The notes below the pieces were generated by a model, which had not been told where the DNA came from, made no database searches, and saw only the letters and a list, made by a program, of their open reading frames with translations. From Chloroflexota bacterium (GTDB lineage: Bacteria; Chloroflexota; Anaerolineae; Aggregatilineales; Ch27): DNA of 64,000 nucleotides. Every line of letters starts with the position of its first letter. Position 1 is the first letter of the stretch. This document shows, piece after piece, positions 1 through 64,000 of this stretch. A program made the position numbers and the translations under genes. The stretch lies in the NCBI GenBank assembly GCA_019873685.1, contig JAIOAT010000001.1:255523-319522 (forward strand). The letters run 5' to 3'.

Positions 1-2210
1 CAGTAGCGACCCACGTTCCAGGTGATCATCAGGTGACGACGGGCACGGGTGATACCCACATACAACAGTCTGAGACGTTCGGCAGCGTAATCCAGACGCG
101 CCTGGGCGGTGGCTTCTCCCTCACGATAGGGTTGGCTCAGGCGCAGGGCATCGAGCTGAGCCAGGATTTCTGCCTCAAGGTTGAGTTGATCGCGTAGAAA
201 CCAGCGTTCCGCCAGGTAGTTGTCATATGGTTGGGCCGATGGGAACCCGTAGTTGCTGACGCCCATCAGATACACGCGATCCCATTCCAGCCCCTTGGCC
301 GCGTGCATTGTCGCAACGGTTACTTTGCCTTTTTGAGGCTCGTACCCCTTTTCCACATCATCAAAGCCGATGAACTTGCGTTCATTGGCGCTGATCTGCT
401 GCAGTTCGGCGGCGAACTCCGGCAGGCGGAAGGCCGGATTGCTCAACGTCATTTCGCGCAGCACCACAGCGATCTTGTATCCCAGCGCAATATCTGAGGG
501 TTCGGTGAAACAGGCCTGGGTAATCGTCAGGATCAACTGGTCAACAGGCAGTGTGGTTGCTTCCAGCCACACGCGCACGCGGCTACGAAATGCTTCCAGA
601 TCATCACGTATATCCGGTTCCTGAGCGATAGCTCTCACATCGTCAAGCCAGTCTGATCCGGCCAGCGGCCACAGGAATCGCTCCGGTTCGCGGCAGCCAG
701 TTAGGGCGCGGAAGGCAATGCCGGCCTGGCGGTCGTCAAGAGCAAGAGCGTGCGGCCCTTGCCGCCAGACTTGCTGATACAGGGTAGCGAGAGTCCTGGT
801 ATTTAGGGGTGCGCCCAGGTAGTCCAGAACGTGGTAGAGGATGGTTGCTGCCTGGCGCGTCGCCGAAGTGCTGCGTAACAACTCTTCATAGTCAATTTCC
901 CGCGCTTTCAGCAGTTCAGCCAGTTTGTAGGCATGGCTGTTTTCCGGTGCCAGAACAGCCACGGTGTAGTCCTGACCGTCGCCCTGCCGGAGAAAACGCT
1001 CCACGTGGGCGGCAACCAGCTCAAGCTCGTATTCCGGAGTAATGTTCTCGCCGGGCTGGTAGTGGATGTAGATGCTGCTGTCGTCGTCCGGCGGGTTCGG
1101 CGCTGGATCGTTGGCTGGCGCCGGCTGGATGTACTGCTCGAGGAAGGCCTTCTGGCGGAGGTGCGGCACAGGGTGGGCGCGGGTTGTCCACGCCACCAGC
1201 GTATTGGCCAGATCAATGATCGCCTGTGTTGAACGCCCCGAGGTCTGCAAGGGCATATCCTGAACATCGCGCTGGTTGAGGAAATTGCGCAGAAACTGCG
1301 GATCAGCCGTGGTGAACGTGGTATTGATCGCCTGGTTGGGATCGCCGACGCGCACCCAGTTGCGTTCTCCGCTGAGCAATCGCAACATATCTTCCTGCAG
1401 CTTGCTGCTATCCTGGGCTTCGTCTTCTAGGATGTACGGCCAGCGGGTGCGCAGACGAGCCAGATAGTCTTCGTCGCGTTCCAGCGCGTCAATGGCCAGG
1501 CGAACTAGATCATCGAAATCGACCCCGCCCCGGTAGGTCAGGCTGCGCTGGTAGTCTTCGTAGACAGCCAGGCCAAAACGCACCAGCGGAAATGCGTCAG
1601 CGTGTGGCTCCAGCATCCCGCGAATCTGTGCCGGTTCCAAGCGGTAGTTTTTGGCCTGCTTGACAAAACGCTGTCCCAGATCAATAGCCAGTTGCGACAG
1701 ATCGTTGCGTGTCATCTGGCGAAGCCGCTGCTCGTTCGCCGCGATCTCCGCACTGAGGTAGAACCTGAAGACCGGCAGGTAGTCGGTGAGAAGTCCCTTG
1801 GCGATTTCCTCAATAATGTGTGTTGTCACACGTTCATCAATGATCTGGAAGTCTTCGGAAAGCCCCACCAACCCCGGGCGTTCCCGCACAATGTCGTGGG
1901 CCAGACCGTGGAGTGTGCGCACCCGGTAGCCGATGTAGGGCAGCAATCCGCGTTCTCGTTGCAGGATATCAGCGATGCGGTTGCGAAAATGGTTGACCGC
2001 CGTGTTGGTGAAGGTCACGATCAGCACTTCGCGGCGGTTGACCCCTTCGGTCAGGCCGCGGGATGTCAGATCCTCGACCAGCTGCGCAGCGAGGTGAGAC
2101 AGAGTGAAGGTCTTGCCGCTGCCAGGAACGGCTTTGATGCCCATCTTCCCGCCGCGGTAACCGTGGACAATGGCGTGTTGCTCCGGGCGAAGACGTACAC
2201 TACCTGCCAT
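1..2210 (-). CDS. UvrD/PcrA-type SF1A DNA helicase (C-terminus cut off by window edge)
   Basis: Superfamily 1A helicase, an ATP-driven 3'-5' DNA translocase of repair or recombination. I translated this frame directly from the minus strand; it stays open to base 1, so the C-terminus is missing. Motifs seen in order: Q-motif-like RPEQHAIV near residue 8; Walker A AVPGSGKT at 27-34; motif Ia VLIVTFTNTA; DEAQD (motif II) near 260; GDPNQAI (motif III); TMHAAKGLEWDRV (motif V) near 637; YVGITRARR (motif VI) near 717. All motifs needed for activity are present. The ATG lies inside the upstream gene's stop (TGATG), which indicates translational coupling and a joint function with the degenerate partner at 2210-4294. 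Whether a nuclease domain follows, as in AddA, cannot be seen here. Confidence 0.93.
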   Translation of the reverse strand, partial: MAGSVRLRPEQHAIVHGYRGGKMGIKAVPGSGKTFTLSHLAAQLVEDLTSRGLTEGVNRREVLIVTFTNTAVNHFRNRIADILQRERGLLPYIGYRVRTLHGLAHDIVRERPGLVGLSEDFQIIDERVTTHIIEEIAKGLLTDYLPVFRFYLSAEIAANEQRLRQMTRNDLSQLAIDLGQRFVKQAKNYRLEPAQIRGMLEPHADAFPLVRFGLAVYEDYQRSLTYRGGVDFDDLVRLAIDALERDEDYLARLRTRWPYILEDEAQDSSKLQEDMLRLLSGERNWVRVGDPNQAINTTFTTADPQFLRNFLNQRDVQDMPLQTSGRSTQAIIDLANTLVAWTTRAHPVPHLRQKAFLEQYIQPAPANDPAPNPPDDDSSIYIHYQPGENITPEYELELVAAHVERFLRQGDGQDYTVAVLAPENSHAYKLAELLKAREIDYEELLRSTSATRQAATILYHVLDYLGAPLNTRTLATLYQQVWRQGPHALALDDRQAGIAFRALTGCREPERFLWPLAGSDWLDDVRAIAQEPDIRDDLEAFRSRVRVWLEATTLPVDQLILTITQACFTEPSDIALGYKIAVVLREMTLSNPAFRLPEFAAELQQISANERKFIGFDDVEKGYEPQKGKVTVATMHAAKGLEWDRVYLMGVSNYGFPSAQPYDNYLAERWFLRDQLNLEAEILAQLDALRLSQPYREGEATAQARLDYAAERLRLLYVGITRARRHLMITWNVGRY

Positions 2211-4294
2211 CAGGCCTGCCCCTCCTGCTCACCATAACGCTGAAGAATCTGCTGGAACACGTAGAGCATAGGACCCCGTTGCTCATAGCCCTGTTCGTTC
2301 AGGTCGGCAGTGCCCAGGTAGACGCGACGGCGGCATCGCCGGAGCAGGCCGACCATCAGGCGGTAGAGCATGCGACGCTGGGCATCGATCTCGTCTTCTT
2401 CAGACCAGAAGCGTCCGGCAGGATAGCCACGCATCAGCACATACGGATGGGTGAGGGGTTGTTCCAGGCGTTTCCACCAAGAGTCGCTGCCCACGTCTAC
2501 CCAGAACTGATAGTCAACCACCCGATCGCGCATCAGGAATGTGTAGGCAGGGGCAACGAATACAGCTTCCACCTCTTCTTCGCATTGATCCGGCATGTAC
2601 AGGGCAGCCAGGACTCCCTCATTCACCAGCTGGATATACTCCTGGCCGACGCTGGCCCAGTTCGGCTCTCCGTGATCATACGGATACAACACCTGCCGGA
2701 ACTTGCGCGCCGACTCGATCAGCTGGGCGGCAATGCGTCCGGCATCAAGGTTGGTGTGAAAGCCGAAACCCGGCTGGGAAAGCACTTCCCCGAACAGGCG
2801 GCGTAGAAAGTAATCAAGCGGTTGCGGTTGCTCAGCCAGTTCTGCGCTGACAGTCTGTAGCCAGATACGCAGTGTCTCGTAACGCTGACCGGCCTGGTAG
2901 GTGATGCGCTCACGGACAGGTGGCTGAATGGCCTCAAAAGCACTGAGGGCGCCGCCGTGCTTGTACCGGTATACGATGCTCGTCAGCAATTGCGCCCGAA
3001 CCGGGTCAAGACCGTCGATAACCTGCGTCAGCATATCGGCGACATCAACCGGTGGCGGAGCGGTGAAACCCCAGTTTGGGTGAGCCAGCAGAAGAAGGGT
3101 CAGCAAGGCGCGGGCGGCCGGTTCATCCCGCAGAGCGCGCGAGGGCCGGTGCGAAACCGCCGGTATGCCCCGGCTCTCCAGACGGTATTGCAGTGAAAAG
3201 CGCAGGGCATCCGGCAGAAATGGCGCCAGGACTGCAATTTCACGCGGCGGGACGCTATCGCGGACGAGATCAGCGATGCGATCCACGATCCAGTCAAGCA
3301 TCTGAGGGTAATAAGTGTGATAGGTGAATTCCAGCGCCGCACGGGGGTTGACCTCCACAGGGGCGCTATCACCGCCCAGCGCAATACGGACGGCACGCTC
3401 CAGTGAATCGACCTCCGGCGACATCGTGACTGGCTCCTCCAAGCAAAAGTGTTCCTGGCAGAGTTCGCGCAGCTCGGCGGCGCTGGCCGGGTCGGCGCCA
3501 AGAAAGGATCGGAAGCCACCGTCAGTGTCATAGATCAACCAGGCGGTCTGCCAGTGGTCCCACCAGAAGCGGATGAAGTCGTGCACAACGGGGCTTTGTT
3601 CCTCGATGTTGTCCGCGATCAGGTGCTGGTAGGAGGCAGCAAAATAGCGACGGAACACACGATGCGGCAGCAGGTGCTGCGTGAAAACCTCCAGTTGCGC
3701 TGCGTAATCAAGGAGATTGTGTTGCCGGCAATAGGCTCGATAGGCCTGACTGATTTCTTCGCTCTTACGGTAGACCAGTAGCCGGGAAGAATGGCGGTCC
3801 CCCCAGGCGGCGCATAGCCGGTCGGTGACCTGTTCGAATGGAAAGCCAGCTTCCGCTGCCTTGGCCATATTGTCCAGCAATTGAGCGGCGATTCGTGGTG
3901 CGGTCAGGCTGATCGAGTCGAAGAACCCCTCTGCGATGACCGGGCGGACGAAGCGCATCATGTAATACTGGGCGGTCTCCAGGGTCAGGAAGACCGGTTC
4001 ACGGGTGGGGTCAAAGCCGGCTGGCTCCGCCACCAGCGGCCAGAAGCGCTCCAGATTGCGGCGCGCGATACCGCTGAGTGTCACCACTGTAACATCACCC
4101 GGAACGCGAGCATGACGGTAAGCCGCTCTTTGATATGGGCGTCCCAGCAGACGTTGAGGTACCAGGATCAGCACGCTGTCAGGGGAAGCGCCAGCCTGGA
4201 GAAGACTCTGAAGGTGCTGAATGGCGAGCGTGGTCTTGCCTGTCCCGGCTGGTCCTTCCAGAAAGACACGGGAGGGTTGTTGCACGTGGCTCAC
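2210..4294 (-). CDS. SF1 helicase-like P-loop protein, probably a degenerate partner of the adjacent UvrD helicase
   Basis: About 694 residues. A strong Walker A (GPAGTGKT, residues 14-21) and a motif Ia-like VLILVPQR open the protein, which matches the UvrD N-terminal fold. The expected DEAQD Walker B reads DNIEE (near 228), and the motif V and VI regions (VFVAPAYTFLM, YLGTADLNEQG) no longer match active helicases. I see no clear RecB-type nuclease motif. Known AddAB and RecBC systems pair an active helicase with a reduced one, so a structural partner role is inferred. I chose the GTG at 4294 because AAAGGAG sits a few bases before it and Walker A follows directly; an in-frame ATG at 4381 has no such signal and would run through the terminator region. 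It is coupled to the helicase gene by TGATG. Confidence 0.8.
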   Translation of the reverse strand: MSHVQQPSRVFLEGPAGTGKTTLAIQHLQSLLQAGASPDSVLILVPQRLLGRPYQRAAYRHARVPGDVTVVTLSGIARRNLERFWPLVAEPAGFDPTREPVFLTLETAQYYMMRFVRPVIAEGFFDSISLTAPRIAAQLLDNMAKAAEAGFPFEQVTDRLCAAWGDRHSSRLLVYRKSEEISQAYRAYCRQHNLLDYAAQLEVFTQHLLPHRVFRRYFAASYQHLIADNIEEQSPVVHDFIRFWWDHWQTAWLIYDTDGGFRSFLGADPASAAELRELCQEHFCLEEPVTMSPEVDSLERAVRIALGGDSAPVEVNPRAALEFTYHTYYPQMLDWIVDRIADLVRDSVPPREIAVLAPFLPDALRFSLQYRLESRGIPAVSHRPSRALRDEPAARALLTLLLLAHPNWGFTAPPPVDVADMLTQVIDGLDPVRAQLLTSIVYRYKHGGALSAFEAIQPPVRERITYQAGQRYETLRIWLQTVSAELAEQPQPLDYFLRRLFGEVLSQPGFGFHTNLDAGRIAAQLIESARKFRQVLYPYDHGEPNWASVGQEYIQLVNEGVLAALYMPDQCEEEVEAVFVAPAYTFLMRDRVVDYQFWVDVGSDSWWKRLEQPLTHPYVLMRGYPAGRFWSEEDEIDAQRRMLYRLMVGLLRRCRRRVYLGTADLNEQGYEQRGPMLYVFQQILQRYGEQEGQA

Positions 4295-4379
4295 TTGTCT
4301 CCTTTGTCTGCACTGGCAATCGCCAGCGGTGCTCTCGCTCAGACGTTCTACTATTGTAGTGGCTCGACCGGATTCGCAC

Positions 4380-4416
4380 AACCAACAAACAGCGGGCTGT
4401 GTAAGACAGCCCGCTG
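4380..4416 (-). terminator. Rho-independent terminator after the LysM gene
   Basis: A perfect 11-bp stem (4390-4400 with 4406-4416, arm CAGCGGGCTGT) with a 5-base loop. On the minus strand it is followed by a T-rich stretch (GTTTGTTGGTTG). It lies 25 bases past the stop of the LysM gene and before the helicase pair, so the pair probably has its own promoter in the roughly 90 bases that remain. Confidence 0.7.
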
Positions 4417-4440
4417 TCGCAGTGACGTTTATCCCGGAGG

Positions 4441-5763
4441 TCAGTCCACGATAGGGATGTAGAAGACCTGGTTGATGAAGATGTATCGCGGATTGGCGAT
4501 AATGTCCTGGTTGGCGTACCAGATTTCAATCCACCTGGTGCCCCGGCCATATGCCTTATATGCGAGGTCCCACAGCGTGTCTCCCGGCACCACCACATAA
4601 GGCCGGCCCGGATTCGGGATGGCCGATGGCCCCGTTGGGGTGGGGGTATTGCTTGGTGTCAGGGTGTTGGTCGGTGTATTGGTCGGCGTGCTAGTGGGCG
4701 TCGCCGTAGCCGTTGGGGTGAAGGTGGGCGTATTGGTCGGCGTCGATGTTGCCGTAGCTGTGGCCGTGTTGGTGGGTGTGGCAGTATCGGTAGGCGTTGA
4801 TGTTGGAGTTGCTGTCGGTACTGGGGTATCGGAGGGCCGCAACGTTGGCGTACTGGTAGGCAGCGGCACAGGCGTGCTCGTGGCCGGAACCGGCGTAGAC
4901 GTTGCCGGGAGCGTAGGTTCTACAGATGGCGTAACTGTATCGGCGGATGCGATAACGATTTCGGTAGGAGGTACAGGCGTAGCACTGGGCAGCGCGGGCG
5001 TGCGTGTTGGCAGTACAGGTGTATTCGTGGGTGGCGCGGGCGTGCGCGTTGGCCGTTCTGGTGTGTTGCTGGGTGGAACGGGCGTATTGCTCGGCGGGAG
5101 CGGCGTGTTGCTCGGTGGTAGCGGTGTCGCACTGGGTTGTGGTGTTCGGGTTGCCTCAACCGCTGTCGCAGTCGGTGGGAGCGGTGTATTGGTGGGGGGG
5201 ACAGGAGTATTGGTTGCTGGCACCGATGTAGCCGTTGGTACGGGGGTATTGGTTGCTGGTATCGACGTAGCCGTTGGCACGGGAGTATTGCTTGCTGGCA
5301 CCAGTGTGGCCGTTGGCGCAGGGGTATCCGATGGGACAACTGGAGTCGCGCTTGGTTCTACCGGGGTGGGCGGTTGCTCCGTGGAAGTTGGCACCATGGC
5401 TACCACCGCGGGAGTAGCCGTCTGCGTTGGTGGCACAGGCGTCTCCGTGGGCGAGGCAACCGGCGCGGCTGTCTCTTCAACCACCGTTGGTTCTGAGGTT
5501 GCGGTCTCAGTAGGTGGTTGGGTAGGTATCTCTGTTGATACTTCAGCAGGCGTCTCTGTCGGAGCCTCGGGCGGGATGGTCGGCACCTCGGTCTCGCCAA
5601 GCAGATCAGAGACAACGGTTGGCGTAGCCTGTGGTAGAACGGGTGGATTGTTGGTGAGGGCGTACACGACGAGGCAGACGGCAGCCAGCACGATGATGAG
5701 AGCCAGGATCAGCAGCCCGCGATTGGACTGCCTGTCCTGTCGTGAGGATGAACCCTGGGCCAT
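4441..5763 (-). CDS. Membrane-anchored Thr/Pro-rich protein with C-terminal LysM domain
   Basis: About 440 residues in three parts. A short basic N-terminus is followed by one membrane helix ([21 protein letters not shown], near residues 17-37). A very long low-complexity region rich in Thr, Pro, Ser and Ala follows (roughly 50-375), with recurring NTPVPPT-like units. A LysM domain ends the protein ([17 protein letters not shown] to FYIPIVD). LysM binds peptidoglycan or other N-acetyl-hexosamine glycans, so the protein probably spans the membrane and wall with a flexible stalk. I chose the ATG at 5763 because AGGGGG lies about 10 bases upstream and the helix follows naturally; an upstream ATG at 5835 is possible but has no clear ribosome site. 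The strong base bias of the repeats opens a long Gly/Val frame on the other strand that is not a gene. Confidence 0.85.
4619..5640 (-). repeat. Degenerate tandem repeat DNA encoding the Thr/Pro-rich stalk
   Basis: About 1 kb of imperfect short tandem units, seen on the plus strand as recurring GGTGTATTGGTxGG-like words, coding for [12 protein letters not shown]-like units on the minus strand. Unit lengths vary between roughly 12 and 36 bases, always in multiples of three, which fits repeat expansion under reading-frame selection. Confidence 0.75.
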
Positions 5764-5919
5764 GGGTTTGTTACCCCCTGATTGGAGCGAGATCGGCAAA
5801 CGGAAGCATCCGTATAGGAGCAGTACGGCAAGCATAGCATCACACCCCTAAAGATGCAACGCGCCTCGAAAAATGGCAGACTTCTGTTGAGGTAGAAAGT
5901 AGGCAGGTTGAATCATGTA

Positions 5920-5948
5920 TTGTGCCGATGGGAGAGGGGCTATAGAAT
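5920..5948 (+). promoter_or_regulatory. Putative sigma70 promoter of the SPFH-like gene
   Basis: TTGTGC (5920-5925), a 17-base spacer and TAGAAT (5943-5948), 36 bases before the start codon. Identified by eye from consensus similarity and correct spacing only. Confidence 0.5.
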
Positions 5949-5983
5949 GAGACGAGGAAAAACGAGCAGCGAAGGAAGCAAAC

Positions 5984-7441
5984 ATGTCTGATGAAGTCAG
6001 CCGATCGCTGTGGGGAGATGGCCCTGATCAGACGGGCGGCAGTCCGCCCGGATCATCAGCTCCCCGACGCCGGGGTGAGGCCGGTACGCTGGGGCAACTT
6101 GTCAGGCTCTTCCTGCTGTTGCTTCCTGCGCTGATTATTTACGTTCTCCTGCCCGGGGCGGTTCCGGCTGAGTCTTCAGCGGCGGCCAAAGACAGCGCCC
6201 AGATCGCGGCCTTCACGCGCCTGGCGATCACAGCAATGGTTGCAGCGGTTGGCCTGTTGTTCTTTGTGTTCGGGTTACCCACAGGTACACGAGGAAATCG
6301 GATCATCCGGGTTGTGGTCAGCTTCGTGGCGGGTGGGGTTGTCCTGGCAGGTATTGCCTTCCTGGCGATGGGCGTGCTGGACGCGCAGAGCACGTTTTCT
6401 GAGCGACTCATTCTGCCTGTGCTGCTCATTGTGCTCAGTGTGGTTCTTGCGGTGTTCTCGCCATTGATGCCCATCTGGCTACTCAATGTCCCGGATAACC
6501 GGGTATGGATGGTTCTGGATAGCGGAGACCACCTGATCGCCTATATTGGCCCCGGCCAGCGCTGGGTGCGCCCGATCGACGGGTTCGCTGAATTTACAGA
6601 GGCCGGTTTCTTTACCATCAATATCGACAGCGAGGAGTTTGTCTCGCAGGACTATTTCCCTTTTCGGGCGCGGGTGAGCGTGTCCTGCCTGTACAATCCG
6701 CTGAACGCTGCGCCGGAGAACAGGATTATCCTCCGTGACTTGCCGCGCGACACCTTGCGGCAGGAGCTGCAAAGGGAGATTGAGTTCCTTATCCGCCACA
6801 AGCTGACCGATGAACTGCGCCAGGAGATGCGCGATCCAGAGATGTTTCGGTCGGTGCTTAAGACACTGGCGATGGACATCCGTGAAGCGGTGGAGGCCCG
6901 GCGGGGAATGGGGATCAGTCTGATTCCCCAAAGTCCGATCAATGTGTTTCTGGAGCCAACCCGACTGGTTACGGACTCGCGGCAACGGTTGATGTCTATT
7001 GAAGCTCTTGCGGTTGGCGACCGGACGCTGCGAGAATTTCTGGAGCTTATCTCCCAGGGCGGTGACGTCAACCTGATCATCGAGCCGGACGGGCAGATCA
7101 GGCTAACGCTGGGCGCTGGGGCGCATGTGGAGATCGGCGACAGGCTGCGGGAGGCGCTGACCACGGCCGCCCACACTCTGGCCGACTCTCAACGGCCACG
7201 AATCCCAGCCGGGCCACCTGCGACTCCGGCCATAGCAGGCCAGCTTGGTCCAGGCGCGTCAACTCAGCCGGCTGGCGGTCAGGCGGGCGCCAGTCACGAT
7301 CAGGTTACCCGCCCCATGGAGCCGCCGGAGACTCCTCCGGAAGAGTCTACCGGTGTCATTGAATTGCACCGTGATGCCGACGGCGTTTACAAACCCAGCC
7401 CTGATCCGATCATCCCGCCGGATTTGCCTGACCAAAGTTGA
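5984..7441 (+). CDS. Four-helix membrane protein with SPFH/band-7-like domain
   Basis: 485 residues. A short Gly/Pro/Arg-rich start is followed by four hydrophobic segments (about 37-58, 72-93, 103-124 and 135-165). A soluble region after WLLNVPDNRVWMVLDSG resembles the beginning of SPFH/band-7 domains (flotillin, stomatin), with GPGQRWVRPIDG and a long charged helical stretch (QREIEFLIRHKLTDELRQEM). The C-terminal 110 residues are Pro/Thr/Gly-rich and probably disordered. SPFH proteins scaffold membrane microdomains or regulate membrane proteases; the assignment here is by pattern only. The start is supported by GAAGGAAGCAAACATG. It converges with the ATPase gene at 7456, 14 bases away. Confidence 0.7.
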   Translation: MSDEVSRSLWGDGPDQTGGSPPGSSAPRRRGEAGTLGQLVRLFLLLLPALIIYVLLPGAVPAESSAAAKDSAQIAAFTRLAITAMVAAVGLLFFVFGLPTGTRGNRIIRVVVSFVAGGVVLAGIAFLAMGVLDAQSTFSERLILPVLLIVLSVVLAVFSPLMPIWLLNVPDNRVWMVLDSGDHLIAYIGPGQRWVRPIDGFAEFTEAGFFTINIDSEEFVSQDYFPFRARVSVSCLYNPLNAAPENRIILRDLPRDTLRQELQREIEFLIRHKLTDELRQEMRDPEMFRSVLKTLAMDIREAVEARRGMGISLIPQSPINVFLEPTRLVTDSRQRLMSIEALAVGDRTLREFLELISQGGDVNLIIEPDGQIRLTLGAGAHVEIGDRLREALTTAAHTLADSQRPRIPAGPPATPAIAGQLGPGASTQPAGGQAGASHDQVTRPMEPPETPPEESTGVIELHRDADGVYKPSPDPIIPPDLPDQS

Positions 7442-7455
7442 TCTTAGGGCTGGTC

Positions 7456-8577
7456 CTATTCCAGGCGAGATTGCTGGCGAACGTATTCGCGGAACAGGAT
7501 CGGGACAATTTGCAGGTTATTTCCTTCGCCGGTCAGGAGATGCTTGTCCTGAAGCAGTGCGATCACCGTGTGATTTCTGTCACTGGCACCCGGCTGTCGG
7601 ACCAGATCTTTTAGCGCGTTCTGCTCACCTTTCGACAGGCTATCCCAGATTGTCTGGCATTCTATCTGAATCGGCTGGCTATTGGCCAGGAAACGCAACG
7701 CTTCACTCTCCGGTGTGCCGAAGGCGATCTGTCCGGCCAGGTCGAAGCTTGCGCGTAGCAGACCCGCGTGGTTGCCGGATACACGCAGCAAGAAGTTGCG
7801 GAACGAAGGGGGATACGTGACCCCCTTGCGTTCGGAGAGCCGATCAAGCATGGCCTTGGCATCCGCGTCGGAGTAGGGGCCAAGGTAGAGGGTGTTACCC
7901 GTGAACAGCTCCACAAATGGCTCAAAAGCAAGATGGTCGAAGCCAAGCTCGGCAATGAGTTGCGGAATCGGGCGCCTGGTGAATGTGACATAGGTCAGAT
8001 TGTATTTGTAGTCATCGCGGATTCCGCGCAACGACTGAAAGAATTTGACCGGTAGCTGGGTCAGCATGCCTTCAAATTCATCAAATACGAAGGCAATCCG
8101 CCGCCGGCTTCCGCCAGCTGCAGGCTGGCCAAGCAGTATTCGCAGCACTGTTTCCAGGTAGCGCAGGCCAATGTGAGCTACGAGAGGGTTTCGTCCGTTG
8201 TGTAACTGGTCATAAGCGTACTGGAATGCCTTTTTGTCTTCATCGCTGAAGCCGGTGAACGGATAGAAAGCTTTGTAGAGACGGTGGGTCATGATCTCGT
8301 AACCGGCCCACGGGCTGAGGGCTTGCTGGCCGGTCAGCAGGGGCAGGGAATCGAGCATGTTGTTGGGATCGATAAGCACAAGCTTCAGTTCACTGGCAAG
8401 ATCGCCCAGGTGGTGTTTCTGTGTCTCCGGACGCAGGAGATGTCGCAATAGATTGGATTTCCCTACAGCACCGATCCCGACCACCGAACAGGAATCGCCC
8501 GCCTTTACCTTGGCGAGGATTTCCTTGATTTCCTCGTAACGAAAAGTGACATCACGCTGCTTGTCTGAGGGAGACAT
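7456..8577 (-). CDS. P-loop AAA-type ATPase (ORC/STAND-like)
   Basis: 373 residues. Walker A is VGIGAVGKSNLL (about 34-45) and Walker B is IAFVFDEFEGML (near 165). The architecture, an ATPase core followed by a helical lid and a small basic winged-helix-like tail (LSKGEQNALKDLVRQPG), resembles archaeal-type and STAND-like ATPases found scattered in Chloroflexota. No membrane segment is seen. It sits 24 bases downstream of the SH3 membrane protein, so the two are probably co-transcribed. The substrate or client is unknown; an adaptor or signalling NTPase role is an inference from the family. Confidence 0.75.
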   Translation of the reverse strand: MSPSDKQRDVTFRYEEIKEILAKVKAGDSCSVVGIGAVGKSNLLRHLLRPETQKHHLGDLASELKLVLIDPNNMLDSLPLLTGQQALSPWAGYEIMTHRLYKAFYPFTGFSDEDKKAFQYAYDQLHNGRNPLVAHIGLRYLETVLRILLGQPAAGGSRRRIAFVFDEFEGMLTQLPVKFFQSLRGIRDDYKYNLTYVTFTRRPIPQLIAELGFDHLAFEPFVELFTGNTLYLGPYSDADAKAMLDRLSERKGVTYPPSFRNFLLRVSGNHAGLLRASFDLAGQIAFGTPESEALRFLANSQPIQIECQTIWDSLSKGEQNALKDLVRQPGASDRNHTVIALLQDKHLLTGEGNNLQIVPILFREYVRQQSRLE

Positions 8578-8601
8578 GTCTCAATTCTCCGGAGGACTTG
8601 G

Positions 8602-9450
8602 CTATTCGAGAATCGGGGTGTCCTGGCACGAACTCTCCACTGTGATGTATTCACCGCTTACCCACCCCCACAGGCCATTATAATCGACAAACCACCAAGC
8701 GCTATCGCTGTTCCGTCCGGCTACACTAATGCGGCTTCCAAATGGGATGACAGTCAGGATATCCGCGCTGGTGCTGGGGGCGGAACGCAGATTGAGGTTG
8801 AAGTTGACCAGCGCATGGCAAGTCACATTCGCTGACGGGGTGGGCACTGGCGTACGTGTATGGTAACGGGTACGCGTTGGCGTTGCTGTGGGTGACGGGG
8901 TAGGGGAAGGCGCCGGTAAAGTCCGTGTGGGTAGTTGTGTGGCTGTCGCGGTTGCTGAGGGTGTCGAGGACGGCGCTGCCGTGGCGAGCATCTCGGCGGT
9001 TGCGGTTGCCGACGCCAGCGCCAGAGATGATTCCCCCGTGCGGGGCGAAAACTGGGATGGCAGGATCGGGATGAATAACGCTGCAGTGATCAGCAGGGTT
9101 CCAATCCCGGCGGCCAGTAAGCCATAGGAATAGTCAGGTGCAAAAGCGGCACGCCGACGTTCCACCCACTGGAATACAGCCACGCCAAATACCAGCAGGG
9201 AGAAGCCGGAGACGCCAACGGCCATTGGCAGGAACGGAGCGAGTGGCCGCAGGAACGTGTCCACCACCAGAAAGCACAGGGCGATGGCCACATTCACCAG
9301 GGCCACCAGTGTGCTGAGCGCTCCTGCTCGCGCATCCGGACTGCGGACCAGGCTCAGGCCGGTATAAAGCATGTACAACGCGGGCACAGCCGCTATCAGG
9401 CCGATGAACAGCGCCGCTGTGTCATCCATGTTGCCAGCAAGGCTCCTCAT
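8602..9450 (-). CDS. Membrane protein with Thr/Pro linker and extracellular bacterial SH3 domain
   Basis: 282 residues. Four hydrophobic segments (near 12-28, 42-62, 70-88, 104-125) are followed by a Thr/Pro/Ser-rich linker (about 145-205). The C-terminal SH3b-like domain contains NLNLRSAPSTSADILTVIP, WWFVDYNG and GWVSGEYI, the usual SH3_3 pattern for cell-wall or ligand binding. An alternative start is the ATG seven codons later (MDDTAAL). It probably heads a two-gene unit with the ATPase at 7456. The shared stalk style with the LysM protein at 4441 suggests that both reach into the envelope. Confidence 0.8.
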   Translation of the reverse strand: MRSLAGNMDDTAALFIGLIAAVPALYMLYTGLSLVRSPDARAGALSTLVALVNVAIALCFLVVDTFLRPLAPFLPMAVGVSGFSLLVFGVAVFQWVERRRAAFAPDYSYGLLAAGIGTLLITAALFIPILPSQFSPRTGESSLALASATATAEMLATAAPSSTPSATATATQLPTRTLPAPSPTPSPTATPTRTRYHTRTPVPTPSANVTCHALVNFNLNLRSAPSTSADILTVIPFGSRISVAGRNSDSAWWFVDYNGLWGWVSGEYITVESSCQDTPILE

Positions 9451-9542
9451 GCCGACCTGCTCAGCGCGGCATGGTGCTCAGGTGTGTAGCTGTAAGCGGG
9501 CAAGCGACCCGCCAGCGTAGAGAAGTTAAGGCCTCGTTTTGC

Positions 9543-10577
9543 CTATGGGCGCCGATAAGGCGGTAAGAATCCTACACGCTCTTTGACCAGCTTGAGCGTT
9601 CTTTCCGCTACAGTCGAGGCTCTTTCTGCCCCCTGAGCCAGCACGCCATCCAGATAGGCGGGATCGCTGGTGATCTCGCGGTAACGCGCCTGAAGGGGCC
9701 GTAGCATCTCGACAACCACTTCCGCGACTTCACGCTTGAGAACGCCGTAGCCTTTGCCAGCGAAGTGCGCTTCGATGGCGTCATGGGGTTGGCCGGTGAT
9801 CGTCGCGTAGATCTCGAGCAGGTTGTTGACGCCGGCGCGCTCCGGGTCGTTGGTGAAGCGAATGTCGGTATAGGAGTCTGTCTTGGCGCGCATGATCTTC
9901 TTGCTGGCCCAGTCAAGGTCGTCCAGCAGGTACACAGCGTGATACTGCGAGTCGACCTCGCTCTTGCTCATCTTCTTGGTGGGATCGTCAAGACCCATTA
10001 CGCGTGCGCCGGTCTCACGAATCATCGGTTCGGGCACAACGAAAGTTTCGCCGTACAGGTAGTTGAAACGCTGGGCCACATCCCGGGTGAGTTCCAGGTG
10101 CTGGCGCTGATCGTCGCCCACCGGTACCTGGTGTGCCTGGTACAGCAGGATATCGGCCGCCATGAGGACGGGGTAGTTGAACAAGCCGGCGCTGACGGTA
10201 TCTGCCTGCTGCTTAGCTGCCTTATCCTTGAACTGGGTCATCCGGTTCAGCCAGCCTATGGGGGTGAAACAATTCAAAATCCAAGCCAGCTCCGCATGGG
10301 CAGGGACATGCGACTGCACAAAGATGGTGGCTACCTGCGGGTCAATGCCGGAGGCAATGTACAGTGCCGCGACTTCGCGGGTTTTCTCGCGCAGGGTAGC
10401 GGGGTCCTGAGGGACGGTAATGGCGTGCATATCCACGACGCAGAAGTAGCTTTCGTAGCGGTGCTGCTCCTTGACCCACTGGCTGAGCGCCCCGAGGTAA
10501 TTGCCAATGGTCAGGTTGCCAGATGGCTGGATGCCGGATAGCACGCGCTGCTTGCTGGAACCGGTCTCAATGGTCAT
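9543..10577 (-). CDS. trpS: Tryptophan--tRNA ligase
   Basis: Class I aminoacyl-tRNA synthetase charging tRNA-Trp. About 344 residues, the normal length for bacterial TrpRS. The HIGH-type signature appears as PSGNLTIGNYLG (near residue 17) and the second signature as KMSKS near 195. VPVGDDQRQHLELTRD and NCFTPIGWLNRMTQFKD are characteristic TrpRS segments. I chose the ATG at 10577 (MTIETGSSK) because AAGGA lies about 7 bases upstream; a longer frame reaching 10634 lacks this signal. It lies downstream of a tRNA-Arg gene on the same strand. Confidence 0.97.
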   Translation of the reverse strand: MTIETGSSKQRVLSGIQPSGNLTIGNYLGALSQWVKEQHRYESYFCVVDMHAITVPQDPATLREKTREVAALYIASGIDPQVATIFVQSHVPAHAELAWILNCFTPIGWLNRMTQFKDKAAKQQADTVSAGLFNYPVLMAADILLYQAHQVPVGDDQRQHLELTRDVAQRFNYLYGETFVVPEPMIRETGARVMGLDDPTKKMSKSEVDSQYHAVYLLDDLDWASKKIMRAKTDSYTDIRFTNDPERAGVNNLLEIYATITGQPHDAIEAHFAGKGYGVLKREVAEVVVEMLRPLQARYREITSDPAYLDGVLAQGAERASTVAERTLKLVKERVGFLPPYRRP

Positions 10578-10618
10578 GGGTGTCCTTCGCTTCTGGAACA
10601 GATGAACTGGTGCTGAAA

Positions 10619-10645
10619 CGCCCTGGACTGTCATAGGCCAGGGCG
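10619..10645 (-). terminator. Hairpin between tRNA-Arg and trpS
   Basis: A perfect 8-bp GC-rich stem (10619-10626 with 10638-10645, arm CGCCCTGG) with an 11-base loop. On the minus strand only GTTTCAG follows, so the U-tract is weak. It may end tRNA-Arg transcription partially or act as a processing site. Confidence 0.4.
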
Positions 10646-10666
10646 CTTGCCGAATGGCTCACAGAA

Positions 10667-10739
10667 TGCCCCCGGTAGGATTCGAACCCACAACGCACGG
10701 CTCCGAAGGCCGTCGCTCTATCCCTTGAGCTACGGGGGC
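10667..10739 (-). tRNA. tRNA-Arg (anticodon UCG)
   Basis: Full cloverleaf read on the minus strand: acceptor GCCCCCG pairing with CGGGGGC, D-stem GCTC/GAGC, anticodon stem ACGGC/GCCGT with loop CTTCGGA (anticodon TCG), T-arm GTGGG-TTCGAAT-CCTAC. The discriminator is A; the CCA end is not encoded. Length is 73 bases. Confidence 0.96.
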
Positions 10740-10749
10740 CTGCGTGATT

Positions 10750-10778
10750 ATTGTAACGAGTGGCCGGTGGCGTAGCAA
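10750..10778 (-). promoter_or_regulatory. Sigma70 promoter of tRNA-Arg
   Basis: On the minus strand TTGCTA (10773-10778), 17 bases, TACAAT (10750-10755). The -10 box ends 11 bases before the tRNA 5' end, which fits a start point a few bases before the mature tRNA. Confidence 0.65.
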
Positions 10779-10920
10779 CCCGCAAAGAGTGTTCTTGCTG
10801 CAATACAGAGAAGCCTTGCCGGAGACTCCAGGGGCTGATCAGCGGGCATAAGGAAGGTCGAGAGGCGGGCACTGTTGTACGTTGGCCGTCTTTGCCTGTA
10901 GTCATAACTCTCAGTCGCAT

Positions 10921-10949
10921 TTGACGAGGTCAAGGCACTATGCTATCAT
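10921..10949 (+). promoter_or_regulatory. Sigma70 promoter upstream of the Roadblock gene
   Basis: TTGACG (10921-10926), 17-base spacer, TATCAT (10944-10949). It leaves an untranslated leader of roughly 120 bases before the Roadblock gene at 11079. Apart from this promoter and the tRNA-Arg promoter, I see nothing else in the roughly 340-base gap between tRNA-Arg and this gene. Confidence 0.6.
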
Positions 10950-11078
10950 GCAGGCGTTTTTAGGCTGTGACTTTAAATTCGCCTGGGGTCTCTCATTTGC
11001 CTTACAGATTAAGATCGCGCTGCCTGGAGGCTTGTCGCCCCGGCTGTTACGTGTGGATGAGGCGGAGGAGCAGAATCT

Positions 11079-11450
11079 ATGGCCAAGTCGCGGACCGAGT
11101 TGATGGTGGATCGCCTGCGCGAATTGCAGGCCAGTACGCCTGATATTGAAGCGTCTGCCGTAGTAAGCGTAGACGGTCTGATCATGGCTTCTTCATTGCC
11201 ACAGGGCATTGAGGAGGATCGGGTGTCCGCGATGTCGGCGGCAATGATTTCGCTCGGCGAACGCATTGCCGGCGAACTGGGGCGGGGGGACCTGGAACAG
11301 GTCTATATTCGGGGCGACAGCGGATACGTGATTCTGATGGCGGTTGGTGAAGAAGCAGTGTTGACCTCTTTGATTCGGGAAAATGCCCGGCTGGGGCTGA
11401 TCTTCCTGGATATGAAGCGAGCCGCGGATGACCTGGAGAATCTGGTCTAG
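11079..11450 (+). CDS. Roadblock/LC7 domain protein (MglB-like)
   Basis: 123 residues, a single Roadblock/LC7 domain. Diagnostic stretches are ASAVVSVDGLIMASSLP, VSAMSAAMISLGERIAGEL, VYIRGDSGYVILMAVG and LTSLIRENARLGLIFLDM. In Myxococcus, MglB is the GTPase-activating partner of the Ras-like MglA; other Roadblock proteins sit with small GTPases in actinobacterial conservons. A small GTPase of matching style lies 2.6 kb away at 14064-14588, on the opposite strand, so a partnership is possible but unproven. The start is supported by GGCGGAGGAG 9 bases upstream. The next gene is pyrG, 146 bases downstream. Confidence 0.88.
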   Translation: MAKSRTELMVDRLRELQASTPDIEASAVVSVDGLIMASSLPQGIEEDRVSAMSAAMISLGERIAGELGRGDLEQVYIRGDSGYVILMAVGEEAVLTSLIRENARLGLIFLDMKRAADDLENLV

Positions 11451-11596
11451 GCTGGCAGTACTGACGGGAATACCTTGAAGACCTTGCTGCGGGTTACATC
11501 CCATAGCCAATTTGAGCGGGGAGCGGCTAACAAAGCTGACCTCCCCGTTTCTTTGTGGTTTGCACTGAGGTGAGTTTTCGGGGAGCTGGACGCATT

Positions 11597-13207
11597 ATGA
11601 CGCGGTTCATCTTTTTTACGGGTGGCGTGGTAAGCTCGGTTGGCAAAGGTGTAACGGCGGCTGCGCTTGGCCGAATTCTCAAAGCGCGGGGGCTGAAGGT
11701 CGCTATCCAGAAGCTTGACCCTTACCTGAATGTCGATCCCGGTACGATGAGTCCCTATCAGCATGGGGAAGTGTTTGTCACTGCTGACGGGGCAGAGACT
11801 GACCTGGACCTGGGGCATTACGAGCGTTTCATCGACGAGAATGTCAGCCGCCACTCTAATGTAACTGCAGGGCAGATCTATGCCGAGGTGATCAACAGGG
11901 AGCGACACGGCGATTTCCTTGGCGGGACTATTCAGGTTATTCCCCACATCACTAACGAGATCAAACGGCGCATCATCCGGATGGCGACCGAGAGCAATGC
12001 CGATGTACTGCTGGTTGAGGTCGGTGGCACGGTTGGCGATATTGAAGGGCTGCCGTTTCTGGAGGCGCTGCGGCAGATGCGTATGGATGTGGGACGTGAC
12101 AACGTGCTGTATGTGCATGTCACGTTTCTGCCCTATATTGGCGCTACCAGGGAGCTAAAAACCAAACCGACCCAGCACAGTGTTCGTGAGCTGCGCAGCA
12201 TCGGTATTCAGCCGGATGTGATTATCACGCGTACCGACTACCCGGTAAGCAAAGAGGTCACCGATAAGGTGGCGCTGTTCTGTGATGTTGAGCCGAATGC
12301 TGTCATCCCACTCCAGACTGCGGATTTACTGTACGAAGTCCCCTTGCTTCTGGAAGATGCTGGCCTGGGCGATTATGTGGTTCGCCAGCTTAAGCTGGAT
12401 GCCCAGCCGGTTGACCTGAGCGAATGGCGCCGTCTGATCAAGCGGATGCGCAACCCGGAGGGAACTGTTCGCATCGCCCTGGTAGGTAAGTACGTTGAGC
12501 TTCATGACGCATACATCAGTGTGAAGGAAGCACTCTACCATGCGGCAATCGCTCATGGTCGGTCGCTGGAGATTGACTGGATATCGGCGGGCGATCTGGA
12601 GAAGGGCAAGGGGTTCGACTTGCTGGAGAAGGCGGATGGGATTGTTGTCCCCGGAGGGTTTGGCGAACGCGGGATTGAAGGCAAGATCATGGCTGCGCGG
12701 TGGGCCAGAGAACATAAGGTGCCTTACCTGGGGCTATGCCTGGGTATGCAGGTGATGTGCATCGAGTTTGCCCGTGCGGTACTAGGGTACGAAGACGCCC
12801 ATAGCACTGAGTTCGAGGCCAGCACGTCTACGCCGGTCATTGATCTGATGCCCGATCAGCGTTCCATTGAGGACCTGGGCGGAACGATGCGGCTTGGGTT
12901 GTATCCGTGTGAGTTGGTTGAAGGGACGATTGCCCAGCGGGCCTACGGCAAGACTCTTATCGAGGAGCGACACAGGCATCGCTTTGAGTTCAACAATGCC
13001 TATCGTGAGGCCTTCATCCGGGGCGGGATGCGTTTCAGTGGTCTTAGCCCGGATCGCCGACTGGTCGAAATTGCTGAACTGGCTGATCATCCTTTTATGG
13101 TTGGCAGCCAGTTCCATCCTGAGTTCGGCAGCCGACCGAACGCACCACATCCATTGTTCAGGGCTTTTGTTGGCGCTGCGCTTGAACGCCAGAAAGCACA
13201 GAAGTAG
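11597..13207 (+). CDS. pyrG: CTP synthase
   Basis: Makes CTP from UTP, ATP and glutamine. About 536 residues, the family's normal length. The N-terminal synthase domain opens with [19 protein letters not shown] (P-loop) and contains [19 protein letters not shown]. The C-terminal glutaminase domain has [12 protein letters not shown], the nucleophile motif GLCLGMQ and a C-terminal HPEF triad segment. I chose the ATG at 11597 because the conserved N-terminus begins there, with GGGGAG upstream; 14 extra codons back to 11555 are not conserved-looking. A 79-residue protein of unknown function follows 47 bases later and may be co-transcribed. Confidence 0.97.
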
Positions 13208-13254
13208 ACCTCTGTACGGGCCTGGCCCGTTGTACTGGTCCCAGGGGGAAGCAT

Positions 13255-13494
13255 ATGGCGAGCAGTCAGGACGAGCCACTCGATCTGGAAGACCTGTGGG
13301 CGGGGATTCTCAGCCGCGACACTGTGCTCATTCTGCAGGTCTGGCGCACACTGGAGCAGGAAGAGCGGAGCCATATCTGGCGACACCTGCACCGTATGGC
13401 CAGTGAAGCCGGTTGGACAGAACCGCAGCGCGTTTCAGCCCGGTATGCGCTGAACGCGCTGCGTAGCAACCAGCTTGCCCCTGACGAAGACTGA
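13255..13494 (+). CDS. Small hypothetical protein downstream of pyrG
   Basis: 79 residues, acidic, apparently all-helical: a Trp-rich centre (LQVWRTLEQEERSHIWRHLHRM) and a helical tail. I recognise no family. The case for a real gene is the good ribosome site (AGGGGGAAGCATATG), the position just after pyrG on the same strand, and the tidy 6-base gap to the convergent Hsp20 gene. A DNA- or nucleotide-related adaptor role would be a guess. Confidence 0.65.
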   Translation: MASSQDEPLDLEDLWAGILSRDTVLILQVWRTLEQEERSHIWRHLHRMASEAGWTEPQRVSARYALNALRSNQLAPDED

Positions 13495-13500
13495 CTGCGC

Positions 13501-13941
13501 CTAGCCCTCGGTAGACTCAATACTGATGACGCGCGGACGCGCCTCATCACTCTTGGGGATGGTGATGGTCAGTATGCCATCCTTCAAGCTGGCTACGGCC
13601 TCCTCCGCTTTCACTGGCCGGGGAATGGTGACAGCACGGCTAAAGCGGCCATGTCGGCGCTCCCGGCGAAGATAGGTGACTACTGGCTTTTCCTGCGCGG
13701 AGGCTTCCCGTGTTTCGCCCCGAATGGTTAGCACATTGCCGGTGAACGAGACCTCAATATCATCAGCGTGGATTCCGTGCAAGGGGCCGGCTTCGACAAC
13801 CACAGCATCTTCCGTTTCGTAAATGTCAACGGGAAGCATGCTGCCACTTACTGAGGCAAATCCCTCTTCGAGGATCCGGCCCATACTTTCACGGAGATTG
13901 CCAAGCTCCCGGCGGGGATTCCAGCGTAGAAGATTCGCCAT
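13501..13941 (-). CDS. Small heat-shock protein, Hsp20/alpha-crystallin family
   Basis: 146 residues, normal for bacterial small heat-shock proteins. The N-terminus NLLRWNPRRELGNLRESM is typical, followed by the alpha-crystallin domain: VDIYETEDAVVVEAGPLHGI, DDIEVSFTGNVLTIRGE, FSRAVTIPRPVKAEEAVASLKDGILTITIPK and a basic/IxI-like tail (PRVISIES). ATP-independent chaperone that holds unfolding proteins. GAGGAG lies 9 bases before the start. It is the last minus-strand gene after the signalling operon, 122 bases downstream of the GTPase, so it could be read from that operon or independently. I saw no CIRCE element upstream. Confidence 0.95.
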   Translation of the reverse strand: MANLLRWNPRRELGNLRESMGRILEEGFASVSGSMLPVDIYETEDAVVVEAGPLHGIHADDIEVSFTGNVLTIRGETREASAQEKPVVTYLRRERRHGRFSRAVTIPRPVKAEEAVASLKDGILTITIPKSDEARPRVISIESTEG

Positions 13942-14063
13942 GCTGTTGCTCCTCGTGTTTTACCTGTAATCGCACTGCGTGTTCCATCTACCAGTACGTA
14001 ACCTGCAGCCTGGAGTTGCACGGAACAGCAGCGAGTACGGCTGGCACGGGTCTCGCCAGGGCG

Positions 14064-14588
14064 TTACTGAGCGCGATCGATGAGGGCGACAAGATGCCGC
14101 AGCACCTGGCGCACGCTGGCTTTCTGCGTGGCAATGCACGGCAGCACGGTGGTGGCCTGGCTGATGTAGGCGTCGCGGCGGATCTGCGCCAGCGGCAGGG
14201 TGTCGCGCAGATCGGTCTTGTTGGCCACAAGCAGGTAGGGAACACTCTGGAATGCAGAGAAGATACTGATCAGTTCGCCGGCGGCAGGGAAAGAGGCTGG
14301 ATCGGTGCTGTCGATGAGTACAATAAACCCGTGCATTTCCCTGGCCAGTATTTCCCACATAAAGTCAAAGCGCGCCTGACCAGGTGTACCGTACAGATGC
14401 AGGGTCTTGCCATCCAGCACAACGCGGCCATAGTCCATGGCAACGGTGGTCAATGCTTTCACTCCGCGTTCCGCTGAAGTAAGGCGTCGTTCGGTTGTCA
14501 CCACGTCGATATCGGAGATGGTTTTTACGAACGCCGTCTTGCCAGAATTGAACGGGCCGGTGACAACGATCTTGTAGGCGCCGGACAC
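14064..14588 (-). CDS. Small Ras-like GTPase (MglA/Srprb-like)
   Basis: About 174 residues. G1 is VVTGPFNSGKTAFVK (near residue 8-22), the G3 region is LHLYGTPGQARFDFMWE (D of DxxG replaced by Y-G-T-P-G as in many bacterial members), and G4 is VANKTDL near 118. It belongs to the bacterial GTP-binding proteins found with Roadblock domains in gliding-motility and conservon systems. I chose GTG at 14588 because AAGGAGAATCCT precedes it and the G1 strand follows; extension to 14693 would run back into the response-regulator gene. It is the last gene of the kinase-to-GTPase operon, 61 bases after the response regulator. Confidence 0.88.
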   Translation of the reverse strand: MSGAYKIVVTGPFNSGKTAFVKTISDIDVVTTERRLTSAERGVKALTTVAMDYGRVVLDGKTLHLYGTPGQARFDFMWEILAREMHGFIVLIDSTDPASFPAAGELISIFSAFQSVPYLLVANKTDLRDTLPLAQIRRDAYISQATTVLPCIATQKASVRQVLRHLVALIDRAQ

Positions 14589-14649
14589 AGGATTCTCCTT
14601 GCCGAAGAAGTGATTTGACTGAGAGAATAGGAAAACCTCGTAGACCGGA

Positions 14650-15420
14650 CTAATCAGCAGTCTTTCCGGGCGTAGGCGCATCCTCGCGCCCACTGCGGAA
14701 ATCCACGAATCGATACCCTACGCCCCGCTCGGTGAGAATGTACTTGGGGTTGGAGGGGTCTTCTTCGATCTTCTCCCGCAGATAGTTGACATACAGGCGC
14801 ACATAGTGCGCTTCGTCACGGTATTCGTAACCCCAGACCTTGGCCAGAAGTTGTTCGTGGGTGACTGTCCAACCGGCATTTTCCACGAGGTGATACAGCA
14901 GGCGGTACTCCGTCGGTCTGAGCTTGATGCGCTGACCGGCAACAATCACCTCACGCGTGTTGAAATCAATACTCAGCCGGTCATCGATCTTGAGGACAGC
15001 TTTTTCAGGCGAACTGGCAGGTGTCTCGACACGACGCAGAACAGCCCGAACGCGGCTGGAAAGCTCCCTGGGGCTAAAAGGCTTGGCGATGTAGTCGTCT
15101 GCGCCAAGTTCCAGACCATAGACCCGATCATCTTCTTCGCCTTTGGCGGTGAGCATGATCACCGGGATGTTGGAGAATTCGCGCAGGATGCGTAGCGTCT
15201 CGAATCCGTCGAGTTCCGGCATCATGACATCCAGGATAACGAGATCAGGCAAGCTGGTACGGATGATCTCAAGCGCCTCCAGGCCATTGGAGGCTTCTAA
15301 TACCTGGAAGCCCTCCAGTTCGAGGTTCATGCGGATGAAGCCAATCATCCGGGCTTCGTCGTCAACAACCAGTATGCGCTTGGCATCACGCGGCGCAGGG
15401 CGGGGTGGTTTAGCGGTCAT
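14650..15420 (-). CDS. OmpR/PhoB-family response regulator
   Basis: 256 residues. Receiver domain: VVDDEA (acidic pair near 19-20), phospho-acceptor Asp in [13 protein letters not shown] (near 63), switch Thr in VIMLTAKGE, conserved Lys in [10 protein letters not shown]. The C-terminal winged-helix DNA-binding domain has [29 protein letters not shown] and [10 protein letters not shown]. No histidine kinase lies next to it. Its neighbours are a Ser/Thr kinase, a PP2C phosphatase and an FHA protein, so its input may be cross-talk from the Ser/Thr pathway or an unlinked kinase (the orphan kinase at 52393 is one candidate). Confidence 0.93.
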
Positions 15421-15441
15421 GGTTTCGTTACTCTTTTCCGT

Positions 15442-15684
15442 CTATTCGCGGTAGAAGCCGTAGATTTCTTCCTCTTCCTTGCCGGGCAGAATCTCGATGA
15501 AATTGATGCGCCACCAGGGAAAGATGACCTGATTAACCTCTGGCAAGAGGTTGCGGACTTCCTTGCCGTCGCGGTAGCGCGGATTGGTGCCAAAGATGAA
15601 CTGATCCTTGGGGTCCGGCAACTCCTCAACATCGACGACGATTGGTTCTTCTCCGGCAACGTGCAGTAGCAGCGAGATGGTCAT
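15442..15684 (-). CDS. Small conserved-looking hypothetical protein in the signalling operon
   Basis: 80 residues, mixed acidic and aromatic, with VDVEELPDPKDQFIFGTNPRYRDGK and a Trp-rich centre (NQVIFPWWRINFIEILP). No membrane segment and no family I recognise. It has a ribosome site (GGGAGGCGCC) and sits 42 bases after the FHA gene and 21 bases before the response regulator, so it is a genuine operon member. The high aromatic content suggests a compact beta-rich adaptor, which is only an inference. Confidence 0.7.
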   Translation of the reverse strand: MTISLLLHVAGEEPIVVDVEELPDPKDQFIFGTNPRYRDGKEVRNLLPEVNQVIFPWWRINFIEILPGKEEEEIYGFYRE

Positions 15685-15726
15685 GGTGTGGCGCCTCCCA
15701 TGAGCAGGTTTTCGGATTGCCTCAAG

Positions 15727-16227
15727 TTACTTGAAGTAGATATGCAGAACGAGTTGACCAAGCCGGATTTCATCCCCATCGCGCAGCACCCTGGGCTGCT
15801 CAGGAGTCAGCCGCTGTCCATTGAGATAAGTGCCATTGACGCTGCCCAGATCAACCAGGGTGAGGGTATCCTCCCCGCGCCGTATAGCTGCATGGTGCCG
15901 CGAGATGCCTTTTTCCAGAGCGCCAAAGGGGGTCAGATCCAGGTCGGGCCGGCTCTGACCGGTTGGATCGAGTCGGCCAAGGATCGTTTCCTGCTGAGGC
16001 TGCAGGACGAGTGGTTCGGCAGCATCCCGGATGTGAATGATGATCGAGGCGTCGTGGCTAAAACGGGCCGTGCCCCACGTGGCTTTCATGCCGAGTTCAT
16101 CAGGCACATTCTGGAGCTGGCGGGTGGTTCTGGCACTTCCGGCTTCGCCGAAAAGGGTTTGCCCACACTCCTCGCAGAAGAGTGTGCCTTCGCGGTTATC
16201 ATGTCCACAGTACGGGCAGTTCTGCAT
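15727..16227 (-). CDS. FHA-domain protein with N-terminal zinc ribbon
   Basis: 166 residues. A zinc ribbon opens the protein (CPYCGHDNREGTLFCEECG, four Cys). After a linker comes an FHA domain: ILGRLDP, the phospho-peptide-binding GISRHHAAI, and LVDLGSVNGTYLNGQRL. FHA domains bind phospho-threonine, so this is the probable reader of the kinase encoded two genes upstream. AAGGAAACACAAATG marks the start. It lies 30 bases after the DnaJ-VWA gene. Confidence 0.93.
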   Translation of the reverse strand: MQNCPYCGHDNREGTLFCEECGQTLFGEAGSARTTRQLQNVPDELGMKATWGTARFSHDASIIIHIRDAAEPLVLQPQQETILGRLDPTGQSRPDLDLTPFGALEKGISRHHAAIRRGEDTLTLVDLGSVNGTYLNGQRLTPEQPRVLRDGDEIRLGQLVLHIYFK

Positions 16228-16257
16228 TTGTGTTTCCTTACGGATGTCTGGATAGCT

Positions 16258-17766
16258 TTACTCTTGTGAAGAAGAGGATTGTTCTGGCACGTCCATGCCA
16301 GGCGCGGGCAACAGTAGTGCCCTGGTGCCATACTTCAGTTTCTTCTGACCTTCTTCCGATAACATGGTTGTCCGGGCTACCCGGCGGGCTTCGGCCAGCG
16401 CGGCATGGGCCAGTGCTTCCTGGCCATTCTCAAAGAGACGCGTGGCCAGATTCTCCAGTTGGCGGGTAGCCTGAAAGATGTCACCCCGTAGAATAGCTTC
16501 CTGAGCCTTCGCCTGCATACGGTAGAGCGTCAATTTGCCCAGCGCTTCCAGAATGGCTATAGGCGGACTTTCCTGCTCTGCTGTCTGCGCGACTTCAATG
16601 GATAGGTCGCTGACTACTTTGTATCCGACGACGTCGGCGGAAAGCACGTCGCCGGTTACATCAAGACGCAGGACAGTTCTGAAACCTCCTTCGCTGAGAG
16701 GCGGAACCTGTAGCTGTAGAATCACATGAATGGACTGGTTGCTTTCCAGGCTTCCCAGGGGAATGCCGGGCAGTTTGGCTGGCAAGGGTTGAGCGCTGGG
16801 TGTGATCTTGAAGGCGTCTTCCAGAACAATGTCTGCATCCGGCGCTACTGAGAGTTGCAGTCTTTCCACAAAGGCATCACCCAGGCTGCGAACCTGCTTA
16901 TTCAGGAACTGTTCAATTACAGCCGGGGAATTGATGTAAGTCGATGTCCCACCAGTTCGGGACGCCAGATCATCCAGAAAGGCGTCGTTCCATTCTTCGC
17001 CGATTCCCATGGCGCTGATCGCGATTCCTTCCAGGCTGATCTCATGCGCCAGCCGCAGGCACTTCTCTTCATCGCCGTAAGTCTGCCCATCAGTGAGCAG
17101 AATAAGATGGTTGACACGTTTACGGTCGAAAGTGCGGCGGAGCTGCCTGACGCCTTCCTGCATACCCTGGAAAATCTCGGTGCCTCCACTGGCCTGCATC
17201 ATGCTAACCAGCGCTTTTAGCGCCGATTTCTCCTGAACAGCGGTGGGTTCAAAGACGACTTCAGCCCGGTCGCTGAATGAGATCAACGTCAGGATGTCAT
17301 CGGGACGCATTGTGTCGATGATTCTGTGGACGGCCTGTTTGACTCTGTCCAGGCGCATTCCTTTCATCGAGGTGCTTCGATCCACTACCAGGGCTAGATT
17401 GAGTGGCGCACCCTCTTCAGCGCGAATTGCGTAGCGCGGATCTGGAATAATCTCTACCAGAACATAGAGCACCTGCGGCTCATCCAGCACCCGGAGGACA
17501 CGCCGGCTGGGCGTAACATAGGTGCCGAAATAGGTTGGCACGCCCCCCTGCTGTCTTAGGGCGCGATCGTACTCGGCACGGGTTTGTTCATTCCCCAGCA
17601 CTTCGTAGGCTTCGGTGACATCCCGAAACTGGAGCGCTGCGGCGGGATTGGGGTTGGCGTCAGGATGCAGACGCCGGGCGGCCTGCCGATAAGCGGCTTT
17701 GATAGCTTCGATGTCGGCTTCAGGGGTGACTCCCAGGATTGCGTAGTAATCCCGTGTGGCTTTCAT
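16258..17766 (-). CDS. DnaJ domain fused to a von Willebrand A domain
   Basis: 502 residues. Residues 5-72 form a J-domain (YYAILGVTPEADIEAIKAAY, with HPD in RRLHPDANP) that should stimulate an Hsp70. After a spacer comes a VWA domain with an intact MIDAS start (LVVDRSTSMKG near 130), a Thr of the metal site (SGGTEIFQGM) and LILLTDGQTYGDE. The C-terminal part is beta-rich and resembles the region after the VWA domain in stand-alone VWA proteins, ending in helices (EAILRGDIFQATRQLENLATRL). The combination suggests a Hsp70 co-chaperone recruited to a metal-dependent protein assembly. It lies between the PP2C phosphatase and the FHA protein, so it may be regulated by phosphorylation. Confidence 0.88.
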   Translation of the reverse strand: MKATRDYYAILGVTPEADIEAIKAAYRQAARRLHPDANPNPAAALQFRDVTEAYEVLGNEQTRAEYDRALRQQGGVPTYFGTYVTPSRRVLRVLDEPQVLYVLVEIIPDPRYAIRAEEGAPLNLALVVDRSTSMKGMRLDRVKQAVHRIIDTMRPDDILTLISFSDRAEVVFEPTAVQEKSALKALVSMMQASGGTEIFQGMQEGVRQLRRTFDRKRVNHLILLTDGQTYGDEEKCLRLAHEISLEGIAISAMGIGEEWNDAFLDDLASRTGGTSTYINSPAVIEQFLNKQVRSLGDAFVERLQLSVAPDADIVLEDAFKITPSAQPLPAKLPGIPLGSLESNQSIHVILQLQVPPLSEGGFRTVLRLDVTGDVLSADVVGYKVVSDLSIEVAQTAEQESPPIAILEALGKLTLYRMQAKAQEAILRGDIFQATRQLENLATRLFENGQEALAHAALAEARRVARTTMLSEEGQKKLKYGTRALLLPAPGMDVPEQSSSSQE

Positions 17767-17832
17767 GGATGCAACCGCTTCTGTCTAGCCTCGCTACCAT
17801 GACGGTGACATGGCCCGCTTCCTTGCCGGGAG

Positions 17833-18828
17833 CTAACCGGGCGCATGTAGCAAAATCACGGAAATATTATCCGGACCGCCGTATTCATTCGCAGCGGCAA
17901 TCAGCCGGTCGCAGGCGTGCTGTGGCGTTTCAGAGTCCAGAACAATCCTGTGAACCTCTGTTTCAGGGACTACGTTCCATAGGCCGTCACTGCACAATAG
18001 CAAGTAAGAATCGGCTGGAAGGCGCCGCGTGACCGCATCAACCTCCAGGTTATCACTCTGGCCAATTGCGCGATAGAGCACGTTTTTCTGCGGATGGAGC
18101 GCTGCTTCTTCTGGTGTCAACTGGTCGAGTTCGATCAGCCGTTGCACCAGGGAGTGATCACGGGTGACCTGCTCGATGCCATACTCGCGTGTGATCAGAT
18201 AGGCACGGCTATCACCGACATGTACAATGTGGACGAGGTCTCCGATGACCACAGCAGCAGTGACTGTGGTTCCACCTTCCGGGACATGTTTCGCCACAAT
18301 ATCGTTGGAAGCCCGAACAGCTTTTGTAAGAATCTCCGTCAGGAGGGGTGGGCCGGAATAGACTTCCTCGTAACGCGGTGTTAGCATCGGCAGAAAGACC
18401 TGCCGGGTCACCTGTTCGGCCAGAGTCTGGGTGGCGATAGTGGCCGCTTTTTCCCCGTGGTGATGCCCGCCCATGCCGTCAGCAACCACGAACAGGCCGA
18501 AATCCGGAATGCTATCTGCATTGCCTTGGCAGGCAAAGAAGGTCAGGATAGCGTCCTGGTTGTTGGTCCTGACCTGGCCAACATCAGTGCCATGGCCATA
18601 CGCGATATGCTGATTTGGCCGGGAAAGCGCTGCTTCGAGGGTGGGCAGCTGGCGGGTGACGCCCAGCGCCGCAGCGCCTGACGGAGCATCTACCGCTATT
18701 TCGGCGGCTACACCCGGAATGCTGATGGTCTGTGGCTCGGCAGTCTCCTCGCCAAGTTCAGGCCGAACCTCCTGCGAGGTGGATGGCGGCTGAACTTTGC
18801 GACCCAGCAGACGACGGATGATATTCAT
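17833..18828 (-). CDS. PP2C-family Ser/Thr protein phosphatase
   Basis: 331 residues. A non-conserved N-terminal 80 residues precede the PP2C domain: GTDVGQVRTNNQDAIL, VVADGMGGHHHGEKAA (metal-binding DGMGG), IVHVGDSRAYLI, VTRDHSLVQRLIE, LLCSDGLWN and GGPDNISVILL. All the metal-coordinating aspartates are visible. It should remove phosphates added by the kinase one gene upstream (24-base gap). The RKVQPPSTSQEVRP stretch of the N-terminus may be a docking tail. Confidence 0.95.
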   Translation of the reverse strand: MNIIRRLLGRKVQPPSTSQEVRPELGEETAEPQTISIPGVAAEIAVDAPSGAAALGVTRQLPTLEAALSRPNQHIAYGHGTDVGQVRTNNQDAILTFFACQGNADSIPDFGLFVVADGMGGHHHGEKAATIATQTLAEQVTRQVFLPMLTPRYEEVYSGPPLLTEILTKAVRASNDIVAKHVPEGGTTVTAAVVIGDLVHIVHVGDSRAYLITREYGIEQVTRDHSLVQRLIELDQLTPEEAALHPQKNVLYRAIGQSDNLEVDAVTRRLPADSYLLLCSDGLWNVVPETEVHRIVLDSETPQHACDRLIAAANEYGGPDNISVILLHAPG

Positions 18829-18851
18829 AGTGTCTGGTATCTCCCCGGCGG

Positions 18852-20759
18852 TTACGCCGGTAGTGCATAGACATAATGATCAGAGGAACCAATATACACA
18901 ACGTTGTCAACCACTTCAGGGGAGGATGCCACCGGGCCTTCCGTGCAGAAGCTCCAGTTCAGCTTTCCGGTTTTGGCATTAACCGAGTAGACGTGGCGGT
19001 CAACGCTGCCAATGTAGACAGAGCCGTTGGCTATTGCTGGAGATGAGGTGATCTGGTTTTCAGTCGTGAAGTGCCAGCGCTCTTTGCCGCTTTCCATATC
19101 GAGGGCGTACAGATTGCCATCCACTGAGCCGACGAAAACCGTTTTGGTTACCGGATCTACTGCGGGACTAGACCAGACCGGCTTCTGGGTCCGGAAACGC
19201 CAGATCGGATAGCCGGTGCGAATATCCACGGCATAGACATGCCAGTCACTGGACCCGAAATAAGCTACTCCTTCGTATACTGCCGGGGAAGAGGTGACCC
19301 CGCGCTTAGCTCTGAATCGCCATTTGGCGGTGCCGCTCAGGTCGAGGCCAACAACCTCGCCAGCTTCGGAGCCGAAGATGATGTATTCCTCGGTGACATA
19401 CGGACGCGTGCGGATTGGGGCAGAGGCATCGAATTTCCACAGCACGCGGCCGTTGTTGGCTTTAGCGGCGTAGAGCTTACCGTCGTCGCTGCCGAAAAAG
19501 ACGTGGCCGAGCGCTACCCGCGCCGTGCAGCGCACTGGTTTGTTGGTCATGATTGTCCAGACGATACGCCCGGTTCGTATTTCGATGGCGTAGACAACCG
19601 AGTCTTCTGAGCCAATGATGACTACCTGGTTCTGGGGATCGACTACCGGGGATGCCGCCAGGCCACCCTCCGTGGCGAATTTCCATCTGAAGGCGCCATC
19701 AGTAGCCTGAAGGGCATACAAATTGTTGTCATATGCCCCCACGTAAACCATCCCGTTATAGACCGCTGGTGAGGAGCGGATCTCGTCTTCGCACCGGAAT
19801 CTCCAGATAGGCGTTATCGACGATCCTTCGCCAGTTACAAACCCCTCCTCAGCTCCTGTGATTGTGGTAGAAGCTACCCCGGAGCGCACAGGATGAACCA
19901 GCGCCTCAAGCGCCTCTTTCATCTGACGGGCAGTCGCAAAGCGTTCGGCGGCATCGTAGGCCAGCGCTTTCATGACAATCCGTTCGAACTCCGGCGAAAT
20001 CTGGGCATTGTATTTCCGGATCGGGCGCTCAGCAAAGCTGAAGGGTGGTTCAAGCCGGGGATCGCGACGTGTCATGATGTGGTGGAGCGTAGCGCCAATG
20101 GCGTAGATATCGCTGGCCGGCGTGGCCTCACCCTTGTACTGTTCGGGTGCTGAATAGCCCTCCGTGCCGATCATAGTGCCCTTCTGGCCGGACTCAAAGA
20201 CCTTTGCAATGCCAAAGTCAATCAGGCGCACGTTGCCATGCTGATCGATCATGACATTGGAAGGCTTGACATCACGGAAGATGATCGGCTCTGGCTCATG
20301 CTCATGCAAGTAGGCGATCACATCGCACAACTCAATAGCCCACTGAAGAATGGTGGATGGCGGAATCTTCTCCATCGGGACTGAATTGAGGATGGCCTCG
20401 AGGTCTTTGCCATTGATGAATTCCATAACCAGGTAGACATGGTTAGACCCCGGAAAATAGTCGTAAATCTCCGGCATTGCCGGGTGGCTGAGCGAGGCCA
20501 GGATATTGGCTTCCCGTTCAAAGTTGCGGAGCGTCAGCTCTCTAATCTGGGGATCAGTCGCGAGGTTCAGCATTTCCTTGACTGCGACGTGGCGCACCAC
20601 ATCCGGGAAGCGCAGATCGCGGGCCTTGTACACGGAAGCCATGCCGCCGACCCCGAGCACTCCCACGATTCGCCAGCGATTCTGGAGCACTACCCCTGGC
20701 TGCAGGGAACTGCCTTGAGGGTTCTCTGGCATGTGGCTCAATTTTTGCGTATCGACCAT
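18852..20759 (-). CDS. Hanks-type Ser/Thr protein kinase with C-terminal PQQ-like beta-propeller
   Basis: 635 residues. Kinase domain about 28-285: glycine loop VLGVGGMASVYKA, lysine VAVKEML, catalytic loop FRDVKPSNVM (HRD with His to Phe), LIDFGIAKVF, and activation segment GTEGYSAPEQYKGE. From about 320 to the end come repeats of VYNGMVYVGAYDNNLYAL, AIANGSVYIGSVD and similar type, each about 40 residues, forming a PQQ-type propeller. I see no membrane helix between the kinase and the propeller, which is unusual because most bacterial kinases of this plan put the sensor outside; here both seem to be cytoplasmic. First gene of the signalling operon, preceded by a good promoter (20813-20841). 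Confidence 0.95.
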   Translation of the reverse strand: MVDTQKLSHMPENPQGSSLQPGVVLQNRWRIVGVLGVGGMASVYKARDLRFPDVVRHVAVKEMLNLATDPQIRELTLRNFEREANILASLSHPAMPEIYDYFPGSNHVYLVMEFINGKDLEAILNSVPMEKIPPSTILQWAIELCDVIAYLHEHEPEPIIFRDVKPSNVMIDQHGNVRLIDFGIAKVFESGQKGTMIGTEGYSAPEQYKGEATPASDIYAIGATLHHIMTRRDPRLEPPFSFAERPIRKYNAQISPEFERIVMKALAYDAAERFATARQMKEALEALVHPVRSGVASTTITGAEEGFVTGEGSSITPIWRFRCEDEIRSSPAVYNGMVYVGAYDNNLYALQATDGAFRWKFATEGGLAASPVVDPQNQVVIIGSEDSVVYAIEIRTGRIVWTIMTNKPVRCTARVALGHVFFGSDDGKLYAAKANNGRVLWKFDASAPIRTRPYVTEEYIIFGSEAGEVVGLDLSGTAKWRFRAKRGVTSSPAVYEGVAYFGSSDWHVYAVDIRTGYPIWRFRTQKPVWSSPAVDPVTKTVFVGSVDGNLYALDMESGKERWHFTTENQITSSPAIANGSVYIGSVDRHVYSVNAKTGKLNWSFCTEGPVASSPEVVDNVVYIGSSDHYVYALPA

Positions 20760-20812
20760 TCGACGAAATCCTGGAAGAATCTGTTGATAATATTGCTGAT
20801 GAGGTCTTGTGT

Positions 20813-20841
20813 ATTATAGTAATTTAGCGTTGTTCCTGCAA
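20813..20841 (-). promoter_or_regulatory. Sigma70 promoter of the kinase operon
   Basis: On the minus strand TTGCAG (20836-20841), 17 bases, TATAAT (20813-20818), a perfect -10 box. The start point would lie about 45 bases before the kinase ATG. The divergent hemW starts at 20862 and its promoter must overlap this region; I could not single it out. Confidence 0.7.
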
Positions 20842-20861
20842 TTGACATTGAGGTAGCCACA

Positions 20862-22082
20862 ATGGCCAGCAGTTTCGTCACTTCGCTTAATGGAGGGCTG
20901 GCGCTGTATGTTCACATTCCGTTCTGCGCAAGGCGCTGTTCGTATTGTGCCTTCAATACCTATGCTGGACTGGGTCACCTGATTCCGGCTTATGTGGATG
21001 CGCTGTGTCGTGAGATTACCTGGGTTGGCAGGGCTGCTGGCCGAAAGCTCAGACTTGACACTCTGTACTTTGGCGGGGGAACTCCCAGCTTGCTTTCGGT
21101 CGAACATCTGGCGCGGATTCTTCAGGCCATCCGCGCGGTTTTCGACTTACGGGATTCGGCTGAGATCACGCTGGAAGCTAACCCCAGAGGACTTGATGCG
21201 GCGTATTTGGCAGCGATCCGCGGGTTGGGGGTGACACGGCTGAGCCTGGGGGCGCAGTCAGCGCATGCAGGCGAACTTGCCCTGTTGGGTCGACGCCACG
21301 ATTGGGCCGATGTCGCTATGGCCGTCCGGGCTGCCAGGTTAGTCGGTTTCAGGAATGTGAACATTGACCTGATCTATGGGCTTCCGGGGCAGACTCTGGC
21401 TTCGTGGCGAGAGTCGCTGGCTCAGGCTGTCGCCCTGGCTCCTGAGCATCTGTCATTGTATAGCTTGGGCATTGAGGCTGGCACACCGCTGTATCGCCGG
21501 ATTGCTGCTGGCAAGTTGGCGGAGCTGGATGATGATCTGGCCGCCGATATGTATGAGTACGCCACCGGTTACTTGGCCGAAGCAGGGTTTGAACAGTATG
21601 AGATCAGCAACTGGGCCAGGCCCGGATACGCCTGCCAGCACAATCTGCAGTACTGGCGGCGGCTCCCATACCTGGGTGTTGGGGCAGGGGGATACGGGTT
21701 CGTGGAACCTGTCCGATACGGTACAGTAGATCGGCCAGCGGAGTATGTGCGTTTGTTGGCCGACTCCCTGATTGACTACTTATCTCCAGAACAGTGCAAT
21801 CAGCAGTTTCCGCTGTCTCCCGCTGTAGATCCAGCGAAGGTGGAGACAGTCACTCCTCGACAGGCGCGCGCTGAGACGGTGATCCTTGGCCTGCGTCTGG
21901 TCAAAGAAGGCGTATCTCGTTGTGATTTTGAGAGACGCTTTGGGCTGCGGCTGGATGAATGCTACGGAATCGAACTGGCGGGACTCGCAGCGAGGGGATT
22001 GGTGCAGTGTCTGGATGACCGTATTGTGCTAACAGCGCAAGCTCGGCTGATTGCCAATCTGGTCTTCAGGGAATTCGTGTAG
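20862..22082 (+). CDS. hemW: HemW-like radical SAM protein (heme chaperone / coproporphyrinogen-oxidase family)
   Basis: 406 residues. The radical-SAM site is CARRCSYC (CX3CX2C, residues near 22-29) inside YVHIPFCARRCSYCAFN. Other family stretches are LYFGGGTPSLL, ITLEANPRGL, LGAQSAHAGEL, NIDLIYGLPGQT and LYSLGIEAGTPL. The absence of the extra Cys that HemN has after the cluster favours HemW (heme insertion) over true coproporphyrinogen dehydrogenase HemN. No other heme genes are in the window. GAGG lies 8 bases before the start. It converges with the prenyl synthase gene 35 bases downstream. Confidence 0.9.
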   Translation: MASSFVTSLNGGLALYVHIPFCARRCSYCAFNTYAGLGHLIPAYVDALCREITWVGRAAGRKLRLDTLYFGGGTPSLLSVEHLARILQAIRAVFDLRDSAEITLEANPRGLDAAYLAAIRGLGVTRLSLGAQSAHAGELALLGRRHDWADVAMAVRAARLVGFRNVNIDLIYGLPGQTLASWRESLAQAVALAPEHLSLYSLGIEAGTPLYRRIAAGKLAELDDDLAADMYEYATGYLAEAGFEQYEISNWARPGYACQHNLQYWRRLPYLGVGAGGYGFVEPVRYGTVDRPAEYVRLLADSLIDYLSPEQCNQQFPLSPAVDPAKVETVTPRQARAETVILGLRLVKEGVSRCDFERRFGLRLDECYGIELAGLAARGLVQCLDDRIVLTAQARLIANLVFREFV

Positions 22083-22117
22083 TCATATACCCACACAACC
22101 AACCAACAACACCACAA

Positions 22118-23137
22118 TCAAAATTCTCGCCCCAACAAAGTCCCCACCAACCACCCCAAAACCCCCAGCGCCCCCCTATCACCCAAACTACCAACAATCT
22201 CACCAACCCGCCTCACATACCTCTCCTCAATCTGCATTGCATACTCCCGAGCGCCACATTCATCCAAGATCTGCACACACCGCACCACATCTGCATCAGA
22301 GAGTTCCGGTTTTGCATAGATCTCACGCAGCTGGGAACTCACCTCCAGCCCAAAGATTACCGGCAGCGTCTTCTTCCGCGAGACAACATCCGTCACAGCT
22401 GATTTACCAGTAACACGCTGTTCCCCCCAGATTCCCAGAATATCGTCTCTAATCTGAAACGCTACTCCCAGTGCATACCCAAACTCTTGATAGCGCCGAA
22501 CCACTTCATCTGATGCACCCGCCACAAGCGCCCCCATCTCCGCGCTCGCAGCGATCAACGCCGCAGATTTCGCACCAATCATCGTCAAATATTCATCGAC
22601 CGAAACAGCCGGCAATTGCTCAAAAGCCATATCCAGATGCTGACCACGCGTCAATTCGAGACTCGTCCGCGCAAACAGGGAAACAGCCTGTAATACCCGA
22701 TACTCCGAAATCCCCCTCTCCACAAGACTCCAGAGCGCCGCATAGGCCAAAGCAAACATGGCATCCCCGGCGTTAATAGCACTCGGGACCCCCCAAAGCT
22801 TCCAGACCGAAGGGCGCCCACGCCGCAGGGGGCTACCATCCTCAATATCATCGTGAATTAGCGAGAAATTGTGCAGCAACTCAATAGCAGCTGCTGCAGG
22901 AAGCGCCCGTTCCCACTCTCCACCAGCGCTCTCTGTACTCAACAACACCAGCAACGGACGGACCTGCTTGCCGGGATACACCTCAACTGGGCGCCCATCT
23001 TCGTCCATCCAGCCCAAGTGGTAACACAGCATGCGATCAAGCTCCACCGGGCCAGGCGAAAAACGCCCCACAAGGGCACGCATCTCACGGTTGAGTGCAT
23101 CCCGATAGACCGCTATTTCTTTCCAATGGTCTTCCAT
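22118..23137 (-). CDS. Polyprenyl (geranylgeranyl/farnesyl-type) diphosphate synthase
   Basis: About 339 residues. Condenses IPP with an allylic diphosphate. First aspartate-rich motif LIHDDIEDGSPLRRGRPS (near 85-102) and second motif FQIRDDILGIWG near 230, with GKQVRPLLVLL before the first. Product length cannot be read from sequence alone. The start is the second of two consecutive ATGs (23137); GGAG is 5 bases upstream of it, and the stop of fni overlaps (ATGATG), so translation is coupled to the isomerase. Its last 60 or so codons are extraordinarily G- and T-rich (GGG, TTG, GTG), unlike the rest. Confidence 0.93.
   Translation of the reverse strand: MEDHWKEIAVYRDALNREMRALVGRFSPGPVELDRMLCYHLGWMDEDGRPVEVYPGKQVRPLLVLLSTESAGGEWERALPAAAAIELLHNFSLIHDDIEDGSPLRRGRPSVWKLWGVPSAINAGDAMFALAYAALWSLVERGISEYRVLQAVSLFARTSLELTRGQHLDMAFEQLPAVSVDEYLTMIGAKSAALIAASAEMGALVAGASDEVVRRYQEFGYALGVAFQIRDDILGIWGEQRVTGKSAVTDVVSRKKTLPVIFGLEVSSQLREIYAKPELSDADVVRCVQILDECGAREYAMQIEERYVRRVGEIVGSLGDRGALGVLGWLVGTLLGREF
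22130..22176 (-). other. G-quadruplex-type G-run cluster at the 3' end of the prenyl synthase gene
   Basis: On the minus strand five runs of four to six G fall within 47 bases (plus-strand C-runs at 22130-22133, 22142-22145, 22154-22157, 22162-22166 and 22171-22176), separated by short loops. This meets the usual sequence pattern for G-quadruplex formation in RNA or single-stranded DNA. It covers the last codons and the first bases after, beside the converging hemW gene. Confidence 0.6.
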
Positions 23138-24198
23138 CATGACTCCAGAGGGGAGGGGGAATGAACAACGAGAGATATCTTCTTCAGCGCCGCAATATTC
23201 CCAGCGCCAGCACACAGCATAGCGATGCGCAACTGGCGCTCCAGCAGCTCAATCAGTTCTAGCACCGCTTCATCAGATTGAGCAGCAGCCTTCAAGAACG
23301 GGCCAGCTAGCCCAGCAAGATCAGCGCCGAGGGCCAGACACTTGGCAATGTCAACACCATCCCGCAACCCGCCGCTGGCGATCAAAGGTATCTGAGACGC
23401 GACCCGCCGGACATAGATCAGGCTATCGGCGGTGGGAATACCCCAGTCGGCGAAACACGCGGCTACCTGTGCATGGAATGCATTGGGCGCTCGATGGTAC
23501 TCAACCTCGCTCCAAGAGGTGCCCCCCGAACCAGCGACATCCAGAACACTAACGCCCACGTCAATAAGTCGCCGAGCTGCCTCCTCAGAAAGTCCCCAGC
23601 CGACTTCTTTAGCAATAACCGGTACTGGCAATGCACAGCACACTTGCTCAATCTTATCCAGAAGGCCGGCAAAGTTACCGTCGCCTTCCGGCTGAACGGC
23701 TTCCTGAAGCACATTAAGATGCAGGATAAGTGCATCAGCTTCAACCATATCGACGGCACGCTGGCAGTGCTCTACACCGTAACCGTAGTTCAGTTGCACG
23801 GCTCCCAGATTCGCAAATAGCAGAATATCAGGAGCAACATCCCGCACCTGAAATGTCCAGGCCAAAGACGGATTCTCAATTGCTGCCCGCTGGGACCCCA
23901 GTCCCATCGCGATTCCCATCTGCTGAGCTGCGACCGCCAGATTTCGGTTGATCCGGTGAGCTTGCTCAGTACCCCCGGTCATTGACGAGATCAGAATAGG
24001 GGCCGTCAGAGGCTTTCCCAGGAATGCTGTACTCAAGTCAATCTCAGCCAGGTTCAGCTCTGGCACTGCCTGGTGCAGGAAGCGATAACGCTCAAGGCCA
24101 GTCGTTAGACGAGGGAATTGCACATTTTCTTCAAGGTTGATCCGGATATGATCCGCCTTGCGACTCGAAGTCGACTGGCTGTCCGCAACTTCAGGCAT
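23137..24198 (-). CDS. fni: Type 2 isopentenyl-diphosphate delta-isomerase
   Basis: FMN- and NADPH-dependent enzyme interconverting IPP and DMAPP. 353 residues, normal length. Conserved stretches: [79 protein letters not shown] and [13 protein letters not shown]. It is the first gene of an isoprenoid pair with the prenyl diphosphate synthase and supplies its allylic starter. A strong promoter (24235-24263) lies 37 bases upstream. Confidence 0.96.
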
Positions 24199-24234
24199 GG
24201 ATGGGTGTTCCTTGCTATGTATTCGCAGCCAGAA

Positions 24235-24263
24235 ATGCTACCAGCTTGACTGATCTGTGTCAA
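24235..24263 (-). promoter_or_regulatory. Sigma70 promoter of fni-prenyl synthase
   Basis: On the minus strand TTGACA (24258-24263), 17 bases, TAGCAT (24235-24240). Perfect -35 box. It is arranged back to back with the acpP promoter 27 bases away. Confidence 0.7.
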
Positions 24264-24289
24264 AAGCCCCTTTTCTCTGAGCCAGAGGC

Positions 24290-24317
24290 TTGAGTGTCTC
24301 TGCATTGCGGGTATAAT
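24290..24317 (+). promoter_or_regulatory. Sigma70 promoter of acpP
   Basis: TTGAGT (24290-24295), 16 bases, TATAAT (24312-24317). The transcript would start near 24325, about 30 bases before the gene, and contain GGAGG 8 bases before the ATG. Confidence 0.75.
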
Positions 24318-24355
24318 GACACCAGAACAGTGTTACACACAACGGAGGTACCTTC

Positions 24356-24598
24356 ATGGCCGATAGTGTTGAAGAGCGCGTCAAGGGCATCATCGTCGAT
24401 CTGCTGGGCGTTGACGAAGAGAAGGTCGTGCGGGAAGCACGCTTCCGTGAGGATCTTGAAGCCGATTCGCTGGATCTGGTCGAACTCATCATGGGCTTTG
24501 AGGAAGAATTCGGCGGCGAGATCTCCGATGAGGAAGCGCAGAAGATCACAACCGTTGGAGAAGCTATCGACTACATCTCCAGCCGGATGGTTGACTGA
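24356..24598 (+). CDS. acpP: Acyl carrier protein
   Basis: 80 residues, highly acidic. The phosphopantetheine attachment serine is in [12 protein letters not shown] (near residue 38). Carries growing acyl chains as 4'-phosphopantetheine thioesters for fatty-acid synthesis; plsX and fabF, its partners, lie 34 kb away at 58.2-60.6 kb. A GGAGG ribosome site, a strong promoter and a clear terminator make this a monocistronic unit. Confidence 0.97.
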
Positions 24599-24656
24599 CA
24601 TCAACCGTTCTCAGGCCCATCGACGCGTCGCAGCTTACACCGAACTCAGACTAGGG

Positions 24657-24692
24657 AAGCGGGTGGGGAAATCTGCCCGCTTTTCGATTTTT
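24657..24692 (+). terminator. Rho-independent terminator of acpP
   Basis: A 7-bp stem (AAGCGGG, 24657-24663, with CCCGCTT, 24676-24682), a 12-base loop and a T-rich tail (TTCGATTTTTC). It ends acpP transcription and abuts the end of the converging membrane-protein gene. Confidence 0.75.
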
Positions 24693-25348
24693 CAGGGCGC
24701 AGTGCTCCGGCGGAACGAGAGCCAGATCAGACAGGCGGCTGCCACAAGCGATCCCAGCACAAACAAGATGGCACCAGCGCCAAGCCTCATTGAGACGCCC
24801 AATATCCTACTCAGCGACGTACTCGTGATAAGCCCGGCAATGGCACAGATCGCGCCAACAACCAGAGTCACTGCAGCCATGCGTGGCAGCCAGGTGGCCA
24901 GACGAGACCGCGACGTAACCGCCACAACTATGATTCCGAGAGCGGCCAGGGCGATCCAGAATTGCTGACGATAATTGGGGTCGTTCCTCGCTGTCAGGTA
25001 AAAATTGGCAGGGGGCAGGAGTATCACTACAAGGCAGATAGCGACTGTAGCCTGGAGGTAGTCAACATGGCGACGGTTCTGCTGGCTGATGGCCATTAGC
25101 CAGATAGCTACAGCCAGCAGCGCAACGCTGCCACGCAGCAGCAGCGATGGCAACAGCACCACTGGCCCATTACGAATCTCCGGCATGAGCGAAGTCCACT
25201 CTGCCAGATCGAACACCTGCGGTGAAAGCGCTGCTGCCGGGTGCCACAGCCAGGGTAGAAAACAGGCTACAACGGCCAGTATTTGCGCTCCCAGGCAAAG
25301 CCAGTCCATGGTACTACGACCCTCTCTCATCAGTCGCTCGTGCCTCAT
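24692..25348 (-). CDS. Hypothetical membrane protein (six to seven helices)
   Basis: 218 residues, very hydrophobic. Segments near 17-35, 62-85, 96-112, 130-148, 155-176 and 185-208. I recognise no family or functional motif. Its ATG overlaps the stop of the ChlI-like gene (ATGA), so it is translationally coupled to it and likely works with the AAA+ protein at the membrane. A start at the MDWLCLG codon, 13 codons later, is possible. Confidence 0.7.
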   Translation of the reverse strand: MRHERLMREGRSTMDWLCLGAQILAVVACFLPWLWHPAAALSPQVFDLAEWTSLMPEIRNGPVVLLPSLLLRGSVALLAVAIWLMAISQQNRRHVDYLQATVAICLVVILLPPANFYLTARNDPNYRQQFWIALAALGIIVVAVTSRSRLATWLPRMAAVTLVVGAICAIAGLITSTSLSRILGVSMRLGAGAILFVLGSLVAAACLIWLSFRRSTAP

Positions 25349-26517
25349 CCCTGCCTGCCGATAATGGCGTTCAGGTGTTCCTGAATCGCCTCGTCTTCAG
25401 CAGCCTGGCGCTCGAAGAAGTCGACCATGAACTGGCTCCGCCGCTGGCGCAGCGCCAGCGGCGCCACAGCACGGACATCCTGCACCTCAGCTACAATGCG
25501 ACCATCCGCCGCAGCGTGGGCGCGTGCCGCCTCAAACATCGTGTACTCTGCGCGGTGGGAATCCAGTTGCAGCTTGCGTACCAGTTCCAGGCCGGCACTC
25601 TGGGCGTCCTTGGTCAAGGTTACTTGGCGCAGCAATTCCCGCGCCGCCATGACCTCTTCTCGCATCTCTTCCGTGGCAGCAGCCCATTCAGCGATAAAGC
25701 GGCGCGGATTGGCCCGGTAACGACGAACCCGTTCGTAGACCTCGATCCTTTCGTTGTCGTCGGTTAATCCGCGTACGGTCACCCGCAAGCCGAACCGGTC
25801 CATGATCTGAGGGCGCAGCCGTCCTTCCTCCGGATTCATGGAGCCGATCAGTACAAACCGCGAACGGTAAGTTCCGACCATGGCTCCCCGGCGCACGGTG
25901 TAGCTTCCCTGCGCCGCCGCGTCCAGAATCGCGTCAACAATGAAGTCGTCAAGCAGATTCACTTCATCGATGTACAGCAGGTTCTGATCGGCCCGTGACA
26001 GGATGCCTCGTTCTAGCTTGATGCGATTCTGCTGAATGGCAATGCGCTCGTTGATGCCGCCCACGACATCCTCCAACCGGGCGTTTAGAGGTAGCTCAAC
26101 CAAGCGGACCGGTTCAAGGCGGGTGATAGATTCGCCGGCTGCCAGTTTCTGCGCGCAGAGAGGACATACCCCTGCTTCGCCAAGGCGCTCGTAGTCCTCC
26201 GGCATACACCCTTCAGGGCAGGTGCTCACCAGAACGTCAGGTAGAATTCCGGTCAGGCTACGCACGCAGGTGGTCTTGCCTGTCCCTCGCGGGCCAATGA
26301 GCAACACACCGCCGACAGCAGGGTTGATCACTGCCAGCAGCAGCGCCATACGCATTTCAACCTGATTGACAATCGCCAAGAAAGGGAACGGCAGGTGTTC
26401 CGCCAGCCCAATGTCAGGGATTGGCTCACCCACGTAGCGTGCCCCGGCTTCGGTCAGGATGCGCAACAACGCCGATGAAGGACTGGCCTTTTCTGACTGT
26501 GACGGCAAATTGCCCAT
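25345..26517 (-). CDS. ChlI/BchI-type AAA+ ATPase (Mg-chelatase I subunit family)
   Basis: About 390 residues. Walker A is LLIGPRGTGKTTCVRSL (near 68-84), then LPLNARLEDVVGGIN, Walker B LLYIDEVNLLDD, the sensor region GSMNPEEGRLRPQIMDRFGL and the arginine-rich C-terminal lid with QRRSQFMVDFF. All fit the chelatase I-subunit plan. An insertion of about 30 residues after Walker A carries CPEGC and CPLC, a possible zinc site. No ChlD or ChlH partner is nearby, so a MoxR-like or unknown remodelling role is as likely as metal chelation. I chose ATG at 26517 because the upstream frame is an extension through the thioesterase gene; GGAG precedes it. Confidence 0.85.
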   Translation of the reverse strand: MGNLPSQSEKASPSSALLRILTEAGARYVGEPIPDIGLAEHLPFPFLAIVNQVEMRMALLLAVINPAVGGVLLIGPRGTGKTTCVRSLTGILPDVLVSTCPEGCMPEDYERLGEAGVCPLCAQKLAAGESITRLEPVRLVELPLNARLEDVVGGINERIAIQQNRIKLERGILSRADQNLLYIDEVNLLDDFIVDAILDAAAQGSYTVRRGAMVGTYRSRFVLIGSMNPEEGRLRPQIMDRFGLRVTVRGLTDDNERIEVYERVRRYRANPRRFIAEWAAATEEMREEVMAARELLRQVTLTKDAQSAGLELVRKLQLDSHRAEYTMFEAARAHAAADGRIVAEVQDVRAVAPLALRQRRSQFMVDFFERQAAEDEAIQEHLNAIIGRQG

Positions 26518-26521
26518 AGTG

Positions 26522-26992
26522 CTACTTCTCCGCTCGTTCCTGTTTGCGGCGCTGCTGGCGCAATCGCGCTTCCTCAAACCGCTGCATTTCCTCTGGCGTC
26601 TCTGGAATCAGAGCGGGAACTGGATGAGGACGATGATTTTCATCGATTGCGACATAGACCAGATAAGCCATGTTGGTTCTGGTACGCCTTCCGGTGATCG
26701 GATCCTCCGCATCAACCAGCACCCGCACCTCCATCGACGTCCGGCCCGCATAGGTCAGTTCCGCCTGGAAGGTGACCAGATGGCCGACAGTGATCGGTTC
26801 CAGGAAAGTCAGCGAGTCGATTGCCACGGTGACAACGGGGCGGCGGGCATGGCGCATCGCTGCCACAGCGCCCGCCTCGTCAGCATACTTCATGATCACG
26901 CCGCCGTGCACATTACCCAGTGCATTGGCGTTTTCAGGCCCCATCATCAAACCTAGCGTGACGCGGGACTCTGCAATTGTTCGGCCTTCCAT
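26522..26992 (-). CDS. Acyl-CoA thioesterase (hotdog fold, YciA/BACH-like)
   Basis: About 156 residues. The hotdog signature GNVHGGVIMKYADEAGAVAA is followed by VVTVAIDSLTFLEPITVGHLV and AGRTSMEVRV, characteristic of acyl-CoA hydrolases of the YciA family (cytoplasmic hexamers hydrolysing acyl-CoA). The C-terminus is basic and coiled (QRFEEARLRQQRRKQERAEK). Starts at 26992 or eight codons earlier (27016); a TATAAT box at 27031 puts the transcript start near 27024, which favours the shorter form. The ChlI-like gene begins five bases after its stop. Confidence 0.88.
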   Translation of the reverse strand: MEGRTIAESRVTLGLMMGPENANALGNVHGGVIMKYADEAGAVAAMRHARRPVVTVAIDSLTFLEPITVGHLVTFQAELTYAGRTSMEVRVLVDAEDPITGRRTRTNMAYLVYVAIDENHRPHPVPALIPETPEEMQRFEEARLRQQRRKQERAEK

Positions 26993-27030
26993 GGCGATTC
27001 TCGCTTTCGCATACATGGTTGTTGTGCTGG

Positions 27031-27036
27031 ATTATA
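27031..27036 (-). promoter_or_regulatory. -10 box upstream of the thioesterase operon
   Basis: A perfect TATAAT on the minus strand, about 40 bases before the chosen start codon. I found no convincing -35 box at the right distance, so it may rely on an activator. Confidence 0.4.
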
Positions 27037-27063
27037 GCACCCATGCAGCCCGGCATTGTGTAT

Positions 27064-28212
27064 TCAGGATCGCTCGCCCATCAGAGATGTATATACCTCC
27101 ACAAGCTGGGTCGCAGCTCGCTCCCAGGTGAAGCGAGCCGCCTGTGTATATCCGCGTTCAACCAGCCGGGCAACCAGACTCGGCGAAGCCATGATCTGCC
27201 CGATAGCATCCGCAATCGCCTCCACGCTCAGGGGATCAACCAGCAGGGCCGCATCGCCAGCAACTTCGGGAATCGATGACACTTTGGAAGCGATGACAGG
27301 CGTGCCGCAGGCCATCGCTTCCAGAACGGGCAGCCCGAAGCCCTCGTACAGGGAGACATACGGTACTGCCACCGCAGCGCTGTACAGGGCGGGCAAGTCG
27401 TCATCCTCAGCAAAGCCGATCAGGTGGATCGCTGAGTCAAGCCCCAGACGGTTGATTGCCTCATAAATGGGGTCGTCCAGCCAGCCACGACCACCAGCGA
27501 TGACCAGATGCAGGTCAGGCCACTGCATACGTACAAGCGCCAATGCCTCGAACAGCCGCACATAGTTCTTGCGCGGTTGCACTGTCCCAACGGTAAACAG
27601 GAAAGGCCAGTTGCCCAGGTCATATTTGCGCAGAGTTGCCTGCAGAATCTGTTGATCAGTTATGCGGCGAAAGGCACGGTTTACGCCGCTCAGCAGAACG
27701 GTCACCTTATCGGGCGGAGTTCGGTAGAGCGCCACAAGATCATCCTTGGTTGCCCGGGAATCTGCCAGGATGTGATCCGCCCGGCTGACCGATCGCGGCA
27801 CTACGCGATCCAGATATCGCTTGAGCGCTGGACTTGTTGCTTCCGGAAGATGCACGAACGATAGATCATGCACCGTTAGAAGGGTCCGTGTTTTCCTGTG
27901 AACAGGCGGCAACACAAAGTCGGTTGCATGAAACAGATCGACGTTCCCTGTCCAGTATTCCACCGGCCAGGGAATGCGGGCGCGATGCCAGAGGCGAGCG
28001 AGCCAGCGCGGGGAGATCCCTGCGGGGCACCAGCGGAAATTGTGTCCGGGGGCGGAAGGCAAGGGATGCGTCGCATGGACTCCCGCGACAAACAGGCGGT
28101 AATCTGTTGTAGTGTCCACATCCGCCAGGCTGGCGACCAGCTCGCGAACGTAACGCCCGATGCCGCCTCCCTGATCATAGGCAGGGGTATAGTCAATACC
28201 GATCACAGCCAT
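27064..28212 (-). CDS. GT4-type glycosyltransferase
   Basis: About 382 residues, two Rossmann-like domains (GT-B fold). N-terminal GGGIGRYVRELVASL donor/acceptor loop; C-terminal nucleotide-sugar site with FTVGTVQPRKNY, LVIAGGRGW and the family signature VSLYEGFGLPVLEAMACGTPVIAS (EX7E catalytic pattern). Transfers a sugar from a nucleotide donor to a growing glycan; donor not predictable. The ATG at 28212 lies 5 bases after the response-regulator stop. It is the last gene of the glycan operon starting at 31580. Confidence 0.93.
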   Translation of the reverse strand: MAVIGIDYTPAYDQGGGIGRYVRELVASLADVDTTTDYRLFVAGVHATHPLPSAPGHNFRWCPAGISPRWLARLWHRARIPWPVEYWTGNVDLFHATDFVLPPVHRKTRTLLTVHDLSFVHLPEATSPALKRYLDRVVPRSVSRADHILADSRATKDDLVALYRTPPDKVTVLLSGVNRAFRRITDQQILQATLRKYDLGNWPFLFTVGTVQPRKNYVRLFEALALVRMQWPDLHLVIAGGRGWLDDPIYEAINRLGLDSAIHLIGFAEDDDLPALYSAAVAVPYVSLYEGFGLPVLEAMACGTPVIASKVSSIPEVAGDAALLVDPLSVEAIADAIGQIMASPSLVARLVERGYTQAARFTWERAATQLVEVYTSLMGERS

Positions 28213-28217
28213 GGGGA

Positions 28218-28589
28218 TCAGTCTTGGGGCCACAACCGCCGGATATAGGCAAGCAGGTCATCCGGTGTAATGGGCTTGATCAGATAATCGGTAGCGCCTG
28301 CTATCAGGCCTCGTTGCCGGCTGGCGAAGTCTGCTCGCGCCGAAAGCACGACGATCGGTAAACGCAAGTAAGCCGGATTGCGGCGGATCTGCGCGATGAC
28401 ATCAATGCCATCCATATCGGCCATCATGATATCCAGCACGACAAGATCTACCGGCCGGGTGCTCAGGAACTCCAATGCATCAGGTCCTGAGTAAGCAACG
28501 TGAGCAGTGTAGCCGTGCTTTTCCAGTGTCGTGGAAAACAACTTGCAGAGCAGCAGATCATCATCAACAATCAGGATCTCTCTGCTCAC
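28218..28589 (-). CDS. Single-domain response regulator (receiver only)
   Basis: 123 residues, a complete receiver domain with no output domain: ILIVDDDLLL, phospho-acceptor Asp in LVVLDIMMADMDG (near 53), VVLSARAD and the Lys in YLIKPITPDD. Such stand-alone receivers act by protein-protein contact. It is embedded in the glycan operon, 34 bases after gtrA and 5 bases before the glycosyltransferase, hinting at direct control of glycan assembly; no kinase is adjacent. Confidence 0.92.
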   Translation of the reverse strand: MSREILIVDDDLLLCKLFSTTLEKHGYTAHVAYSGPDALEFLSTRPVDLVVLDIMMADMDGIDVIAQIRRNPAYLRLPIVVLSARADFASRQRGLIAGATDYLIKPITPDDLLAYIRRLWPQD

Positions 28590-28623
28590 GGGCGTTCCCT
28601 ATCACTCGCTGCTGCCAACGCTG

Positions 28624-29166
28624 TCACGTAACGTCATTATACGTCCAGTAACGATTGACAAAGAAGTTCCAGAACATCACCAGAAACACGGCCAACGCCT
28701 GCGCCAGATTGGTGCCCAGTTGATTTTGCAGAGCCAGGTCGGTAATGGTGCCCGGCGCCAGGGTATTGATGGCGCCCGCCATTGCCGCCCCAAAGGGGAA
28801 ATACGCAATCGCCACGATTCCCAGACGGAATAACCAGCCGGCAATGTTGACCAGAAAGAACTGCACAAGCTGGCGAAGCACCGGTCGAGAACGGGAATCG
28901 GGGTAGGTCCAGTAACGGTTCCAGATGAAATTACTGGTAATGGCTGCCGTGAAGGCAATGCTTGTCGCCAGCATGACCGGCAACGATGCTTCATCAGAGG
29001 GTCGCAACAGGGTCAACTGGAGCAGGTTCAGCGTCCCAAAGTCCACAACGAAGCCAATGGCTCCGACGATAAAGAACTTGATGAATCGCTCCACTTCCCT
29101 GGCCTTACGGCCGCCAAAGCGCGTGCTTACAGCGCGGATCGCTGTATTTGGAGAAGGAAGACTCAT
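28624..29166 (-). CDS. GtrA-family membrane protein
   Basis: 180 residues, four membrane helices. The family pattern FIKFFIVGAIGFVVDFGTLNLLQ starts the core; other helices near 68-90, 98-120 and 140-165, ending in FWNFFVNRYWTYNDV. GtrA proteins are flippases or accessory factors for polyprenyl-linked sugars in O-antigen or wall glycan modification. It sits 6 bases after the O-antigen-ligase gene. Confidence 0.92.
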   Translation of the reverse strand: MSLPSPNTAIRAVSTRFGGRKAREVERFIKFFIVGAIGFVVDFGTLNLLQLTLLRPSDEASLPVMLATSIAFTAAITSNFIWNRYWTYPDSRSRPVLRQLVQFFLVNIAGWLFRLGIVAIAYFPFGAAMAGAINTLAPGTITDLALQNQLGTNLAQALAVFLVMFWNFFVNRYWTYNDVT

Positions 29167-29172
29167 GTTATT

Positions 29173-30648
29173 TCACGCTTCAACCCGATCATTCGATGAC
29201 CACAGTACAGCCAGCAATCCCAGCAGACAACCGACATGCAGGAACATGTTATTGACGTAGAGCTTATCGACTAAGCTATGCACAGCGATGTACGTCCATA
29301 CCCCCAGCAAGCCCACACACCAACCGCGCTCAAGACCGTAGCTGCGGCGCCACTGCCTGATGGTGAGCGCATAGATAGCCACCCAGGCCAGCAAGTAGGC
29401 ACCCAGCCCAACAATCCCCGTCTCTGCAAGCAGGTTCAGATAATAGTTGTGGGCATGGCCGAGCGGATTCTGCCATTCCATCAGGGCGTAGGCAGAATAC
29501 GCTGCCTCATAGTTGTCGAATCCAACACCCAGCCAGGGATGATCCCGCGCCATCTCCAGCGCCGACTGCCAGTGAGCTATGCGCTCTGTGACCGCATAGT
29601 TGCTGTCCGTCAATTCGACGCCGCGCACATCTGTCACGGTTACCAGTTCTTCAGAAAAGCCGACCAGCCGACTGCTGATGGATTCCGGTACCCAGCCGTT
29701 TGACCAGGCTATGATGGCAAGTGGAGCGAGGATAGCGACAAGCAGCACACTCCTGATCAATGATCGTGGTACAAAGAACACCATCACACCGGTGGAAACC
29801 ACAAATCCCATCCACGCGCCGCGGCTCCACGAAGCCAGCAGACCGGCCAGAATTAGGGCGGCCATCGCCGCATAGAAGGCAAATCCGAGTACGTTAAGAG
29901 CGGCAACGCTCCTAAGCCCCTGCCTATGTTGGAAGGCGCGCTGTAGTTCAAACAGATATCCCAGGGCCGCCCCGATAGCCATGGCCAGCGTGATGCCCAT
30001 AAAAGCGCCGAAAGGGTTAGGCTGGCCAAACGTGCCAAACGCCCGAAAGTGCGTGTCGTCCAGAATGCGCAGATGTTCAACACCTGAGCCACCAAAGAAC
30101 TCATACAGGCCGACGATTGCCTGCACCCCACCGGCAAGAACAACTCCAGCGACCAACCAGCTGGCATCATCCCGCCTGAACAGATCCAAGCATAGCGAGA
30201 TCAGGAGCAGCACCGCCACCCACTTAAATGCTTCAGCGAGTGCATTACCGGGCGCCACAGCACCCGGAATGCTCAGTGCTACCGCACCAACGAATAGCGC
30301 AACGGGTGCCTGAACCTTGCTCAGCCTCAGGCGCAGTTCCCGCCCAGAAGCTGCACGCGTGACAACCCAGACGAGCAGCAGCCCAAACAACGCCAGTTGT
30401 CCAATATCGGCTGGCAAGGAGGTAGGCGCCTCAGTCTCGATCAGCGCTTTCAGAGGGGCAACAATCAGCAGCAACACGACAGCGCCAGTTGGCTCTATAA
30501 ATACCAGCGCCGCCAGACTGACCACACCGAGCAATAGAATCGCCGATTGTAGCGGCAATAGTGCGATAGCTACGCCGGCTAGACCCGCTACGACGAGAAG
30601 CAGGATTGACCACGTCAGCGGCCAGATACGCCCGAAGACAGCGCTCAC
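29173..30648 (-). CDS. O-antigen ligase/polymerase-type membrane protein (Wzy_C family)
   Basis: 491 residues with about 11 to 12 membrane helices. The diagnostic large extracellular loop segment is [15 protein letters not shown] followed by [18 protein letters not shown]. Joins or polymerises lipid-linked oligosaccharides at the outer face of the membrane. The start is a GTG overlapping the UXS stop (GTGA), so translation is coupled. A second protein with the same type of domain is encoded at 32234-35374. Confidence 0.92.
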
Positions 30649-31580
30649 ACCAGTTTCCTAAAATACCTGATGGTCATTTCCAGCCCTTCGGGCAGACTGA
30701 CACGCGGTTCCCAGCCCAACAACTGTCTGGCGCGAGTGATATCTGGCTGGCGCTGCTGAGGATCGCCCGCGATGCGTGCTTGCTCCTGGAAGGTGATCCC
30801 GGCCGGGTTCTGGGTCAATTGGTTGACCAGACGGGCAAACTCAATGATGTTCATTTCAGTCGGGTTACCGAGGTTGACCGGATCGTGGAAATCCGTCATC
30901 AGCAGGCGATAGATCCCTTCAATCAGGTCGCTGACATAGCAGAAGCTGCGTGTCTGGGTCCCATCACCGTACACGGTGAGCTGTTCACCGCGTAACGCCT
31001 GGCCGATAAAGTTGGGCACAACGCGTCCGTCATCCAGCCGCATCCGGGGGCCATAGGTATTGAAGATACGCACAATGCGGGTATCGACCTGATGAGCACG
31101 GTGGTAGGCCATAGTCATGGCTTCTGCAAAGCGCTTAGCTTCGTCATAAACGCCACGGGGGCCGATTGCATCCACATGACCAACATAGGTTTCTTTCTGG
31201 GGATGCTCCAGAGGGTCGCCATACACTTCCGAAGTAGAGGCAAGAAGAAAACGCGCATCCTTTTTCATTGCCACGCCGAGGGCATTATGCGTGCCGAGCG
31301 CGCCAACTTTGAGAGTCTGGATCGGGTAACGCAGGTAGTCGATCGGGCTGGCAGGCGAAGCGAAGTGCAGAACGGCGTCCAGGGGGCCGTCAATGTAGAT
31401 GTAATTGGTGACATCGTGCTTGATGAACAGGAAGTCATCCCGCCCGGCCAGGTGGGCAATGTTACGGATATTCCCCGTGATCAGATTGTCCATACCAATC
31501 ACGGAGTGCCCTTCGGCCAGGAATCGATCAGCCAGATGCGAGCCAAGAAAGCCCGCTACGCCAGTGATGAGAATACGCAT
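30645..31580 (-). CDS. UDP-glucuronate decarboxylase (UXS)-type NAD-dependent SDR
   Basis: 311 residues. NAD-binding [16 protein letters not shown] at the N-terminus, catalytic YxxxK as YDEAKR near 145, substrate segment [33 protein letters not shown] and [11 protein letters not shown]. Close to UXS enzymes that make UDP-xylose from UDP-glucuronate; a related epimerase is the alternative. It is the first gene of a five-gene glycan operon (31580 to 27064) with short gaps or overlaps throughout. Confidence 0.93.
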
Positions 31581-31623
31581 AGAGGAGAGCGCAATCCTTC
31601 AGTCATCATAGATAAGCGCGGCT

Positions 31624-31651
31624 AGTGTACCATACTAGCTTTCATCTTCAA
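31624..31651 (-). promoter_or_regulatory. Putative promoter of the UXS-glycan operon
   Basis: On the minus strand TTGAAG (31646-31651), 16 bases, TACACT (31624-31629). The -35 lies in the last codons of the macrodomain gene. Moderate similarity to consensus. Confidence 0.4.
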
Positions 31652-32183
31652 GCGCTGAGAGTTGCCGTTCAAACTCCGCACAGAAGATGGAGAAGGCATG
31701 TGCATCGAACAGACAGAATCGAATCTCTTTCAGGTGCTCAAAATCCTCAAAGGCAATATCAATTGCTACGCGCAACATGATCTGCGCACAGGCTTCCAGT
31801 GGAAAGCCAAAGACGCCCGTAGAGATGGCAGGCAGGGCAATCGAACGTAGCTTCTTTTCCTCGGCCAGTGTCAGGCTGGCCCGGGTGGCAGAGGCTAGTT
31901 TGCCCGGTTCATTGCCTTCGCCCAGACGCGGTCCCACCGCGTGAATCACATACCGCGCCGGCAGACGCCCGGCGCCTGTGATTACCGCACTGCCTACATC
32001 ACACCAGCCGATGCGATTGCACTCCTCTTGAATAGCCGGCCCACCTTTCTCCCGGATTGCACCAGCAACGCCGCTGCCCAGGATCAGGTGGCTGTTGGCG
32101 GCGTTCACAATCGCGTCAACCGCTTGATCGGTAATGTCGCCCTGGACGATCTTGATCAGTGTGTCGTTGATCCGGGCTTCCAC
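31635..32183 (-). CDS. Macrodomain protein (ADP-ribose/O-acetyl-ADP-ribose hydrolase type)
   Basis: 182 residues. Macrodomain signature VDAIVNAANSHLILGSGVAGAIREKGG and later VIHAVGPRLGEGNEPGKL and IALPAISTGVFGFPLE, all ADP-ribose-binding loops of the MacroD/YmdB group. Removes ADP-ribose from proteins or deacetylates O-acetyl-ADP-ribose. Start is a GTG with a perfect AAGGAGGTGA site upstream. It lies between two glycan clusters on the same strand without an obvious metabolic link; no ADP-ribosyltransferase is nearby. Confidence 0.93.
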   Translation of the reverse strand: MEARINDTLIKIVQGDITDQAVDAIVNAANSHLILGSGVAGAIREKGGPAIQEECNRIGWCDVGSAVITGAGRLPARYVIHAVGPRLGEGNEPGKLASATRASLTLAEEKKLRSIALPAISTGVFGFPLEACAQIMLRVAIDIAFEDFEHLKEIRFCLFDAHAFSIFCAEFERQLSALEDES

Positions 32184-32233
32184 GGGTCACCTCCTTAAAT
32201 GGGCAGACCGTGCGCAGGATAGCCAACGCGCCC

Positions 32234-35200
32234 TTATGACGACTCAGCATGCCTTTTAAGCTCAGCATGCCTTTCAAGAAGGGGAGGGAGTACCATGAGC
32301 AAGGCGTAGATGTAGCTGAGATCCAGAACGAAAACACTATTGTCGACAAGGCCATGCAGCAACACATCAAGCATACTGGCCATTGCCCCCAGTACAACAG
32401 CCCATAGAAGTCTGTCGTAGCGAAGCACCCGATATAGAGTCAGGCAACTTCGCCAGAAGACCGTCTGCGTAGCGACCAGCAGGATTACCCCGCCTAATCC
32501 CAAACGTATCCAGAAGTCTAGCAGCACGTTGTGCGGGTGTGACAGGTTAGGCTCCTGCCAGGCTTCCAGAGCAATGTACCGTCCCCGGTAGTGGTACAGA
32601 AACTGATCAAGGCCATAGCCCTGCAGGGGGCGGTCAGCGATCATGCGCCAGGCGCTTTCCCAGAGCTTGAGGCGGAAGAAGGTTGAACCGCTGGAGAAAT
32701 CCAGAATTCGCGCGAATCGCGGAGACTGTTGTAACGGGCCCAGGGCGATTAGCCCGCTGACGGCGCCAGTTACCGTAGCAATGACACCGGCGCGCCTGTC
32801 CCACAGGAAGAGCAGTAATAACAGGCTGGCCGGTATCCCTAGCAACAGCGCGCCAGCGCTCTTGGACAGGATCGCCGCCAATCCAAGTATAATGCTGGCC
32901 ATCAGTGACCAGATTCGGCGGAATCTGCTCTGTGCCGCCAGAAGGAAGGCGGCTGCGAAGGGTAGGGCGCGCCCTACCAGCAGCCCCATATTGTTGGGCG
33001 AGCCGTAAACGCCTGCCAGTCGCTGCGAGCCGCCCTCAGCGAAGATCACGCCCTGTCCACTAACATACAGCGCCAGGCTGATGCCAGCCGCCAGCGTCGC
33101 CGCTAGGATAAAGGTATCCACCAGTCGGACGATCTCAGTCCGCTGGCGTAGGGTGGATCGAGCCACCAGATAGAAGAGAGCAGGTTCCACAATCAGCGTG
33201 CGCCATTCTCGGAGGGCCACTCGCTGATAGTCCGACCAGAACAATGACATCGTCGCCACCACCACAAGGAGCAGCATCCCCCAGTCAAGCAGATGCAGGT
33301 CACGTGACCGCAGGTGTATTGTCTGCTGAGCACGGCGCTGCCTGGCCCAGTCAAGCCCCAGGCGAACAACCCAGGCTGTTGCTGTCAGCAGAATGCATAC
33401 CTCCGCCATGGGGAAAGCATAGGTATAAAGCGTGAGGGGATAGAGGAAGAAAGGCGACCACAGAAGAGTCAGTAGCAGCCCAAGCTCAACTCTCAGGAAG
33501 ATCAGGTACCACAACAGCGTGCCTGTTACAAGCACCAGGATGAAGGACTCGCTGAAGTAGAGCACCCCCGAAAAGGCGATTCCCACAAGCAAAGCAGGAG
33601 GGTCTCGGCGAAAAATGGCCGGCAGGTGATCGTTCCAGGTTAGCGTCATGCCAAGCGCCAGCAGTAATGACACTGCCGCACCAACCAGAATCTGACCGGT
33701 TGCGTGCAGACGCGACCATGCCTGGCGAAATTGGATGGGCAGCGCCACACGGCGGCCTCGATTGAAGACGCCCAGCATTACCAGGGCGCCAATACCAAGT
33801 ATGCCAAGGGCAGCGCTCTGCTGGCGAAATGCCAGATCATCCGGCGGATCCGCCACCCGAAATCCGGCGATAGGCCACTGATCCCACCCGAATTCGGCTC
33901 TGGCCGTCAGCTGATGACGACCGGGCGCCAGATTGCGGGCGACAGTGATGACATCTACACGCGGCAATGCATCAGCGGAGGTCAGCACAGTGTAACTGCG
34001 CCCATCGTCGGCAATGGGCAGCGCATTGGCCGGCGCATCGTCAACCGTCACATAGAGATACGCCCGGTAGTTGCCACGGCGCAATTCAAGCGCAACCTCC
34101 GTTCCGACGAACTCAAACGTGAATTGTCCGTCGTTGGTATATCCCACATCGGCGCCAAGATCGCCAAACTCCCAGTCTCCGCTATAGACTGCGTATGGAT
34201 TAAGAGCCGGATAGCGGCCTGGGATGGCGGCGTTGCCTTCACCGGGCGTGGTGAATAGATCGGTGGGCAACTCTGCCAGGCTATCTCCCGGCCGCACCAG
34301 GGCAAATCCCCATACCGGATCGTCAGCAGGCGCGTTCGGCTGCCAGTTCTCCAGGATCAGCCCACCTGTCCAGGGCCACTCACGAGTGGCGCGTGCGTAT
34401 GCCTCCCGAATAAACGCCAGTTGATCGGCCCGGCTCTGTTGCCCCCAGATGGAGGGTTCCCCTTCCCAGTTTTCAGGAAGTGCGTTCCAGCCAAAATGGC
34501 TTGCCCACAGCGCCTTGTCGGCGTCGCCATGGCTGATCATTTCCTCCCGGAGCAAGATGAGCCGCGAGAAGTTGAGGATGCCCTCGTCGACCCGCCGATC
34601 CTGCGGGCTGGTGTCAAATCCGTACGGCTTGCCGGCCAGCGCATCAAAGTAGCCCGCTGCACCATTGGAGTACATTGCCCGCAGGAATAGCACATCGCTG
34701 TAGTTCTGCGGACCCTGCTCGGTGGTAGGGGCCAGGCCAGCGGCAATAACGGTCGCTGTGGAGTCTTGGGCGTGAATAGCGGAATAGGCAGCTTGAAGCA
34801 GCGCTACGTAGTCCCCAGGGCTGGGGTTGAGTCCGCCCCAGCCAATCGCCAAGTTAGGCTCGTCCCAGACTTGGTAGTAGTCAACACGATCTCCATAGCG
34901 TGCAGCAAACGCGGCAGCAAAAGCAGCGAAATCACGGTTGCGCGCAGGTGGAGCAGTGGGGCTGAGAGACGCCTGGCTGTGACGTGCCCAGGAAGGGGTG
35001 TGCAAAAGCACAGCCAAAAGGCGGAGAGGGGGATGTTCGGATACACTGTCAATGAGCCGATCCCAGTCGGCCCACTCGTATTCCCCCGGAACTGACTCAA
35101 GGTCTGTCCACCGGAATGGCTGGCGAACCCAGACCACACCAAGGCGTTGCATGGCCTCCAGGTGGGCAGCAAGCTCATGGTTGTCGTACTGAGTCAGATC

Positions 35201-35374
35201 GACATTGACACCGGCGAGCGGCAGACGGTAGGGCAGGGCAGTGGCTTCCGGCGCAGTAGCGACTTCCCACCCCCGCATGAATGTCACTTGCTGGTAGTGC
35301 AGTGATAGGAGGCCCGCTGCGCTGCCGAGAAGCACCACCACCAGCACTATCGATACAATGGAGGAACGGTTCAT
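32234..35374 (-). CDS. Fusion of a glycosidase-like domain and an O-antigen-ligase membrane domain
   Basis: About 1046 residues. Residues 1-25 are a signal anchor. About 50-400 form a TIM-barrel glycoside-hydrolase-like domain of clan GH-A type: LGVVWVRQPFRWTDLE, VDYYQVWDEPNLAIGWGG (acid/base Glu in the DEPN motif) and GGLILENWQPN. The region expected to hold the nucleophile reads LWASHFGWNALP, with His where Glu is usual. About 430-520 is a beta-rich carbohydrate-binding-like region (FEFVGTEVALELRRGNYRAYLYV). From 535 on there are about 12 helices and the Wzy_C loop GYGLDQFLYHYRGRY with NLSHPHNVLLDFWIRLG. ATG at 35374 overlaps the upstream stop (ATGA). The C-terminus ends in a duplicated ELKRHA unit. 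Function unknown beyond an envelope-glycan role. Confidence 0.85.
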   Translation of the reverse strand: MNRSSIVSIVLVVVLLGSAAGLLSLHYQQVTFMRGWEVATAPEATALPYRLPLAGVNVDLTQYDNHELAAHLEAMQRLGVVWVRQPFRWTDLESVPGEYEWADWDRLIDSVSEHPPLRLLAVLLHTPSWARHSQASLSPTAPPARNRDFAAFAAAFAARYGDRVDYYQVWDEPNLAIGWGGLNPSPGDYVALLQAAYSAIHAQDSTATVIAAGLAPTTEQGPQNYSDVLFLRAMYSNGAAGYFDALAGKPYGFDTSPQDRRVDEGILNFSRLILLREEMISHGDADKALWASHFGWNALPENWEGEPSIWGQQSRADQLAFIREAYARATREWPWTGGLILENWQPNAPADDPVWGFALVRPGDSLAELPTDLFTTPGEGNAAIPGRYPALNPYAVYSGDWEFGDLGADVGYTNDGQFTFEFVGTEVALELRRGNYRAYLYVTVDDAPANALPIADDGRSYTVLTSADALPRVDVITVARNLAPGRHQLTARAEFGWDQWPIAGFRVADPPDDLAFRQQSAALGILGIGALVMLGVFNRGRRVALPIQFRQAWSRLHATGQILVGAAVSLLLALGMTLTWNDHLPAIFRRDPPALLVGIAFSGVLYFSESFILVLVTGTLLWYLIFLRVELGLLLTLLWSPFFLYPLTLYTYAFPMAEVCILLTATAWVVRLGLDWARQRRAQQTIHLRSRDLHLLDWGMLLLVVVATMSLFWSDYQRVALREWRTLIVEPALFYLVARSTLRQRTEIVRLVDTFILAATLAAGISLALYVSGQGVIFAEGGSQRLAGVYGSPNNMGLLVGRALPFAAAFLLAAQSRFRRIWSLMASIILGLAAILSKSAGALLLGIPASLLLLLFLWDRRAGVIATVTGAVSGLIALGPLQQSPRFARILDFSSGSTFFRLKLWESAWRMIADRPLQGYGLDQFLYHYRGRYIALEAWQEPNLSHPHNVLLDFWIRLGLGGVILLVATQTVFWRSCLTLYRVLRYDRLLWAVVLGAMASMLDVLLHGLVDNSVFVLDLSYIYALLMVLPPLLERHAELKRHAESS

Positions 35375-36996
35375 GAGGCCCACTGCGGCGAGGAGGCGCC
35401 GCCGTCAATCGTGATCTGCTGGGCGCGCCCACTCTTAACATCCACGATCCAGAGGTTGCCCTGGTAGATCAGGGCGATCTGACGGCCAGAAGGACTCCAG
35501 ACAACCTCCTGCGCTGCCAGGCCAGGCTGACCTGAGGCAGGGAAGATGACTCGCGCATTGCTGCCGTCACGATCGGCTACAACCAGATCGTACTGATCGT
35601 TCACACTGTTAAGCGGATTGCGTGCCTGCAGGTAAGCCAGATAAGCCTGGGGAAACTCCCCCTGACTCTCTAGAAATGGCGAGAATTTCGGCGATGCCCA
35701 GATGCCTGCCCGCTCAACAATATCCGCACGAAAGCCGCCCGTGGGGCTGACGGTAGTCACAGCAACATTGAAGATCGGACTGTTCTCCGGTTGTTCCGCG
35801 CCGAAGGGCGGACCATGGACGGTAGTCGCCAGCATCAGGCCGTCAGGCGACCAGGAGATCGCCGGCTGCCAGACCCAATCCTGGAAGGTTGTGTATACAG
35901 GAAAGTCCAGCAACGTGGTGAAAGTGCCCGTTTCCAGATCAACCAGCCCGACTCCGTCTGCGCGGGTCCAGGCCAGGGCCGAGCCATCCGGCGCCCAGCG
36001 ATAGGTAGTGCCCCACCATCCATACACGCCGCCAGCAGAGCTTTCCACCAGGTTTTCAACCTTAATGGGCACCGCTCCCTCGTCATCCAGGCGCATTGAC
36101 CAGAGATCGTTGAAGGCCTGCCAGCCCGGTGCGGCACTGCGCGCCTCAGCCGTTGAATAGCTGAAGGTGTAAGGTTGTCCCGGAATCCATTCTGCGTAGA
36201 GGATATTGCGCAGCAGGCTGATCTCCTGAGGCTGTGGCTCAGCTGCTCGCGTGTCAAGAATCACCCACAGGGTATTGAAGTACAGGTCGGCGTCTGTGGC
36301 ACCATCATACCGCTGGGTGAATAGCAACTGGCTCCCGTCCGGCGACAGGGAAAACACCCGTCCGTCGACTTGCCCGCTGCTGGTCACCGGCCGCTTGGTG
36401 GCGCTGCTACCCCGGATCATCCAGACATTACCATTGGAGACATACATCAGCGTGCCTTCAACCGGCACTGTTTCAAGCTGGCTGGTATCCAGGCCGACGA
36501 AAACGATTTCATCCTGCGAGACTTCGACTACCACACGTTGGATTTCCACGCGTTGTGTTTCCTGGCCATCCTCATAGGTAATCCGGTGGCAAACTTCTTC
36601 AATCCCGTTGACGCCCGGCTGGGCAAGCCGCTCTTCCCCGGGTGCCAGTCCTTCGTTAGGGATTGTTCGCTTCTGGTAGGGAATTGGCGTTTGCTGGCAT
36701 ACTGTCTGCTCTGATACCCGAACCACCGTCACCGTCATGCCATCACGCAACTGCGTATTGCTGGGAGGGACGATCCGGTCTAGTTCTCCCAGGGTGACCC
36801 CTGCCTGTTCCAGGAAGGTTCCCACCGAAATCTGTTGATCGTAGATATAGGCGCGCTGGCGGCCATCAGCTACAAGGAGGATGCGCATCTCGTTGCGCTC
36901 AGCAGCAGGCACGCACGCAGCCAGGAATGCGAGGATCAGGACACTCAGTCGCAGAAGAAGGGATGCTGGGGACTTTCGGGATGGTTTTCTGTGCAT
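35371..36996 (-). CDS. Lipoprotein with DUF348/G5 module and TolB-like beta-propeller
   Basis: About 541 residues. Signal peptide with lipobox (LAFLAAC, Cys 28). About 35-90 matches the ubiquitin-like DUF348 domain (ISVGTFLEQAGVTLGELD, RDGMTVTVVRV) and 95-170 a G5 domain (YEDGQETQRVEIQRVVVEV), a pair known from resuscitation-factor and wall-active proteins. About 185-541 is a propeller with FSLSPDGSQLLFTQRY, YRWAPDGSALAWTRADG and VVWSPSGRQIALIYQG repeats. The ATG at 36996 was chosen for the compact signal peptide; an ATG six codons earlier is possible, and neither has a clear ribosome site. It is translationally coupled to the fusion protein downstream. Confidence 0.83.
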   Translation of the reverse strand: MHRKPSRKSPASLLLRLSVLILAFLAACVPAAERNEMRILLVADGRQRAYIYDQQISVGTFLEQAGVTLGELDRIVPPSNTQLRDGMTVTVVRVSEQTVCQQTPIPYQKRTIPNEGLAPGEERLAQPGVNGIEEVCHRITYEDGQETQRVEIQRVVVEVSQDEIVFVGLDTSQLETVPVEGTLMYVSNGNVWMIRGSSATKRPVTSSGQVDGRVFSLSPDGSQLLFTQRYDGATDADLYFNTLWVILDTRAAEPQPQEISLLRNILYAEWIPGQPYTFSYSTAEARSAAPGWQAFNDLWSMRLDDEGAVPIKVENLVESSAGGVYGWWGTTYRWAPDGSALAWTRADGVGLVDLETGTFTTLLDFPVYTTFQDWVWQPAISWSPDGLMLATTVHGPPFGAEQPENSPIFNVAVTTVSPTGGFRADIVERAGIWASPKFSPFLESQGEFPQAYLAYLQARNPLNSVNDQYDLVVADRDGSNARVIFPASGQPGLAAQEVVWSPSGRQIALIYQGNLWIVDVKSGRAQQITIDGGASSPQWAS

Positions 36997-37092
36997 GGCT
37001 GACAATGCTAACATGAGCGATCCCGGGCGGCAAGTTTCGCCTATGTTTGCACCCGGGCGGTCCCACATATACTGGCGTAAATCGGCAGATCA

Positions 37093-37134
37093 TCAGGCCC
37101 CCTTATGGGAACAGCATCACACAAGGGGGCCTGA
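37093..37134 (-). terminator. Long perfect hairpin after the SGNH-like lipoprotein gene
   Basis: A perfect 12-bp stem (37093-37104 with 37123-37134, arm TCAGGCCCCCTT) and an 18-base loop, 29 bases after the stop of the gene at 37163. No U-tract follows on the minus strand, so it may act as a partial terminator or mRNA-stabilising structure between two genes of the cluster. Confidence 0.55.
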
Positions 37135-37162
37135 ACCTCAAGAGTTAAGCCTGACTGGCTAC

Positions 37163-40126
37163 CTAGCGCACGACATCCCCTAGCGCCTTGAGCAGTTGCA
37201 GCATGGACAGATTAGCCTGGTTAGCGCCGTACAGCAGCTGGTCGGCGGTAAATACGGCACTCTGCCCGGGGGCGCTGACCCGCAGTGAGCCGTCCACATT
37301 GACGCCATTCTCAGGCAGGTCGCGCAGCAGCAGCCACAGGTTCCATACTGGCAGGTTGCGCGCCTGAGCCGCTTCGACGATAGCCGCGTTCTGCTGGCCC
37401 ACATCCTGATCATCACCGGGCAGTGTAACCGGGATGGGGACCACCCCCAGATCGATTACCTGCTGAAGGACGGCGTCCAGCTCCTGGCGGAAGGCAACCG
37501 GGTCGCTCTTGTTGCGCCCGATGCTGATCAGCATGAAAGCAGGCTGGGCAACACGGACTTCGCAGGCGATCGGACTCTCGTTGGGCTGGCACATCGCCGG
37601 ATCACCGCGACCTGGCGTCAACAGATCGACTGCCCACCAGGTCTCGTTACCGGCCAGGGAGGTGTGCGTGAAGCTATTCCGATCGCCAATAGGCGTCAGG
37701 AATTGCTGCAGCACCGGTTCAAGTTCAGCCTGGTAAACATCCCACACCACCAGTTGCACCCCCAGGTCGTCCAGGAAGGCCGGATCAACAGCAAGCTGAT
37801 CACCCGCAACCGAGAAGATGTTCCGGTTGCGTCCCATCATCTGACCGTTGTTGAAGATAGCCCTTACCGTTTCAGCGACTTCCGGTTTAGCGCCGAAATC
37901 CGGTAGGACAGGAACCTGGCTGACATCGATCAAGCTCGGTGCAGGGATCTCCGTCGGGACTTCAGTTGGAGTCTCTGTCGGTGTAGCTGTAGGCACCTCT
38001 GTCGGTGTCTCCGTCGGTGTCTCGGTAGGCGTGGCTGTAGGTACCTCTGTCGGTGTCTCGGTCGGCGTTTCCGTTGGCGTTTCGGTGGGCGTAGCCGTGG
38101 GCGCCTCTGTTGGTATCTCAGTGGGTGTCTCTGTTGGTGTCTCCGTTGGCGTGGCGGACGGCAGTTCGGTCGGTGTCTCCGTCAATGTCGGCAGTGGCAA
38201 CTCTGTTGGGGTTTCGGTCGGGATCGGCGTAGCCGTCGGCCAGATCACTTCCGTCGGGATTGGCGTGTCGGTCGCCGTCGGAATGGCAGCGATCGCCGTT
38301 GGCTCAATTGTCGGCGTCGGTGGTAGCGGCATGCTGACATCGGGGAAGACCGCCTGGCGGATGGCGCTCAACACCTGCAAAGCGGTCAGGTTCCGCTGGT
38401 TGAACCCGTATGCCAGGCCTGTCGCCGATAGATCAGTGGGCAAAACACCCGCTGGCGGCATGCTGAGTGTGATGCCATCCCCGCTGATACCGCTGCCGGG
38501 CAGGTCGCGCACCGCTGACCAGAAGTTCCAGAGCGGTATTCCAGCGCCATTGGCCACATTCACAATCTCGGTGTTGAACCGCAGCACCTGCTCAGCGGTC
38601 ACCATGCCGTCGAGACGCGCCGGTATGGTGCTCAGTACGGGGATAACGCCGTTCTGTAGCGCCAGACTCACAATGTACTGCAGATTGGCGCGGAAACTTT
38701 CCGGCGTCGCGGCATACATCAGCACATCATGGGTGCCGAGCATGATCAGGGCAATGCTGGGCCGGGTGAGCCTGATCTCGCAGGCCAGAGGAGTCTCGCC
38801 GGCCAGGCACCAGCCAGGATCAGCCAGTCCGGTCGAGACGACATCAAGGGTAGTCCAGCCGGGGTAGGCCGCGCGGCTCGTAACGTTAAAGCTGTTCTTG
38901 AGGATGCCGCCTTCTTCCCGGAAAGGTACCCCGAAGAAATCAATCACCGGTTGCAGCCCGGCATAGATGTCCAGCACGTAAGTACCGTTGCCAAAACCGG
39001 ACAGGAAGGCAGGCGATGCAGTGTTCTCATCGCCAACCTTGATGAACCGGTAAGGGCTGTTGCCCAGCGTGTTGACTCCGTACTCGAAGACCGCACGCAA
39101 GTTAGCTGCAACGACGGGGGAGAGGCTGGGCACAATGGGTATAGCGTTAAGGTCCACCAGCGACGGCCCTGACGTAGGAGGAACCGTCGGCGTAGCGGTG
39201 GGTATCTCCGGCGGGGTTGCCGATGGCAGCAGGGTAGCGGTCGCTGTCTCAGTGGGTGTCGGTGTTGGCGTCTCCGTCGGCGTCCCGGTCCATGTCGGCG
39301 TGCTGGTGGCTGGCTGTGGCACGGTGCTGGTGAGTGTGGGCGTGAGTGTAGGGGTGCTGGTCGGAGGCAGCGTGACCGGAAGAGGAGTGAAGGTCGGTGT
39401 TGGCGACGGGACAGTTGTAGCCGTTGGCGGCGGTGTGGCAACCTGGTTGGAAATCCGCAGGTTCCGGACGACGGCGACTGTGCTGCCGCCATCGCGAGTG
39501 AAGACACGCAGCCGCAACTGGTAGATTCCATCCGGCGTTTGGCGTGTGTCCCAGAGGCCCAGCATAGCATTCTGAACCGGAACCATCGAGATCGAACCCG
39601 GAATCAGCGCCCATAGGTTGCCAGGATCAGGGCTAAACTCCAGCTGGGATTGGACAAAGAACGGGTGTGTGGCGCTGCCAAGGATCTGCACAATACCCGC
39701 CAACACGTTGTTGTTGACCGGCGAGTAGATAGCAATGTTAGCGGCTGGGAGTGGTGTACTGGTCGGGATGCGCGTTGGGAAGGGCGTTGCAGTATAGAAC
39801 GGAATCGCCGTCGGTAGGATCACGGTGGTTGGCTGGATGGCGATCGGTGTATTCAGGAAGACCAGGGTTGGCGGTAATGTGATACCCGGCAAAGGCGTGG
39901 GAATCTGCCCGGTTGGCGGTAATGTGCGGGTAGGCGGAATGGTGTTGATAGCCGCCACAGTTGGTGTGGTCACCGCAGCAGGTTGGTTGATGAGGTTACA
40001 GGCAAGGCTGCTCATGAGGAGCAGCAACAAACCAACAACAACCGGCCAGGGTAGGGCAGGGGGCTTCACGGCGTTTCGCTTATCCATGTACCGCTGCTCC
40101 AGTCTGAATACCACCGGTATCCGCAT
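37163..40126 (-). CDS. Large lipoprotein with two SGNH-hydrolase-like domains and Thr/Pro/Glu-rich linkers
   Basis: About 987 residues. Lipobox LLMSSLAC (Cys 43 from the ATG at 40126; AAGGA is 5 bases upstream). After a beta-sandwich-like region (VFTRDGGSTVAVVRNLRIS) and a Thr/Pro linker come two related domains (about 330-600 and 735-987), each starting DLNAIPIVPSL / DVSQVPVLPDF and containing VGDENTASPAFL / AGDQLAVDPAFL and IMLGTHDVLMY / ISIGRNKSDP. These match the layout of SGNH esterase blocks I and III, but the catalytic Ser after GD is Glu or Gln. The long linker between them is a PTETPTEVPTATPTE repeat. An SGNH-derived binding role outside the cell is inferred; activity is doubtful. 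Confidence 0.82.
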   Translation of the reverse strand: MRIPVVFRLEQRYMDKRNAVKPPALPWPVVVGLLLLLMSSLACNLINQPAAVTTPTVAAINTIPPTRTLPPTGQIPTPLPGITLPPTLVFLNTPIAIQPTTVILPTAIPFYTATPFPTRIPTSTPLPAANIAIYSPVNNNVLAGIVQILGSATHPFFVQSQLEFSPDPGNLWALIPGSISMVPVQNAMLGLWDTRQTPDGIYQLRLRVFTRDGGSTVAVVRNLRISNQVATPPPTATTVPSPTPTFTPLPVTLPPTSTPTLTPTLTSTVPQPATSTPTWTGTPTETPTPTPTETATATLLPSATPPEIPTATPTVPPTSGPSLVDLNAIPIVPSLSPVVAANLRAVFEYGVNTLGNSPYRFIKVGDENTASPAFLSGFGNGTYVLDIYAGLQPVIDFFGVPFREEGGILKNSFNVTSRAAYPGWTTLDVVSTGLADPGWCLAGETPLACEIRLTRPSIALIMLGTHDVLMYAATPESFRANLQYIVSLALQNGVIPVLSTIPARLDGMVTAEQVLRFNTEIVNVANGAGIPLWNFWSAVRDLPGSGISGDGITLSMPPAGVLPTDLSATGLAYGFNQRNLTALQVLSAIRQAVFPDVSMPLPPTPTIEPTAIAAIPTATDTPIPTEVIWPTATPIPTETPTELPLPTLTETPTELPSATPTETPTETPTEIPTEAPTATPTETPTETPTETPTEVPTATPTETPTETPTEVPTATPTETPTEVPTEIPAPSLIDVSQVPVLPDFGAKPEVAETVRAIFNNGQMMGRNRNIFSVAGDQLAVDPAFLDDLGVQLVVWDVYQAELEPVLQQFLTPIGDRNSFTHTSLAGNETWWAVDLLTPGRGDPAMCQPNESPIACEVRVAQPAFMLISIGRNKSDPVAFRQELDAVLQQVIDLGVVPIPVTLPGDDQDVGQQNAAIVEAAQARNLPVWNLWLLLRDLPENGVNVDGSLRVSAPGQSAVFTADQLLYGANQANLSMLQLLKALGDVVR
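37930..38330 (-). repeat. Short tandem repeats encoding the TPTETPTE linker
   Basis: About 400 bases of imperfect tandem units of 12 to 30 bases (plus-strand GGTGTCTCxGTxGG words) coding for PTETPTEVPTA-type repeats. A second, weaker patch lies near 39190-39440. Both are in frame throughout. Confidence 0.75.
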
Positions 40127-40147
40127 GAATCCTTCTTTCTCATCATA

Positions 40148-40153
40148 ATTATA
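40148..40153 (-). promoter_or_regulatory. -10 box of the SGNH-like lipoprotein gene
   Basis: Perfect TATAAT on the minus strand, 21 bases before the ATG at 40126; no clear -35. This position rules out the longer open frame that starts at 40159. Confidence 0.45.
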
Positions 40154-40236
40154 CGCCATGCCAGTGCCCAGGCTATCCGACCATCAACCTACTGGTGTCT
40201 GACGCTTTCCTGACGCCGATAGATATCCTGGAGAAG

Positions 40237-41325
40237 TTATTCCGCCAGGCACGGTGATGATCCCCACAGGGGTATGACCAGATCAGGATCGTAGGTGATC
40301 GTAACTTGCTCACCATACTGTGGACAGCGCGCCCTATTCATTGCTTCTGTTGTCGGCAGACGGAAGGTAAAGGCGATATCTGCTGCCCCTTGAAGTGTTA
40401 TGGTTAGCCGGTATGAATCGCCGGCAAAGACGCAGCGGCTTATCGTGCCCGTCAGGATGGGACGCGATGCACCGGTGTGCTCAGCGGTGAGCTGGATTCC
40501 CCCTGGATGGATCAGGAGTGCCTCCGGTATCCGGGAGACTTGTTGTGTCCAGTTGAGGGGGAAACGCCCGATGCTGGTTTCCGCTGAGTCGTCATCTATG
40601 GCTTTGACGGGCACCAGGTTCTGCAAGCCCAGAAACCGGGCGACAAACACTGTTCGGGGATACAGGTAAAGTTGTTGCGGAGCGTCGATCTGCTCGATGC
40701 AGCCGTCGCGCATCACGGCGATGCGATCAGCAATGGCGAAAGCCTCCTGCTGGTCATGGGTAACGTAAATGCTGGTCAGACCGGCTTGCTTGATGATCGT
40801 CCGCAGTTGCACCCCCAGTTGTTCCCGCAACGCTGCATCGAGCGAGCCAAGAGGTTCGTCAAGCATCAGGAGCCGCGGCTTAGGGGCCAGACTCCTGGCC
40901 AGAGCCACACGCTGGCGTTCCCCACCCGAAATCTCATTTACGCTGCGGTTTTCGTATCCCTGCAAATCAACAAGTTCAAGTACCTCCTGCAGACGTTGGA
41001 TGCTCTCGTCGCGCGGCAGACGATGCATCCGCAGCCCAAACAGGATGTTCTCTGCGACGTTCAGGTGTGGGAACAGGGCATAGTCCTGAAACATCAGCCC
41101 AAAGTCACGCTCATGAACGGGCGTCCCGGTCACCGGCAGGCCATCAAACAGAATCTCGCCGTGCTGGGGAGTCTCCAGGCCCGCTATAACCCGGAGCAGG
41201 GTGGTCTTGCCACAACCGCTGGGTCCCAACAGACACATGATTTCACCCGGCTGAACATCGAGATCGATGTTGTGAAGAGTCTGTTCCCCGTTGTATCCGA
41301 AACTCACCTTATGAACGTTTAGCAT
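40237..41325 (-). CDS. thiQ: Thiamine ABC transporter, ATP-binding subunit
   Basis: 362 residues. Walker A LLGPSGCGKTTLLR (near 32-45), signature NEISGGERQRVALARSLA, Walker B LLMLDEPLGSLD, and the switch His in IYVTHDQQEA. The extra 120 C-terminal residues form a regulatory OB-like domain as in iron, polyamine and thiamine-type ATPases. The ATG overlaps the permease stop (TGATG). Substrate assignment rests on the TPP riboswitch and the binding protein at the operon head. Confidence 0.9.
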   Translation of the reverse strand: MLNVHKVSFGYNGEQTLHNIDLDVQPGEIMCLLGPSGCGKTTLLRVIAGLETPQHGEILFDGLPVTGTPVHERDFGLMFQDYALFPHLNVAENILFGLRMHRLPRDESIQRLQEVLELVDLQGYENRSVNEISGGERQRVALARSLAPKPRLLMLDEPLGSLDAALREQLGVQLRTIIKQAGLTSIYVTHDQQEAFAIADRIAVMRDGCIEQIDAPQQLYLYPRTVFVARFLGLQNLVPVKAIDDDSAETSIGRFPLNWTQQVSRIPEALLIHPGGIQLTAEHTGASRPILTGTISRCVFAGDSYRLTITLQGAADIAFTFRLPTTEAMNRARCPQYGEQVTITYDPDLVIPLWGSSPCLAE

Positions 41326-43013
41326 CAGAATTCCCCCACACCTGTTACGCGCAGCCGCTCAATAACGCTGAAACTGATGCCACACACCGCCATCAGAAGG
41401 ACGCTCAACGCCAGTGCCTGCCCGTAATTGACCACTCCCGGTTGACCGAGCAGACGGTAGATGGCGATCGGAATAGTCGGGATCTCAGGTCTGGCGACGA
41501 AGACCGAGGCCCCAAATTCGCCCATGCTGACCGTGAAGGCAAACGTCGCGCCAACGGCGAGGCCGCGCCCGATCAGAGGCAGATCGATGAGGCGCCAGAC
41601 TTGCCAGGGTGATGCGCCAAGCGTCTTGGCCGCCTCACGGATATGCGCCGGAATACCGCGCAGCGCGGGGAGCACGCTGCGCACCACAAAAGGCAGGGCT
41701 ACCAGCGTATGCGCGATGAGCAGCAGGGCAGGGGAGGTGCGCAGGTTGAGCGGCGGCTCATCCAGGGCGACGATGTAACCAAAGCCCAGTGTAGCCGCAC
41801 TGGCCGCCAGAGGAAGCATGAACAGCGGGTCCAGCCAGCGTACGATCCGCCACCGCCGCGTCAGCAGTTGCGCTGTCAGCAATCCCAGCAGAACGGCCAG
41901 TAACATGGTTCCTGTGGCAAAGAGCAGGGAGTTGCCTACCGCCTCAATCGGAGGCACAAACAGGATAGAGCCACGCGGGTTGTGAGTCAGTGCTGTGTAG
42001 TAGCGCAGCGTCAGCCCGCTTTCGCCAAGCGTCAGCGATCGGATCACCAGGGCGGCCAGTGGGACGAACAACAGCAATCCCATCAGTCCCAGATTGGTGG
42101 CGACAAGTAGCTTTCGGGAGAATCTTTTGGGCTTGCGGCTCACTAACCTTGATGCCCGTAGTTCGCTGGCCATCTGGCTTTGCAGCCGCGCGTAGAGCGC
42201 CATTAACGCAAGGAGCAATCCCATCTGAATAAGCGACAGCGCCGCCGCCATTGAGAGATTGAGGTAGCTGGTGGTCTGGCGGAATATCTCGACCTCGAGC
42301 GTGGCAAAGCGCGGCCCGCCCAGGATCAGGATGACCCCAAAGCTGGTGAAGGTAAACACAAAGATGAGTAGCCCAGAGGCAAGGATGATGGGGCGGAGCA
42401 GGGGGATGCGTACAAACCACCAGAGTCGCCATCCGTGACAGCCCAGCAAGCGGGCTGCTTCTTCGATCTGAGGGCTTTGGTTGACCCAGAAGCTACTGAT
42501 CATGCGCAGCGCCAGCGGGTAATTGTAGAAAACATGGGCAATGAGGATGATGGCGAACGTTCGCTCAAGCACAACGGGAGGCTCAGCAAGGCCCAGTACT
42601 GATATCGCCAGTGTATTAATAACACCTGTCCTACCGAGTAACGCTGTAAATGCCGCTGAAACAACTAGTGTTGGTAATATAAAGGGCAAGACCGACAGGG
42701 AGAGCAGCGTGCGTTTCAGGGGAAACTCATAACGGGCAAAGACATAAGCGCCGGGCAAGGCCAGCACCAGTGTGAGCGCAGTGGAGAGCGTAGCCTGTCC
42801 CACTGTGAAGCCGATGATTCGCCGGTAGTAATCTGATGAGAGAATCTCCAGGAAGCTGCTGAGATCGATGGCGCCTTCAGGGGCCAGACCAATGGTCAGA
42901 ATAGTAGCCAGAGGGTAGAAGAAGAAAACCGCCAGGAAGACGAGCGGCACGAGCAATAGCCCGTGCCGCATGCCGGAAAGCATCCCACTTAGCGAAGGAC
43001 GACGCTGGTCCAT
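41325..43013 (-). CDS. thiP: Thiamine ABC transporter, fused permease
   Basis: About 562 residues, about 12 membrane helices in two halves, each with an EAA-loop (IEEAARLLGCHGWRLWWFVRIPLL and IREAAKTLGASPWQVWRLIDLPLI), the ThiP/FbpB plan. Imports the substrate handed over by the binding protein. The start is uncertain: ATG at 43013 has GGAGGA upstream and overlaps the end of the binding-protein gene by about 25 bases; ATGs at 43025 or 42983 are alternatives. Confidence 0.9.
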   Translation of the reverse strand: MDQRRPSLSGMLSGMRHGLLLVPLVFLAVFFFYPLATILTIGLAPEGAIDLSSFLEILSSDYYRRIIGFTVGQATLSTALTLVLALPGAYVFARYEFPLKRTLLSLSVLPFILPTLVVSAAFTALLGRTGVINTLAISVLGLAEPPVVLERTFAIILIAHVFYNYPLALRMISSFWVNQSPQIEEAARLLGCHGWRLWWFVRIPLLRPIILASGLLIFVFTFTSFGVILILGGPRFATLEVEIFRQTTSYLNLSMAAALSLIQMGLLLALMALYARLQSQMASELRASRLVSRKPKRFSRKLLVATNLGLMGLLLFVPLAALVIRSLTLGESGLTLRYYTALTHNPRGSILFVPPIEAVGNSLLFATGTMLLAVLLGLLTAQLLTRRWRIVRWLDPLFMLPLAASAATLGFGYIVALDEPPLNLRTSPALLLIAHTLVALPFVVRSVLPALRGIPAHIREAAKTLGASPWQVWRLIDLPLIGRGLAVGATFAFTVSMGEFGASVFVARPEIPTIPIAIYRLLGQPGVVNYGQALALSVLLMAVCGISFSVIERLRVTGVGEF

Positions 43014-44062
43014 GCCTCGATCCATTCCTCCCGGTGTGCCGCGACAGTCTCGCTATCGAGATAGGCTGGCTCCTCCGGTATGGTGGCGTACTTGACGAAT
43101 ACTTCAGGCAGTTCGGCCTCCCTATTGACCGGGAAGACAAACATCTGCAACGGCATGTCTTCCTGGAATGGTTGGCTTAGCAGAAAATCGATGAAGCGCT
43201 GGGCTGCTTCAATCCGCTGTGTTCCGGCCAGAATGCCGGCGAACTCGATTTGGCGGAAGCACATCCCGCTTGCTGTGATGCTGCCGGTCGGGGCGTCTTC
43301 AAGCGTTTCTTCAGCGAAGTAGACCTCAGCAGGCGGGCTGCTGGCATAACTCACCACCAGCGGCCTTGTACCATCTCCGGTTGCACTGAACTCGCCGTAG
43401 TAAGCGTCGCTCCAGCTATCGACTACCAGCACATCGTTCGCGACAAGATCTGCCCAGAAGTCGAGGTAGGTGTAAACTGGCGCCTCCTCCTCTTCATCGC
43501 CGGTGCCAAAATAGTTGATTGTCGCCAGCAGGAAAGCCAGGCCCGGTGAAGAGGTGGCAGGATTCTCAACTACCAGCAGGCTGCGGTATTCCGGCCTGGT
43601 TAAGTCTTCGAAGCTGGCAGGCAGCGGCAGATCGTGTTCCGCGAAGTAGGCTTTGTCGTAGTTGAGGCAGACATCGCCATAGTCGATTGGCGTGACACGA
43701 TACTGGCTGTCAAGGATGAACTCATCCGCAACATCCTTGAGTAACGGCGATTCATAGGGGATGAACAGGTCGGCATCCAAAGCCCGCGTCAGAAAGGTGT
43801 TGTCAAGCCCGTACAAGACATCCGCCAGCGGATTGTTACGGCTCAGAATCGCCTGATTGATCATGGTGCCGGTATCGCCGGCGCGCAGGATGCGTACCCG
43901 GATTCCCGCTTCTTGTTCAAAGTTGCTGAGAATCTCCTCGCTGACGCTGAAGCTGTCATGTGTGATCAGGGTCAGCTCAACCGGTTGCTGAAGTGCGTTA
44001 AGCTGACCCGTGGCGGTGAACGCCACAAGCAACAGGCAAACTAACCAGACACGTTTTTTCAT
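42989..44062 (-). CDS. thiB: Thiamine ABC transporter, periplasmic-type binding protein
   Basis: 357 residues. Signal peptide (MKKRVWLVCLLLVAFTATGQ), then ELTLITHDSFSVSEEILSNFEQEAG, GDTGTMINQAILSRNNPLADVLYGLDNTFL, YGDVCLNYDKAYF and TSSPGLAFLLATI, closely following TbpA/ThiB. GGGAGG precedes the ATG. Together with thiP and thiQ it forms a complete thiamine (or thiamine phosphate) importer. The first gene after the TPP riboswitch. Confidence 0.93.
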   Translation of the reverse strand: MKKRVWLVCLLLVAFTATGQLNALQQPVELTLITHDSFSVSEEILSNFEQEAGIRVRILRAGDTGTMINQAILSRNNPLADVLYGLDNTFLTRALDADLFIPYESPLLKDVADEFILDSQYRVTPIDYGDVCLNYDKAYFAEHDLPLPASFEDLTRPEYRSLLVVENPATSSPGLAFLLATINYFGTGDEEEEAPVYTYLDFWADLVANDVLVVDSWSDAYYGEFSATGDGTRPLVVSYASSPPAEVYFAEETLEDAPTGSITASGMCFRQIEFAGILAGTQRIEAAQRFIDFLLSQPFQEDMPLQMFVFPVNREAELPEVFVKYATIPEEPAYLDSETVAAHREEWIEAWTSVVLR

Positions 44063-44113
44063 CGTCGCATACCTCCCAGAACAGGCAAAAACGTTCGATA
44101 GAGGGAGGGAGAG

Positions 44114-44142
44114 ATGAAAATTGCCACCGCGTAGGGTGGCAA
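44114..44142 (-). terminator. Riboswitch-controlled terminator (expression platform)
   Basis: An 8-bp stem (44121-44128 with 44135-44142, arm TTGCCACC) with a 6-base loop, followed on the minus strand by TTTTCATC. It lies between the TPP aptamer and thiB. Its CCCTACGC segment (stem end plus loop) is exactly complementary to GCGTAGGG in the aptamer, so aptamer folding should decide whether the terminator forms. Confidence 0.8.
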
Positions 44143-44157
44143 TTGAGTTCGTGAAAA

Positions 44158-44245
44158 CAGGCTCTCCCTACGCCGGCATTACCCGGATCAGGTCACAGGG
44201 TCGACGCAGCTGCGTCCTCTCAGTTCGCGTAACGAACTCCCCTGG
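44158..44245 (-). ncRNA. TPP riboswitch (THI box)
   Basis: Read on the minus strand: GGGGAG at the 5' side, CTGAGA (44218-44223), a GACGCAGCTGCGTC hairpin, then CCTGATCCGGGTAATGCC and GGCGTAGGGA (44165-44192). These are the conserved pyrimidine- and pyrophosphate-sensing elements of the TPP aptamer in the right order and spacing. It controls the thiBPQ operon, so thiamine import is shut off when TPP is plentiful. Confidence 0.95.
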
Positions 44246-44283
44246 CCGTGCAGTATCGATTGTTAACCAAGCATCCGATAGAT

Positions 44284-44310
44284 ATTATACACCTATCAAA
44301 AGCTTGCCAA
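44284..44310 (-). promoter_or_regulatory. Promoter of the thiBPQ operon
   Basis: On the minus strand TTGGCA (44305-44310), 15 bases, TATAAT (44284-44289). The -10 is perfect and the spacing is short. Transcription would start near 44277, about 30 bases before the riboswitch. Confidence 0.55.
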
Positions 44311-44323
44311 GGGTACAAAGTGG

Positions 44324-44335
44324 TGCTATTTTATA
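44324..44335. repeat. Left copy of a 12-base inverted repeat flanking the recombinase gene
   Basis: TGCTATTTTATA here matches the reverse complement of TATAAAATAGCA at 45424-45435, on the other side of the recombinase gene. The left copy directly abuts the dif-like palindrome. Confidence 0.55.
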
Positions 44336-44363
44336 AGGGCGTATAAATGCCATAATGCGCCCT
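44336..44363. other. dif-like 28-base palindromic site (11+6+11)
   Basis: Plus-strand arms AGGGCGTATAA and TAATGCGCCCT, separated by ATGCCA. The arms are inverted copies of each other at 9 of 11 positions and match the geometry of Xer sites. Read on the minus strand, the arm AGGGCGCATTA matches the XerC arm of E. coli dif at 8 of 11 positions (shared GCGCAT), and the other arm shares the TTAT start of the XerD arm. The outer bases extend the symmetry (ATA/TAT). It ends 17 bases before the ATG of a Xer-like recombinase. A transcription terminator is an alternative reading because TTTTC follows. Confidence 0.5.
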
Positions 44364-44380
44364 TATTTTCTATTCAGGAT

Positions 44381-45382
44381 ATGTGTGCACTCATGAAGGA
44401 CAAGTCGCGCGCTCTGGCAGCAATCAACGATAACTTACAGGTGCTTGTGCCTCCTGACTCCAGCAAAGATGGCCGTCATCGTCTCAGCAAATTCGCTGGC
44501 TGGCTCAACGCTACAGGCGGTGGCTGGGCTGCTCCAGACTTGCGTCGTTACCGGGATTATCTGCTTCATGAGGAAAGATTATCCCCCGAAAGTGTGGCGG
44601 TGCATCTGTCCACCATCCGCACCCGGTACAGAGAATTGCTGCTGAACCGGCGACTTTTCTTCTCTCTGGTTCCTCCACAGGCAAGCTTTGCCGAACACAA
44701 GGCGCTTGTCGATGAACTCATTGCACGTATCCAGGCGGCGATTGATCCGCGTGCGGCGAGCGTCCGGACGCGTTCGCGCCAGGATCGGGCTGACTCCGAG
44801 CGGCTGCGCCTTAGCCAGGAGGAGGTACGCGCGCTGCTGGCTGCGCCAGATAGCAGCACGCTTGCCGGTGCACGCGACCGCGCCATTATCGCCCTGCTGA
44901 TCTGCACCGGTATCCGTGAGGCGGAGCTGTGCGCCCTCCAGACGCAGGACCTGCGCCAACACCTTGAAGGCGCCCTGGCGCTGCACGTCCGCGCCGGGAA
45001 AGGCCAAAAGGAGCGGCTGATCCCGTACGGAGAACTTGACTGGTGCCTGTCCTATGTTGACGCCTGGTTACGTAAGGCTGGTATTCACAGTGGCTACGTG
45101 TTTCGTGGCCTGCGCAAAGGCGATCATGTTCGAGAGACGCCGCTAAACGAACGGACTATCCAGAAGATTCTGGCCCGCTATCCGATTGAGATTCAGGGGA
45201 AAATACGCGTGGTGCAGCCGCATGACTGTCGCCGGACCTACGCCCGCCGACTATATGATGCCGGTGTCAAAGTAGATGCCATCCGGCAAAATATGGGGCA
45301 CGAAACGATTGAGATGACGTTCAGTTATATTGGACGGCCTGACGTGATGGATCGATTGCCTCCAAAGGTTTTCCAGCCATAA
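44381..45382 (+). CDS. Xer-like tyrosine recombinase
   Basis: 333 residues. N-terminal core-binding domain with SAM-like helices (RLSKFAGWLNATGGG, LHEERLSPESVAVHLSTIRTRY); catalytic domain with all six residues: Arg in TGIREAELCAL, Lys in RAGKGQKERLI, HxxR in QPHDCRRTYARR, His in MGHETIEMTF and Tyr in TFSYIGRP. Cuts and rejoins DNA through a phosphotyrosine intermediate. The length is greater than XerC/XerD (about 300) and near single-recombinase Xer proteins. No second Xer gene or other phage gene lies nearby. An internal ATG at 44393 is an alternative start. Confidence 0.9.
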   Translation: MCALMKDKSRALAAINDNLQVLVPPDSSKDGRHRLSKFAGWLNATGGGWAAPDLRRYRDYLLHEERLSPESVAVHLSTIRTRYRELLLNRRLFFSLVPPQASFAEHKALVDELIARIQAAIDPRAASVRTRSRQDRADSERLRLSQEEVRALLAAPDSSTLAGARDRAIIALLICTGIREAELCALQTQDLRQHLEGALALHVRAGKGQKERLIPYGELDWCLSYVDAWLRKAGIHSGYVFRGLRKGDHVRETPLNERTIQKILARYPIEIQGKIRVVQPHDCRRTYARRLYDAGVKVDAIRQNMGHETIEMTFSYIGRPDVMDRLPPKVFQP

Positions 45383-45423
45383 TATGGCCATGTTAATATC
45401 CCCCTACCCCAAGATGAAAAATC

Positions 45424-45435
45424 TATAAAATAGCA
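45424..45435. repeat. Right copy of the 12-base inverted repeat flanking the recombinase gene
   Basis: TATAAAATAGCA, the exact reverse complement of 44324-44335. It lies in a very AT-rich stretch (about 45405-45490), in contrast to the GC-rich surroundings. Confidence 0.55.
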
Positions 45436-45534
45436 TAGGAAATTTATAAAATATAATAATATCACCTATTTTGGTAAGATGAGTTTCACACTCTGGCTCC
45501 TCTGTATGTAACGATGCCTTGCTCTTCTCATGGC

Positions 45535-46293
45535 TTAGTGAGCCAAGATGCGGCTCAGGAATTGCCGGGTGCGGTCGTGTTCCGGCGCACTGAAGAGCTT
45601 CTCCGGTGTGGTCTCTTCGATCTTTTCGCCGTTGTCCATGAACACAATCCGGTCAGCAGCGGCTCTGGCAAAACCCATCTCGTGGGTCACAACCACCATG
45701 GTCATGCCTTCCTTGGCCAGTTGCAGCATGACATCCAGAACCTCTTTGATCATCTCCGGGTCCAGGGCCGATGTCGGCTCGTCGAACAACATGATCTTCG
45801 GGTTCATGGCCAGCGCACGCGCAATCGCCACACGCTGTTGCTGCCCACCTGAGAGTTGTGCCGGGTAGCTTTCGGCTTTTTCCGGAATGCCGACCTTCTG
45901 CAGGTTTTCCATGGCAATCCGGCGCGCTTCTTCTTTGCTGCGTTTGCGTACCACCCGCTGCGCCAGCATGATGTTTTCCAGCACGGTGTAATTGGGAAAC
46001 AGGTTGAAGAGCTGGAACACCATACCGATTTCTTCACGCACCTTGTTAATGTCGGTCTGCCGATGCGTCAGGTGAATACCATCGATCCAGATATCGCCGC
46101 TATCGATGGCTTCCAGGTGGTTGATGCAGCGCAGCAGGGTGCTCTTGCCGGAGCCGCTGGGGCCAATGATGACCACCACCTCACCGCGCTTGACCCGCAG
46201 GCTGACGCCCCGCACAGCCTGTACCGGGCCAAATGCCTTGTAGATGTTGTCCAGGATGATGATGTCATCGCTCGGTGCGATTTTTTCACTCAT
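45535..46293 (-). CDS. Amino-acid ABC transporter, ATP-binding subunit (GlnQ/HisP family)
   Basis: 252 residues. Walker [24 protein letters not shown]-loop [13 protein letters not shown], signature [20 protein letters not shown], Walker [16 protein letters not shown] and H-loop [20 protein letters not shown], all typical of polar amino-acid uptake ATPases. Its start overlaps the permease end by 8 bases. Third gene of the transporter; the substrate is an amino acid of unknown identity. Confidence 0.95.
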
Positions 46294-47095
46294 TGGGGGA
46301 CATCCTTCGTTCCAGGTACCGGACGCCGCGGGTCAGCAGGAGAGTCATCGCGAGATACAGGAAAGCCGCAACATTCAAGGGCTGGAAGGTCGTGAATGTG
46401 CGGTTACGATGCTGGCGGCTAAGATGCGTGATTTCACCCACTGCCAGCGCCGACGCCAGGGAAGTATCTTTGAGCATGGCGATAAAGTCATTGCCGAGCG
46501 GGGGCAACACAGTCCGAATTGCCTGCGGCAGGATCACGTAGCGCATCGCCTGGCGGTAGGACATACCGAGCGAACGCGCGGCTTCCATCTGCCCTTTGTC
46601 GATAGACTCGATTCCGGCACGGAAGACCTCAGCCTCAAACGCGCCGTACGCTAGCGCCAATCCGAAGATGACGCGGGTGTGCATCTCAACATCACGGATC
46701 GTGAAGCCCAGCCCCGCTGCTGTCAAACCATCAACAAACAGAGGGAAGATCACAAAGGTCACATACAGAAGTTGCACCAGAATCGGTACACCGCGAATAG
46801 TTTCCACATAGAACGTGGCAATATTGTACAGGATCGGGTTAGATGAGACTCTGGCCAGCCCTGCCAGCAAACCAATGACCAGCGACAGGGCAAATGACGT
46901 CACCGTCAAAAACAGCGTCATTTGCACGCCCGGCCAGATGTAGTCAAAGGCGTCCCGATACGAAGGATCGAAATAGATCGCCAGAACTATCAGGATACCA
47001 AAGATGACCACTGCATAAGCCCAGAGGCCTTTGGGGTCGACCATACGGCGCCAACGACTAGAAGCTCCGGCAGACTGTACCTTACTCTGCGCCAC
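46286..47095 (-). CDS. Amino-acid ABC transporter, permease (HisM/GlnP family)
   Basis: 269 residues, five to six membrane helices. The N-terminal 25 residues are polar. The EAA motif [41 protein letters not shown] is fully typical. Pairs with the GlnQ-type ATPase (overlapping gene) and the double-domain binding protein upstream; a stable hairpin (47141-47175) separates it from the latter. Confidence 0.95.
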
Positions 47096-47140
47096 AATCG
47101 CCTCCTGTCTTGCGTACCGCGCCAGGGTTCATCAACAGGT

Positions 47141-47175
47141 GGGAAGGGCAATGAGGTTATCCCCCTGCCCTTCCC
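47141..47175 (-). terminator. Intercistronic hairpin between binding-protein and permease genes
   Basis: A perfect 10-bp stem (GGGAAGGGCA, 47141-47150, with TGCCCTTCCC, 47166-47175) and a 15-base loop, between the binding protein (stop at 47199) and the permease. No long U-tract, so it probably protects or attenuates: a known way to keep binding protein in excess over membrane subunits. Confidence 0.6.
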
Positions 47176-47198
47176 TGTTTCCGAAAGCTCGATCGGCT

Positions 47199-48692
47199 CT
47201 ATTCTCCGGGTTCGAACCACCGCGCATACAGGATGGCGAGGGTGCCGTCCACGCGCATAGAACGCAGCGCCGCATTCACCGGCTCAATCAACTCCGAACC
47301 CGGCTGGAAGATGAAGCCCAGCGCCTCAGAAGTGAACGGCTCGCCGACGAACTTAAGCCGTCCGGGGTTGTTGTTGATGAACCCGATTCCGGCGACAGTG
47401 TCGATGACGACCGCGTCAGCATCTCCGCTGAGCAGTGCCTGAACAGCCACACCAAAGTCCTCGTAGCTGTCTACGCGCTCTGGCCCCAGCAGCTCAATGG
47501 CCGCGAGTTCGTTTGTGGTACCCTGCTGGACGGCAGCGCGGAGGTCGGGATTGGCGGCGAACTCCTCGGCATCGGCAAAGCGATCCTCATCGGCTACGGC
47601 CAGCAAGGCCTGCCCGTAGTACATGTAGGGATCAGAGAAGGCGACAATCTTCGCGCGTTCTTCTGTGATGGTGATGCCATCCGCCGCAACGTCGAATTCC
47701 CCTGCGCTGGCCGCTTCAAAGAGACCATCCCAGGCCCACTCTTCCATCACTGGCACGCAGTTGATGCGGATGCAGATTTCCTGCCAGGCGTCGTAGTCCC
47801 AGCCTTCGGGTTCCCCGTTTTCGCCGATGTAGTTGAACGGCGGATAGGCGTTCTCCACAGCGACAACAACTTCGCGCCCGCCCAGGTCGGGCAGCGTTTC
47901 TGGCTCCTTGCCCGGCTCGAACCACTTCTGATACAGCGCCCACAGTGTTCCATCGCGACGCATTGACCACAGGGCAGCATTAACCGGCTCCACCAGATCT
48001 GACCCTGGCTGGAAGATGAAGCCCAGTAATTCGCTGGTGAACGGCTCACCGACAAATTTGAGCGTGTCGGGATTCTGGGTGATAAACCCGATACCGGCTA
48101 CCGTGTCGATGACGACCGCATCAGCGTCGCCACTGAGCAGTGCCTGCACAGCTACGCCGAAGTCTTCATAGCTATCCACGCGCTCAGGCCCGACCAGATC
48201 AATGGCCGCAAGTTCGTTTGTGGTACCCTGCTGTACAGCGGCTCGCAGTGACGGATCGGCGGCAAATTCATCTGCGCTGGCAAAACGATCCTCATCAGCG
48301 CGCGCCAGCAACGTCTGGCCGTACTCCATATAGGGATCAGAGAAGGCGACAATCTTGGCGCGCTCTTCCGTGATGGTGATGCCATCGGCAGCGACATCAA
48401 ATTCGCCTGCCCCGGCGGCTTCAAACAGACCATCCCAGGCCCATTCTTCCATGACCGGCACGCAGTTCAGCCGCAGGCAGATTTCCTGCCAGACATCATA
48501 ATCCCAGCCGGCAGGTTGCCCATCCTGGCCGATGAAATTGAACGGTGGATAGGCATTTTCGACGGCGACGACGACTTCCCGCCCTTCCAGGTCAGGGAGT
48601 TCTGGCCCCTGCGCTACCGCCACGGACAGCGCTGCAAAAAGCAGAGTGATCACCAACAATCCGGCTAGCCGGGTTTTGCGATTTACGAACAT
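47199..48692 (-). CDS. Amino-acid ABC binding protein with two tandem, near-identical domains
   Basis: About 497 residues. Signal peptide ([23 protein letters not shown]). Domain 1 (about 30-262) and domain 2 (about 265-497) align almost residue for residue: both have [21 protein letters not shown], GWDYDxWQEIC, [29 protein letters not shown] and [19 protein letters not shown]. Each is a family-3 solute-binding domain (SBP_bac_3), with the amino-acid-binding arginine/aspartate pattern. Two domains on one chain could deliver two substrates or raise local concentration. Start at 48692 is set by a strong AAAGGAGGGATTCC site; a longer frame to 48866 is not used. Confidence 0.93.
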
Positions 48693-48825
48693 GGAATCCC
48701 TCCTTTTAGACCAAGAAAACTTTAGTCGCATGGCTATGACGCTTGAGCGCTTACCCAATAATGTGGACTCCTCTCCCGGATACCTGCGCAGTTTTCGCCA
48801 TCCGATTTTGCCAGACAACAACATC

Positions 48826-48854
48826 ATTATTGCGGGTAAGCCTCCGACATGCAA
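48826..48854 (-). promoter_or_regulatory. Putative promoter of the amino-acid transporter operon
   Basis: On the minus strand TTGCAT (48849-48854), 17 bases, AATAAT (48826-48831). It leaves a leader of about 125 bases before the binding-protein ATG. I found no riboswitch consensus in that leader. Confidence 0.4.
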
Positions 48855-48872
48855 AGTCCATATCATGCTGCT

Positions 48873-49679
48873 TTACGCTGCCAGTCGGAGGACGTAATAG
48901 CAGCGAACAGGCTGGCTCTGGCTTTTTACAAACCCTTCCACAACATAACCCATGGCAAAGAGCTTATGAAACACCTGGCGTGTAGCCAGCCGCCAGGCCA
49001 GCGCATATGGCAGCCTCTGCCCAGCCTGGTCAAGCCGCTCAGGTATCTCAACTGCCACCATTGTCTCACCAGCAGGCCAAGTTATCTGGCCGGGTTCTCC
49101 GCTGGCGGTCTGCGCGAGCACCGGCGTCACGCTATCCACGTCTAGCGCCGGCGATACGCCTGCCGCACAACGCTGAACCCGTTCACTGCTGAGCCACCAG
49201 CGCACCTCAAACCGATCAGTGGGTAGCCCTCGGTTCAAGTCATCATCCACTTCGCCATAGAAATTATCGAGGTAGCGGTTGCAGACGCAACCGAGGACTG
49301 CAATGTTGAAGTGGGCATTTTTCGCCTGAAGCGGATCGTAAGTCCAGCCAATACACTTGTACCCTTGCTTCAGCGCCCAATCCCGCTGCAGCCACTTCAA
49401 TTGCCGCCCGATCCCCCTACCCTGATAGGCTGGCAGCACGCCGGTTGCATGAGACCACAGCAGCAACTCACCGTCAAGCACGGCGGGGAAAGCCAGGGCG
49501 AATCCTACGGGCTGCAAGCCATCAAAGGCCCCAAGAAGCAGCCCACCAGCATGATTGATGGCATGCAGGACATGAGCAGGGATTGCGTCGCGATCGCTTG
49601 CCCCCCAGATCAGCCCATGCAGGTCCACCGTTTGCTCAATTTCATTTGAAGTAATTATAGGTCGATAGTCTATCTGCAT
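48873..49679 (-). CDS. GNAT-family acetyltransferase-like protein (COG3375 type)
   Basis: About 268 residues. The GNAT acetyl-CoA loop is seen in GVLPAYQGRGIGRQLKWLQRDWAL, preceded by VGFALAFPAVLDGELLLWSHATG and followed by GWTYDPLQAKNAHFNIAVLGC. This pattern matches the predicted acetyltransferases often placed beside menaquinone genes, whose substrate is unknown. A C-terminal 130-residue extension is less conserved. Start at ATG 49679; a TTG three codons earlier is possible, and no strong ribosome site is visible. It lies 50 bases after the eIF2B-like gene. Confidence 0.82.
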   Translation of the reverse strand: MQIDYRPIITSNEIEQTVDLHGLIWGASDRDAIPAHVLHAINHAGGLLLGAFDGLQPVGFALAFPAVLDGELLLWSHATGVLPAYQGRGIGRQLKWLQRDWALKQGYKCIGWTYDPLQAKNAHFNIAVLGCVCNRYLDNFYGEVDDDLNRGLPTDRFEVRWWLSSERVQRCAAGVSPALDVDSVTPVLAQTASGEPGQITWPAGETMVAVEIPERLDQAGQRLPYALAWRLATRQVFHKLFAMGYVVEGFVKSQSQPVRCYYVLRLAA

Positions 49680-49729
49680 ATATGGCAATTCCGCGCAAAG
49701 AGTCCCCCTGAAACCTTATGGGTATTGCA

Positions 49730-50662
49730 CTAAAGTGAGCTTCGCACAACAGCCATGGTCGACTGAAGCAATGGGTGAACTGGGCACTCCAGGCACAGAT
49801 GTTGTATCTGCTCCGGGGTTAACACACCTTCTTCTGTCACCACGCCGCAGACTGCTGACCAGGGAGTCAGGTCAAAATACCGATTTTGCACGCGGACGCC
49901 GTCAGGCGCCTCGGCCCAGACCTCACTGGCTGCACGTTCGTGAACTGGCTGCTCCCCCAGCGCAGCCGGCCAGACTCTGGCAGAGTCTGCCAGAAAGTAG
50001 CATGGAACACCCAGCGTCCGAGCGCAGACTGCGATCCCCGCACTGCCGATTTTCGAGATCACGCCGGTCAGTGTCAGACTGTCGGCGCCCAGCAGGACAA
50101 TGCCGGCATTCGTCAGATTAGTGTATGCCGCCGCATCGATGGTCACCATCACATCAATTCCCGCCGCGCTCAAGCGTTCGGCCAGATGGAGACCCTCATA
50201 CCGGGGCCGTGATTCTGTGACAATAACGCGAACGGTACGACCTTGCTTCTTGGCCCGCAATAGCGCTTGTGCTACGGTGGAACTGGCCGAATGCGTCATG
50301 ACCACCGTTTCTGGCGCGATCAAAGCCGCCGCCAGACGAGAGCAAGTCTGTTGGCTCTTACCCAGAATTTCCCGGAAGTACTTCAGTTGAGCGCGGAGTC
50401 GCTGTCTGGCTTCTTCAAGGGAACTGACCGAATCCAGTGCGAAAAAGATCTGGTTGAAGAGCGTCACCAACGACGCCATGCCGCTCTGCGCTGTAAGGAT
50501 TTGTTGGGCAACGATCTGCAACGACCCTGTCAGCGCCTGGACAGAGGCAGATGTGTTGTCGTCAACAAACGCTGAGAGCGCCTCTGCCGTAGCCAGCGCA
50601 AGGCCTGTAGCGCCGGTGGTGTGATCAAGCATGATGGCTGCCAGTTGTTCCTGCCAGATCAT
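49730..50662 (-). CDS. eIF2B-alpha/IF-2B-superfamily protein (sugar-phosphate isomerase-like)
   Basis: 310 residues. The family signatures VIVTESRPRYEGLHLAERL, VLLGADSLTLTGVISKIGSAGIAV and ARTLGVPCYFLADSARVWP place it in the IF-2B superfamily, which includes methylthioribose-1-phosphate isomerase and ribose-1,5-bisphosphate isomerase. The catalytic Cys of these isomerases (in a CNxG-type loop) is not evident, since the equivalent stretch reads VMTHSASSTVAQAL, so the reaction is open. Follows a small membrane protein by 14 bases in the hflX operon. Confidence 0.85.
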   Translation of the reverse strand: MIWQEQLAAIMLDHTTGATGLALATAEALSAFVDDNTSASVQALTGSLQIVAQQILTAQSGMASLVTLFNQIFFALDSVSSLEEARQRLRAQLKYFREILGKSQQTCSRLAAALIAPETVVMTHSASSTVAQALLRAKKQGRTVRVIVTESRPRYEGLHLAERLSAAGIDVMVTIDAAAYTNLTNAGIVLLGADSLTLTGVISKIGSAGIAVCARTLGVPCYFLADSARVWPAALGEQPVHERAASEVWAEAPDGVRVQNRYFDLTPWSAVCGVVTEEGVLTPEQIQHLCLECPVHPLLQSTMAVVRSSL

Positions 50663-50676
50663 GGAGGGTCTGCGAT

Positions 50677-50937
50677 CTATCCCTTGCCGAGCGGTTCCGC
50701 CAGCAAGACGCCGAGCAAGGCAATGATGATGGCGATATGCAGGATGATGATTCCAGCCAGCAGCAGCCCTGTGAGTGCAGTAATCACGGCCACTATCTGG
50801 ATGCCAAGACTGACGAAAACCAGCAGGATGCCCAGCACAATCGGCGCGCCGCGATAGTTCGCCAACCGTCCGGCGAAGAAGCTGATCAGGCGTCCCAGAC
50901 GCTGAGATCGGTTGAGTCGTTCAGCAAGTTTTTGCAT
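50677..50937 (-). CDS. Small membrane protein of unknown function
   Basis: 86 residues: a basic N-terminus (LAERLNRSQRLGRLISFFAGRL) followed by two hydrophobic segments (about 32-52 and 55-78). No family recognised. It lies 21 bases after hflX and 14 before the eIF2B-like gene, so it belongs to the operon. Confidence 0.7.
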   Translation of the reverse strand: MQKLAERLNRSQRLGRLISFFAGRLANYRGAPIVLGILLVFVSLGIQIVAVITALTGLLLAGIIILHIAIIIALLGVLLAEPLGKG

Positions 50938-50958
50938 CTCAGTTATCTTCTTCAGGGA

Positions 50959-52317
50959 TCACGAGCTACGATGCGACATTTCCTGTACAACATCAACTGC
51001 ACTAAGGCGCGCAAGTGTTTCCAACGTCACCTGTGCAGTGAGTATTACGCCATCTTCCGTATGCTCTTCACGCAGCACAACGCCGTGTTTGTGCACGTAG
51101 GAGACCAGATCGCCACGTGCATAGGGAATGAGCACGCGAATGGTTTTCATTCTGAGCGTAAGAACGCGCTCGATTTCCTTTATCAGTATGTCGAGTCCTG
51201 CGCCGGTGATGGCTGACAGTGGTACTACAGCCTCGTATTCGGCGGCGTAGGCGTCGATTTCGGTGGGCGGATCGCCTTCTCCCAGCAGATCGATTTTGTT
51301 CAGTGCCAGAATCCGGGGAACCGGTGGAAGATCGAGTTCGGCCAGCGTGTCCTCGACCGATTCAATCTGTTGCGCCACATTAGGATGGCTGACATCGGCA
51401 ACATGCAGAATCAGGCTCGCTTCCGCGATCTCTTCCAGGGTTGCCCGGAATGCTGCTACAAGCGTGGTAGGCAGCTTCTGGATGAATCCTACAGTATCCG
51501 AGCAGAGAACTTCCTTGCCGCCTGGCAGTGTGATGCGGCGCATGATGGGGTCCAGCGTGGCAAATAGCTTGTCTGCAGTGTAGGTATTGGCTGCTGTTAG
51601 CGCGTTCAGCAGCGTGGATTTGCCGGCGTTGGTGTAGCCTACCAGCGCAACTACAGGGATACCCGCTTCCTGTCGTTGTTGGCGATGCCGGCTGCGATGC
51701 GCGCGCACTGCCTCCAGTTCCTTTTTTAGCTGGGTAATCCGGCGGCTGATTTCGCGGCGGTCAACTTCCAGCTGCGTTTCGCCCGGCCCACGCAGACCGA
51801 CGCCGCCACCTCCGGCCCTTGCCGCGCCGCCGCCAGTCTGCCGGGCCAGATGGGTCCACTGGCGCGTTAATCGCGGCAGGCGATACTCATACTGGGCCAA
51901 CTCCACCTGTAGCGCCCCCTCGCGGGTCTGGGCATGCTGGGCAAAGATGTCCAGGATCAAGGCGGAGCGATCGATCACCTTGATCTCCTCGCCAAATGCT
52001 TTCTCCAGCTCTCGCTGATGGCGTGGGTTCAGTTCATCATCGAAGATAATCACGGTCGCCCCTGAGGCTGCCACCGCTTCCCGAATTTCCTCCAGCTTGC
52101 CAGAGCCGATCAGGGTAGCCGGATGGGGTCTCTCCAGTTGCTGGTATGTGCGCCCGATCACCTTGATGTTGGCAGTAGCCGCCAGAAGGCTTAATTCATC
52201 CAAGGAGTCTTCCACATTAAGGAGTGGTCGGCTGCCCTTAATGTGCACGCCTACCAGGAAGCCTTTTTCCTCCTGCTGTTCGCCACCAGTTTCGCGCCAG
52301 TCATGTAAATCGGTCAT
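50959..52317 (-). CDS. hflX: GTPase HflX (ribosome-associated)
   Basis: About 452 residues. N-terminal HflX domain with TLIGSGKLEEIREAVAAS, VIIFDDELNPRHQRELEKAF and the Gly-rich GGGGVGLRGPGETQLEVDRR linker; G domain with VALVGYTNAGKSTLLNAL (G1), DTVGFIQKLP (G3) and ALNKIDLL (G4). Splits or rescues stalled ribosomes under stress. Start at ATG 52317; the frame extends upstream to 52359 without a ribosome site. Downstream genes follow closely. Confidence 0.95.
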   Translation of the reverse strand: MTDLHDWRETGGEQQEEKGFLVGVHIKGSRPLLNVEDSLDELSLLAATANIKVIGRTYQQLERPHPATLIGSGKLEEIREAVAASGATVIIFDDELNPRHQRELEKAFGEEIKVIDRSALILDIFAQHAQTREGALQVELAQYEYRLPRLTRQWTHLARQTGGGAARAGGGGVGLRGPGETQLEVDRREISRRITQLKKELEAVRAHRSRHRQQRQEAGIPVVALVGYTNAGKSTLLNALTAANTYTADKLFATLDPIMRRITLPGGKEVLCSDTVGFIQKLPTTLVAAFRATLEEIAEASLILHVADVSHPNVAQQIESVEDTLAELDLPPVPRILALNKIDLLGEGDPPTEIDAYAAEYEAVVPLSAITGAGLDILIKEIERVLTLRMKTIRVLIPYARGDLVSYVHKHGVVLREEHTEDGVILTAQVTLETLARLSAVDVVQEMSHRSS

Positions 52318-52392
52318 GCGGTTTTCAGTGCCTTTTCCACTTGGCGCTACCCAGTACAACTAGAGCTGCCGGGAGTCTGCATGTTGCAATCT

Positions 52393-53616
52393 CTACCACT
52401 CTGTTGCGGCATTTTCTTCGCCCCGGGCCTGGATTACCTCTGGTGGGGAATTGCGCATAGGGACCATGATGTGAAACGTGCTGCCCGGTAGTTTCTGCTC
52501 GTCATGACCCGGACTTTCCGCCCAGATAGTTCCGCCGTGCGCCTCAATGATACCCTTCGCAATGGCCAGGCCCAGGCCCGGCCCCCCACCCCTGAACTTG
52601 TACTTGCCGCTGGAGTGCAGCGCGACGTCGCCTATCGAACTAAACTTCTCAAAGATACGCTGCAGATCCTCCGGATCAATTCCGATGCCCGTATCCTGGA
52701 TGATGATCTCGGTAAACCCCGGAAGGCTGCGGCCATGAATCCGAATGTGCCCTCCATCCGGTGTGTACTTAACGGCGTTTGACCCAACTTTGTAGAAAAC
52801 CTGTAGTAGCCGTTCCGGATCGGCATATGTCGGTTCTTGAGGAACTGAGGCGCGGTCAATATGAAGGGACAGTGTCCGATTCCTGAGCAGTTTTGCCAGC
52901 TCGAATTCCAGAATCTCCAGCAAATGGCCCAGCCACACAGGCTGATAGTGCAGGTTAAGCAGACGCATCTCGATCATCGAGACGTCGATCATGTCCTGAA
53001 TAATCTCGCGGAGCCGCGTGGTTCCGGCGGAAATACCCTCCAGTAACACTGCTAGGCGCTGGGCATTCTCTTCTGGAACTTCAGCGCGGAGCATATCGGT
53101 ATACCCTTCGATCAGGGTGAGCGGCGTCTTGAGTTCATGCGCTGCCACGGCGATGAAGTCTGATTTGCTTTTGTTCAGACGCTCCACGTTTAGCAGGGCG
53201 CGGCTTAGTTCCGCCCGTGTGTCCTGCAGCAAGGCCTCAGTTTCCAGCTTCACGAGGTAAGCAGCCGCCCCGGTGAAGACACGCTCAAGGTCAGTCAGCC
53301 ATGGAATAAGACGATCCGGTGGTGCAGCTGCGCACAGGGTATCCCAGGTCACCTGTTTCAAAGTACCCAGTACGGGGAGCAAGCCTGCCAGGTCGTCATC
53401 ATCGGTAGGAGCGCTGCGAGCTTCAACCCAGTCAAGCAAAATGAGGTTCAGCGGCAGAGGGCTATCCTGCCGCATGGTGCGCAGCAGGCCATCGTAAAAT
53501 GCTTCAGTGGCTTCGATGACAGTGGCGCGTAGGCTCTCGCTCTGGGCGAGTCTTCTTGAGGCCGTCTCGACCAATGCGGAGAGGTTTTCTTGCAGCCAGT
53601 CAACCAGTTCAGTCAT
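52393..53616 (-). CDS. Cytoplasmic sensor histidine kinase
   Basis: 407 residues with no membrane helix. About 1-130 is a helical N-terminal region resembling RsbR-type non-heme globin-like sensors (LVDWLQENLSALVETASRRL). HisKA follows with the phospho-acceptor His in AVAAHELKTPLTLIEGYTDM (near 160), then HATPase N box KVGSNAVKYTPDG, G1 box DTGIGIDPED and G2 box GGGPGLGLAIAKG. Orphan: no response regulator adjacent; the regulators at 14650 and 28218 are unassigned candidates. Lies between hflX and trmFO. Confidence 0.93.
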   Translation of the reverse strand: MTELVDWLQENLSALVETASRRLAQSESLRATVIEATEAFYDGLLRTMRQDSPLPLNLILLDWVEARSAPTDDDDLAGLLPVLGTLKQVTWDTLCAAAPPDRLIPWLTDLERVFTGAAAYLVKLETEALLQDTRAELSRALLNVERLNKSKSDFIAVAAHELKTPLTLIEGYTDMLRAEVPEENAQRLAVLLEGISAGTTRLREIIQDMIDVSMIEMRLLNLHYQPVWLGHLLEILEFELAKLLRNRTLSLHIDRASVPQEPTYADPERLLQVFYKVGSNAVKYTPDGGHIRIHGRSLPGFTEIIIQDTGIGIDPEDLQRIFEKFSSIGDVALHSSGKYKFRGGGPGLGLAIAKGIIEAHGGTIWAESPGHDEQKLPGSTFHIMVPMRNSPPEVIQARGEENAATEW

Positions 53617-53681
53617 GGCCCGTATTTTTCCGTGTGAACCGTGGCAGAGTCCACACCTATTATAGTCCAGGCTGCGCCGGG

Positions 53682-55031
53682 TTACTTCGGGCGTTGAGCC
53701 GGCAGATCACTATTCACCGCGTTCAGACTGCGTTCAAGTGCAGCGCGGGCGCGCGCCGCGTAGGCTTCGTACCGGGCACGCTTGTGCTTGATCGGCGCTT
53801 CAAGCGGGGGCAAAAGGCCAAAGTTAGCCTTCATCGGCTGAAAGCCCTGTGGGCTGGCATGCGCCACGTAGTGGCATAGCGCGCCAAGCATCGTCTCCTC
53901 CGGCAATGTGAGCGCTGGCTCACCTCTCAGAAGCCGGGCGGCATTGATTCCTGCCAGCAGGCCGGTACCGATGTTACCTACGTAGCCTTCCACACCAGTG
54001 ATCTGGCCAGCGAAAAACAGGTCCTGCCGGTTACGAAACTGCATCGTTGGCAACAGTACCCGAGGCGCATTCAGATACGTGTTGCGGTGCATCTGCCCAT
54101 AGCGGGCAAACTCGGCGTTGCCCAGACCGGGGATCATGCGGAAGACGCGCTTTTGTTCGCCCCACAGCAGATTGGTCTGGAATCCCACCATGTTGTAGAG
54201 GGAACCGGCCAGGTTATCCTGTCGCAACTGCAGGACGGCGTAAGGCCGCTTGCCAGTACGCGGATCGATCACGCCGATGGGCCGCATCGGGCCGAAAGCC
54301 AGGGCATCATCTCCGCGTCTGGCCAGTTGTTCTACCGGCAGACAACCTTCAAAGAAGTGCGGATCCTCGCGCTCAAAATCACGCAGGGCGATAGTTTCCG
54401 CCGCTTTTAGCTCATCCACAAAACGGCGGTATTCCTCCTCAGTGAACGGGCAATTGATGTAGTCGCCTTCCTCCTGAACGCCGCGGTTATAGCGGCTGGC
54501 ACGGAAGGCGATGTTCATATCGATGCTGCTGGCATAGACCAGTGGCGCGATGGCATCGTAGAAATAGAGGTATTCATCGCCAACCAGCCGGGCAATTTCC
54601 ACGGCCAGGGCAGGCGCGGTCAGCGGGCCGGTAGCGATGATACATGGCCCCTCAGGGATATGCGCAACCTCTTGCCTGACGACCGTGATCCGGGGGTGTT
54701 CCGTGACCGCTCTGGTCACCAGGCTGGCGAAAGCCGTTCGATCAACCGCCAGCGCTCCACCGGCAGGCACTGCGGTTTGATCCGCGCAGCAAAGCAGCAG
54801 TGATCCCAGTCTCCTCAATTCAGCTTTCAGAAGTCCCGAAGCGCGATCTGGCAAATCCGATCCCAGGGAGTTGCTGCACACCAGCTCTGCCAGCATGTCG
54901 GTGGTATGGGCCGGGGTGGTCCTGTGCGGGCGCATCTCGTACAGATGTACCGTGATTCCCGCCTCAGCAGCCTGCCAGGCCGCTTCTGTGCCAGCCAAAC
55001 CACCGCCAATGACGACCAGTTCTTCTTTCAT
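53682..55031 (-). CDS. trmFO: Folate-dependent tRNA (uracil-5-)-methyltransferase
   Basis: 449 residues, normal length. N-terminal FAD-binding [19 protein letters not shown] and LYEMRP, followed by the conserved [12 protein letters not shown] and [69 protein letters not shown] and [25 protein letters not shown]. Methylates U54 of tRNA using methylene-THF and FADH2. Head of the hflX group on the minus strand. Confidence 0.97.
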
Positions 55032-55123
55032 CTTTGACCCGACCGCTGCTACAATGATCGCCAGTTAAGAAGCTCATTCTATCGCGGGCCCGGTGCCTGC
55101 GCCAAATACCGCACACGCACGCC

Positions 55124-56611
55124 ATGGCAAATGATCCCTCTGATTCGCAGCGGCGCTACAACCCTCTGATCTATATAGCGCCAGCCCTGTTTCTGCTGGT
55201 ATTGCTCGGCGGCAGCTGGCTGGTTATACAGAGCGCTGTCAGCGCCAGAGCGGGTGAAGCGCGCCGGGTCGCCTTTGCAGCGACAGCTACCTCACTTGCG
55301 CTTCCGACCGCGCCGCTCTCCCCTACCCCACCCCAGACGATCGCGCCGACTCTGACCTTGCCAGTCACTCCTGTTATCCCGACTGTTGAAGACCTGCACA
55401 TTCTTGCTACCCCTGCACCCCAAATCACCCTCCCACCGGACGCGCCACCACCAATGGGGCTACTTCCGCAGCACTACCAGTACGATCTGGTGAACTTTCT
55501 TGTTCTGGGGAGCGATCGCCTGGAGACAACCGGCTCGTACCGGACAGACGCTATAGTCATTGTGTCGGTCAACCGCACAACGCAGACGGTCAATCTACTC
55601 TCTATCCCTCGCGATCTGTATGTGTATATCCCCGGCTGGGGTATGGATCGCGTCAACACGGCAGAGTTGCACCAGTTACAGACCAGGTACACCAACCACC
55701 GACTGGGCTTGCTGGCGGAAACAATCGAATACAACCTGGGCATCCGTATCGATCATCTTGCCCGTGTGGATTTCACAGGATTCAAGGCGCTGGTCGATCT
55801 GCTGGGTGGAATCACCGTGCCGGTTGACTGCCCGGTATCGGGGTATCGATTGGCTACGAACGGCATTGACTGGGTTCCCTTTCTGCTTGAACCGGGTATT
55901 CACCATATGGATGGTTCACTGGCTCTGTGGTATGTCCGTCAACGCATGGACAGCAGCGATTTTGAGCGCAACAGGCGGCAACAGATCGTTCTGCGTGCGC
56001 TCTGGCGTCAGGCAGTGACCAGTGATCTGCCGCGCAACCTGCCGATCATCTGGGATACCCTCAGGCAATCGGTGGAAACCGACGTGACGCTGGACCAGGC
56101 GCTGGGGTTTGTTCCGCTGGTGCTGGGGCTGGATGCGGGCCGGGTCGAGAGCCACTTTCTGGGATTGGACGAAGTCAACCTCTGGCGGACTCCAAACGGT
56201 GCCAGCGTACTGGTCATTGATCCGGAACCGTTTACCCTGACACTGAACCGCTTTCTGACCCCACCTGTTGAGAACCACCTCAACGGTGAACGCGCAACGG
56301 TGAGCGTGTTGAATGCATCTGGCATGAACGATGCCGATCAACTCGCTGCTGCGCAGCTTGAATGGGCCGGTTTGCTGGCTTTCCCGCAGGGGGCAAGCAG
56401 CGCGCCCTTTGCGCAGACAGTGGTCTATGATCACACGGGACAGGTCAAAGAAAGCAGTCGGGGGGCTATACAGACAGCGCTGGGGTTGTCAGCCGCTAAT
56501 ATTGTGCTGGCAACCGATAGCGCCGCTACCACTGACTTCACCGTGGTTGTTGGAGCCAACTATCAATCTTGCCTCACTTCGCCCTGGAAACCATTTTCTC
56601 AGCCAGAGTAA
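55124..56611 (+). CDS. LytR-CpsA-Psr (LCP) family protein with C-terminal LytR_C domain
   Basis: 495 residues. One membrane helix (about 12-34), a Pro/Thr-rich stalk (about 50-110), then the LCP catalytic domain: VNFLVLGSDRLETTGSYRTDAIVI, LLSIPRDLYVYIPGWGMDRVNTA, VDFTGFKALVDLLGGITVPVD and HHMDGSLALWYVRQRMDSSDFERNRRQQ, with the conserved Asp and Arg residues that hold polyprenyl-pyrophosphate. The last part is a LytR_C domain (ATVSVLNASGMNDAD). Transfers glycans or teichoic-acid-like polymers to the wall, so it is a possible acceptor step for the glycans made at 27-35 kb. Divergent from trmFO. Confidence 0.93.
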   Translation: MANDPSDSQRRYNPLIYIAPALFLLVLLGGSWLVIQSAVSARAGEARRVAFAATATSLALPTAPLSPTPPQTIAPTLTLPVTPVIPTVEDLHILATPAPQITLPPDAPPPMGLLPQHYQYDLVNFLVLGSDRLETTGSYRTDAIVIVSVNRTTQTVNLLSIPRDLYVYIPGWGMDRVNTAELHQLQTRYTNHRLGLLAETIEYNLGIRIDHLARVDFTGFKALVDLLGGITVPVDCPVSGYRLATNGIDWVPFLLEPGIHHMDGSLALWYVRQRMDSSDFERNRRQQIVLRALWRQAVTSDLPRNLPIIWDTLRQSVETDVTLDQALGFVPLVLGLDAGRVESHFLGLDEVNLWRTPNGASVLVIDPEPFTLTLNRFLTPPVENHLNGERATVSVLNASGMNDADQLAAAQLEWAGLLAFPQGASSAPFAQTVVYDHTGQVKESSRGAIQTALGLSAANIVLATDSAATTDFTVVVGANYQSCLTSPWKPFSQPE

Positions 56612-56621
56612 TCCCGGCACA

Positions 56622-57878
56622 TCAGTTATTGGCGCTCAGTTCCTCAGCAAAGCGCAAATAGGTTTCAATGCGATCACGATCTTCAGCATGGGCAGGGGCC
56701 AGGTTGACTGCCTTCTTATAGGCATTGACCGCCGCAGAAAATTGCTCCAGGGCAAAGTATGCGTTTCCGAGCAGGTGGAATACGCGGTAATCCGTGATCT
56801 CCTGATTTTCCTCCGCCAGCGCTTTGGCCATGCGCTCAATGGTGGCGATGGTCTTTTCGTAAGCGCGGAGCCGATAGTGGCAGCGGGCGATCTGATAATA
56901 GACGGATGCCTGCCAGGGATGATACGGGTTGAAGTTCAGGGCGCTGGTGTAGGCTTCAATGGCTGAATCATACCGTTCCAACCGGAACAACATATCTCCC
57001 AGCAATTCGTTGACCCGCGACCAGGTTACATCTACACCAAGCGGCTTCTTCCCCAGCTGAAGAAACTGCTGGAGGTGATGCACTGCCTCAGCTTCCCGTC
57101 CGGGCATATTTGCCAGAATCTCTCCCAGGGCCAGGTGAGCGTCCTGTTGCCCTCCCCGCATTTCCGCGCCCAGCCCTGCCATGATCTGCAGAGCTTGCTC
57201 GGCAGCCGCCAGAGCCTCATCTAGCTTTCCCTGTTCCTTTAGCGCCCTGCTGCGCAGGAGATGCAGTTGCCCCAGCCAGCCTTCCGGTTCGCCAGGAGGA
57301 TAAGTCACAGCGGCCCGATCCAAGAAGGAGAGCGCAGCCGCCGGGTCACGGTGATCGAAGAGGTGGATGAAGCCCAGACGCTCGTAACATAGCGCCGTCA
57401 GCGCACTCACCCGACTGGGTTTGAGGAGCGCCTCCTGCAGGCAGCGACTGCCAGCCTCTGTGTCACCGGCGGACAGCAGGACACGGGCTTTCTGGTAAAG
57501 CACCCAGCCGCTGTTGGAGTAGTCCGGATATCTGGTCAACACCTGCTCATACAAGGTGAGCGCCTGTTCAGCATCTGTCCGATCTGCGAATCCAACCGGC
57601 GATAGCTCAAACCGGGCAAAGTAGGCGTCCCCGAGCAGCTCCAGTACCTCAGGTGAATCAGCGTATTCGGGGACCAGGGCGCGGGCAGTCTGGATATCCT
57701 CAAGCGCGTCGTCAGGGTGCTGTCCGATCAGCCGGGCGCGTGCACGCCGGAGCAACAGTTCGGCCCGGACGTCCGACGGCGGTTCCGCCCGTAGTTGCTT
57801 GGCAATGGCTACCTCGGCTTTCTTGATTTCGCGGGCAGCCAGCAGATCGTCGATCTGTTTGAGCAGGCTATTGCTCAT
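56622..57878 (-). CDS. TPR-repeat protein
   Basis: About 418 residues, cytoplasmic. At least six tetratricopeptide-like units are visible, for example AQVYEQ-type helices around 85-120, a central HLLRSRALKEQGKLDEALAAAEQAL and the C-terminal YRVFHLLGNAYFALEQFSAAVNAYKKAVNLAPAHAEDRDRI. Protein-protein scaffold with no enzymatic motif. I chose ATG 57878, which has AGGAGGG upstream; the longer frame reaching 58226 crosses the tRNA-Leu gene and its terminator and is not real. It converges with the LCP gene. Confidence 0.85.
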   Translation of the reverse strand: MSNSLLKQIDDLLAAREIKKAEVAIAKQLRAEPPSDVRAELLLRRARARLIGQHPDDALEDIQTARALVPEYADSPEVLELLGDAYFARFELSPVGFADRTDAEQALTLYEQVLTRYPDYSNSGWVLYQKARVLLSAGDTEAGSRCLQEALLKPSRVSALTALCYERLGFIHLFDHRDPAAALSFLDRAAVTYPPGEPEGWLGQLHLLRSRALKEQGKLDEALAAAEQALQIMAGLGAEMRGGQQDAHLALGEILANMPGREAEAVHHLQQFLQLGKKPLGVDVTWSRVNELLGDMLFRLERYDSAIEAYTSALNFNPYHPWQASVYYQIARCHYRLRAYEKTIATIERMAKALAEENQEITDYRVFHLLGNAYFALEQFSAAVNAYKKAVNLAPAHAEDRDRIETYLRFAEELSANN

Positions 57879-57962
57879 GGTCGTTTGCCCTCCTGATCGC
57901 ATTCCTGCGGTGGTAGTACACCCAGCTACTGATTGTGCAGGGCGACACCAGCCAGCGCAAGC

Positions 57963-58000
57963 AACAAAAAACAGCCCGGCGTCGACTGCCTGAGCTGTTT
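57963..58000 (-). terminator. Terminator of tRNA-Leu
   Basis: On the minus strand a 7-bp AAACAGC/GCTGTTT stem (57994-58000 with 57968-57974) with a GC-rich loop, followed by TTTTTTG. Typical intrinsic terminator, directly after the tRNA. Confidence 0.75.
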
Positions 58001-58007
58001 GCGCTAA

Positions 58008-58089
58008 TGCCCTGGAGAGGACTCGAACCTCCACGCCCAAAGGGCACAGGCCCTCAACCTGCCGCGTATGCCAATTCCGCCACCAGGGC
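58008..58089 (-). tRNA. tRNA-Leu (anticodon GAG)
   Basis: Class II tRNA of 82 bases: acceptor GCCCTGG/CCAGGGC, D-arm with GGCGGAATTGGCA, anticodon stem GCAGG/CCTGT with loop TTGAGGG (anticodon GAG), long variable arm GCCC-TTT-GGGC, T-arm GGAGG-TTCGAGT-CCTCT. Discriminator A, no encoded CCA. Confidence 0.95.
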
Positions 58090-58101
58090 AAACCACTTTG
58101 G

Positions 58102-58129
58102 ATTATACCTGTGGAATTGTCTGAGTCAA
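58102..58129 (-). promoter_or_regulatory. Sigma70 promoter of tRNA-Leu
   Basis: On the minus strand TTGACT (58124-58129), 16 bases, TATAAT (58102-58107); 13 bases before the tRNA 5' end. Strong match. Confidence 0.75.
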
Positions 58130-58145
58130 TGGTTTCGCTTGCTGC

Positions 58146-58176
58146 TTGCTGGTTCGCTGTGACGGCATGGTACAAT
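58146..58176 (+). promoter_or_regulatory. Putative promoter of plsX-fabF
   Basis: TTGCTG (58146-58151), 19 bases, TACAAT (58171-58176). The spacer is long, so the -35 is doubtful; the -10 box is good. Divergent to the tRNA-Leu promoter. Confidence 0.4.
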
Positions 58177-58243
58177 GCGGGCAGATACGCGGTTTGTTTG
58201 CCATGCAGGCAGCACGTTTGGCCCACAGAAAAGTGAGGTAGCG

Positions 58244-59278
58244 ATGCGCATAGTTGTCGATGCCATGGGCAGCGATAACCGTCCTGTTCCCGACGTCGCG
58301 GGGGCAGTGGCCGCTGCTCGCGAGTTTTCCGATACGATCATTCTGGTCGGAGATCAAGCGCGAATTGAGGAGCAACTTCGTCAGCATGACACCCACGGAC
58401 TTTCCATCGAGGTAGTGCCAGCTGAGCAGGAAGTGCTGATGACAGACACGCCGAGCGTAGTGGCCCGCAGCAAACCCCAGTCCTCCATGCATGTGGGGAT
58501 GAATCTGGTCAAAGCTGGCCAGGCTGATGCGTTTGTGACCTGCGGCAATACCGGCGCCGCCCTGGCGATCGCCACCCTGCGCACGTTGCATCGCATTCCC
58601 GGTGTACTGCGCCCGGCGCTGACAACGCTGCTGACCATTGGTGGGCGGCGCTGGATTCTGGCGGATATCGGCGCCAATGCCGACTGCAAGCCGGAATGGC
58701 TCCTGCAATTTGCTGTGATGGGAAGCATCTATGCGGAACGCGCGATGGGGCTTCGTGCTCCCCGCGTGGCACTGCTCTCGAACGGCGAAGAGGAAGGCAA
58801 AGGCAACCTCCTGATCAAGGATGCCGCCAAACTTCTAGAAGCGAGTAGCCTCAATTACGTAGGCAACGTGGAACCCAAAGAGATGCTGGCGGGTGCTGCT
58901 GAAGTAGTCGTCATGGACGGCTTCGTCGGCAACATTACCATCAAGTCACTGGAAGCGATGGGCGATCTCCTCTTCAAACTGATCAAGGCCGAACTGACCA
59001 GCGACCTGCGCTCGAAGCTGAGCGGTCTGCTGGGCCGACCGGCGTTCCGGCGCGTCTATCGCCAGGTTGACCCATTTGAAGTTGGCGGCGCACCTCTTTT
59101 GGGGGTGAACGGTGTTGTTATTATTGGTCACGGGCGCTCTACAGCGGTTGCCGTCAAAAATGCCATCCGGCAGGCCAGGCAGGCAGTTGCCGGCCAGATC
59201 ATTGACGCCATCCGCGAAGGGGTTGCCGCCTATGAGGTGAGCAGTCAGGCCGAGCATTCCCCGGCAGAAGAGGGGTAA
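58244..59278 (+). CDS. plsX: Phosphate acyltransferase PlsX
   Basis: About 344 residues, normal length. Makes acyl-phosphate from acyl-ACP for phospholipid synthesis. Family stretches: IVVDAMGSDNRPVPDVAGAV at the start, ADAFVTCGNTGAALAIATL, RPALTTLLTIGG, DIGANADCKPEWLLQFAVMG, RVALLSNGEEEGKGN, VVMDGFVGNITIKSLEA and LGVNGVVIIGHGRS. ATG at 58244 with GAGGTAGCG upstream; the frame begins earlier at 58175 but the conserved sequence starts here. fabF follows by 26 bases, so the two form a lipid-synthesis operon. Confidence 0.97.
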   Translation: MRIVVDAMGSDNRPVPDVAGAVAAAREFSDTIILVGDQARIEEQLRQHDTHGLSIEVVPAEQEVLMTDTPSVVARSKPQSSMHVGMNLVKAGQADAFVTCGNTGAALAIATLRTLHRIPGVLRPALTTLLTIGGRRWILADIGANADCKPEWLLQFAVMGSIYAERAMGLRAPRVALLSNGEEEGKGNLLIKDAAKLLEASSLNYVGNVEPKEMLAGAAEVVVMDGFVGNITIKSLEAMGDLLFKLIKAELTSDLRSKLSGLLGRPAFRRVYRQVDPFEVGGAPLLGVNGVVIIGHGRSTAVAVKNAIRQARQAVAGQIIDAIREGVAAYEVSSQAEHSPAEEG

Positions 59279-59304
59279 CTCCGGCACGAAATCGGGAGAA
59301 CGAT

Positions 59305-60564
59305 ATGGAACTCTTGCGTAATGGCCGCAGGCGCGTGGTTATCACAGGGTTGGGGGCGCTGACCCCGCTGGGAACGGTCAAAAGCTTTTGGGAGAACCTT
59401 AAGGCCGGTCGCTCTGGCATCCGGCGGATTCGCAGTTTTGATCCTTCCCATCTCAACGTCCAGATCGCCGGTGAGGTTGACTTTGATCCCACAGAATACA
59501 TCAACTTCAAGGAAGTCCGGCGGATGGCGCGATCATCCCAGATGGCTCAGGTTGCTGCCCGGATGGCGCTGGAAGACGCTGGGTTAACTCACGAAGATAT
59601 CGCCGCGATCAGCGAGCGCACCGGTGTGGTTATCGGGACGGGATTGGGCGGTCACGAGGTTATTGAGCAGAGCACTTACCGCTACAAGTCCAGCGAGTAT
59701 CGTTTCAAGCCAAGCCCGTTCAGCCTGATCAATGGTCTGCCCAATATGCCGGCTCACTATGTCAGCCGCGAACTGAATGCGACCGGCCCCCTGGCCTGCC
59801 AGACTACCGCTTGCGCTGCAGGGACGCAGAGTATTGGCGATGGAGCAGAGCTAATCCGGACTAACCGTGCTGATGTGGTTTTCGCGGGCGGCGTTGAGGC
59901 GCTGGTTGTCGACTATGCGATCGCGGGTTTTGAAGCCATGACCGTGCTGGCAACCGGCTACAACGACATGCCGGAGAAAGCCAGCCGTCCATTTGACGCC
60001 AACCGTTCTGGCTTTGTTTTTAGCGAGGGGGCAGCTGTACTCGTTCTGGAGTCTTTGGAGCATGCCCTCAAACGGGGAGCGCGCATCCTGGCCGAGGTGC
60101 TGGGACACGCTTCATCTTCGGATGCCTACCATGTGGCGGCCATCGATCCAGAAGGTATGGGCGCCCAGCGGGTGATGCGCTGGGCCATTGAAGACGCCCA
60201 TATCCCCCTGGATATGATCGACTACATTAACGCGCATGGCACCGGTACCCCGGCCAATGACGCCATCGAGACCCACGCTATCAAGCGCGTATTTGGCGAA
60301 CAGGCCTACAACCTGGCCGTCAGCTCTACCAAGAGCATGATCGGACACTGCCTCGGCGGCGCGGGAGCTGTAGAAGCTGTTGCGTGTGTAATGTCGCTTG
60401 TGGATCAGGTCATCCACCCGACGATCAACTACGAGACGCCGGACCCGGCCTGCGACCTAGACTACGTGCCAAACGAGGCGCGGAGCGCTCGTCTGCGCGC
60501 TGTGCTTTCCAACAGTTTTGGTCTGGGTGGTCAGAATGCGGCGCTGGTGCTGGGGGCCTTCTGA
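59305..60564 (+). CDS. fabF: 3-oxoacyl-ACP synthase II
   Basis: 419 residues. Condensing enzyme of fatty-acid elongation, using malonyl-ACP. N-terminal RVVITGLGALTPLG, active-site Cys in TTACAAGTQSIGDG (near 170), His in INAHGTGTPANDAIET, KSMIGHCLGGAGAVEA with the second His, and NSFGLGGQNAALVL at the end. Cys-His-His triad complete. Ends with a strong terminator at 60592-60632. Confidence 0.97.
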   Translation: MELLRNGRRRVVITGLGALTPLGTVKSFWENLKAGRSGIRRIRSFDPSHLNVQIAGEVDFDPTEYINFKEVRRMARSSQMAQVAARMALEDAGLTHEDIAAISERTGVVIGTGLGGHEVIEQSTYRYKSSEYRFKPSPFSLINGLPNMPAHYVSRELNATGPLACQTTACAAGTQSIGDGAELIRTNRADVVFAGGVEALVVDYAIAGFEAMTVLATGYNDMPEKASRPFDANRSGFVFSEGAAVLVLESLEHALKRGARILAEVLGHASSSDAYHVAAIDPEGMGAQRVMRWAIEDAHIPLDMIDYINAHGTGTPANDAIETHAIKRVFGEQAYNLAVSSTKSMIGHCLGGAGAVEAVACVMSLVDQVIHPTINYETPDPACDLDYVPNEARSARLRAVLSNSFGLGGQNAALVLGAF

Positions 60565-60591
60565 TCGTTTCGGTACAGCACCCTCCGGCAT

Positions 60592-60632
60592 AACACGGTG
60601 AGCAACAGAACGGTTTGCTCACCGTGTTCTTA
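60592..60632 (+). terminator. Terminator of plsX-fabF
   Basis: A perfect 14-bp stem (60592-60605 with 60615-60628, arm AACACGGTGAGCAA) with a 9-base loop, followed by CTTAT. The U-tract is short but the stem is exceptionally stable. Confidence 0.75.
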
Positions 60633-60642
60633 TCTGCCGAAA

Positions 60643-60671
60643 TTGCAGGCAACTCTGCGCCGCGCTAGAAT
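60643..60671 (+). promoter_or_regulatory. Sigma70 promoter of the NitT/TauT-type transporter
   Basis: TTGCAG (60643-60648), 17 bases, TAGAAT (60666-60671). Starts transcription near 60679, about 100 bases before the first gene, with symmetric elements in the leader (60690-60744). Confidence 0.65.
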
Positions 60672-60689
60672 GGGCCTTAATTGTATCAT

Positions 60690-60744
60690 TTCGAACAATT
60701 CGAAAGCACTGAATGTTCGCTGACATGGCTGGATACGAACATTC
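60690..60744 (+). promoter_or_regulatory. Palindromic leader elements, possible operator
   Basis: Two TTCGAA hexamers 3 bases apart (60690-60695 and 60699-60704), then a 9-bp inverted repeat GAATGTTCG (60711-60719) / CGAACATTC (60736-60744). They lie just after the start point and before the ribosome site AAGGAGAACGCC. An operator for a repressor or a leader hairpin is inferred; I recognise no TPP or FMN riboswitch consensus here. Confidence 0.45.
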
Positions 60745-60777
60745 CGGTGCAGCCGGCAACACCGTAAGGAGAACGCC

Positions 60778-61842
60778 ATGCGCAAGCAATCCATACTGTT
60801 TCTGGGCCTGTTTCTGCTTCTCATCGTGCTGACTGCCTGTGGCGCTCCTCAGACAGCAGTGACTGAGTCCTCTCCGGGCCTCACGCCAACGGCAGAAGAG
60901 TCGGTTCCCACTGAGGCAGTGGCGGAAGGCGGCGCAGATGCTGCGGCAGCCGCTGGTGAGCAAGTCGACCTTCGCGTTGCCTACATCCCCGTTCTGGATG
61001 TCCTGCCATTCTTTATCGCTCAGCAGAATGGATACTTTGCTGAGGAAGGCGTCACGGTGGAGTTTGTCCCCGCCAGCAGCGCACTTGAGCGCGAACAACT
61101 ACTGGCCTCCGGTGATGTGGATGGCATGCTCACCGATGTGATCGGTCCGGCCATCACCAACGCGGCAGCCGAACCATCGGTTCGCATCGTGGCGATGGCT
61201 CGCCGCGCCAGTGAGGAAGCTCCTCTGTTCCGCATCCTGGCTGCGCCAGGAAGTGATGTCAAGACTCCTGCTGATCTGGCTGGTGTCTCCATTGGTATCA
61301 GCGAGAACACGGTAATTCAGTATCTGGCGGATCGCCTCTTGCGTGGTGCTGGCCTTTCCACGGGTGATATCGTTTATGAATCAGTGCCCGCCATCCCGAC
61401 CCGTTTCAATCTCATGATGGAAGGCCAGCTTGGCGCGGCGGTGCTGCCCGATCCTCTGGCTACCGCGGCAATGCAGGCAGGCGCCATCAACGTGCTGGAT
61501 GACACCGCTCTGGCCGGCCAGCAGCTCAGCCAGAGTGTCCTCAGCTTCAGCAACGCTGTACTGGAGCAGAAGCCGGAGGCCATCCGCGCCTTCCTGCGGG
61601 CCTGGAACCGGGCTGTTGAGGCGCTCAATGCCGATCCGGATAGCTATCGCCAGCTCTGGCTGGATAACATCAGCGTTCCTGAAAGCGTGCAGAACACGTA
61701 CGAAATTCCGCCTTTCCCGCTTGGTGAGATCACCAGTGAGAGCGTCTGGAACGATGTCAATGACTGGCTTCTTGAGCGCGGGATCATTGCACAGCCGGCG
61801 CCCTACGCAACCAGCGTTGACCCCGGTTTTCTGCCTGAATAG
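60778..61842 (+). CDS. NitT/TauT-type ABC transporter binding lipoprotein
   Basis: 354 residues. Lipobox VLTAC (Cys 21), a short Thr/Glu-rich linker, then an NMT1/SsuA-like fold: VDLRVAYIPVLDVLPFFIAQQNGYFAEEGV, LASGDVDGMLTDVIGP, LAGVSIGISENTVIQYLADRLLRGAGL, NLMMEGQLGAAVLPDPLATAAM and FLRAWNRAVEALNADP. Family members bind sulfonates, nitrate, thiamine precursors (ThiY) or riboflavin (RibY); the substrate here is open. First gene of the operon; AAGGAG lies 5 bases upstream. Confidence 0.9.
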   Translation: MRKQSILFLGLFLLLIVLTACGAPQTAVTESSPGLTPTAEESVPTEAVAEGGADAAAAAGEQVDLRVAYIPVLDVLPFFIAQQNGYFAEEGVTVEFVPASSALEREQLLASGDVDGMLTDVIGPAITNAAAEPSVRIVAMARRASEEAPLFRILAAPGSDVKTPADLAGVSIGISENTVIQYLADRLLRGAGLSTGDIVYESVPAIPTRFNLMMEGQLGAAVLPDPLATAAMQAGAINVLDDTALAGQQLSQSVLSFSNAVLEQKPEAIRAFLRAWNRAVEALNADPDSYRQLWLDNISVPESVQNTYEIPPFPLGEITSESVWNDVNDWLLERGIIAQPAPYATSVDPGFLPE

Positions 61843-61860
61843 CCGCCGAACACTATGGCA

Positions 61861-61897
61861 TTGCCCCGCCGGCCTTCTCGCTTTCCCGGCGGGGCAA
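61861..61897 (+). terminator. Intercistronic hairpin between binding-protein and ATPase genes
   Basis: A perfect 12-bp stem (TTGCCCCGCCGG, 61861-61872, with CCGGCGGGGCAA, 61886-61897) and a 13-base loop. No U-tract. It lies just after the binding-protein stop and likely limits transcription of, or mRNA decay into, the downstream subunits. Confidence 0.65.
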
Positions 61898-61914
61898 CTT
61901 GTCTGATACTGCCC

Positions 61915-62685
61915 ATGATCCAGGTTACCGATCTGGTCTTCCGCTATCCTACTGGTGTCACGATATTCGATGGTTTCAACTGGCATGTCGGGCATGGCGA
62001 GTCCTGGGCGATTATCGGGCCATCGGGATGCGGCAAGAGCACGCTACTCTATCTTATTGCGGGGTTGCGCTTTCCCGTTTCCGGCACCGTACGGGTTGGC
62101 GGCCAGGTTCTCACCAGGCCACGCCCGGAAACAGGGCTGATCCTGCAGGACTATGGTCTGCTGCCCTGGGCAACAATCCGGCATAATGTTGAGCTAGGGC
62201 TGCGCATCCGGCGGTTCTACGGCCCGGATGGCAAACATGCCCCGCGCGACTATGACCCGCGCAATGCAGAGGCGCGCACGCAACACTGGTTGGAGCGCCT
62301 GAGCATTGCCGATCAGGCCGATAAATACCCTGGCCAGGTTTCGGGTGGTCAACGCCAGCGAGCGGCTATTGCCCGCACGCTGGTCCTGGAGCCAGACTTG
62401 CTTTTAATGGATGAACCGTTTTCATCGCTGGACGCCCTTACCCGTGAAGACCTGCAGAATCTGGTTATGCGGCTTCAGCAGGAGACGGGAATCGCTACCG
62501 TCATCGTGACCCATAACATCGATGAAGCTGTATTCATGGGGCGCAACATCCTGGTGTTGACAATGCCTCCGAACAGCGCGCCCACCGTGGTGGCTAATCC
62601 AGAGGCCGGGACATTGCACTACCGCAATTCCGCCCTTTTTCTGAGCCGGACGAATCAGATTCGTCGCATGCTGGGGCTTGTCTGA
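61915..62685 (+). CDS. NitT/TauT-type ABC transporter, ATP-binding subunit
   Basis: About 256 residues. Walker A WAIIGPSGCGKSTLLYLIAGL, Q-loop LILQDYGLLPWATI, signature GQVSGGQRQRAAIARTL, Walker B LLLMDEPFSSLDALTRED and H-loop VIVTHNIDEAVF, the SsuB/TauB pattern. I chose the ATG at 61915; the open frame from 61855 runs through the hairpin and is not used. Overlaps the permease by one base. Confidence 0.95.
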   Translation: MIQVTDLVFRYPTGVTIFDGFNWHVGHGESWAIIGPSGCGKSTLLYLIAGLRFPVSGTVRVGGQVLTRPRPETGLILQDYGLLPWATIRHNVELGLRIRRFYGPDGKHAPRDYDPRNAEARTQHWLERLSIADQADKYPGQVSGGQRQRAAIARTLVLEPDLLLMDEPFSSLDALTREDLQNLVMRLQQETGIATVIVTHNIDEAVFMGRNILVLTMPPNSAPTVVANPEAGTLHYRNSALFLSRTNQIRRMLGLV

Positions 62686-63488
62686 TGCGTTGGACTTGGC
62701 GCAATACCCTGTGGGGTGTGGGGATCTTTCTGGTTGGCTGGGTTCTGCTGGCCGCCATGGTGAATCGACCGATTCTGCCGTATCCCTGGCAGGTGCTCCC
62801 GGTATTTGTCGAGAAGTTCTTCGTACCTGCGAGCACAGGCAATCCTGCAGTTCCGGATTTTCGCCTACCTGTACCGCTGGGCGAACTCGGGCAGCACTTC
62901 CTGGTGAGCGCTGTGCGGGTCCTGACCGCGATTGCTGTGGCCGTGCTCTTTGCTGCACCGATTGGGTTGGGGTTGGGGCAAATTCAGTCGCTCAACCAGT
63001 TGTTCTCGCCGTTGATTGGGCTGCTGCACCCTATCCCCAAGATCGTGTTTTTGCCCGTCATTATGGTGCTGTTTGGCTCAGGCGATGGCGCCAAGATACT
63101 GCTCATTGCGCTGGTGCTGTTCTTCCAGATCCTGATCGTCGTGCGCGACGAAGCTGCCGGTCTGCGACCAGAGTTAATCTATTCAGTCCGCAGTCTGGGG
63201 GCTGGCCGACGTGCGCTGTTCCGCTTCGTGTACATTCCTGCCTCGGTCCCTGCCATTTTGACCGCGCTGCGCATTTCGGTTGGCACGGCTATTGCCGTGT
63301 TGTTTATTGCCGAGACGTATGCTACACGCAGCGGTCTCGGCTACTACATCGTTGTGCGGACCTGGCAGGCGCTGCGCTATCCGGAGATGTATGCCGGGAT
63401 CATGGCTATGGCCCTCCTGGGACTGGCGCTTTACTTTGTGATTGATACTCTGGAACGCCGTTTTAGCCGCTGGCGCGGTGCGGAGTAA
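62685..63488 (+). CDS. NitT/TauT-type ABC transporter, permease
   Basis: 267 residues, six helices, SsuC/TauC family. The EAA-like loop is AAGLRPELIYSVRSLGAGRRALFRFVYIPASVPAILTALRIS, followed by VGTAIAVLFIAETYATRSGLGYYIV, a typical signature. Its ATG overlaps the ATPase stop (TGATG), so translation is coupled. ubiE/menG follows 5 bases later. Confidence 0.94.
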   Translation: MRWTWRNTLWGVGIFLVGWVLLAAMVNRPILPYPWQVLPVFVEKFFVPASTGNPAVPDFRLPVPLGELGQHFLVSAVRVLTAIAVAVLFAAPIGLGLGQIQSLNQLFSPLIGLLHPIPKIVFLPVIMVLFGSGDGAKILLIALVLFFQILIVVRDEAAGLRPELIYSVRSLGAGRRALFRFVYIPASVPAILTALRISVGTAIAVLFIAETYATRSGLGYYIVVRTWQALRYPEMYAGIMAMALLGLALYFVIDTLERRFSRWRGAE

Positions 63489-63493
63489 GTGCT

Positions 63494-64000
63494 ATGGCGA
63501 ATCTGCACGGGGAAGCACGCGCACGGTATGTTCAGGCGATGTTCGGTCGGATTGCCGACCGCTACGACCGGATGAACCGCCTGATGACTTTTGGGCAGGA
63601 TATGCGCTGGCGGCGATTCGTCATCGAGAAGGCGGCACTTCCCCCTGATGGTCGCCTGCTCGACCTAGCGACGGGCACCGGCGATATTGCCTTTACTGCG
63701 CTGGCCCAATTCCCTGCACTGACCGTGGTGGGCGCTGACTTCTCTTTGCCGATGATGAGGGTGGGCCAACAGCGTGCTCAGGGTCACCGGATCCACTGGT
63801 GCCAGACCGATGCACTCGCCCTGCCCTACCCCGCTGATACTTTTGATGCGGTAGTGTCCGGCTATCTACTGCGGAATGTGATCGATCTTCCGGCGTGCCT
63901 GGCCGAGCAAGTCCGGGTGACCCGGCCGGACGGGATGGTCGTGGCGCTGGATACCACACCACCGCCGCGCAATGCCCTGCGCCCGCTGCTGCTATTTTAC
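63494..64000 (+). CDS. ubiE: Demethylmenaquinone methyltransferase UbiE/MenG (C-terminus cut off)
   Basis: 169 codons visible; the gene runs off the window. SAM-dependent C-methylation of demethylmenaquinone (or the ubiquinone precursor; menaquinone is more likely in Chloroflexota). The UbiE signature AMFGRIADRYDRMNRLMTFGQDMRWRR is followed by SAM motif I LLDLATGTGDIAFTAL, VVGADFSLPMMRVGQ, CQTDALALPYPADTFDAVV and SGYLLRNVIDLPACL. Starts 5 bases after the permease stop, so it is probably co-transcribed with the transporter. Confidence 0.93.
   Translation, partial: MANLHGEARARYVQAMFGRIADRYDRMNRLMTFGQDMRWRRFVIEKAALPPDGRLLDLATGTGDIAFTALAQFPALTVVGADFSLPMMRVGQQRAQGHRIHWCQTDALALPYPADTFDAVVSGYLLRNVIDLPACLAEQVRVTRPDGMVVALDTTPPPRNALRPLLLFY

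Follow-up and report, generated by a model that had tools for sequence, protein, structure and literature searches.

XerCD/dif is generally regarded as almost universal, and the lineages without it (streptococci, epsilon-proteobacteria and Legionellales) each use a different single recombinase. Cre keeps the P1 replicon monomeric. In the XerS system, the 31-bp difSL has two arms that differ from each other, on either side of an 11-bp centre (PMC5357621). For Legionella, the dif of its single recombinase is reported to lie 35–43 kb from the skew inflection, with distances of up to 79 kb in other species (PMC9765430). For Chloroflexota, the one survey that we found gives dif predictions for Dehalococcoides only (PMC3025954), and a search of the literature for papers that mention Chloroflexota together with chromosome dimer resolution came back empty.

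Here, we analyzed a window of 64,000 nucleotides (C1:255523-319522) from a draft Chloroflexota genome (G000; 4.12 Mb, 109 contigs, 96.8% complete). A sequence-only reading of this window had described a dif-like 11+6+11 palindrome next to a Xer-like recombinase gene, and had proposed either a chromosome dimer resolution locus or a selfish element that exploits dif. We consider it highly probable that gene and palindrome are a Cre/lox-like recombinase–site pair with an autoregulatory site. That this pair resolves chromosome dimers in the lineage has, in our estimate, close to an even chance.

A 34-bp inverted repeat lies directly upstream of the recombinase gene

The position of the 28-mer AGGGCGCATTATGGCATTTATACGCCCT (44336–44363, minus strand) was confirmed: it ends 17 bases before the ATG of an intact recombinase gene, which begins at 44381. 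As described, its arm AGGGCGCATTA contains GCGCAT and agrees with the XerC arm of E. coli dif at 8/11 bases, and the other arm begins with TTAT. As evidence for dif this agreement is weak: by a hand estimate, agreement with a dif arm at 8/11 positions has a probability of ~1e-3 per arm and register, and several were tried. The inverted repeat itself is real, but it is not confined to 11+6+11. The 28-mer is the core of a longer repeat, ATAAGGGCGTAT-10-ATGCGCCCTTAT (12+10+12, one mismatch), whose symmetry runs over 34 bp (44333–44366), and the common frame of the site among relatives is 13+8+13, in which the arms of the window site are symmetric at 11/13 positions (Table 1). A PWM scan of contig C1 gave the window site a score of 29.6, with the runner-up at 11.9.

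A TPP riboswitch (Rfam RF00059; window 44147–44253, minus strand) heads an operon for an ABC transporter, which opens with the gene of a substrate-binding protein. The riboswitch sits between this operon and the lox-like site.

Table 1. Features of the recombinase locus, in window coordinates.
Feature	Position	Strand	Remarks
GC-skew maximum/step of C1	22080..22670 (C1:277.6-278.2 kb)	.	21.7 kb from site
Promoter-like TTGCCA-17-TATTTT, extended TG	44304..44332	+	-10 ends one base before site
Lox-like 34-bp site, 13+8+13, ATAAGGGCGTATA AATGCCAT AATGCGCCCTTAT	44333..44366	.	All 26 arm bases shared with G001 and G004
Left half-site ATAAGGGCGTATA	44333..44345	+	10/13 identical to loxP arm ATAACTTCGTATA
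Asymmetric 8-bp spacer AATGCCAT, expected crossover region	44346..44353	+	AAGTCCCT in G001, AATGGCAG in G004
Right half-site, minus-strand reading ATAAGGGCGCATT	44354..44366	-	Two differences from left arm kept in three species
Tyrosine recombinase gene	44381..45382	+	333 aa; alternative ATG at 44393

Site and locus are conserved among close relatives

In G001, a genome of the same genus whose recombinase is 93% identical, the site reads ATAAGGGCGTATA AAGTCCCT AATGCGCCCTTAT. In G004, from another genus (58% identity over the part of the protein present), it reads ATAAGGGCGTATA AATGGCAG AATGCGCCCTTAT. All 26 arm bases are the same in G000, G001 and G004, including the two that break the symmetry, and three of the eight spacer bases differ between G000 and G001; the adjoining leader (44254–44332) is identical at 61/79 positions between these two genomes. 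When up to three mismatches over the 24 specified arm bases were allowed, the site occurred as a single copy in each of the three genomes, always beside the recombinase gene, and was not found in 10 other genomes. Arms that are identical in three genomes, present once in each and absent from 10 others argue that the palindrome is not a product of chance.

The recombinase gene of G004 adjoins the same large lipoprotein-like gene as that of G000, which makes the locus common to G000, G001 and G004; its remaining neighbours differ. This bears out the arrangement originally read from the window, in which the site of a single recombinase immediately adjoins the recombinase gene. In the incomplete assemblies G002 (91% complete) and G003 (82% complete) the recombinase gene was absent, with no match at E ≤ 1e-3, and the recombinase therefore appears not to be universal in the family. 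These two genomes also gave no match to the Xer model at E ≤ 1e-20.

Lox-like sites accompany the wider recombinase family

Homologues were present in 54 of the 154 genomes of the order, spread patchily over 17/61 genera, and IMG/VR supplied six additional family members, 44–51% identical. A genome-contig search with the single recombinase protein gave no match, and an alignment used as query returned distant Xer-like proteins only. Relatives with 13+8+13 sites in the same place are 34–53% identical; some belong to other chromosomes of the order, some to contigs of phages or phage-plasmids. About 12 further family members carry an upstream 13+8+13 site, including those on phage contigs L248–L251, and the arms of the family follow the consensus AT(A/T)A..(T/G)CGTATA. 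With an 8-bp spacer, the upstream site is ATACCTTCGTATA GCAGTAAA TATACGAAGGTAA in G005 and GCTATGTCGTATA ATTGCCCG TATACGACATAGC in G006. G024 has two upstream sites, ATAACTTCGTATA ATTTAGAT AATACGAAATAAT and ATTACGTCGTCTA AGTGGCAG AATACGACATTAT, and one of their left arms equals the loxP arm ATAACTTCGTATA at 13/13 positions. Sites with 8-bp spacers also lie upstream in G113 and G112 (weaker) and on viral contigs L248, L249, L251 and L250 (weaker). Altogether, we found about 15 new candidate pairs of recombinase and lox-like site.

Across 24 family arms, C at position 8 is invariant (24/24), G at position 9 occurs in 20/24, and the inner TATA hardly varies. G024a and G005, the sites most similar to loxP, were left out of a matrix of the family, and with this matrix the loxP arm outscored 200,000 of 200,000 random 13-mers. 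The arms of E. coli dif, placed in the 13+8+13 frame, scored like random sequence (p ~0.7). The site had been proposed to be dif-like; its 13+8+13 geometry, its arm sequence and the conserved equivalent of Cre Arg259 described below point to a Cre/lox type instead.

Furthermore, 32 genomes were scanned with the predictive pattern TNCGTATA-N8-TATACGNA, allowing at most one mismatch. The scan matched two sites that had not been used in defining the motif (G096:C588 and G121:C22), each directly upstream of a family recombinase; fewer than 0.001 such upstream matches are expected by chance (hand estimate from ~7 kb of upstream DNA in ~165 Mb). Matches to the lox pattern in G053, G100, G014 and G117, and three in G121, were taken as chance because no family recombinase lies nearby and some fall inside ORFs. 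A second near-perfect lox-like site of G096, TTTACTGCGTATA CCGCGCAT TATACGAAGTAAA (L346:2352, contig C366), is intergenic with no recombinase nearby, and the site of the G096 recombinase itself has a different spacer.

In the tree, phage and phage-plasmid members are interspersed among chromosomal ones, and the recombinase family is mobile over evolutionary time. Contig L246 encodes ParA (Pfam) and a NikA-like mobilization protein, and L247 has a ParA-like gene by sequence. On L246, which is phage-plasmid-like, a dif-like palindrome (CAATGCAACATAA-TCTATC-TTATGTTGCATTG, positions 4326–4357) lies 675 bp upstream of the recombinase match. The g28 genus of the order (e.g. L010, L126 and L131) has one or two recombinase copies in nearly every species; footprinting upstream of these copies revealed neither a palindrome nor a conserved site, and the -10 alone stands out.

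The recombinase probably acts like Cre/lox but is not closely related to Cre in sequence

The product of the 333-aa ORF matched PF00589 (Pfam, 2.7e-25), and its reading frame is intact. The nearest NCBIfam models are XerC, XerA and XerD, with all scores far under cut-off (XerC, 86.7 bits with a cut-off of 335; XerD, 79.8 bits with a cut-off of 330); the XerS model gave 54.5 bits (cut-off 267). The catalytic set R179, K207, H281, R284, H307 and Y316 is kept across the family alignments, where an invariant GKG motif suggests that K207 is the catalytic lysine. The dN/dS of the gene between G000 and G001 is 0.039, and it is under strong purifying selection.

In PDB sequence searches with family profile A1, XerD (1e-20) and XerA (2e-16) were followed by Cre (5e-10) and XerH (1.5e-6). 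Cre is more distant from the family profile than XerD and XerA are, and identity to Cre is ~20%. The structure of the recombinase was predicted with a mean pLDDT of 86, and for this model, of pTM 0.58, the best structural matches were Cre/Tre–DNA complexes and XerA, which led the Foldseek results, and XerH. VIA-align gave Z values in the same range, 17–21, for Cre, XerA and XerH; the Cre/loxP complexes aligned over both domains at Z ~18.

Residue R258 presumably corresponds to Cre R259 and K29 to Cre K43, in an alignment with a Cre sequence whose known catalytic positions were checked. Cre Arg259 has been reported to face C8G9T10 of loxP, and K43 is likewise among the loxP-reading residues of Cre (PMC4957104). 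Arginine occupies the Cre R259 position in 13/13 site-bearing members of the tree, a count that ignores kinship, and the g28 representatives, which have no site, carry tryptophan there. We conclude that the recombinase probably works like Cre/lox, yet is no close sequence relative of Cre.

The site overlaps the predicted promoter

The -10 element ends one base before the site, which places the expected transcription start inside the left arm. By eye, TGnTAnnnT was found at the same spot in G001 and G004, and in several relatives TATAAT is embedded at the junction of left arm and spacer or lies beside the site. Since TATAAT is embedded in many sites, part of the CGTATA similarity could be a -10 element; the right arm, which lies away from the -10, is likewise conserved. 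Because the site directly follows the -10 and covers the expected start, binding should repress the recombinase gene, and the recombinase should, from this promoter layout, control its own expression via the site.

The locus lies in the probable terminus zone, and canonical XerCD/dif was not found

GC skew was computed at third codon positions on contig C1, separately for the genes of each strand, and genome-wide from sampled contigs. On C1 the skew is ~+0.14 up to 260 kb, drops to near zero at 280–340 kb and is below zero where the contig ends, with the best step at 278 kb (bootstrap 271–282 kb) and the cumulative peak at 277.6 kb. The lox-like site, at C1:299.9 kb, is ~22 kb from this step. 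In G001 the step lies at the orthologous place and is again 22 kb away from the site, although its bootstrap interval is wide. The skew check suggested by the sequence-only reading placed the probable terminus zone near the site, at the same offset in two species. A polar-oligomer analysis of C1 put the switch at 277.5 kb, as GC skew did, and gave no clear KOPS motif. The skew is weak to the right of the site, and sampled contigs C6 and C8 are near zero, with the other sampled contigs consistent in sign; for these reasons, and because G000 and G001 are not independent, we put the coincidence with the terminus at ~1–3% by chance. A distance of 22 kb is well within the range reported for Legionella (35–43 kb, and up to 79 kb in other species; PMC9765430).

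In the closed genome G118, whose skew switches near 3.7 Mb, homologues lie at 4.15 and 0.37 Mb, one ~0.45 Mb from the switch and the other near the origin. No lox-like site adjoins the one G118 homologue that was examined. The remaining contigs were short or only weakly skewed. The proposal of a dimer resolution locus is strengthened by a single recombinase in the terminus zone, but weakened by the lack of the gene in G002 and G003 and by the G118 homologue ~450 kb off the switch.

A PRK00283 search of 18 genomes of the order found no protein above the cut-off, which just 5/14 controls passed, and the canonical dif pattern gave chance-level matches only in 14 genomes. A palindromic dif-like site in G038 (C53) was rejected, as it is not common to other members of its genus. 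FtsK-gamma was found in 7/7 genomes tested. The searched genomes of the order had no canonical XerC/XerD or dif. Besides the window gene, G000 encodes two Xer-like recombinases (C28 and C96), which score ~171 bits to the Xer model and have an 11+6+11 palindrome of their own. These recombinases, with their palindrome, could serve the chromosome.

This second, more Xer-like recombinase (~302 aa) is encoded at L041:6988-7994 (G000 C28), L040:126-1133 (G000 C96) and L052:7593-8604 (G001 C30). Its upstream palindrome is ATGCGGGATAC-6-GTATCCCGCAT, with nearly fixed arms and a variable spacer. In G000 the palindrome and gene form a ~1-kb unit at two places that is 96% identical, the homology running from palindrome to stop codon, and the unit is possibly a minimal mobile cassette. 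In G001 a DUF499 ATPase (L052:8775-11801, C30) adjoins the second recombinase, possibly in a defence-type island. A 315-aa protein of G000 (L004:1102-2049, C41), beside an ABC-transporter ATPase gene, is a weak XerD relative (76.8 bits) and possibly a degenerate recombinase.

A proposed model and its alternatives

From these features we infer binding, recombination, repression and dimer resolution by the pair, as follows. A recombinase dimer would bind the site upstream of the recombinase gene by its pair of 13-bp arms, and two such sites, on sister chromosomes or within a dimer, would synapse. Strand exchange across the 8-bp spacer would proceed via Tyr316, with a second recombinase not obligatory, and the spacer would be free to drift, as it must match its own sister copy only. 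The bound site, over the expected transcription start, would repress the recombinase gene. Phage and phage-plasmid members with ParA would keep their replicon monomeric, and the chromosomal copy, retained in the terminus zone, would most likely take the part of XerCD/dif in resolving chromosome dimers. Our best explanation of the sequences is therefore a Cre/lox-like module with a single, autoregulated recombinase, which the chromosome has probably retained in order to resolve dimers, and we give it an even chance. The fuller scenario, in which a Cre/lox-type pair took over dimer resolution in a lineage without XerCD/dif, with the site as both crossover point and operator and with sister families keeping phage-plasmids monomeric, we rate somewhat below even.

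Alternatively, a Cre/lox-like recombinase may have been captured from a phage-plasmid, its palindrome now serving mainly as an autoregulatory operator, with no role in dimer resolution or with another one, such as interference with related phage-plasmids. This would agree with a site that overlaps the core promoter both in the window and among numerous relatives, with the phage and phage-plasmid members interspersed in the tree and with the patchy spread over 17/61 genera. However, the catalytic residues are intact and purifying selection is strong, a symmetric 13+8+13 site with a freely varying spacer fits what crossover needs and exceeds what an operator needs, and locus and terminus zone are the same within the family; we regard such a captured operator as rather unlikely. 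The selfish element proposed earlier, an IMEX-like unit of site and recombinase inserting at host dif, is improbable. Gene and site do travel together, and the second recombinase family of the same genome has its 1-kb site-plus-gene unit at two places. Here, however, each genome has one copy with no second site, duplicate or flanking repeat, there is no canonical dif to exploit, and the spacer drifts between congeners, whereas an att core would have to be conserved; the shared locus of G000, G001 and G004 also argues against insertion, so that conserved synteny already weakens this reading.

Xer/dif proper, with the 28-mer as the 11+6+11 dif of a single Xer recombinase, would account for the 8/11 match to the XerC arm, the terminus zone and the higher rank of XerD and XerA over Cre in PDB sequence searches with the protein profile. 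It is quite improbable given a symmetry that reaches 34 bp, relatives with a 13+8+13 frame and loxP-like arms that dif arms do not fit, and NCBIfam XerC, XerD, XerS and XerA scores far under their cut-offs. Least of all do we favour a palindrome that acts as RNA, as a 5'-UTR hairpin or terminator that controls the gene and is unrelated to the recombinase protein. A 12-bp stem does fold where the transcript is expected to start, but its folding z-score of just -1.3 is not significant, G004 has no T-run after the stem, several relatives have their site over or ahead of the -10, which would leave it out of the transcript, and the arm changes among relatives follow lox-like symmetry; such an RNA function is very improbable.

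Comparison with known systems

If the Cre/lox-like module does resolve chromosome dimers, a lineage that relies on a Cre/loxP-like pair joins those with a single recombinase, and plasmid and chromosome dimer resolution would be directly linked; recombinase and site near the terminus may be a previously unrecognised means of separating joined chromosomes. About 15 lox-like pairs, one with a half-site equal to that of loxP despite ~20% identity to Cre, would also be useful for understanding and engineering Cre specificity.

Like XerCD/dif, the locus combines a tyrosine recombinase fold with a palindromic core site in the terminus zone and FtsK-gamma in the genomes; unlike it, there is one recombinase, the site is a 34-bp one in the lox frame with arms unrelated to dif, and the scores lie under the curated Xer cut-offs. 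XerS/difSL of streptococci and lactococci shares the single recombinase, the site directly beside the gene and the terminus region, and differs in site architecture (13+8+13 here) and in the XerS score (54.5 against 267). XerH/difH of Helicobacter and Campylobacter also has a single recombinase, and the model aligns with XerH–difH complexes at Z 16–18, but XerH was matched weakly by the profile in PDB (1.5e-6). XerL/dif of Legionellales is likened by description only: the single recombinase is not recognisable as XerC, XerD, XerS or XerH, site and skew switch are tens of kb apart, and the arms are symmetric (perfectly so in XerL dif) and unlike other dif sites (PMC9765430). In contrast to the present locus, xerL is not described beside its dif in the sections consulted, and the arms are of 10 bp in a 29-bp conserved sequence (PMC9765430).

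The closest parallel is with Cre/loxP of P1 and the Cre-type systems Dre/rox, Vika/vox, Nigri/nox, Panto/pox, VCre and SCre, which share an intergenic 34-bp 13+8+13 site near a single tyrosine recombinase. With Cre/loxP in particular, the arms agree at 10/13 positions here and at 13/13 in one G024 arm, arginine and lysine stand at the positions of Cre R259 and K43, relatives occur on phage-plasmid contigs with ParA, and the model aligns across both domains. Unlike Cre, the recombinase is only ~20% identical to it, has sequence profiles that favour Xer proteins, and carries H307 where Cre has W315. Unlike Cre/loxP, the pair is chromosomal, vertically inherited and located in the terminus zone, and its site lies on the promoter of the recombinase itself.
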